A stretch of 33,453 nucleotides of DNA from an uncultured Bacteroidia bacterium (GTDB lineage Bacteria; Bacteroidota; Bacteroidia; Bacteroidales; UBA932): positions 1 through 33,453 of the forward strand of contig CACZKE010000029.1 in assembly GCA_902781705.1 (NCBI GenBank), written 5' to 3'. The stretch's first letter is position 1, and each line of letters starts with the position of its first letter. A program made the position numbers and the translations under genes. Shown here one piece after another: positions 1 through 33,453 of the stretch. The notes beneath the pieces are model-generated. The model did no database searches. It saw only the letters and a program-made list of their open reading frames with translations, and was not told where the DNA came from.

Positions 1-55
1 ACAGGCGTATCACCTCATCGTAATACAAAGCCTGGTTTTCTTTGGTCTTTCCCAT
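1..55 (-). CDS. N-terminus of an unidentified protein (partial, cut by window edge), possibly an IS transposase
   Basis: Reading leftwards from an ATG at 55-53, 18 codons stay open to the window edge and encode MGKTKENQALYYDEVIRL. The start is preceded by a purine-rich AAGCAAGAG. The peptide is charged and looks like the start of a helix-turn-helix protein, but it is too short to assign. The minus-strand sequence 96-56 begins TGTCTTTCGCTG and contains AAAAAAGTTGACT, which resembles IS3-family terminal repeats. The ATG lies 41 nt inside that putative end, the same distance as in the IS-like end at the right edge of the window. An ordinary chromosomal gene is also possible. Confidence 0.4.
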   Translation of the reverse strand, partial: MGKTKENQALYYDEVIRL

Positions 56-94
56 CTCTTGCTTGATTGGGAGTCAACTTTTTTCAGCGAAAGA

Positions 95-202
95 CAGGTG
101 TCACCCCTTTTTCCACACCTGCGCCACCACATGGCCACACCTGCGCCAGCCGATGGCTACACCTGCGCCGTCTCGTGTTCACACCTGCGCCGAGGGGAGG
201 GT
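95..202. repeat. Four-copy 22-bp tandem repeat with an inverted partial copy
   Basis: The 11-bp core ACACCTGCGCC occurs at 115-125, 137-147, 159-169 and 181-191, exactly 22 bp apart each time. The other 11 bp of each unit differ between copies. An inverted partial copy, CAGGTGT, lies at 95-101 and could pair with the first core (ACACCTG at 115-121). The period is not a multiple of three, so this is not a coding repeat. It sits upstream of the minus-strand partial gene and upstream of the promoter for the gene at 311. Its function is not known. Confidence 0.85.
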
Positions 203-252
203 GTGGCGTACCGGGAACTGGCGGTGTGCCGTAAATGCGTCCTGGCGGAAGT

Positions 253-284
253 CTTGCAGGGGCGCTTCAATTTGTGTATCTTTG
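253..284 (+). promoter_or_regulatory. Predicted Bacteroidetes-type promoter
   Basis: CTTG at 253-256 (-33 element) is followed after 20 bp by TATCTTTG at 277-284, which matches TAnnTTTG (-7 element). It would start transcription about 20 nt before the ATG at 311 and serve the three-gene run that ends at 2812. Confidence 0.6.
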
Positions 285-310
285 CGAGAACCACTGTCAA
301 ATAGCGTCTT

Positions 311-1141
311 ATGAAACCGTACCAGTTTCTCGTCATGTTTCTTTTCCCGTTTTTTGCGTCCTGCCGGCAGCCGGCTCCGGAGCAGCCGCGCATTTCCATC
401 TTTGCCGACCATATCGTGACCGCGGCGCAGCAGGAGGGTATCTCCTTTGCCGAGGCGGCCGCCCGTTTCCGGGAAATGGGGTATGCCGGAGTGGACGTGA
501 GTACGAATATCGATCCGGCCATGCTCCAAACGCTTGACAGTCTGGGATTTGCCCATGCCTGCGCGATCATCTGGATCGACCTGGTGGCCGGTCCCGGGGA
601 GGCGGAAGAGGAGGGTGCCCTGGACTTCATGCGGCGGACGGGCTGGGACAAACTGTTGCTCGTTCCCGGATTCCTCCCGGAAGATGCGGGCGATGAGGTG
701 CGGGATGCGGCCATAGCAAGGGTCGCCGCCTTTGCCGAAAAGGCCGCTGCCGAAGGGTTCCCCGTGCTGGTGGAGGATTTCGACAATCCCCGTTCGCTCT
801 GCTACGATACGGCAGCGCTGGACCGGTTGTTCGTCGCCTCGGCGAAACTGGGCCATGCCTTCGATACGGGCAATTACCTGTACTGCGGTGAGGATGTGCT
901 GCCGGCGCTGGAGCACTTCCGGGACCGCATCGGCCATGTCCATCTGAAGGACCGCCGGGCCAAGTCCGACGCCGCTTCCGTGCCGGTGGGCGCCGGGATC
1001 GTCCCGGTGGAGGAAGTCGTGGCCAAACTGCTGGAAAGCGGCTATGACGGCTGGTTCACGGTGGAACAATATGGGTCGGCACAGATGCTGGAGGACGCGG
1101 CGGTCTCCATCCGCAACGTCCGTGCGGCCTTGACCAAATAA
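311..1141 (+). CDS. Sugar phosphate isomerase/epimerase-like TIM-barrel lipoprotein
   Basis: The 276-residue product starts with a short charged and hydrophobic signal ending in a lipobox (FFASC, Cys18), so it should be lipid-anchored in the envelope. The rest matches the xylose-isomerase-like TIM-barrel family (AP endonuclease 2 fold). Candidate metal ligands are Glu155 in VLVEDF, Asp185 in HAFDTGN, His211 in GHVHLKD and Glu252 in FTVEQ, the usual Glu-Asp-His-Glu set. The C-terminal VPVGAGIVPVEEV segment is typical of sugar isomerases and epimerases. The natural substrate cannot be read from the sequence. It is first in a tightly packed run with the genes at 1153 and 1787 and follows a good promoter at 253-284. 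Confidence 0.85.
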   Translation: MKPYQFLVMFLFPFFASCRQPAPEQPRISIFADHIVTAAQQEGISFAEAAARFREMGYAGVDVSTNIDPAMLQTLDSLGFAHACAIIWIDLVAGPGEAEEEGALDFMRRTGWDKLLLVPGFLPEDAGDEVRDAAIARVAAFAEKAAAEGFPVLVEDFDNPRSLCYDTAALDRLFVASAKLGHAFDTGNYLYCGEDVLPALEHFRDRIGHVHLKDRRAKSDAASVPVGAGIVPVEEVVAKLLESGYDGWFTVEQYGSAQMLEDAAVSIRNVRAALTK

Positions 1142-1152
1142 TCCCTCATGCC

Positions 1153-1773
1153 ATGAAAGTATTGATTGTCAACGGGAGCCCCCGTCCAAAGGGCAATACG
1201 GCCTGCGCGCTGGAAGAACTGGCGGCGCAGTTGAAAGTGAACGGCATCGACAGCGAAACCGTCTGGATCGGCAACAAGCCGGTGCGCGGGTGTATCGCCT
1301 GCGGGCAGTGCGCGGCGAAAGGACTGGGCCGATGCGCGTTCGACGACGACGTCTGCAATGAGATCAGCGGCCGGTTCGCGGAAGCCGATGCGCTCGTCGT
1401 GGGTTCGCCCGTGTATTACGGCCAGCCCAACGGGGCGCTTCTGAGCATCATCCAGCGGGCGTTCTACTCCAACGGCGGCAGCATCGCCGGCAAGCCAGCG
1501 GCGGCCGTGGCTGTGTGCCGCCGGGGCGGCGCCACTGCCGCTTTCGAACCGCTCACCCTTCCGTTCCAGATGATGAACATGCCCGTGGTGACCTCCCAGT
1601 ACTGGAACATCGTCTATGGCCGCGCCCCCGGCGAAGCCCGGCTCGATGCGGAAGGCATGCAGACCATGCGCGCCCTTGCCAACAACCTCGCCCACCTGCT
1701 CCACGCCACCGGCGGCCAGCCCGCCCCCGGCCGCGCCGACGAGCCCTGGGCGCCCATGCACTTCATCCGCTGA
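1153..1773 (+). CDS. Flavodoxin-family NAD(P)H-dependent oxidoreductase, iron-sulfur flavoprotein-like
   Basis: The 206-residue protein opens with a flavodoxin-fold beta strand and the FMN phosphate loop GSPRPKGNT (residues 8-16). The second FMN contact is the GSPVYYGQPNG segment near residue 80. Four cysteines (47, 50, 53 and 61) form a compact CX2CX2CX7C cluster, which in iron-sulfur flavoproteins binds a [4Fe-4S] centre. Some FMN reductases of this family carry similar cysteines without a proven cluster, so the cofactor is inferred. There is no signal peptide, so it is cytoplasmic. It starts 11 nt after the previous stop and ends 13 nt before the next start, which suggests co-transcription. 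The substrate is unknown. Confidence 0.85.
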   Translation: MKVLIVNGSPRPKGNTACALEELAAQLKVNGIDSETVWIGNKPVRGCIACGQCAAKGLGRCAFDDDVCNEISGRFAEADALVVGSPVYYGQPNGALLSIIQRAFYSNGGSIAGKPAAAVAVCRRGGATAAFEPLTLPFQMMNMPVVTSQYWNIVYGRAPGEARLDAEGMQTMRALANNLAHLLHATGGQPAPGRADEPWAPMHFIR

Positions 1774-1786
1774 AACACGTAAGGAA

Positions 1787-2812
1787 ATGAAACGCAAAGC
1801 ATTGTTCATCGGCGGGACGGGAACGATCAGTTCCGCCATCACTGCACAACTCGCTGCAGAAGGGGAGTGGGACCTCACGCTCCTGAACCGGGGGAACCGG
1901 AACGGCGGACTGCCGGAAAACGTCCACACCATCAAAGCCGACATCAGCGACGAAGCCGCCGTGGAAAAACTCCTGGAAGGCACGCAGTGGGACTGCGTGT
2001 GCGACTTCATCGGCTTCAAGGTCCCGCAGGTGGAGCGCGACTGGCGCCTGTTCCGGGGGCGGACGAAGCAGTACATGTACATCAGTTCCGCATCGGCCTA
2101 CCAGAAACCCCTGGCCAGCCCGTACATCACCGAGGGAACGCCGCTGGTGAACCCCTATTGGCAGTATTCCCGGGACAAGATCGCCTGCGAGGACTTCCTG
2201 ATGGAAAAATGCCGTACGGAAGGGTTCCCGGTCACCATCATCCGGCCCAGCCATACTTACGACGACCGCAAGGTCCCCGTTGGTGTCCATGGGGACATCG
2301 GTTCCTGGCAGGTGCTGCGGCGGATGCTGGACGGAAAGCCCGTCATTATCCAGGGCGATGGAACGAGCCTGTGGACCCTGACCCACAACACGGACTTCGC
2401 GAAGGGATTCATCGGCCTGATGGGCAATCCCCACGCCCTCGGGAACGCGTTCCACATCACCTCCGACGAGGTCCTCACCTGGAACCAGATCTACCAGGCC
2501 CTGGCCGATGCGCTGGGCGTCCCCCTCAAGGCGTACCACGTCGCGTCGGAATTCCTGGATGCCGTGGGCCCGTACGACTACGCAGGCGGCCTCCTCGGGG
2601 ACAAGGCGAACACGGTGCTGTTCGACAATGCGAAACTCAAGCGGGCGGTGCCGGGTTTTCAGGCGACGGTGCGCTACGAGCAGGGCATCCGGCAGACGGT
2701 GGCGAACATCCTCACGCATCCGGAATTACAAGTCCCCGATCCGGCCTTCGACGCCTGGTGCGACCGCGTCATCGCCGCCCTCGAAGAAACGAAACGCGCG
2801 ATTCGTCCGTGA
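1787..2812 (+). CDS. NAD-dependent epimerase/dehydratase (extended SDR)
   Basis: The chosen start is the ATG at 1787, preceded by AAGGAA. It yields 341 residues beginning MKRKALFIGGTGTI. The frame is open further upstream, but that would overlap the previous gene. The N-terminal Rossmann motif GGTGTI (residues 9-14) binds NAD(P). Tyr127 and Lys131 in YSRDK form the SDR catalytic YxxxK pair, with the serines of ISSAS near residue 100 completing the usual triad. The C-terminal half (HITSDEVLTWNQIYQALADA) is typical of epimerase/dehydratases acting on sugar nucleotides or related substrates. With the sugar isomerase-like lipoprotein and flavoprotein upstream, it probably belongs to a carbohydrate-modifying run, but the reaction is not determined. 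Confidence 0.85.
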   Translation: MKRKALFIGGTGTISSAITAQLAAEGEWDLTLLNRGNRNGGLPENVHTIKADISDEAAVEKLLEGTQWDCVCDFIGFKVPQVERDWRLFRGRTKQYMYISSASAYQKPLASPYITEGTPLVNPYWQYSRDKIACEDFLMEKCRTEGFPVTIIRPSHTYDDRKVPVGVHGDIGSWQVLRRMLDGKPVIIQGDGTSLWTLTHNTDFAKGFIGLMGNPHALGNAFHITSDEVLTWNQIYQALADALGVPLKAYHVASEFLDAVGPYDYAGGLLGDKANTVLFDNAKLKRAVPGFQATVRYEQGIRQTVANILTHPELQVPDPAFDAWCDRVIAALEETKRAIRP

Positions 2813-2837
2813 AAATGCGGCCGCTCATCGGTAAAAT

Positions 2838-2870
2838 CGGGACTCCCGGTCGCGGGACTCCCGGTTTTTT
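2838..2870 (+). terminator. Intrinsic terminator after the epimerase gene
   Basis: CGGGACTCCCG at 2838-2848 and the same 11 bases at 2853-2863 pair as a stem with a single central C-C mismatch and a GTCG loop. A G and six T residues follow (2865-2870). Because each arm is almost self-complementary, the element also looks like a direct repeat. It separates the 311-2812 run from the glycosidase cluster. Confidence 0.8.
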
Positions 2871-2872
2871 CG

Positions 2873-2880
2873 TAAATTTA
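2873..2880 (+). promoter_or_regulatory. Possible -7 element for the glycosidase cluster
   Basis: TAAATTTA, preceded by TTCG, resembles the TAnnTTTG -7 element and lies 21 nt before the ATG at 2902. No convincing -33 element is visible, because that position falls inside the terminator hairpin. Confidence 0.3.
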
Positions 2881-2901
2881 CCCGGTTAATAACACGCACG
2901 C

Positions 2902-4329
2902 ATGAAAAAGTTTCTCCTCCTCGCCGCGGCCGTCCTGGCCCTCGCCGCCTGCAAGAAGACGCCGGCGACCCCGTCCGCTCATCCGGACTGGACCTACAAC
3001 TCCGTGATGTATGAAGTGAATGTTCGCCAGTTCTCTCCCGAGGGAACCTTCCGGGGCGTCGAAGCCCAGCTTCCCCGCCTGAAGGACCTGGGCGTGGACA
3101 TCCTCTGGCTGATGCCCATGTACGAGATCGGCACCGAAGGCCGCAAGGGCACCCTGGGCTCCTACTACGCCATCTCCAACTACAAGAAGGTCAATCCCGA
3201 ATTCGGGACGATGGAAGATTTCGAGCACCTGCTGGCGAAGGCCCACGAACTGGGATTCAAGGTCATCCTGGACTGGGTGGCCAACCAGACCGCTCCGGAC
3301 AACGTGTGGATGACCGAAAAACCGGCCGATTTCTACGAGCGCGACGCCGACGGCAACGCCATCTGGGAGTACGACTGGACCGATACCCGGAGCCTCAACT
3401 ACGAGAACGAGGCCGTCTGGGCCGCCCAGGACGATGCCATGCGCTTCTGGCTGGAGAAGGGCGTCGACGGTTTCCGCTGCGACGCCGCCGGTGAGGTTCC
3501 CGCCAAGTTCTGGAAGGGCATCCTCCCCAAGATGAATGCCGATTATCCCGAGATCTACCTCCTGGCCGAGGCCGAGCGCGACAACCTGGCCGACCCGGCC
3601 GAGACCTTCGACGCGAACTATGCCTGGGAACTCCATCACCTGCTGAACGGCCTGGCGCAGGGACGCAAGACCGTCGCGGACCTGAAGGAATACATCGCCC
3701 GCGACGCCGCCCGCTTCCCGAAGGAGGCCTTCCGCCTCACCTTCACCTCCAACCACGACGAGAACTCCTGGTCCGGGACCGAGTTCGAGCGCGAGGGCGC
3801 CGCGGCGAATGCCTGCGCCGTCCTGTGCTTCACGCTTCCGGGCAGCCAGCCGCTCATCTACACGGGACAGGAAATCGGCCTTTCCCGTCGGCTGGAATTC
3901 TTTGAGAAAGACCCGATTACGGACTGGAGCGCCAACGAGTACACGACCTTCTGGAAGAAACTTGTGGACCTCAAGCACGGGAACCCGGCCCTCCTCGCCG
4001 GAGAAAAGGGCGGTCCCATCGAGTACATCGATGCGCCCGAAGGCGTGATCGCCTTCTCCCGCGCCGTGGACGGCAACAAGGTTATTGTCGCTGCCAACTT
4101 CGGCGTCGCTCCTGCCGTCATTCCGAGCGAAGCGAAGGAATCCGAAGCCACTTCCAACCGTCCGGCCGCCGAGACCGCCGGCACCCCGTTCCTGAACCTC
4201 GCCTCGGCTCCGGTTTCCATCGACATCCCCCTAGACGGCGAATATACCGACTGGTTCACCGGCGTGAAGGCTTCCGGTACGCTTACCGCCACCCTCGCTC
4301 CGGGTGAGTACGTCGTCCTCACGAAATGA
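2902..4329 (+). CDS. GH13 alpha-amylase-family lipoprotein
   Basis: The 475-residue product has a signal peptide with lipobox LAAC (Cys17), so it is probably anchored in the envelope. It then shows an alpha-amylase (beta/alpha)8 barrel. Catalytic positions are the nucleophile Asp194 in GFRCDAAGE, the acid/base Glu223 in LLAEAER, and the third acid Asp286 in SNHDEN. Conserved region I reads DWVANQ (124-129), with Gln where most members have His. The domain B region is short, suggesting action on small alpha-glucans. A dispersed repeat lies in frame in the C-terminal domain (nt 4117-4143, about residues 406-414). The stop codon overlaps the next start (ATGA at 4326-4329), so the two GH13 genes are likely translationally coupled. 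Confidence 0.9.
   Translation: MKKFLLLAAAVLALAACKKTPATPSAHPDWTYNSVMYEVNVRQFSPEGTFRGVEAQLPRLKDLGVDILWLMPMYEIGTEGRKGTLGSYYAISNYKKVNPEFGTMEDFEHLLAKAHELGFKVILDWVANQTAPDNVWMTEKPADFYERDADGNAIWEYDWTDTRSLNYENEAVWAAQDDAMRFWLEKGVDGFRCDAAGEVPAKFWKGILPKMNADYPEIYLLAEAERDNLADPAETFDANYAWELHHLLNGLAQGRKTVADLKEYIARDAARFPKEAFRLTFTSNHDENSWSGTEFEREGAAANACAVLCFTLPGSQPLIYTGQEIGLSRRLEFFEKDPITDWSANEYTTFWKKLVDLKHGNPALLAGEKGGPIEYIDAPEGVIAFSRAVDGNKVIVAANFGVAPAVIPSEAKESEATSNRPAAETAGTPFLNLASAPVSIDIPLDGEYTDWFTGVKASGTLTATLAPGEYVVLTK
4117..4143 (+). repeat. Dispersed GTCATT repeat inside the GH13 coding sequence
   Basis: The 27 bases starting GTCATTCCGAGCGAAGCGAA match, with small changes, the repeats at 18411-18437 (opposite strand) and 33303-33330. 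Here the repeat is read in frame as VIPSEAKES and continues into a low-complexity linker (about residues 406-427) between beta strands of the C-terminal domain. Confidence 0.75.
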
Positions 4330-6335
4330 ATGCCTTGAAGAAAACGCTGGCGGCAACGGCCGTGGCGGCCGGACTGACCGGGTGTCAGACGGCGGGGCCG
4401 GATCCGTCCCGGGTGGCGGATGCGACGCGGGAGGAAGTGACCCGCGTGGAGCCGCTGTCCTGGTGGACCGGCATGAAAACCCCGCTCCAACTGATGGTGC
4501 AGGGAAAGGACATTGGTCGGAAAAAGATTACGGTCGCCGGTGGCAAGGGGGTGACGGTCAAGCATTTGCATAAGGCCGCCAACCCGGATTACCTGTTCGT
4601 GGACATCGAGGTCGATGAGAACGCCAAACCGGGAACCTACTACCTTTTCATCAGCGACGGCAAACAGATGGTCAAGTACCCCTACCTCATCCGGGAGCGG
4701 GAGAAGGGGAGTGCCGACCGGAAGAGCTTCACGACCGAGGACCTCATCTACCTGATCATGCCGGACCGGTTCGCATCGGCCCGTTCCGGGAATGACAGCA
4801 AGTGGGATGGGGAGGCCTATGACGACGGTTCCGCCCTTCCCTGGGACGTGCCTGAGACGCCCGACGCCGTGGACCGGAACGACCCGGTGGCCCGGCACGG
4901 CGGCGATATCCAGGGCATCATCGACCATCTGGACTATGTGGCGGACCTCGGGGCGACGGCCCTTTGGAGCACGCCGCTGCTGCTGGACAACCAGCCGGCG
5001 GAATCCTACCACGGCTACGCCTGCAGCGACTATTACCATATCGACCCGCGCTTCGGCGACAACGCCCTGTACCGGAAGATGGTGGATACGGCCCATGAAA
5101 AGGGCCTGAAAGTCATCATGGACGTCGTTACGAACCACTGCGGGACGGCGCACTGGTGGATGGAGAATCCTCCGTTCCCGGACTGGTACCATGTGAACGA
5201 GCCGTACATGCAGATGAACGCCCTGTTCTCCGTGTATATGGACCCGCACGCCTCCATAAAGGACCGCGAGCGGCAGGAGAGCGGCTGGTTCGTCCCGTCG
5301 ATGCCGGACATGAACCTGGACAACCCCTATGTGCTCCGCTACTTCCAGCAGTGGGCCGTGTGGTGGATCGAATATGCGGGCCTGGACGGTCTCCGCGTGG
5401 ACACTTACCCCTACAACGAACCCGAAGCCATGGCCGAGTGGTGCAAGGCGGTCAGGAAGGAGTATCCGGGGATCAACATCGTGGGCGAATGCTGGGACAT
5501 GAATATCCCGCAGGTGGCCTACTGGCAGTCCGGCAATCCGAACAAGAACGGCTTCGACAGCCATCTGCCCTCCATCATGGATTTCCCGCTCCAGCAGGCG
5601 ATCGTGCGCGCCCTGACGGAGGACGAGGTCCGGTGGGACGAGGGCATGACGCGGGTCTATTCTGTCCTGGCGCAGGATTTCGCCTACCACGACCTGGACC
5701 GGATGATGATCTTCTTCGCGAATCACGACCACGACCGCACGGGCGACGTGCTCCGGCACGATCCGGCGCGGATGAAACTCGCGCTGGCACTTCTCGCGAC
5801 ACTCCGCGGCATCCCGCAGCTCTATTACGGCGACGAGATGATGTTCTGCGAGCGTCCCGGACTGCATCACGACGGCTCCAAGCGCATCGACTTCCCGGGC
5901 GGCTGGCCGGGCGATCCGGTGGACCTCTTCACGGAAGAAGGCCGCGCCGGAGCCGGTTACACCCAGGATGCCGACTATACGGCGGCCGCCGGCCTGCACG
6001 ACTACGCCCGCGCCCTCTTCCGCTGGCGCCGGGGCTGCCCCGCCATCCACCACGGCAAGACGCTGCATTTCCTCTCCCGGAAAAACGAAGGGGCCGTGAA
6101 CCATACGGACAATACCTATGCGTACTTCCGCTATGACGAAAAGACCGCCGTGTTCGTGTATATCAACAATACCGACGAAGAGCGTCCGCTCGACTGGTCG
6201 CATTACGACGAGTTCGTCTCCGGCCCGGTGAAAGGCCGCGACGTCGTTTCCGGTGAACGCGTGGAGCTTTGCGACGGCCTCGTCGTGGAACCGCGCTCCG
6301 CCCTGATCGTGGAATTCAACCGTCCGAACTCCTAA
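4326..6335 (+). CDS. GH13 cyclomaltodextrinase/neopullulanase-like lipoprotein (SusA-like)
   Basis: The 669-residue protein starts with a signal and lipobox LTGC (Cys20). Residues 40-125 form an N-terminal beta-sandwich of the type found in cyclomaltodextrinases and neopullulanases. The GH13 barrel follows: region I DVVTNH (266-271), nucleophile Asp359 in GLRVDT, acid/base Glu388 in IVGECW, and Asp468 in FFANHDHD. A small C-terminal beta domain ends the protein. This order and length match Bacteroides SusA-type enzymes, which cleave alpha-1,4 links in maltooligosaccharides, pullulan or cyclodextrins. The start codon overlaps the upstream GH13 stop. A lipid anchor is predicted here, so its exact cellular side is uncertain. 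Confidence 0.9.
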   Translation: MNALKKTLAATAVAAGLTGCQTAGPDPSRVADATREEVTRVEPLSWWTGMKTPLQLMVQGKDIGRKKITVAGGKGVTVKHLHKAANPDYLFVDIEVDENAKPGTYYLFISDGKQMVKYPYLIREREKGSADRKSFTTEDLIYLIMPDRFASARSGNDSKWDGEAYDDGSALPWDVPETPDAVDRNDPVARHGGDIQGIIDHLDYVADLGATALWSTPLLLDNQPAESYHGYACSDYYHIDPRFGDNALYRKMVDTAHEKGLKVIMDVVTNHCGTAHWWMENPPFPDWYHVNEPYMQMNALFSVYMDPHASIKDRERQESGWFVPSMPDMNLDNPYVLRYFQQWAVWWIEYAGLDGLRVDTYPYNEPEAMAEWCKAVRKEYPGINIVGECWDMNIPQVAYWQSGNPNKNGFDSHLPSIMDFPLQQAIVRALTEDEVRWDEGMTRVYSVLAQDFAYHDLDRMMIFFANHDHDRTGDVLRHDPARMKLALALLATLRGIPQLYYGDEMMFCERPGLHHDGSKRIDFPGGWPGDPVDLFTEEGRAGAGYTQDADYTAAAGLHDYARALFRWRRGCPAIHHGKTLHFLSRKNEGAVNHTDNTYAYFRYDEKTAVFVYINNTDEERPLDWSHYDEFVSGPVKGRDVVSGERVELCDGLVVEPRSALIVEFNRPNS

Positions 6336-6361
6336 GTGATTGATAGTTTTATATATTGTTC

Positions 6362-8716
6362 ATGAAATCATTGCGTTTTACCCTTGCGGCCGTCGTGCTG
6401 GCCGCGCTGGCCGCCTGCGGCGGGCCCAAGGCCCCGCAGATGCCGGCCGATGCCCTCGTCCTCAGCAGTCCGGACGGGAAACTGGAGCTCAAGTTCGCCG
6501 TCGTGGAAGGCGTGCCCCAGTACACGCTGGACCGCGCCGGGAAGGCCGTCGTCCTGCCTTCCCGCCTGGGCTATACCCTGATCGAGGGCGGTGAGGACCT
6601 GGATGGCTCTTTCACCCTCACGGATACGGCCTTCAATTCCTTCGACGAGACGTGGGAACCGGTCTGGGGCGAGGAAGCCTCCATCCGGAACCACTACAAC
6701 GAGCTGCTTGTGACCCTGGAGCAGAAGCCCCAGGCGGTCCGCGAGGCGCAGCACGGCGTGAGCGTGACGGATCCCGAGTATTCCAACGACCTGGGCAATC
6801 CTTACGGGAAGGGACAGGTGATGAAAATCCGTTTCCGCCTGTATGACGACGGCCTGGGCTTCCGGTACGAGTTCCCGCTGGAGAACGCGTTGACCTACTT
6901 TAAGATCAAGGAGGAGCTCACGGAGTTCGCGATGACCGGCGACCATACGGCCTGGTGGATCCCGGGCGACTATTCCACGCAGGAGTTCTGCCCCACCGAG
7001 TCCAGGCTGTCGGAGATCCGCGCCCTCTCCGAGAACCCGCGCCCCAAGGGCGGCGCCCCGCAGACCGCCTTCTCCCCGACCGGCGTGCAGACGGCCCTCC
7101 AGATGAAGACCGCGGACGGCCTGTACATCAACATCCACGAGGCCGAGGTGCTGGATTATCCCACCACGAACCTGGACCTGAACGACGCCACGATGACCTT
7201 CCGCACCTGGCTTACACCGGATGCCGAAGGCGTGAAGGGCCGGCTCCAGGCCCCTTGCAAGAGCCCCTGGCGTACCGTGATGGTGTGTGAGAAGGCGACG
7301 GACGTGCTGGCTTCCCGCCTCATCCTGAACCTCAACGAGCCCTGCGCCATCGAGAATGTCTCCTGGATCCATCCGACCAAGTACATGGGCGTGTGGTGGG
7401 AGATGATCACCGGCAAGAGCGACTGGTCCTATACCGACGAGTATCCTTCCGTCCAACTGGGTGTGACGGACTACGCCGCTTCCAAGCCCCACGGCCGTCA
7501 CGGCGCGAACAACGAGAACGTGCGCCGTTACATCGACTTCGCCGCGGAGAACGGCTTCGACGCCATCCTCATCGAGGGCTGGAACGAAGGCTGGGAGGAC
7601 TGGTACGGCCACCAGAAGGACTTCGTCTTCGACTTCATCACTCCGTATCCGGACTTTGACCTGCCGGCCCTGAACAAGTATGCGCACGAGAAGGGTATCC
7701 GCCTGATCATGCATCATGAAAGTTCTTCTTCCACCGTCAATTACGAGCGCTGGATGGAGCAGGCCTACGATCTCATGAACCAGTACGGCTACGATGCCGT
7801 GAAGAGCGGCTACGTGGGCAAGATCATCCCGTACGGCGAGTATCACTACAGCCAGGCCCTCATCAACCACTACCACTATGCCATCGTGGAGGCCGCGAAG
7901 CACCATATCATGGTCAACGCCCATGAGGCCGTTCGTCCGACCGGCCTGTGCCGCACCTGGCCCAACATGATCGGCAACGAGAGTGCGATGGGCACCGAGT
8001 TCCGCGGCACCATCCAGCCCGGCCATACCACCATCTTCCCGTTCACCCGCCTGCAGGGCGGACCGATGGACTTCACCCCCGGGATCTTCGAGACGGATAT
8101 GTCCAAGAACAACCCCAAGGACCAGCAGCACATGCATCACACCATCTGCAACCAACTGGGCCTGTATGTGACGTTCTACTCCCCGCTGCAGATGGCGGCG
8201 GACCTGCCGGAGAACTACGCCCGCTTCATGGACGCCTTCCAGTTCATCAAGGACGTTGCGGTGGACTGGGACAAGAGCGTGTATATCGACGCTGAGCCGG
8301 GCGCCTACATCATCACGGCCCGCCACCCGAAACTCTCCACCCTGAACAAGGCCGCCGAGGGTGTCGCTTCCCTGGCTGACGGCAAGAAGGACATGGTTTC
8401 CAACGCCGCCCGTTTCGTGTATGCCCTGCCTAAGGGCGCCACGGCCCGCGACCTCGCGAAGGCGCAGCCGCGCGACGTCTGGTACGTGGGTGGTATCACG
8501 GACGAGAATGCCCGCGAAGTTTCCGTGAAACTGGATTTCCTGAAGCCCGGTCTCACCTACGAGGCCACCATCTATGCCGATGCCCCCGACGCCGACTTCG
8601 AGACCAACTCCCAGGCCTACACCATCACGAGCCAGGAGGTGACCTCCGAGACGGTCCTCCCGCTGCGGATGGCCCGCTCCGGCGGTTTCGCGATTTCCCT
8701 GCGCGAAGTCAAGTAA
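6362..8716 (+). CDS. GH97 alpha-glucosidase lipoprotein (SusB-like, inverting type)
   Basis: The start is the ATG at 6362; a TTG two codons upstream is less likely. The 784-residue protein has a lipobox LAAC (Cys19), a GH97 N-terminal beta domain, a barrel, and a C-terminal beta domain. From memory of SusB of Bacteroides thetaiotaomicron (Glu194, 439, 508, 526, 532), the equivalents here are Glu208, Glu453 (MHHES), Glu522 (NAHEAVRPTG), Glu540 and Glu546, a constant offset of 14. This supports the inverting, calcium-dependent subtype that releases glucose from alpha-glucan ends. It follows the two GH13 genes and ends at a bidirectional hairpin at 8739-8770. Confidence 0.93.
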   Translation: MKSLRFTLAAVVLAALAACGGPKAPQMPADALVLSSPDGKLELKFAVVEGVPQYTLDRAGKAVVLPSRLGYTLIEGGEDLDGSFTLTDTAFNSFDETWEPVWGEEASIRNHYNELLVTLEQKPQAVREAQHGVSVTDPEYSNDLGNPYGKGQVMKIRFRLYDDGLGFRYEFPLENALTYFKIKEELTEFAMTGDHTAWWIPGDYSTQEFCPTESRLSEIRALSENPRPKGGAPQTAFSPTGVQTALQMKTADGLYINIHEAEVLDYPTTNLDLNDATMTFRTWLTPDAEGVKGRLQAPCKSPWRTVMVCEKATDVLASRLILNLNEPCAIENVSWIHPTKYMGVWWEMITGKSDWSYTDEYPSVQLGVTDYAASKPHGRHGANNENVRRYIDFAAENGFDAILIEGWNEGWEDWYGHQKDFVFDFITPYPDFDLPALNKYAHEKGIRLIMHHESSSSTVNYERWMEQAYDLMNQYGYDAVKSGYVGKIIPYGEYHYSQALINHYHYAIVEAAKHHIMVNAHEAVRPTGLCRTWPNMIGNESAMGTEFRGTIQPGHTTIFPFTRLQGGPMDFTPGIFETDMSKNNPKDQQHMHHTICNQLGLYVTFYSPLQMAADLPENYARFMDAFQFIKDVAVDWDKSVYIDAEPGAYIITARHPKLSTLNKAAEGVASLADGKKDMVSNAARFVYALPKGATARDLAKAQPRDVWYVGGITDENAREVSVKLDFLKPGLTYEATIYADAPDADFETNSQAYTITSQEVTSETVLPLRMARSGGFAISLREVK

Positions 8717-8738
8717 CTGATATACAGCCCAATACGAG

Positions 8739-8770
8739 AAATTCCCTGGTGCAAATGTACCAGGGAATTT
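8739..8770. terminator. Bidirectional terminator between convergent genes
   Basis: AAATTCCCTGGT (8739-8750) and ACCAGGGAATTT (8759-8770) form a perfect 12-bp stem with an 8-nt loop. A/T runs at the stem base supply a U-rich tail on both strands. It lies between the GH97 gene and the convergent nucleoside kinase gene. Confidence 0.85.
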
Positions 8771-8794
8771 TATATAAAGTGCTGAGTGTCAGCG

Positions 8795-10489
8795 CTAAAG
8801 CGTCTGCCCGCCGATGAACTCCCGCATGATGGAGGTGGGAGGGATGGCAGCGATATCCGAAGGCTGGAGGGCGACGATGTATTCAAGGAATTTCAGGAGA
8901 CGGATGGCCTCGGTATAGGCGGCCGAGGTGGGATGGATACGCCTCAGGAGGGGATCCGCGTAATACTTGAGCAGCGGCAACTCATAGAGGAGGGCCGTAT
9001 TCAACTGCGCATCGGCGTATTCCTGGAAGGGGAAGATGTACTTGTTTTCCCCGCGGCGGACCGAGGGCCACAGGAGGATGGTCTTTTCCGGCGACAGGCC
9101 GCGGTACAGGTTGTCCCGGACCAGCCGGCGGAGAAGACGGTTGTCGGTGGTGGAAATGTAGTTGTTCTCGTCCACGTTCAGGGAGGTCAGGGCCGATGCA
9201 TACACACGGAAGATGCGGCTCGGGTCCACGTCCGGCACCATCGCCGGGTCCAGCGCATGGATGCCTTCCATGATCAGGATGTCCCCTTCGTCCAACTGCA
9301 TGAAATTACCCTCGAAGAAAGGCCTTCCCTGCTTGAAGTCGTAGCGGGGAAGTTCCACCTGCCCGCCGCTGAGCAGGGTGTTCAGGTGCTGCCCCAGCAG
9401 TTCCAGGTCCATGGCTTCGAGCGCCTCGAAATCGTATTTTCCGTCCTCGTCCAGCGGCGTACGTTCCCGGGGGACGAAGTAATTGTCCAGTTCGATGACC
9501 TTGGGCTTCATCCCGAGGATCCGGAGTTGCTGGGCAAGCCGGAGCGACGACGATGTCTTTCCGCTGGAGGACGGGCCGGCGATGAAGACGACCTTCACCC
9601 GGTCCCTTTCCTTATACACGAGGTCCGCGATCCGGGCGTACTCCCGTTCCTGCCGGGCCTCACAGAGGTTGATCAGTTTCACGGCACCCCCTTCCATGAG
9701 GGTCTTGTTCAGCGTACCGATCCCTTCGATACCCGTCGTACGGCACCATTTGCCATATCCTTCAAGCATGACGGCGAGTTTCCCCTGCCGCTGCCGGCGG
9801 ACCGGTTTGGAGGTGTCCTCGTCGGACGGGTACTGCAGGCAGAATCCGTCATGGAACGCGAACAGGTCAAAAACGCCGAGCATCCCGGTAGAAGGGACGA
9901 GGGGCCCATGGAAGGAGTCCGTCTGCCCGGCGAGGTGATACACGCGGCAGAAATAGTGGCCAAGCGAGCGGCGGAGGGCCGCCTTGTGCGGCTGCCGCTG
10001 CGCCGAGAAAATGACATCCGCCTCTTCGGAACGGATCTTCTCCGTCGTGAACGGGAGGTCCGCCTCCACCAGTTCGCGCATCTTCTCCCGGAGACCGTTC
10101 AACTCCTCGGATGTCGGCTTGACCGGCCGGCCCGATTCGTTGTCGATGAGCTCGCAGTACATCCCGCTTGCCAAGGAGTGCTCGATCCGCAGGCCCCGGT
10201 CCGGGAACAATGTCCGGGCCGCATGCTGCAGGACGAAGCACAGGGAACGGATGTACGTGCGCCGTCCGTCGGGGTGATTATAGCCGATGAAGGTAATCTC
10301 ATGCGGATAGAAAATATTGAAACTGAGTTCCTTGAGTTTGTGGTCCACCAGGGCGGCCAGAACCGGGTAACGCTTTTCCGTCTTGTCGTCCTTCACCTCG
10401 GGGCAGACGCTCTGCGCAAGGGCCAGGAGGGAGGAGCCTTCTTCCACCGCACGGAAACTGCGGTCGTTCTGCAGGAATACTTGAATCAT
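8795..10489 (-). CDS. Nucleoside kinase (uridine kinase-like) with N-terminal ThrRS-like domains
   Basis: The chosen start is the ATG at 10489 (MIQVFLQNDR), giving 564 residues. The frame is open further upstream but would run across the divergent promoter into uvrA. Residues 1-60 look like a TGS-type domain. The next part (HSLASGMYCEL near 104-114) resembles the second additional domain of threonyl-tRNA synthetase. The C-terminal half is a P-loop kinase: Walker A GPSSSGKT (305-312), then ELDNYFVPR, as in uridine kinase and phosphoribulokinase relatives. This fused arrangement is known in Bacteroidetes, Thermotoga and Clostridia as a nucleoside kinase. It probably phosphorylates uridine or cytidine using a nucleotide triphosphate; the N-terminal domains may regulate it. 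Confidence 0.85.
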   Translation of the reverse strand: MIQVFLQNDRSFRAVEEGSSLLALAQSVCPEVKDDKTEKRYPVLAALVDHKLKELSFNIFYPHEITFIGYNHPDGRRTYIRSLCFVLQHAARTLFPDRGLRIEHSLASGMYCELIDNESGRPVKPTSEELNGLREKMRELVEADLPFTTEKIRSEEADVIFSAQRQPHKAALRRSLGHYFCRVYHLAGQTDSFHGPLVPSTGMLGVFDLFAFHDGFCLQYPSDEDTSKPVRRQRQGKLAVMLEGYGKWCRTTGIEGIGTLNKTLMEGGAVKLINLCEARQEREYARIADLVYKERDRVKVVFIAGPSSSGKTSSSLRLAQQLRILGMKPKVIELDNYFVPRERTPLDEDGKYDFEALEAMDLELLGQHLNTLLSGGQVELPRYDFKQGRPFFEGNFMQLDEGDILIMEGIHALDPAMVPDVDPSRIFRVYASALTSLNVDENNYISTTDNRLLRRLVRDNLYRGLSPEKTILLWPSVRRGENKYIFPFQEYADAQLNTALLYELPLLKYYADPLLRRIHPTSAAYTEAIRLLKFLEYIVALQPSDIAAIPPTSIMREFIGGQTL

Positions 10490-10495
10490 AACACA

Positions 10496-10525
10496 CAAAG
10501 CTACGAAAAAATATTCGTACCTTTG
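10496..10525. promoter_or_regulatory. Symmetrical divergent promoter region of the nucleoside kinase gene and uvrA
   Basis: TACCTTTG at 10518-10525 (+) and TAGCTTTG at 10503-10496 (-) are both TAnnTTTG -7 elements. They lie within a 12-bp inverted repeat (arms 10496-10507 and 10514-10525, 11 of 12 positions matching, 6-nt spacer AAAATA). No good -33 TTG is visible for either direction. The plus-strand box ends only 7 nt before the uvrA ATG. Confidence 0.6.
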
Positions 10526-10532
10526 CACTCCT

Positions 10533-13325
10533 ATGGACAAGAAGGAGTACATACAGGTACGGGGAGCAAGGGCGAACAATCTCCAAGGGGTGGATGTGGA
10601 CATCCCCCGGGGCGAGTTTGTCGTCGTGACAGGACTTTCCGGCAGCGGAAAGTCCTCGCTTGCCTTCGATACCATCTATGCGGAGGGGCAGCGCCGCTAC
10701 ATGGACACCCTGTCCACGTACGCGAAGCACTTCATGGGCATCCTCGAGAAGCCCGAGGTGGAGGACATCGCCGGCCTGAGCCCCATCATCGCCATCGAGC
10801 AGAAGACCACGGGCAACAATCCCCGCTCCACGGTGGGGACCATCACGGAAATCTACGACTTCCTGCGCCTGCTGTACGCGAAGGGCTCCCGGGCCTATTC
10901 ACCGGAATCCGGCAAGGAGATGGTCCGTTATACGGATTCGCAGATCACGGACCTCATCATGACCTCTTACCGGGGCCGGAAATGCTATCTGCTCGCCCCG
11001 CTCGTCCGCGGCCGCAAGGGCCACTACCGGGAACTGTTCGAGCAACTCCGCAAGCGGGGCTTCACCGAGGTCCGCATCGACGGGGATATCTTCCCGCTGC
11101 AGGAGGTGTCGGCCCTGGACCGCTACAAGCCGCATTTCATCGAACTCGTGGTGGACCGGCTCAAGCCCGGGGAAGGGGACGACAAGCGGGTGCGGGACTC
11201 CGTGGTCCACGCGCTGGACGCCGGCAAGGGGTCCGTCGCGGTGATGGACCTGGAGAGCGGCGTGCTGCAGCATTTCTCCAAGCACCTGGTGGATCCCGAG
11301 ACCGGGACCTCCCTCCAGGAGCCCCAGCCGCATACCTTCTCCTTCAATTCGCCGCAGGGCTATTGCCCGCACTGCAAGGGCCTCGGGACCATCGTGGACG
11401 TCAATGTGGACTCCATCATCCCGGACCGGACCAAGTCCATCGCCGACGGGGCCATCGTCCCGCTGGGGAAGGTCCGCGAAAGCAAGAAGTTCGACATCGT
11501 GCGTTCCATCGCCCGGAAATACGGATTCAGTCTCTACGAGCCCATCGGCACACTGCCCGACGAGGCGGTGACGCTCCTGATTTACGGCTCGGACGAACTG
11601 TTCCGCGTCGGCGACGGGAACCTCTCCGAGATGGAGGCCTGGGACGGAGTGATCGACCATATCGAGGATACGCTCGTGTGCCCCGACTGCCGGGGAACGC
11701 GCCTCAGTAAGGAAGCCCTGTGCTTCCGGATCGACGGCAAGACCATTGCCGATGTCGCCGCGATGGAAATCTCGGCCCTCAGGCAGTGGCTGGACGAGAT
11801 CCCCGCCGGCTTCAACCAGCGGGAGAAGAACGTCTCCCGGGACATCCTGAAAGAACTGAGGGAACGGGTCCAGTTCATGCTGGACGTGGGCCTGGACTAC
11901 CTGTCGCTGGACCGCGCCACGGCGTCCCTGTCCGGCGGCGAGAGCCAGCGCATCCGCCTGGCGACGCAGATCGGCTCCAAGCTTGTGAACGTGCTGTATA
12001 TCCTGGACGAGCCGTCCATCGGCCTGCACCAGCGGGACAACCGGAAACTGATCGCCTCCCTGAAGGCGCTCCGGGACGAAGGCAACTCCGTGATGGTCGT
12101 CGAGCACGACGCGGAGACGATGTACAGCGCCGACTGGCTCGTGGACGTGGGACCCGGAGCAGGGGAGAACGGCGGTCGGATCTGTCTGAGCGCCCCTTTG
12201 GCGACCCTACTGAAGGGAGAGCCGATGGATCCGGAAACGGCCGCCCATGCCGTCGTAGGGCCTTCCGTGACCCTGGATTACCTGCAGGGTCGCGAGTCGA
12301 TTCCCGTGCCGGCCTCGCGTCGGCGGGGAAGCGGCGAGACGCTGTCGCTCTATGGCGCTTCCGGCAACAACCTGAAGCGGATCGACGCGCATTTCCCGCT
12401 GGGCTGCCTGGTGGGTGTCGCCGGCCTTTCCGGCAGCGGAAAGTCCTCGCTCGTGAACGAGACGCTCATGCCCATCCTCAAGCGCAAGTTCTACCGCGCC
12501 AAGGAGAAGCCCCTCCCGTACGACCGGATCGAAGGCGTGGAGTATATCGACAAACTCATCGAGATCGACCAGTCGCCGATCGGCCGCACCCCGCGGTCCA
12601 ATCCGGCGACCTTCACCGGCGTGTTCAACGACATCCGGATTCTGTTCGAAGAAACCCAGGACGCGAAGGTCCGGGGCTTCAAGGCCGGCCGTTTCTCGTT
12701 CAACGTCCCCGGCGGACGCTGCGAAGAGTGCAAGGGCGCCGGCATCAAGGTCATCGAGATGAACTTCCTTCCGTCCGTCCATGTACCTTGCGAGGAGTGC
12801 CGCGGACGGCGCTACAAGGAAGACACCCTGGCGGTGCGCTATAAGGGAAAGAACATCAACGATGTGCTGGAAATGCCCATCGCCGAGGCTTACGAGTTCT
12901 TCAAGCCCATCCCCAAGATCGCGACGAAACTCAAGACGATGGTCGATGTGGGGCTCGGGTACATCCACCTTGGACAGTCGGCCGTCACCCTGTCGGGCGG
13001 CGAATCCCAGCGCATGAAACTGGCCGCCGAACTGTCCCGTCCCTCTACGGGCCGGACGCTCTACATCCTGGACGAACCCACGACCGGACTGCACTTCGAG
13101 GACATCAAGGTGCTTCTCGGCGTGCTGGGCCGCCTGGTGGACGCCGGCAACACCGTCATCATCATCGAGCACAACCTGGACGTCCTCAAGTCCGTGGACT
13201 GGATCCTGGACATGGGCCCCGAAGGCGGCCGCCGCGGCGGACGCATCGTCGCCGAGGGAACCCCCGAGGAACTCGCCGCCAACCCTTCCTCCGTCACCGG
13301 ACCTTTCCTGAAGGAAGTGCTCTGA
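10533..13325 (+). CDS. uvrA: UvrA, excinuclease ABC subunit A
   Basis: The 930-residue protein has the full UvrA plan: two ABC ATPase modules, each with an inserted domain. Walker A motifs are GLSGSGKSS at 34-42 and 631-639. Signature motifs are LSGGESQRIRLA from residue 466 and LSGGESQRMKLA near residue 830. Cysteine pairs at 278/281 and 383/386 in the first half, and 730/733 and 753/756 in the second, would bind zinc. UvrA dimers scan DNA for bulky lesions and load UvrB for nucleotide excision repair. A probable -7 box ends 7 nt before the ATG, so the mRNA may have almost no leader. No clear terminator follows; repeats begin about 40 nt downstream. Confidence 0.97.
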   Translation: MDKKEYIQVRGARANNLQGVDVDIPRGEFVVVTGLSGSGKSSLAFDTIYAEGQRRYMDTLSTYAKHFMGILEKPEVEDIAGLSPIIAIEQKTTGNNPRSTVGTITEIYDFLRLLYAKGSRAYSPESGKEMVRYTDSQITDLIMTSYRGRKCYLLAPLVRGRKGHYRELFEQLRKRGFTEVRIDGDIFPLQEVSALDRYKPHFIELVVDRLKPGEGDDKRVRDSVVHALDAGKGSVAVMDLESGVLQHFSKHLVDPETGTSLQEPQPHTFSFNSPQGYCPHCKGLGTIVDVNVDSIIPDRTKSIADGAIVPLGKVRESKKFDIVRSIARKYGFSLYEPIGTLPDEAVTLLIYGSDELFRVGDGNLSEMEAWDGVIDHIEDTLVCPDCRGTRLSKEALCFRIDGKTIADVAAMEISALRQWLDEIPAGFNQREKNVSRDILKELRERVQFMLDVGLDYLSLDRATASLSGGESQRIRLATQIGSKLVNVLYILDEPSIGLHQRDNRKLIASLKALRDEGNSVMVVEHDAETMYSADWLVDVGPGAGENGGRICLSAPLATLLKGEPMDPETAAHAVVGPSVTLDYLQGRESIPVPASRRRGSGETLSLYGASGNNLKRIDAHFPLGCLVGVAGLSGSGKSSLVNETLMPILKRKFYRAKEKPLPYDRIEGVEYIDKLIEIDQSPIGRTPRSNPATFTGVFNDIRILFEETQDAKVRGFKAGRFSFNVPGGRCEECKGAGIKVIEMNFLPSVHVPCEECRGRRYKEDTLAVRYKGKNINDVLEMPIAEAYEFFKPIPKIATKLKTMVDVGLGYIHLGQSAVTLSGGESQRMKLAAELSRPSTGRTLYILDEPTTGLHFEDIKVLLGVLGRLVDAGNTVIIIEHNLDVLKSVDWILDMGPEGGRRGGRIVAEGTPEELAANPSSVTGPFLKEVL

Positions 13326-13362
13326 TCCCTGCTACCGGGCGGGGCTTTCCTGCGATTTCCTG

Positions 13363-13517
13363 CCCCCGGCCGCATCCTCCGGCCGCATTTGCGGCAAACC
13401 GGCCCTGCGCACCGCTCCGTGTGCCGACGCGTCCATCCTTCCCCGCCCCCGGCCGCATCCTCCGGCCGCATTTGCGGCAAACCGGCCCTGCACGCCGCTC
13501 CGTGTGCTGACGCGTCC
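13363..13517 (+). repeat. 83-bp REP-like array, downstream side of the RAYT-like gene (about two copies)
   Basis: The palindromic core GGCCGCATTTGCGGCAAACC starts at 13381 and again at 13464, exactly 83 bp apart; CCCCC blocks at 13363 and 13446 keep the same spacing. The array ends at GACGCGTCC (13509-13517). The inner core GCCGCA-TT-TGCGGC can fold as a tight hairpin. The unit is the same as in the array at 14887-15105, in the same orientation, but differs from it at several positions. Confidence 0.9.
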
Positions 13518-13601
13518 GTAAAAGCGAGCGTTTTGCTGGGAATCATGGCCACGTCGGCACGTAGAATGATGCGGAGGACCGATTCCCCGCATTTGCGGCA
13601 A
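13518..13601 (+). repeat. Array tail with terminal palindromic core (downstream side)
   Basis: This stretch is not coding. It resembles the tail of the other array (15106-15188): both contain TTTTGC, then a GGCCACGTCGGCACGT-like block, and then another copy of the core. Here the final core CCGCATTTGCGGCAA (13587-13601) has the same orientation as the array. Confidence 0.6.
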
Positions 13602-13638
13602 GGAGGGGGAGGGCAAGCGACGCGTAGCCGGTATAGTC

Positions 13639-14568
13639 CTAATTCTTCCCGTCCCAGACAAGACAACGGCGAATCTGTATGTCCGGAAGGCGGTAATCAT
13701 GTCGGAGGATACCGTATATGCTCTTCTTTGGGGTGTCGACAGCCCGATAGATGGAGGTGCATCCATGCCGAGGAAGCAATTCACGATCAATCAGTTTGCA
13801 TACGTCGAGGTCCTGCATTTTGGCGCGGTTGAAATTCCGACCGTGTTCGTTGTTCAGCAGTTCTGCGATACTTTTCTCGTCCTGAACATGTTCCACGTCA
13901 GCCAGGGTAATCGGTTTCCCGGTCTGGTCCTTGAGCTGGTCTTGGATCCACGTTTCATCCGTGAGTCGGTTCATCTGGTACAGAAAGTTGCGAGGGGACG
14001 AGTAGAATTGCTCCGTCCGTCGGATCTCCATGAAACTGCTTCTGAGGAAGATACCGTTTTTGTCCATGACATAGGTGTCCGGAAAGTCGGCATAGCGGGG
14101 AAGGAATCCGGCGATTTCCTCCCTTCGGGTGAAGAACGCCGGCTCCAGGGTGGTGCCCAGGTCTTTGGAAAACATCTCGCCGACAGAGCAGAACGGATAT
14201 CCGAAGGCCGATGCGGCCGCGCAGTGGTGCAACCCATTCCGCAGGATATAGTTGGACAGGACAAGCTGATGATTGAACCCATCGACCTTCAGAATATAGG
14301 TTCCTTTTTCTCCAAACCGTCCGTTCCGTCCGTACTTTCGGTTGAAATACTTGGTATAGGCCATCCGGGTTCTGCCGGCAAAGACCGTGGGGCAGTCCGT
14401 GAATGCATTGATATGGACATGATTGGACATCTCGGCGTCAGACATGATTTCGGTGCCGGTCCGAAATCCCTCGATGGCCATGACATTGACGAACATCCCA
14501 TGGTCCTCTTCGTCGCGGAACATGACTTCATCGTGGGAAGTGAAACAGAGACTGTAGGATTCTTTCAT
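13639..14568 (-). CDS. REP-associated tyrosine transposase (RAYT)-like protein, Y1/HUH family
   Basis: From the ATG at 14568 the product has 309 residues; a GTG at 14616 in the same frame would add 16, directly after an in-frame stop. Numbering from the GTG, the HUH metal motif is SNHVHI (His66, His68). It is followed by the family pattern YTKYFNRKYGRNGRFGEKGT and SNYILRNGL, where Tyr123 is the candidate DNA-linking tyrosine. About 170 further residues end in a possible helix-turn-helix (KSIYGILRHDYRLPDIQIRR). It is longer than E. coli TnpA-REP (about 165 residues). Its GC content is visibly lower than that of its neighbours. It lies alone between two arrays of one 83-bp repeat, so it may nick or spread that repeat. 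No terminal inverted repeats mark it as a classical IS. Confidence 0.8.
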   Translation of the reverse strand: MKESYSLCFTSHDEVMFRDEEDHGMFVNVMAIEGFRTGTEIMSDAEMSNHVHINAFTDCPTVFAGRTRMAYTKYFNRKYGRNGRFGEKGTYILKVDGFNHQLVLSNYILRNGLHHCAAASAFGYPFCSVGEMFSKDLGTTLEPAFFTRREEIAGFLPRYADFPDTYVMDKNGIFLRSSFMEIRRTEQFYSSPRNFLYQMNRLTDETWIQDQLKDQTGKPITLADVEHVQDEKSIAELLNNEHGRNFNRAKMQDLDVCKLIDRELLPRHGCTSIYRAVDTPKKSIYGILRHDYRLPDIQIRRCLVWDGKN

Positions 14569-14616
14569 GCTTTTTTGGACAAAGAAAGGGACTCCGTTTG
14601 AGATAAAGAAATCCAC

Positions 14617-14886
14617 GATGATTTATTTCATTGCGTACTAACAGGCTGATATTCAGGTTGTTTTGCGTCCGTTGGACTTTTTCATGATGATTGGAAAAAA
14701 GAAAATAGCGTGCATTTTATTCTTTATGCGCGTTTTTTTTCGTTTGGATAATTGTTTATGGAGTTGCTGGAAATGATTGTATGTGAGAAGGTTGTCGATA
14801 TTTGACGGAAAAGGGAAAAATTGGGGCCGGACAGAATTCCGTTGGGTGGATTTTTCACCGCGGATGCAAGTTTTTTTTTCTTGCAC
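14617..14886. other. AT-rich leader region between the RAYT-like gene and the upstream array
   Basis: About 270 bases without a supportable gene, with A and T runs and much lower GC than the rest of the window. It must hold the minus-strand promoter of the RAYT-like gene, but no clear TTG/TAnnTTTG pair could be picked out. Short open frames here are extensions of the open frames across the repeats. Confidence 0.5.
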
Positions 14887-15105
14887 GGCCGCATTTGCGG
14901 CAAACCAGCCCTGCACGCTGTTTCGTGTGCCGACGCGTCCGTCCTTTCCCGTCCCCGGCCGCGTCCTCCGGCCGCATTTGCGGCAAACCAGCCCTGTACG
15001 CTGTTTCGTGTGCCGACGCGTCCGTCCTTTCCCGTCCCCGGCCGCGTCCCCCGGCCGCATTTGCGGCAAACCAGCCCTGCACGCTGCTCCGTGTGCCGAC
15101 GCGTC
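14887..15105 (+). repeat. 83-bp REP-like array, upstream side of the RAYT-like gene (three copies)
   Basis: The core GGCCGCATTTGCGGCAAACC starts at 14887, 14970 and 15053, exactly 83 bp apart. The first two full units are almost identical; the third stops at GACGCGTC (15098-15105). The unit matches the array at 13363-13517 but carries its own shared differences (for example AGCCCTG instead of GGCCCTG, and CTGTTTCG instead of CCGCTCCG). This suggests the copies within each array are kept alike locally. Confidence 0.9.
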
Positions 15106-15188
15106 GGGGAATCGACTCTTTTGCCGATAAACAGTGCCATGTCTGCACGTGGAGTGAGGTGGGGGGCCGTTTTGCCGCAAATGCGGCC
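15106..15188 (+). repeat. Array tail ending in an inverted palindromic core (upstream side)
   Basis: It resembles the tail at 13518-13601 in order and spacing (CTTTTGC, a GTGCCATGTCTGCACGT block, then the core). Here the terminal core is inverted: TTGCCGCAAATGCGGCC at 15172-15188. With the last direct core at 15053 it makes an inverted pair about 120 bp apart, like a REPIN. Confidence 0.65.
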
Positions 15189-15471
15189 ATGGGGCGATGG
15201 TTGATAGCGTGGGGCGGCTGTGAGGTGGCCGTGAGGAGGCAGGAGGTTGAGGGAGGAAAGAGACCGGGGTTGAGGAACGAGCCGATACCGGAAGGGCCGG
15301 GAGGGGATGCCAGAAGAGAATTCCGGGAGAGAATTCCAGCAGAGGACGCCGGGAGAGGTTCGGAAGCAGGGAGTTGGAGGTGGGGAAAAGGAGCTGTGTC
15401 GGGTTTTTTAAGGCGGTGTCGGGATTTTTTACTATTTTAGCGGATTGGAATGAAAATATAATTCAAACGAT
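15189..15471. other. Purine-rich intergenic region before the MFS genes
   Basis: No gene is supportable. The plus strand from about 15205 to 15395 is strongly G/A-rich, with GAGAATTCC twice (near 15317 and 15333). A direct repeat GTGTCGGG plus a T-run lies at 15396-15410 and 15416-15430. The final 40 bases are AT-rich and must contain the promoter of the MFS gene at 15472, but no clear -33/-7 pair stands out. Confidence 0.5.
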
Positions 15472-17100
15472 ATGTCTGAAACGGTAAACAAGACGCTGCG
15501 GGATTCGGCAGCGATGCGATGGACGGCGCTCCTGCTGCTGGCCCTCGGAATGTTCTGCGCATACATTTTCATGGACATCCTCTCCCCGATCAAGGACCTC
15601 ATGGAGTCCACGCGGGGCTGGGATTCCAAGGCGTTCGGGACGATGCAGGGCGCGGAGACCTTCCTCAATGTCTTCGTGTTCTTCCTGATCTTCGCGGGCA
15701 TCATCCTGGACAAGATGGGTGTCCGCTTCACGGCGGTCCTGTCGGGCGCCGTGATGCTTACCGGCGGTATCATCAAGTACTTCGCCGTCAGCGACGCCTT
15801 CATGGGCTCCGGCCTGGAGAACTGGTTCACGAACCATCTCAACTGGCATACCGGCGTCGGTTTCATCGACGACGTCCTGCCGTTCTACCAGAACATGCCC
15901 GCCTCCGCCAAACTCGCCGCGATCGGCTTCATGATCTTCGGCTGCGGCTGCGAGATGGCCGGCATTACGGTGAGCCGCGGTATCGTCAAGTGGTTCAAGG
16001 GCCGCGAGACGGCTCTCGCCATGGGCTCCGAGATGGCGCTGGCCCGCCTGGGCGTCGCCACCTGCATGATCTTCTCGCCCTACTTCGCCAAACTCGGCGG
16101 CCAGGTGAACGTGAGCCGTTCCGTGGCCTTCGGCGTGGTGCTCCTGTGCATCGCCCTGATCATGTTCATCACCTACTTCTTCATGGACCGCAAACTGGAC
16201 AGCCAGACCGGCGAGGCCGAGGAGAAGGACGACCCGTTCAAGGTCAAGGACATCGGCAAGATCCTCTCCAGTCTCGGTTTCTGGCTGGTCGCCCTGCTGT
16301 GCGTGCTCTATTATTCCGCCATCTTCCCGTTCCAGAAGTATGCGGTGAACATGCTGCAGTGCAACCTCACGCTCTCCGTGCCCGCTGCCGGGACGTTCTG
16401 GGCCGGCGAGGCGGTCACCATCGTCCAGTACATCATCATGCTGGTGGTGGCCGTTTGTGCTTTCTCCAGCAACTTCATCAAGAACAACAAGGGGCTCAAG
16501 TACGGCCTCATGGCCGTCGCCATCGTGGCCCTCGTGGTCTATTGCGTGATGGGCTTCAAGCGCGGCACCGCCGAGACCATCTTCGCCGTGTTCCCGCTCC
16601 TGGCCGTCGCGATCACCCCGATCCTCGGCAACTATGTGGACCATAAGGGCAAGGCGGCGTCGATGCTCCTGATCGGCTCCATCCTGCTGGTCTTCTGCCA
16701 CCTGACCTTCGCTTTCATCCTTCCGATGTTCAAGGGCAATGCGGTGGGCGGCACCATCGTGGCCTATGCCACGATCCTGGTCCTCGGCGCCAGTTTCTCG
16801 CTGGTTCCCGCGGCCCTCTGGCCTTCCGTCCCGAAACTCGTGGACGAGAAGATCATCGGCTCCGCCTATGCGCTCATCTTCTGGATCCAGAACATCGGCC
16901 TGTGGCTCTTCCCGATCCTGATCGGCAACGTCCTGACGAGCACCAACGCCCCCGGCACCGCGCCGGACCAGTTGAACTACACCTGGGCGCTCGTGATGCT
17001 GGCCTGCCTCGGCGTCGCGGCCATGCTCATCGGCCTGTACCTGAAGGTCGTGGACAAGAAGAAGCATCTCGGCCTCGAGGAACCCAACATCAAGGCGTAA
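15472..17100 (+). CDS. MFS transporter, first of a tandem pair
   Basis: The 542-residue protein has about twelve hydrophobic segments and a major facilitator motif A-like loop GIILDKMGVR (76-85). A segment GCEMAGITVSRGIVKWFKGRETALAMGSEMALARLG in the first half and PAALWPSVPK plus WIQNIGLW in the second half are shared with the next gene. It carries a longer loop around residues 105-145 than its partner. It is an inner-membrane transporter; the substrate cannot be inferred. The next gene begins one base after its stop, so the pair is co-transcribed. The sequence before its start is AT-rich. Confidence 0.88.
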   Translation: MSETVNKTLRDSAAMRWTALLLLALGMFCAYIFMDILSPIKDLMESTRGWDSKAFGTMQGAETFLNVFVFFLIFAGIILDKMGVRFTAVLSGAVMLTGGIIKYFAVSDAFMGSGLENWFTNHLNWHTGVGFIDDVLPFYQNMPASAKLAAIGFMIFGCGCEMAGITVSRGIVKWFKGRETALAMGSEMALARLGVATCMIFSPYFAKLGGQVNVSRSVAFGVVLLCIALIMFITYFFMDRKLDSQTGEAEEKDDPFKVKDIGKILSSLGFWLVALLCVLYYSAIFPFQKYAVNMLQCNLTLSVPAAGTFWAGEAVTIVQYIIMLVVAVCAFSSNFIKNNKGLKYGLMAVAIVALVVYCVMGFKRGTAETIFAVFPLLAVAITPILGNYVDHKGKAASMLLIGSILLVFCHLTFAFILPMFKGNAVGGTIVAYATILVLGASFSLVPAALWPSVPKLVDEKIIGSAYALIFWIQNIGLWLFPILIGNVLTSTNAPGTAPDQLNYTWALVMLACLGVAAMLIGLYLKVVDKKKHLGLEEPNIKA

Positions 17101-17101
17101 A

Positions 17102-18409
17102 ATGGCGAAGTCCCTTCCCAAATGGGCTCCGTGGCTGGCCCTGCTGTGCCTGGTAGTACCGATGTTCGCATCGTACTACTTCGACGACATGTTCTCCAGC
17201 ATCTCGTACCTGTTCCAGGACGCCGGCCTGACGGAGTTGGGATGGAACGAGAATGACTACGGCCGGTACACCAGCGGCTACAGTGTCCTGTGCATCTTCG
17301 GCGGCCTGGCCCTGTTCGGCATCCTGCTGGACAAATGGGGCGTCCGGGTGGCCGGCACCCTGTACGTGGGGATGATGGTTGCGGGCGCCGGCCTGGTGAC
17401 CTGGGCCGTCCTGGGCGGCGGGAAGCAGTCTTCCACCCTGGCCTATGCCGGCTGCATGGTCTTCGGCCTCGGGAGCGAGATGGCCGGGACGGTGGTGAAC
17501 CGTTCCATCGGAAGGTGGTTCAAGGACGGGGCCATGGCCTTCGCCATGGGCCTGCACCTCGCCATCGCCCGCCTGGGTACGGCTTTCGCCCTCGTGATTT
17601 CTCCGAAACTGGTTGCAGAGCAGTCCGGTCACGTGTATTCCCTCGCCGAGACCGCCCGCCCGGCCCTCGTGGGCATGGGCCTGATGGCCGTCGGCCTCAT
17701 CCTCTGGGCCGTGTTCGTGGCCCTGGATGCCAAGCGGTTCCCCAAGTCGGGCGGCACGGAGAACAAATCGGACGACTTCCACTTTGCCGATGCCCTCAAG
17801 GTCCTCGGCAACAAGAACTTCTGGCTGCTGGGCCTGCTGTGCGTGCTGTTCTACAGCGCCATTATCGCTTTCAAGAAATTCGCCGGGGCCATCCTGATCC
17901 CGCGCTTCGGCATTCCGGCCGAGGCCGCCGGCTGGATGGTGTCCATGCTTCCGTTCTCCACCGTCGTATTCGCCCCGCTTTTCGGCGCCATGGTGGACAA
18001 GCTGGGCAAGGGAACCCGCTGGATGATCATCGGTTCCGTCCTCGCCCTCGCCGCGCACCTGCAGCTGGCCTTCGCCCCGGCGGGCGTCCCGTTCTGGGGC
18101 TACCTGGCCATGGTGTTCCTGGGCTTCGGGTATTCCCTGGTCCCGGCCGCCCTCTGGCCCAGCGTGCCGAAGATCGTCCCGGACAAGATCCTGGGCACGA
18201 CCTTCGCCCTGCTGTACTGGGTCCAGAACCTGGGCCTGCTGGTGTTCAAGCGCCTGGCGGGCAGCATCCTGGGCAGCGAAGCCGGTACGCCGGTCACCGT
18301 GGAGGTCATGTTCTCCGGCCTTTGTGTCGCCGCCCTGGTCGCCGCGGTGCTTTTCGCCCGGAATTCCCGGAAGAATCCGGGGCTGGGACTGGACCGTCCG
18401 AACCGGTAG
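17102..18409 (+). CDS. MFS transporter, second of a tandem pair
   Basis: This 435-residue membrane protein is a paralogue of the preceding gene: GILLDKWGVR (73-82), GSEMAGTVVNRSIGRWFK near residue 124, and PAALWPSVPK with WVQNLGLL near the C-terminus occur in the same order. It is about 100 residues shorter. Tandem paralogues starting one base apart suggest either two related substrates or a heteromeric pair; the sequence does not decide. A dispersed repeat begins 2 bp after its stop, and dxs starts 55 bp downstream, perhaps within the same transcript. Confidence 0.88.
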   Translation: MAKSLPKWAPWLALLCLVVPMFASYYFDDMFSSISYLFQDAGLTELGWNENDYGRYTSGYSVLCIFGGLALFGILLDKWGVRVAGTLYVGMMVAGAGLVTWAVLGGGKQSSTLAYAGCMVFGLGSEMAGTVVNRSIGRWFKDGAMAFAMGLHLAIARLGTAFALVISPKLVAEQSGHVYSLAETARPALVGMGLMAVGLILWAVFVALDAKRFPKSGGTENKSDDFHFADALKVLGNKNFWLLGLLCVLFYSAIIAFKKFAGAILIPRFGIPAEAAGWMVSMLPFSTVVFAPLFGAMVDKLGKGTRWMIIGSVLALAAHLQLAFAPAGVPFWGYLAMVFLGFGYSLVPAALWPSVPKIVPDKILGTTFALLYWVQNLGLLVFKRLAGSILGSEAGTPVTVEVMFSGLCVAALVAAVLFARNSRKNPGLGLDRPNR

Positions 18410-18410
18410 A

Positions 18411-18437
18411 GATTCTTTCGCTTCGCTCAGAATGACA
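18411..18437 (-). repeat. Dispersed GTCATT repeat, minus orientation
   Basis: GATTCTTTCGCTTCGCTCAG followed by AATGACA is the reverse complement of the repeat form found at 33303-33330 and, in variant form, at 4117-4143. It fills most of the gap between the MFS gene and dxs. Confidence 0.8.
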
Positions 18438-18464
18438 AGGGAGCAAGCTCAGAACGAAAATGGA

Positions 18465-20333
18465 ATGTATTTAGAGAAGATAAACAGCCCGGCCGATCTG
18501 AGGAGCCTGTCCACGCAGGAACTCCGGGAACTATGTGCGGAGGTCCGGCAGTATATGGTGGAGTGCTGTGCGAAGAATCCGGGGCATCTCGGGTCCAGCC
18601 TGGGTGCGGTGGAACTCATCGTCGCCCTGCACGCCGTGTACGATACGCCCAAGGACAAGATCGTCTTCGACGTCGGCCACCAGGCCTATGCCCATAAGAT
18701 CCTGACCGGACGGCGCGACGCCTTCCGGAAGAACCGGACCCGGGACGGCATCAGCGGTTTCCCCAAGCGGGACGAGAGTCCGTACGACGCTTTCGGGGCC
18801 GGGCATGCGTCCACGGCCATTTCCGCGGCGCTCGGCTTCGCCGAGGCGGCCCGTATCCAGGGTACTGGGGAACGGGCGGTCGCCCTCATCGGCGACGGCG
18901 CCCTGACCGGCGGCCTCGCCTGGGAGGGCCTGAACAACGCCGGTTCCTCCAAGTCGGACCTGCTCGTCATCCTGAACGACAACAACATCTCCATCGACGC
19001 GGCGACCGGCGGCCTGCACGATTACCTCCTGAAAGTCACGACCTCCCACGCCTACAACAAAGTGAAAGGGAAGGTCTGGAACCGGCTCGGTGACAGCAAG
19101 TTGCGCGACTGGATCCAACAGCGCGTGACGGACACCAAGTCCACCCTCGTGCGCGGCTCCGGCGGCGCCATCTTCGAGTCCCTGGGCTTCCGCTATTTCG
19201 GGCCCATCGACGGGAACGACATTGCCCAGGTGACTGATACGCTCCGCCGCCTGCGGGACCTCAAGGGCCCCCGGCTGCTCCATGTCATCACGAAGAAGGG
19301 CAAGGGGTACGCCCCGGCCGAGGCCGATCCCACCACCTGGCATGCCCCGGGCAAGTTTGACGCCACCTCCGGGGAGCGGATGAAAACCGCCTACCCGGCC
19401 GCCCGCTACCAGGACGTCTTCGGTCAGGTCCTGATGGACCTTGCCGCCGAGGATCCGAAGGTCGTGGGCATCACCCCGGCCATGGCGACCGGCAGCGGCA
19501 TGACCGCCTTCGAAGAGGCGTACCCGGACCGGTTTTTCGACGTGGGCATCGAAGAGGAGCACGCCGTGACCTTTGCGGCGGGCCTCGCTGCCGCCGGCAT
19601 GAAACCTTTCTGCAACATCTACTCCTCCTTCTCCCAGCGCGCCTACGACGAAATCATCCACGACGTCGCCCTCCAGAACCTTCCGGTGGTCCTTTGTTTC
19701 GACCGCGCCGGCTTGGTGGGGGAGGACGGACCCACGCACCACGGTCTCTACGACCTCGCCGCCTATCGGAGCATTCCGAACTGCATCATTTCCGCCCCGC
19801 GGAACGAAAAGGAACTCAAGGACCTCATGTACACCGGTCTTCATCACGACGGCGGTCCGTATATCATCCGCTACCCGCGCGGCTGCGGGGAAGGCGTCTC
19901 CTGGAAAGAGGAACCGTTCCGCAGGCTGGATGTTGGCAAGGGAGAGAAACTCCTGGACGGGAAAGACGTGGCCATCCTGGCCCTCGGTCCCGTCGTGAAC
20001 CGGGCTCTGGAAGCTGCCAGGCGCCACAAGGACGATTACTGGGTAGGACCCGCCGTGTATGACATGCGTTTCCTCAAGCCGTTGGACACGGCCATCCTGG
20101 AAGAAGTCTCGGATTACAGCGTGATCCTCACCCTGGAGGACGGCACGCTCAAGGGCGGACTCTTCAGCGCCGTCTGCGAATACTTTGCAGGCCGTTCCCG
20201 GAGGCCCGTCGTCAAGGGCCTCGGCGTCCCGGATGCGTTCATCGGCCAGGACACGCAGGCCGCCCAGCGGGCGGACTGCTGCCTGGATACGGAATCCATC
20301 CTGGACGTCCTGAGGGATTTGATGAAAAAATAA
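18465..20333 (+). CDS. dxs: 1-deoxy-D-xylulose-5-phosphate synthase
   Basis: The start is the ATG at 18465 (MYLEKINSPADL), preceded by an A-rich stretch; the longer open frame would run through the repeat and the end of the MFS gene. The 622 residues match Dxs: His41 in NPGHLGSSLG, the thiamine diphosphate motif from GDG (143-145) to NDN (171-173), catalytic Glu364 in GIEEEHAVTF, and the DRAGLVGEDGPTHHG segment in the second half. The enzyme joins pyruvate and glyceraldehyde-3-phosphate to make DXP, the entry step of the MEP isoprenoid pathway, also used for thiamine and pyridoxal. It is cytoplasmic. The tRNA operon promoter begins about 10 bp after its stop. Confidence 0.97.
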   Translation: MYLEKINSPADLRSLSTQELRELCAEVRQYMVECCAKNPGHLGSSLGAVELIVALHAVYDTPKDKIVFDVGHQAYAHKILTGRRDAFRKNRTRDGISGFPKRDESPYDAFGAGHASTAISAALGFAEAARIQGTGERAVALIGDGALTGGLAWEGLNNAGSSKSDLLVILNDNNISIDAATGGLHDYLLKVTTSHAYNKVKGKVWNRLGDSKLRDWIQQRVTDTKSTLVRGSGGAIFESLGFRYFGPIDGNDIAQVTDTLRRLRDLKGPRLLHVITKKGKGYAPAEADPTTWHAPGKFDATSGERMKTAYPAARYQDVFGQVLMDLAAEDPKVVGITPAMATGSGMTAFEEAYPDRFFDVGIEEEHAVTFAAGLAAAGMKPFCNIYSSFSQRAYDEIIHDVALQNLPVVLCFDRAGLVGEDGPTHHGLYDLAAYRSIPNCIISAPRNEKELKDLMYTGLHHDGGPYIIRYPRGCGEGVSWKEEPFRRLDVGKGEKLLDGKDVAILALGPVVNRALEAARRHKDDYWVGPAVYDMRFLKPLDTAILEEVSDYSVILTLEDGTLKGGLFSAVCEYFAGRSRRPVVKGLGVPDAFIGQDTQAAQRADCCLDTESILDVLRDLMKK

Positions 20334-20343
20334 TGCAAAAAGT

Positions 20344-20374
20344 TTTGCAGATTCGGAAAAAAGCTCTACCTTTG
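20344..20374 (+). promoter_or_regulatory. Strong predicted promoter for the tRNA-tuf operon
   Basis: TTTG at 20344-20347 (-33) is separated by 19 bp from TACCTTTG at 20367-20374 (-7). Both elements fit the Bacteroidetes consensus. The start point would fall about 30 nt upstream of the first tRNA gene. Confidence 0.8.
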
Positions 20375-20409
20375 CAATCCCTTTCGGCGATTGAGAATCC
20401 GAACGAGCT

Positions 20410-20483
20410 GCCGATATAGCTCAGTTGGCCAGAGCACGTGATTTGTAATCTCGGGGTCGTGGGTTCGAATCCCTCTATCGGCT
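20410..20483 (+). tRNA. tRNA-Thr (anticodon TGT)
   Basis: The acceptor arms GCCGATA and TATCGGC, the D-arm GCTCAGTTGGCCAGAGC, the anticodon loop TTTGTAA and the T-loop TTCGAAT fold into a cloverleaf. The anticodon TGT reads ACA. The 3' CCA is not encoded. It is first in the Thr-Tyr-Gly-Thr-tuf order also known from E. coli tufB. Confidence 0.95.
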
Positions 20484-20505
20484 CGAAAGGAAATAAAGAA
20501 CTATT

Positions 20506-20586
20506 GGGAGGTTCGCATAGTGGCAATTGCGGCGGACTGTAAATCCGCTCCCTCAGGGTTCGGTGGTTCGAGTCCACCACCTCCCA
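20506..20586 (+). tRNA. tRNA-Tyr (anticodon GTA)
   Basis: The acceptor arms GGGAGGT and ACCTCCC enclose a class II tRNA with a long variable arm. The anticodon GTA sits in CTGTAAA. The CCA is not encoded. Confidence 0.95.
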
Positions 20587-20597
20587 CAGACAATCAA

Positions 20598-20670
20598 GCG
20601 GAAGTAGCTCAGTTGGTAGAGCATCAGCCTTCCAAGCTGAGGGTCGCGAGTTCGAACCTCGTTTTCCGCT
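20598..20670 (+). tRNA. tRNA-Gly (anticodon TCC)
   Basis: The acceptor arms GCGGAAG and TTTCCGC (one G-T pair), the anticodon loop TTCCAAG with anticodon TCC, and the T-loop TTCGAAC give a cloverleaf. The CCA is not encoded. Confidence 0.95.
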
Positions 20671-20686
20671 CGCAAGACATACTTAA

Positions 20687-20758
<72 letters not shown>

Positions 20759-20780
20759 CTTTTTTGTGCATTTGAAGACA

Positions 20781-20794
20781 ATTGTTTAAACAAT
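20781..20794. promoter_or_regulatory. Perfect 14-bp palindrome in the tuf leader
   Basis: ATTGTTTAAACAAT is its own reverse complement and ends 9 bp before the tuf ATG. It could be a protein-binding site or a small hairpin near the ribosome site. No regulator is implied by the sequence. Confidence 0.5.
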
Positions 20795-20803
20795 ACATTT
20801 ATT

Positions 20804-21997
20804 ATGGCAAAAGAAACATTCCAGAGAACCAAACCGCATGTCAACATCGGTACCATCGGCCACGTTGACCACGGTAAGACCACCCTCACCGCCGCCATTA
20901 CGAAGGTGCTCGCCGAGCGCGTTTCCGGTAATGCCGACAAGGTGAAGTCCTTCGACCAGATCGACAACGCTCCGGAAGAGAAGGAGCGCGGTATCACCAT
21001 CAACACCGCCCACGTCGAGTATGAGACCGAAAAGCGTCACTACGCTCACGTGGACTGCCCTGGCCACGCCGACTATGTGAAGAACATGGTTACCGGTGCT
21101 GCCCAGATGGATGGCGCTATCCTCGTTGTCGCTTCGACCGACGGTCCTATGCCGCAGACCCGTGAGCACATCCTGCTCGCCCGTCAGGTTAACGTCCCGA
21201 AGATCCTCGTCTTCATGAACAAGGTTGACCTCGTCGATGATGAGGAAATGCTCGACCTCGTGGAGATGGAGATCCGCGACCTCCTCGCCTTCTACAAGTT
21301 CGACGAGGACTGCCCGATCATCCGCGGCTCCGCCCTCGGCGCCCTCAACGGTGAGAAGGTCTGGGAAGACAAGGTCATGGAACTCATGGATGCCGTCGAT
21401 GAGTACATTCCGCTGCCGGAGCGCCTCGTTGACAAGGACTTCCTGATGCCTATCGAGGACATCTTCTCCATCACCGGCCGTGGTACCGTCGTTACCGGCC
21501 GTATCGAGTCCGGTACCATCCACGTGGGTGATCCCGTCGAGCTCGTCGGTTTCGGTGATGAGCCCCGCACCTCCGTCGTTACCGGTGTCGAGATGTTCCG
21601 CAAGCTCCTCGACCAGGGTGAGGCTGGTGACAATGTGGGTCTCCTCCTCCGTGGCGTGGACAAGAAGGAAGTCAAGCGTGGTGAGGTCGTCGCCAAGCCG
21701 AAGTCCATCACTCCGCACACCGTCTTCAAGGCTCAGATCTATGTCCTGAAGAAGGACGAAGGCGGCCGTCACACCCCGTTCCACAATCACTATCGTCCGC
21801 AGTTCTTCATCCGTACCCTCGATGTGACCGGTGAGATCACCCTTCCCGAAGGTGTCGAGATGGTCATGCCTGGCGATAACGTGGAAATCACCGTCAACCT
21901 CATCACTCCGGTGGCCATGAACGAAGGTCTCCAGTTCGCTATCCGCGAAGGTGGCCGTACCGTCGGCGCCGGCCAGGTGATCAAGGTCGTCGAGTAA
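20804..21997 (+). CDS. tuf: Translation elongation factor Tu
   Basis: The 397-residue protein is EF-Tu, the GTPase that delivers aminoacyl-tRNA to the ribosome. The G motifs are present: GHVDHGKT (P-loop, near residue 19), DCPGH and NKVD. Domains 2 and 3 follow ([13 protein letters not shown], then the C-terminal GRTVGAGQV). It follows four tRNA genes in the same transcript and precedes tRNA-Trp and secE. Codon use shows the bias expected of a very highly expressed gene (for example frequent GGT, CGT and GTC). There is a palindrome just before the start and a long hairpin after the stop. Confidence 0.98.
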
Positions 21998-22022
21998 GCC
22001 TGAGTCATCGACTACATGCCAA

Positions 22023-22051
22023 AGTGAGGGTGCGCTGCATGCACCCTCACT
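22023..22051 (+). other. Stable hairpin between tuf and tRNA-Trp, without a U-tract
   Basis: AGTGAGGGTGC (22023-22033) and GCACCCTCACT (22041-22051) form a perfect 11-bp stem with a 7-nt loop. No T-run follows, and the tRNA-Trp gene begins 6 bp later. It is more likely an RNA processing or 3'-end protection structure than an intrinsic terminator. Confidence 0.65.
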
Positions 22052-22056
22052 CCCAC

Positions 22057-22130
22057 AGGGGAATAGAACAAGGGTAGTTCAGCGGTCTCCAAAACCGTCG
22101 ATGTGGGTTCGAATCCTGCTTCCCCTGCCA
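22057..22130 (+). tRNA. tRNA-Trp (anticodon CCA), 3' CCA encoded
   Basis: The acceptor arms AGGGGAA and TTCCCCT, the anticodon loop CTCCAAA with anticodon CCA, and the T-loop TTCGAAT are visible. The discriminator G at 22127 is followed by an encoded CCA (22128-22130), unlike the four tRNAs upstream of tuf. Its place between tuf and secE is common in Bacteroidetes. Confidence 0.95.
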
Positions 22131-22213
22131 ATATCAAAGGTTACGATTTGGTAAATGTTTAACAGAACGCCGGTTTCCCGCTTCCAATTTTATCGGTGTC
22201 CATTAAAAACAAG

Positions 22214-22402
22214 ATGAGAAAGTTCATTAACTATCTTAAGGAGTCCTGGACGGAACTCACCAAGAAGGTGACGTGGCCGACCTGGAGCAAGCTGCAGAGT
22301 TCTGCGGTCCTGGTCCTGGTTGCGACCTGCATCCTCGCGGTGGTTGTCTTTGCGATGGATTTCTGCTTCCAGAAGATAATGGAGTTTGTCTACGCATTGT
22401 AA
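22214..22402 (+). CDS. secE: Preprotein translocase subunit SecE
   Basis: The start is the ATG at 22214 (MRKFINYLKESWTELTKKVTWP) after an A-rich stretch; the GTG at 22196 is less likely. The 62 residues comprise an amphipathic helix with the SecE-typical E-L-x-K-V-x-W-P pattern and one transmembrane segment (about residues 32-55). SecE clamps SecY in the inner-membrane protein export channel. The gene is 16 nt upstream of nusG, the usual order. Confidence 0.93.
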   Translation: MRKFINYLKESWTELTKKVTWPTWSKLQSSAVLVLVATCILAVVVFAMDFCFQKIMEFVYAL

Positions 22403-22418
22403 AATTTGATTTTTGTCT

Positions 22419-22982
22419 ATGGCTGACAAGAAATGGTACGTTCTGCGTACCGCGGGAACAAAAGAGAAGAAGGCCGCTGAATATCTCGTCAAGGAAATCG
22501 AAAGACACGCTGATCTGCAATCCGTTGTGGACCAGGTGCTCGTTCCTGTCAAGAAGGAGATCGTCACGAAGAACGGCAAGCGGAAAGAAGTCGAGAGACT
22601 CCTTTTCCCGGGCTACGTGCTGATCCACGCGGAACTCAGTCCCGATCTCGAATATGTCATCCGCAACGGCATCCCCGGCATGTCCGGGTTCCTGACCGAG
22701 AAGACCGGCAACGGTACTACCGAGCGCATCCCTGTCCCCATCCGGGACGAGGAGGCCGCCCGTATCCTCGGCGGACAGGATGAGAACGCCGTGGCGGCAG
22801 CCGAGACCGAAATCAACTTTACGGTGGGTGAATCCGTGAAGATCACCGACGGCCCGTTCAGCGGTTTCAGCGGAACGGTCGAGGAGATCATCGCGGACCG
22901 CAGCAAACTCAAGGTAGTGGTAGTGATCTTCGGGAGGAAGACCCTCCTCGAACTCAGCTTTACTCAAGTAACGAAAGAATAA
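22419..22982 (+). CDS. nusG: Transcription termination/antitermination factor NusG
   Basis: The start is the ATG at 22419 (MADKKWYVLRT); a TTG two codons upstream is in frame but unlikely. The 187 residues comprise an NGN domain (WYVLRTAGTKEKKAAEYL, then the FPGYVLIHAEL core) and a C-terminal KOW domain (GESVKITDGPFSGFSGTVEEI). NusG binds RNA polymerase, affects pausing, and links it to ribosomes or Rho. It lies between secE and rplK, 9 nt before the rplK start. Confidence 0.96.
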   Translation: MADKKWYVLRTAGTKEKKAAEYLVKEIERHADLQSVVDQVLVPVKKEIVTKNGKRKEVERLLFPGYVLIHAELSPDLEYVIRNGIPGMSGFLTEKTGNGTTERIPVPIRDEEAARILGGQDENAVAAAETEINFTVGESVKITDGPFSGFSGTVEEIIADRSKLKVVVVIFGRKTLLELSFTQVTKE

Positions 22983-22991
22983 CTAGAAGTT

Positions 22992-23435
22992 ATGGCAAAA
23001 GAAGTTACCGGATTCATCAAGCTCCAGATCAAAGGCGGAGCTGCGAATCCTGCGCCGCCGGTAGGACCCGCCCTGGGTTCCAAGGGCCTGAACATCATGG
23101 ATTTCTGCAAGCAGTTCAATGCTCGCACCCAGGATCAGGCCGGCAAGGTCCTTCCCGTCGTCATCACTGTTTACAGTGACAAATCCTTCTCCTTCGAGGT
23201 CAAGCAGCCGCCTGTGGCCGTTTCCCTGAAGGAGGCCGCCAAGATCTCCGCCGGCTCCGGTGAGCCGAACCGCAAGAAGGTTGCGTCCGTGACCTGGGAC
23301 CAGGTCAAGGAGATCGCCCAGTCCAAGATGCCCGACCTGAACTGTTTCACCATCGCTTCCGCCATGAAGATGGTCGCGGGTACCGCCCGCAGCATGGGTA
23401 TCAAGGTCGAAGGCCAGTTCCCCGAGAACCTTTAA
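22992..23435 (+). CDS. rplK: 50S ribosomal protein L11
   Basis: The 147-residue protein is L11: the N-terminal domain has the conserved proline-rich stretch [26 protein letters not shown], and the C-terminal part binds 23S rRNA in the GTPase centre ([25 protein letters not shown]). It starts 9 nt after nusG and is followed 12 nt later by rplA. Confidence 0.98.
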
Positions 23436-23447
23436 AAGCACGCACCC

Positions 23448-24143
23448 ATGAGCAAGTTAACCAAGAATCAGAAAGCCGTCCTTGCCAAGTATGACAAGAA
23501 CCAGGTTTACTCTCTCCAGGACGCCAGCGCGCTTCTGAAGGAAATCACCTACACCAAGTTTGACGCTTCCGTCGAGATCACCACCAACCTCGGTGTGGAT
23601 CCCCGTAAGGCGAACCAGATGATCCGTGGCGTTGTCACCCTCCCGAACGGTACCGGTAAGGTCACCCGCGTCCTCGTGCTCTGCACCCCGGACAAGGAGA
23701 ACGAAGCCAAGGAAGCCGGCGCCGACTACGTGGGCCTCGACGACTACATCACCAAGATCAAGGAAGGCTGGACCGATGTGGATGTCATCATCTGCACCCC
23801 GTCCGTGATGGCCAAGGTCGGCCAGATCGGCCGTATCCTCGGTCCCCGCGGCCTCATGCCGAACCCCAAGACCGGTACCGTGACCATGGAGATCGGTAAC
23901 GCCGTCAAGGAAGTGAAGGCCGGTAAGATCGACTTCAAGGTGGACAAGACCGGTATCATCCACGCCGCCATCGGCAAGATTTCCTTCACCCCGGAGCAGA
24001 TCGCCGAGAACGCGAAGACCTTCGTCTCCGCCGTCCTGAAGCTCAAGCCCCAGACCCTGAAGGGTACTTATTTCAAAGGCGCTACCCTGTGCACCACCAT
24101 GAGCCCGGCCGTGAAGCTGGACATCAAATCTTTCACTGAATAA
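23448..24143 (+). CDS. rplA: 50S ribosomal protein L1
   Basis: The 231-residue protein is full-length L1, the movable stalk protein near the ribosomal E site. The hallmark [18 protein letters not shown] lies around residues 128-145. In other bacteria L1 represses translation of its own rplK-rplA message; an L1-binding RNA fold was not identified here. Spacing to rplJ is 20 nt. Confidence 0.98.
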
Positions 24144-24163
24144 AAGCGGGGAGGAAAGAAGAT

Positions 24164-24694
24164 ATGAAGAAAGAAATGAAAGAGCAGGTGATTGCGGCCA
24201 TCAAGGCCAACATGGCCCAGTACCCGAACTTCTACATCACCGACATCGCCGGCCTGAACGCCGAGGAGACCTCCAAACTCCGTCGCGACTGCTTCAACGA
24301 GGGCATCAAACTCACCGTCGTGAAGAACACCCTGTTCCACAAGGTGATCAAGGACGCCCAGAACGCCGAGATGGACCTTCTCGTCCCTTGCCTCGAAGGC
24401 AATACCGCCATCATGTACTGCGAGGCTCCCGCGGCTCCCGCGAAGCTCATCAAGAAGTACATGAAGGCCGGTTCCGAGAAGCCCGCCCTCAAGGGCGCCT
24501 ACGCCCAGGAGTGCGCTTTCGTCGGCGCCGACAAACTCGAGGAACTGATCAACATCAAGTCCCGCGAGGAACTCATCGGAGAGATCATCGGCATGCTCCA
24601 GTCTCCGATCCAGAACGTGGTCTCTGCGCTGCAGAACGGTGGCGGCCAGCTCATCGCCGGTCTCGTCAAGACCCTGGAAGAAAAAGAAAACTAA
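24164..24694 (+). CDS. rplJ: 50S ribosomal protein L10
   Basis: The 176-residue protein is L10: the N-terminal rRNA-binding domain (FYITDIAGLNAEETSKLRRDCFNEGIKL) is followed by the C-terminal helix that carries L7/L12 dimers (IQNVVSALQNGGGQLIAGLVKTLEEK). It anchors the ribosomal stalk. Only 20 nt separate it from rplA, so there is no room for a long L10 leader of the E. coli type. Confidence 0.98.
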   Translation: MKKEMKEQVIAAIKANMAQYPNFYITDIAGLNAEETSKLRRDCFNEGIKLTVVKNTLFHKVIKDAQNAEMDLLVPCLEGNTAIMYCEAPAAPAKLIKKYMKAGSEKPALKGAYAQECAFVGADKLEELINIKSREELIGEIIGMLQSPIQNVVSALQNGGGQLIAGLVKTLEEKEN

Positions 24695-24724
24695 TCAATA
24701 TCAAACAATTTAATAATTACAACT

Positions 24725-25102
24725 ATGGCAGATGTTAAAGTTCTCGCAGAAGAGTTGGTTAACCTTACTGTGAAAGATGTCCAGGAGCTTGCTAAGATCC
24801 TGAAGGAAGAGTACGGTATCGAGCCCGCCGCCGCCGCCGTCGCGGTCGCCGCTCCCGCCGCCGCCGCCGAGGCTGCCGCCCCGGCCGAGCAGACTGAGTT
24901 CGACGTGATGCTCACCAGCGCTGGCCAGGCCAAGCTGCAGGTGATCAAGGCCGTCAAGGAGAACGCCGGTCTTGGCCTCAAGGAGGCTAAGGAACTGGTC
25001 GACAAGGCTCCTGTCGCCGTCAAGGAGAAGGTTTCCAAGGCCGAGGCCGAGGCTCTCAAGGCCGCGCTCGAGGAAGCTGGCGCCGAGGTTGAGATTAAGT
25101 AA
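24725..25102 (+). CDS. rplL: 50S ribosomal protein L7/L12
   Basis: The 125-residue acidic protein has an N-terminal dimerization helix pair, an alanine/proline-rich hinge (about residues 38-57) and the conserved C-terminal factor-binding domain ([27 protein letters not shown]). It forms the stalk multimer that recruits EF-Tu and EF-G. The AT-rich 30-nt gap before it probably favours strong translation, fitting its higher copy number per ribosome. Confidence 0.98.
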
Positions 25103-25133
25103 CTCCGCCCGCTTCCCGTCCAGGGAAAGAATC

Positions 25134-25169
25134 AGGTTTAGAGCCCATAGTAGGCTCTAAACCTTTTTT
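25134..25169 (+). terminator. Intrinsic terminator/attenuator between rplL and rpoB
   Basis: AGGTTTAGAGCC (25134-25145) and GGCTCTAAACCT (25153-25164) form a perfect 12-bp stem with a 7-nt loop, followed by a run of six T residues (25164-25169). Since no clear promoter is seen before rpoB, partial read-through would lower rpoBC expression relative to the ribosomal genes. Confidence 0.85.
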
Positions 25170-25210
25170 CCGTCTAAAATTTTTCTCCCAAGCGAACGAA
25201 GGAAGCACAC

Positions 25211-28200
25211 ATGTCAAACAAGACCCAAAACAAGCGAGTCAATTTCGCAACATCCCATATTCTGGAGTATCCTGACCTTCTGGAGGTCCAGCTCAAGTCC
25301 TTCCGGGACTTCTTCCAGCTGGATACGACGCCCGAAAGCCGCAAGAACGAGGGTCTCTATCAGGTTTTCCAGGAAATTTTCCCGATCGAGGACACGCGGA
25401 ACAACTACGAACTCCGCTTCATCGATTATTTCATCGATCCTCCCCAGTATTCGATCGAGGAATGCCTGGAGCGCGGACTTACCTACAACGTCCCGCTCAA
25501 GGCGAAACTCCGTCTTTCGTGCACCGACCCCGAGCACGAGGACTTTGACACGAGGGTTCAGGACGTCTATCTGGGGAACATCCCCTACATGACCCCTGCC
25601 GGCACTTTCATCATCAACGGATCCGAGCGTATCATCGTTTCCCAGCTGCACCGTTCCCCGGGCGTGTTCTTCGACCAGAGCATGCATGCGAACGGCACCA
25701 AGCTCTATTCCGCCCGCATCATCCCCTTCAAGGGTTCCTGGATCGAGTTTGCGACGGACATCAACAACGTGATGTACGCCTACATCGACCGGAAGAAGAA
25801 GTTGCCTGTCACCACCCTCCTCAGGGCCATCGGCTACAACAGCGACAAGGACATCATCGACATCTTCGGCCTGGCCGACGAAGTCGCTGCCGACGAAGCC
25901 GTTCTCAAGGAAAATGAAGGTCGCCTCCTCGCCGCCAAGGTCCTCAAGACCTGGACCGAGGATTTCGAGGATGAGGACACCGGTGAGGTGATCCCCATCG
26001 AGCGTACCTTTGCGATCGTGGACCGTGGGGAAGCCCTCACGGAGGACACCATCGCCAAGATCCTCGACACCGACGTGAAGTCGGTCCTGCTGCAGAAGGA
26101 CGAGGCGAACTCCGCCGAGTACGCCATCATCTACAACACCCTGCAGAAAGACCCGACCAACACCGAGATCGAGGCGGTCAACTATATCTACAAGCAGCTC
26201 CGCAACTCCGAACCGCCGGATGAGGCCACCGCGCGTGACGTCATCGACAAACTCTTCTTCTCCGAGAAGCGTTACGACCTCGGGAGCGTGGGCCGCTACC
26301 GGCTGAACAAGAAACTCAGCCTCTCCATCGACCCGGCCACCCGCGTACTGACGAACACCGATATCATCGAGATCATCAAGTACCTGATCCAACTCATCAA
26401 CTCCCGGGCGACGGTGGACGATATCGACCACCTGTCCAACCGTCGTGTCCGCACGGTGGGCGAGCAGTTGGCGAACCAGTTCAGCGTGGGCCTCTCCCGC
26501 ATGGCCCGCACCATCCGCGAACGGATGAACGTCCGCGACAGCGAGCAGTTCAACCCGATCGACCTGATCAACGCGAAGACCCTCTCTTCCGTGATCAATT
26601 CGTTCTTCGGCACGAGCCAGCTCTCCCAGTTCATGGACCAGACGAACCCGCTGGCGGAAATCACCCACAAGCGCCGTCTCTCCGCACTCGGCCCCGGCGG
26701 TCTTTCCCGTGACCGCGCCGGCTTCGAGGTGCGTGACGTGCACTATACCCATTACGGCCGCCTGTGCCCGATCGAGTCTCCGGAAGGTCCGAACATCGGT
26801 CTGATCTCCTCCCTGTGCGTGTATGCGCGCATCGACGAGCTCGGCTTCATCGAGACCCCGTACCGGGAAGTCCACGACGGCAAGGTGGACCTCACCGACA
26901 CCGGCTGGCACTACATGAGCGCCGAAGAGGAGGAAGACCGCTATGTTTCCCTCGCCAACGTGGAGATGACTCCGGACGGCGAACTCCTCGGCGACCGCAT
27001 CCAGTGCCGCAAGGAGGCCGACTTCCCGCTGGTCTCCAAGGAGGAAGTGAACTACATGGACGTGGCCCCGAACCAGATGGCTTCCGTGGCCGCCTCCCTG
27101 ATCCCGTTCCTGGAGCATGACGACGCCCACCGCGCCCTGATGGGTGCGAACATGATGCGTCAGGCCGTGCCGCTCCTGTCCCCGCAGTCCCCGATCGTGG
27201 GTACCGGCCTGGAGGAGCGCGTGTGCATCGACTCCCGGACGCAGGTCATCGCGGAGCGCACCGGTGTCGTCACCTATGTCGACGCCAACGAGATCCGCGT
27301 CAAGTACGACCGTACCGACGACGAGAAGTTCGTGAGTTTCAGCCCGGAAGAGACCGTGTACAAACTCCCGATCTACCGCCGTACCAACCAGTCCACCACC
27401 GTGATGCTCAAGCCGCTTGTGCGCAAGGGCGAGACGGTTACGAAGGGACAGGTCCTCACCGAGGGCTATGCCACGGCCGACGGCGAACTCGCCCTGGGCC
27501 GCAACCTGAAGGTCGCCTTCATGCCTTGGAAGGGTTACAACTACGAGGATGCCATCGTCCTGAGCGAGGAGATGGTAAAGTGGGATGTCCTCACTTCCGT
27601 CCACGTGGACGAGTACCTGACCGAGGTCCGCGAGACCAAGCGCGGTATGGAGGAACTCACCTCCGATATCCCGAACGTGAGCGAGGACGCCACCCGCGAC
27701 CTGGACAAGGACGGTATCGTGCGCGTCGGCGCCCATATCGAGCCGGGTGACATCATGATCGGCAAGATCACCCCGAAGGGCGAGAGCGATCCTTCCCCGG
27801 AAGAGAAACTGCTCAAGGCCATCTTCGGCGACAAGGCCGGCGACGTGAAGGACGCCTCCCTGAAGGCCAATCCTTCCCTGTCCGGTACCGTCATCAAGAC
27901 CGCCCTGTATGCCAAGGTCTCCAAGGACACCTCCCGCAAGGGTGCCAAGAGCGAGCAGAAGGCCCGCCTGGAGATCAAGCAGCAGGAATTCGAGAAGGCC
28001 GCGGAGAAACTCCGTGCGAGCTTCATCGAGAAACTGTGGTCCCTGGTGAACGGCAAGAAGAGCGCCGGCGTGAGCGACCTCTACGGCGTGGAAATCTTCC
28101 CGAAGGGCAAGGAGTTCACCCTCCAGGGCCTCCGGGATGCCGACTACATGAACATCAACTCCTCCAAGTGGACCAACGATGCGAAGACGGCCGCCCTCGT

Positions 28201-29029
28201 GCGCGACCTCATCCGCAACTACTGCGCCGCCCACAAGGAGGCCGAGACGCGCGCCAAGCGCGAACTGGACAAGATCAAGGTCGGTGACGAACTCGCCAAC
28301 GGCGTGATGCAGCTCGCGAAGGTCTATATCGCCAAGAAGCGCAAGATCACGGTCGGTGACAAGATGGCCGGCCGCCACGGTAACAAGGGTATCGTCGCGA
28401 AGATCGTCCGCCAGGAAGACATGCCGTTCCTCGAGGACGGTACGCCGGTGGACATCGTTCTGAACCCGCTGGGCGTGCCTTCCCGTATGAACCTCGGCCA
28501 GATCTACGAGACGGTCCTCGGCTGGGCCGGCGCGGAACTGGGTCTGAAGTTCTCCACCCCGATCTTCGACGGTGCTTCCATCGACGAGATCTGCGCCTAC
28601 ACCGACAAGGCGGGCGTCCCGCGCTTCGGCAAGACGCACCTCCGCGACGGCGGTACCGGCGACTGGTTCGACCAGCCTGCGACGGTGGGTGTCATCTACA
28701 TGATCAAACTCGGCCACATGGTCGACGACAAGATGCACGCCCGTTCCATCGGACCGTACTCCCTGATCACCCAGCAGCCGCTCGGCGGTAAGGCCCAGTT
28801 CGGCGGCCAGCGTTTCGGTGAGATGGAAGTCTGGGCCCTCGAGGCCTACGGCGCCGCGAACACACTCCAGGAGATCCTGACCGTCAAGTCCGACGATGTC
28901 AACGGCCGTTCCAAGACGTACGAGGCCATCGTCAAGGGCGATCCGATGCCTGCTCCGGGCATTCCCGAGTCCCTGAACGTGCTCCTGCACGAACTCCGCG
29001 GCCTCGGTCTCAAGGTCACTTTGGACTAA
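25211..29029 (+). CDS. rpoB: DNA-directed RNA polymerase subunit beta
   Basis: The 1272-residue protein is the full beta subunit. The rifampicin region is intact and of sensitive-type sequence ([28 protein letters not shown], near residue 475), followed by [17 protein letters not shown]. Later hallmarks are [28 protein letters not shown] and the C-terminal [23 protein letters not shown]. With beta prime it forms the catalytic cleft. It lies downstream of the rplL terminator and 22 nt before rpoC. Confidence 0.99.
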
Positions 29030-29051
29030 CCTTAATGAAGCAGAAAGAGTT

Positions 29052-33302
<4,251 letters not shown>

Positions 33303-33361
33303 TGTCATTCTGAGCGAAAGCGAAGAATCTGTCAAAAAAGCCCGGCCATGGCATAATGACA
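33303..33361. repeat. Dispersed GTCATT repeat with inverted ends after rpoC
   Basis: TGTCATTCTGAGCGAAAGCG and the following GAAGAATCT (33303-33330) are a third copy of the dispersed repeat; it has one extra A compared with 18411-18437. TGTCATT at 33303-33309 is mirrored by AATGACA at 33355-33361, so the 59-bp unit has inverted ends like a small non-autonomous element. Confidence 0.65.
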
Positions 33362-33363
33362 TG

Positions 33364-33399
33364 AACCCCGAAAGTTAGACAAAAAACTTTCGGGGTTTT
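33364..33399 (+). terminator. Hairpin formed by the IS end, terminator-like
   Basis: AACCCCGAAAGTT (33364-33376) and AACTTTCGGGGTT (33385-33397) make a perfect 13-bp stem with an 8-nt loop, followed by TT, G and TT. It may stop read-through from rpoC into the transposase gene and thus also act as the end of the rpoBC transcript. Confidence 0.7.
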
Positions 33400-33402
33400 G
33401 TT

Positions 33403-33453
33403 ATGTCAAAACGGTACAAGAAGCACAGCATTGAGGATCGCATCAAGTACATC
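33403..33453 (+). CDS. Transposase OrfA-like N-terminus (partial)
   Basis: From the ATG at 33403, 17 codons reach the window end: MSKRYKKHSIEDRIKYI. The basic start followed by a helix resembles the helix-turn-helix OrfA proteins of IS3-family elements. It lies 41 nt inside the putative IS end, directly behind the terminator-like hairpin. It is too short for a firm call. Confidence 0.55.
   Translation, partial: MSKRYKKHSIEDRIKYI

Follow-up and report, generated by a model that had tools for sequence, protein, structure and literature searches.

How REPs are recognised has been studied in detail for three enzymes, to which the GTAG sequence matters to differing degrees (PMC8266576, in the portion of the text available); the REPs of E. 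coli TnpA-REP, a RAYT of group 2 (PDB 4ER8), carry GTAG. In the classification of TnpA-Y1 proteins, as given in the accessible part of PMC6006769, a Bacteroidetes RAYT subclass, 2.6 (RAYT group 5), has atypical hairpins, which lack GT[AG]G and are found both near the gene and at other places in the genome, and no REPs are listed for subclasses 2.1 and 2.3, whose C-terminal parts are long. The REPINs of Pseudomonas fluorescens are doublets, for the most part in inverted orientation, with preferred distances of 71 and 110 bp and with clusters beside the RAYT gene (PMC3116915, available excerpt). Finally, CGTC-tagged REPs are palindromic, occur also in Bacteroidetes, and do not flank RAYT genes according to the available text of PMC3733652.

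Here, we describe a locus on contig C29 of an uncultured Bacteroidia bacterium, analysed in a window comprising the whole stretch of 33,453 nucleotides. The locus works like a RAYT-REP system lacking the canonical GTAG feature, and differs in the foot of the REP, the size of stem and loop, the pitch, the orientation and the C-terminal part of the protein. Compared with E. coli TnpA-REP, there is no GT[AG]G foot, the stem is 12 bp and the loop approx. 27 nt, the protein carries an extension of approx. 190 residues, and sequence identity is 9%. Subclass 2.6 shares the bacterial group and the type of hairpin, but its published description (mean 179 aa, motif YIH[QN]NP) sets it apart from the present proteins, which have approx. 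300-330 aa and Y motifs such as YILRN..HH (309 aa and YILRNGLHH in the window protein). The combination of an HUH-Tyr core and a long C-terminal part recalls subclass 2.1.2, in which that part is HTH or DnaA-like. However, subclass 2.1 is the one reported without REPs, which are present here, and no HTH or DnaA family was among the matches of 44 C-terminal parts (E≤1). The family unites a large C-terminal part and flanking REPs, kept apart in the classification as far as the accessible part of PMC6006769 goes. As in REPINs, there are doublets at preferred distances and clusters beside the gene, but the distance is 82-83 bp and 20 doublets are direct, 7 inverted and 2 unclear (orientation judged by the loop, without locus L086). 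The direct units of the window end in GCGTC, reminiscent of CGTC-tagged REPs; the inverted window copies, the copy on contig C3 of the same genome and the REPs of relatives end in GGC, not CGTC, so the resemblance is probably due to chance.

We consider it probable (approx. 0.8) that the locus is REPtron-like, i.e. that it combines the gene of a RAYT-type single-strand transposase with flanking REPs on which the protein acts or formerly acted. The computation reveals an HUH-Tyr core, a fold nearest to TnpA-REP, REPs beside the gene in close relatives, often in arrays or as doublets at 82-83 bp, their dispersal with a preference for non-coding places, and a presence of REPs that tracks the gene.

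The transposase-like gene and its homologues

The gene occupies positions 13639-14568 of the minus strand. Its best start is the ATG at 14568, giving 309 aa; the longest frame in the list of open reading frames begins with GTG at 14616. The codons of the HUH motif (H50-V-H52, 14413-14421) and of the putative catalytic tyrosine (Y107, 14248-14250) specify an HUH motif and a single catalytic Tyr that are invariant in H50, H52 and Y107 (alignments A1 and A3; 67 aligned sequences). The C-terminal extension, approx. residues 120-309 (13642-14211), is mostly helical by secondary structure and has conserved residues; the initial annotation saw in it a possible reader of the repeat. At E≤0.01, the Y1_Tnp family was reached by 5 of 31 members and was not matched by the window protein itself. 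Structure comparison placed the fold nearest to TnpA-REP (PDB 4ER8), five Z units above insertion sequence transposases, of which those of IS608 and ISDra2 were the runners-up. The RAYT-like identity proposed in the initial annotation is supported by this fold.

Of 61 genomes belonging to the genus, the own genome among them, 46 have a homologue (E≤0.001), as does 1 of 40 other genomes; none was matched among 50,697 phage and 72,556 plasmid records. The relatives are Bacteroidales assemblies, many of them labelled as coming from ruminants. The profile search of named genomes kept the best 80 of 222 relatives, and the close set (n=31; L083-L112 and L115) is 57-64% identical to the window protein, with L110 and L111 as exceptions at 51-52%. 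The own genome (3.07 Mb in 43 contigs, 98.97% complete) has seven matches including the gene itself, the closest paralogue being 37% identical; the gene is not alone, and one RAYT per genome is not supported here. Among the matches listed, five places belong to the own genome, of which those on C29 and C5 fall within the same subgroup. In a second Y1 group, with NHVH or NHIH (alignment A2), three loci (L078 in G016, L081 in G042 and L082 in G023) are flanked by tandem or duplicated repeats.

The RAYT-like gene lies between a gene at 10533-13325, which we take from its translation to be uvrA, and an MFS-type gene. The adjacent genes at 15472-17100 and 17102-18409 both presumably encode MFS-type transporters, as read from their translations, and resemble tandem paralogues, being 72% alike over a stretch of 78 nt. 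The window also holds relatives of a short repeat, TGTCATTCTGAGCGNAGCGAAGAATCT, at 18410-18437 and 33303-33330. Allowing one mismatch, it has 10 further copies in the own genome. Of 41 genomes, 11 contain it, every one a member of the same genus; the reversed pattern had zero matches in the same search.

Repeat arrays of the window and copies in its genome

A mechanical repeat search found direct units of pitch 83, two within 13356-13516 and three within 14862-15105, and all five contain an exact copy of the core GCCGCATTTGCGGC. The initial annotation was right on the shared core and on arrays of two and three 83-bp copies in plus orientation, but missed the inverted copy that closes each array. 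The left array thus consists of three REPs (13382-13433 and 13465-13516 on the plus strand, 13548-13599 on the minus strand), and the right array of four (14888-14939, 14971-15022 and 15054-15105, plus; 15136-15187, minus), with pitches of 83 and 83, and of 83, 83 and 82, respectively. What had been taken for an unusually long tandem unit is a 52-nt REP and a spacer.

The window REPs align over their full length with those of L085, whose protein is, narrowly, the closest in the tree. One arm differs between the two by a single base (GTGCCGACGCGTC in the window, GCCGCGTCGGCA in L085), and the other window arm is changed to GCCGC-ATTT-GCGGC or GCCGC-AAAT-GCGG. In an alignment of the own rows and three L085 rows, the register of a 12-bp stem is retained, with 78.8% of cells pairing compared to 23-47% when slid. 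There is no covariation in the own stem. As single strands, the direct units fold with little advantage over shuffles (z -0.6 and -1.0; inverted copies -1.9 and -0.3), and the criteria used for relatives (see below) gave no hairpin beside the window gene.

With the right array as query, the own genome returned the left array and one weaker place (52 bp, 81%). Model R1, built from relatives with the own genome excluded, reported a single window REP, the inverted one of the right array (15133-15190, E 0.036), and missed the five direct units at E 1. It also found a solitary copy (E 1.2e-4) between two genes that we read as asd and lysC. Model R2 found nine REPs, seven in the window and two on C3, which form an inverted doublet with a pitch of 83; it was built with own rows, and eight of the nine are rows of the model. 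The 18-mer GGCCGCATTTGCGGCAAA occurs exactly eight times (six in the window, one on C3 and one at C26:427) and with one mismatch at C26:37985; allowing three mismatches, there are 17 matches, against 4 for the reversed control. The anticipated dispersal is seen in relatives (see below), but the many copies expected in the own genome amount to nine REPs at two sites, with the bare core twice more on C26.

Because the window repeat is rare in its own genome, decay is kept as a serious rival, to which we give somewhat less than even odds. According to this explanation, the own-genome system is a relic in which the gene is intact, the REPs are stemless and no longer spread, and ordinary tandem duplication of dead REPs produced the arrays. 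The two sites contrast with 6 to at least 55 model matches in eight relatives (both strands counted), most own rows lack a pair at stem positions 6 and 9, and the own REPs give little fold signal. Yet, the 309-aa frame is uninterrupted and has the invariant catalytic residues, and the 18-nt core is the same in all direct units of the window, in one of the inverted copies and at two distant places, despite changes elsewhere. Recent duplication of the arrays accounts for the five direct units, but not for the distant copies. On the REPtron-like reading, alteration of one REP arm in this genome may have led to the imperfect stem and the few copies.

REP hairpins of close relatives

Hairpins near close homologues are 51-53 nt, with a 12-bp stem, a loop of approx. 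27 nt and a GCC/GGC foot. In 35 REPs from 20 loci (alignment A4), the three outer pairs and the eleventh are invariant, and seven pairs vary on both sides. In these, 97.1% of cells pair (slid controls, 24-46%), a figure that is partly built in because the hairpins were selected for complementarity. The covariation score is higher than in all 500 shuffles; the number of double-changed pairs is 7 against a shuffled mean of 5.3, and was equalled in 49 of the 500. GCC is preceded by TT in 23/35 and GGC followed by A in 25/35, and in all 35 the three bases next to the stem on each side exclude a GT[AG]G tag directly at the foot.

A search by a simple rule (GCC...GGC, 50-54 nt, with 10 or more of the 12 pairs formed) gave 128 REPs in the 31 close loci, 81 of them within 700 bp of the gene; the 372,007 bp surrounding 47 homologues of greater distance held 28. 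Spacings between neighbours below 400 bp are 82-84 bp in 44 of 68 cases. By this rule, there is a REP near the gene in 29 of 31 loci; it finds none at L106 and L111, which have other feet and where R1 reports weaker ones. Irrespective of sequence, hairpins flank the gene at 30/30 close loci and 42/49 others, in agreement with the claim that REP-like repeats flank the gene; at 7 of the 49 more distant loci there were none. At several of the more distant homologues, the hairpins are of other kinds, and in some cases one cassette recurs on both sides.

Hairpin density within 600 bp of the gene is approx. eight times that at 1.2-2.4 kb. The close set has 66 hairpins near the gene (35,851 bp) and 16 farther out (66,499 bp), and the other loci have 88 (56,748 bp) and 20 (101,769 bp), respectively, the near counts including a second hairpin that precedes the start codon at nine close loci. 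This second hairpin has a variable stem of its own (L086, L091, L093, L099, L102, L103, L104, L112 and L115), e.g. AATCGGTTGAAA / TTTCAACCGATT and, in other loci, AATCGTAAAAAAG / CTTTTTTACGATT. It is perhaps a left end or a means of expression control; the same search found none before the window gene.

REPs also occur far from the gene. The strict pattern GCCGCNTTGACA...TGTCAANGCGGC is present in 7 of 16 genomes, and in G105 at 13 places, 12 of them on contigs without the gene; reversed, it had zero matches in the 16 genomes. When R1 was applied to 101 genomes, REPs were reported in 8; close homologues (≥57%) of the protein lie in 7 of the 101. Up to 55 candidates per genome were scored under stricter filters in this run, and some negatives may be false. 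REPs were found in 6/7 genomes with a close homologue and 2/94 without (Fisher 1.5e-7, ignoring kinship; 0.004 after dropping four of the eight positive genomes that contributed rows to R1), as the suggested co-occurrence of repeat and RAYT would have it. The own genome was the only gene-bearing genome without a match.

These observations bear on two further alternatives. An autonomous insertion sequence of the IS200 kind, the repeats being its multiplied ends, would fit the IS608 and ISDra2 transposases as next structural matches and the recurrence of one cassette on both sides at some loci. We find it improbable, given that REPs occur at many places without the gene, that 4ER8 scores well above these transposases, that the closest own-genome paralogue is 37% identical (one draft genome), and that phage and plasmid records had no match. 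Moreover, uvrA is within 4 kb of the gene in the window and at 4 of 31 close loci (L090, L105, L106 and L108), as for a resident gene. At L108, the frame ends early and weak REPs are near, as in a broken relative. Even less credible is a role of the hairpins as transcription terminators or mRNA-stability elements, their place beside the gene being incidental: away from it, 25 of 47 REPs are outside called frames (random places, 10%), and folding of three REPs from relatives comes out far below that of shuffles, but the concentration near the gene, the 82-84 bp pitch, the presence of REPs following the gene across genomes, and the lack of any Rfam family at threshold within window positions 12900-15700 all argue against it. 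Fourteen of the remaining 22 REPs sit in the arrays of L086 and are crossed by open frames.

Pairing of gene and repeat

The REP types follow recent descent, with fast turnover. In 13 of 28 cases, a protein and its nearest relative in the tree have the same most frequent REP arm (under the null, 1.25 on average and at most 8 in 5000). Over the whole tree, distances of proteins and REP arms are hardly correlated, with a Mantel r of 0.11, and 439 of 5000 permutations were as high. Coupling at the level of the tree falls short of showing that the protein reads the stem. Among sites compared between relatives, no clean empty site was found. L093 has two REPs where L091 retains part of one, and elsewhere L109 has two and L092 approx. 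one; because a remnant is left, these differences reflect a change in number and not insertion.

In a REPtron-like locus, the predicted protein would bind the REP as single-stranded DNA, may nick beside it through Y107, and would have copied or moved REP doublets. One tentative and rather unlikely elaboration is that the choice of REP is split. The constant foot (GCC/GGC, often with TT before and A after) would be recognised by all members, and the seven-pair stem, exchanged between lineages, would be read by matching changes in the protein. The unit would be a mostly direct doublet of 82-83 bp, approx. eight helical turns, which the C-terminal extension would help to hold. In that case, the genus would offer dozens of natural enzyme-hairpin pairs from which rules of recognition could be read. 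The sequence of the hairpin varies by species while its size and spacing are near constant, making a natural test set for the choice of DNA, and with 31 close homologues whose REPs are alike in size and pitch and differ in stem, specificity is testable by swapping pairs.

Other pairings are seen as well. The paralogue on C5 (94584-95507; L043 in G000) is a second RAYT-like gene with its own dispersed repeat. Allowing three mismatches, GTTCAAACGNGGTTTGTACA has 16 matches, on C3, C5, C12, C16, C31 and C36, about half of them at the C5 gene itself; reversed, it had no match in the own genome. A third type of hairpin is found in G026 at three places, two of them adjoining the gene, and in 0/9 other genomes. 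That these repeats are distinct fits one REP family per RAYT, as reported for others (PMC6006769, accessible part). Away from its gene, the repeat of the C5 paralogue forms two inverted pairs, 133 and 135 bp apart.
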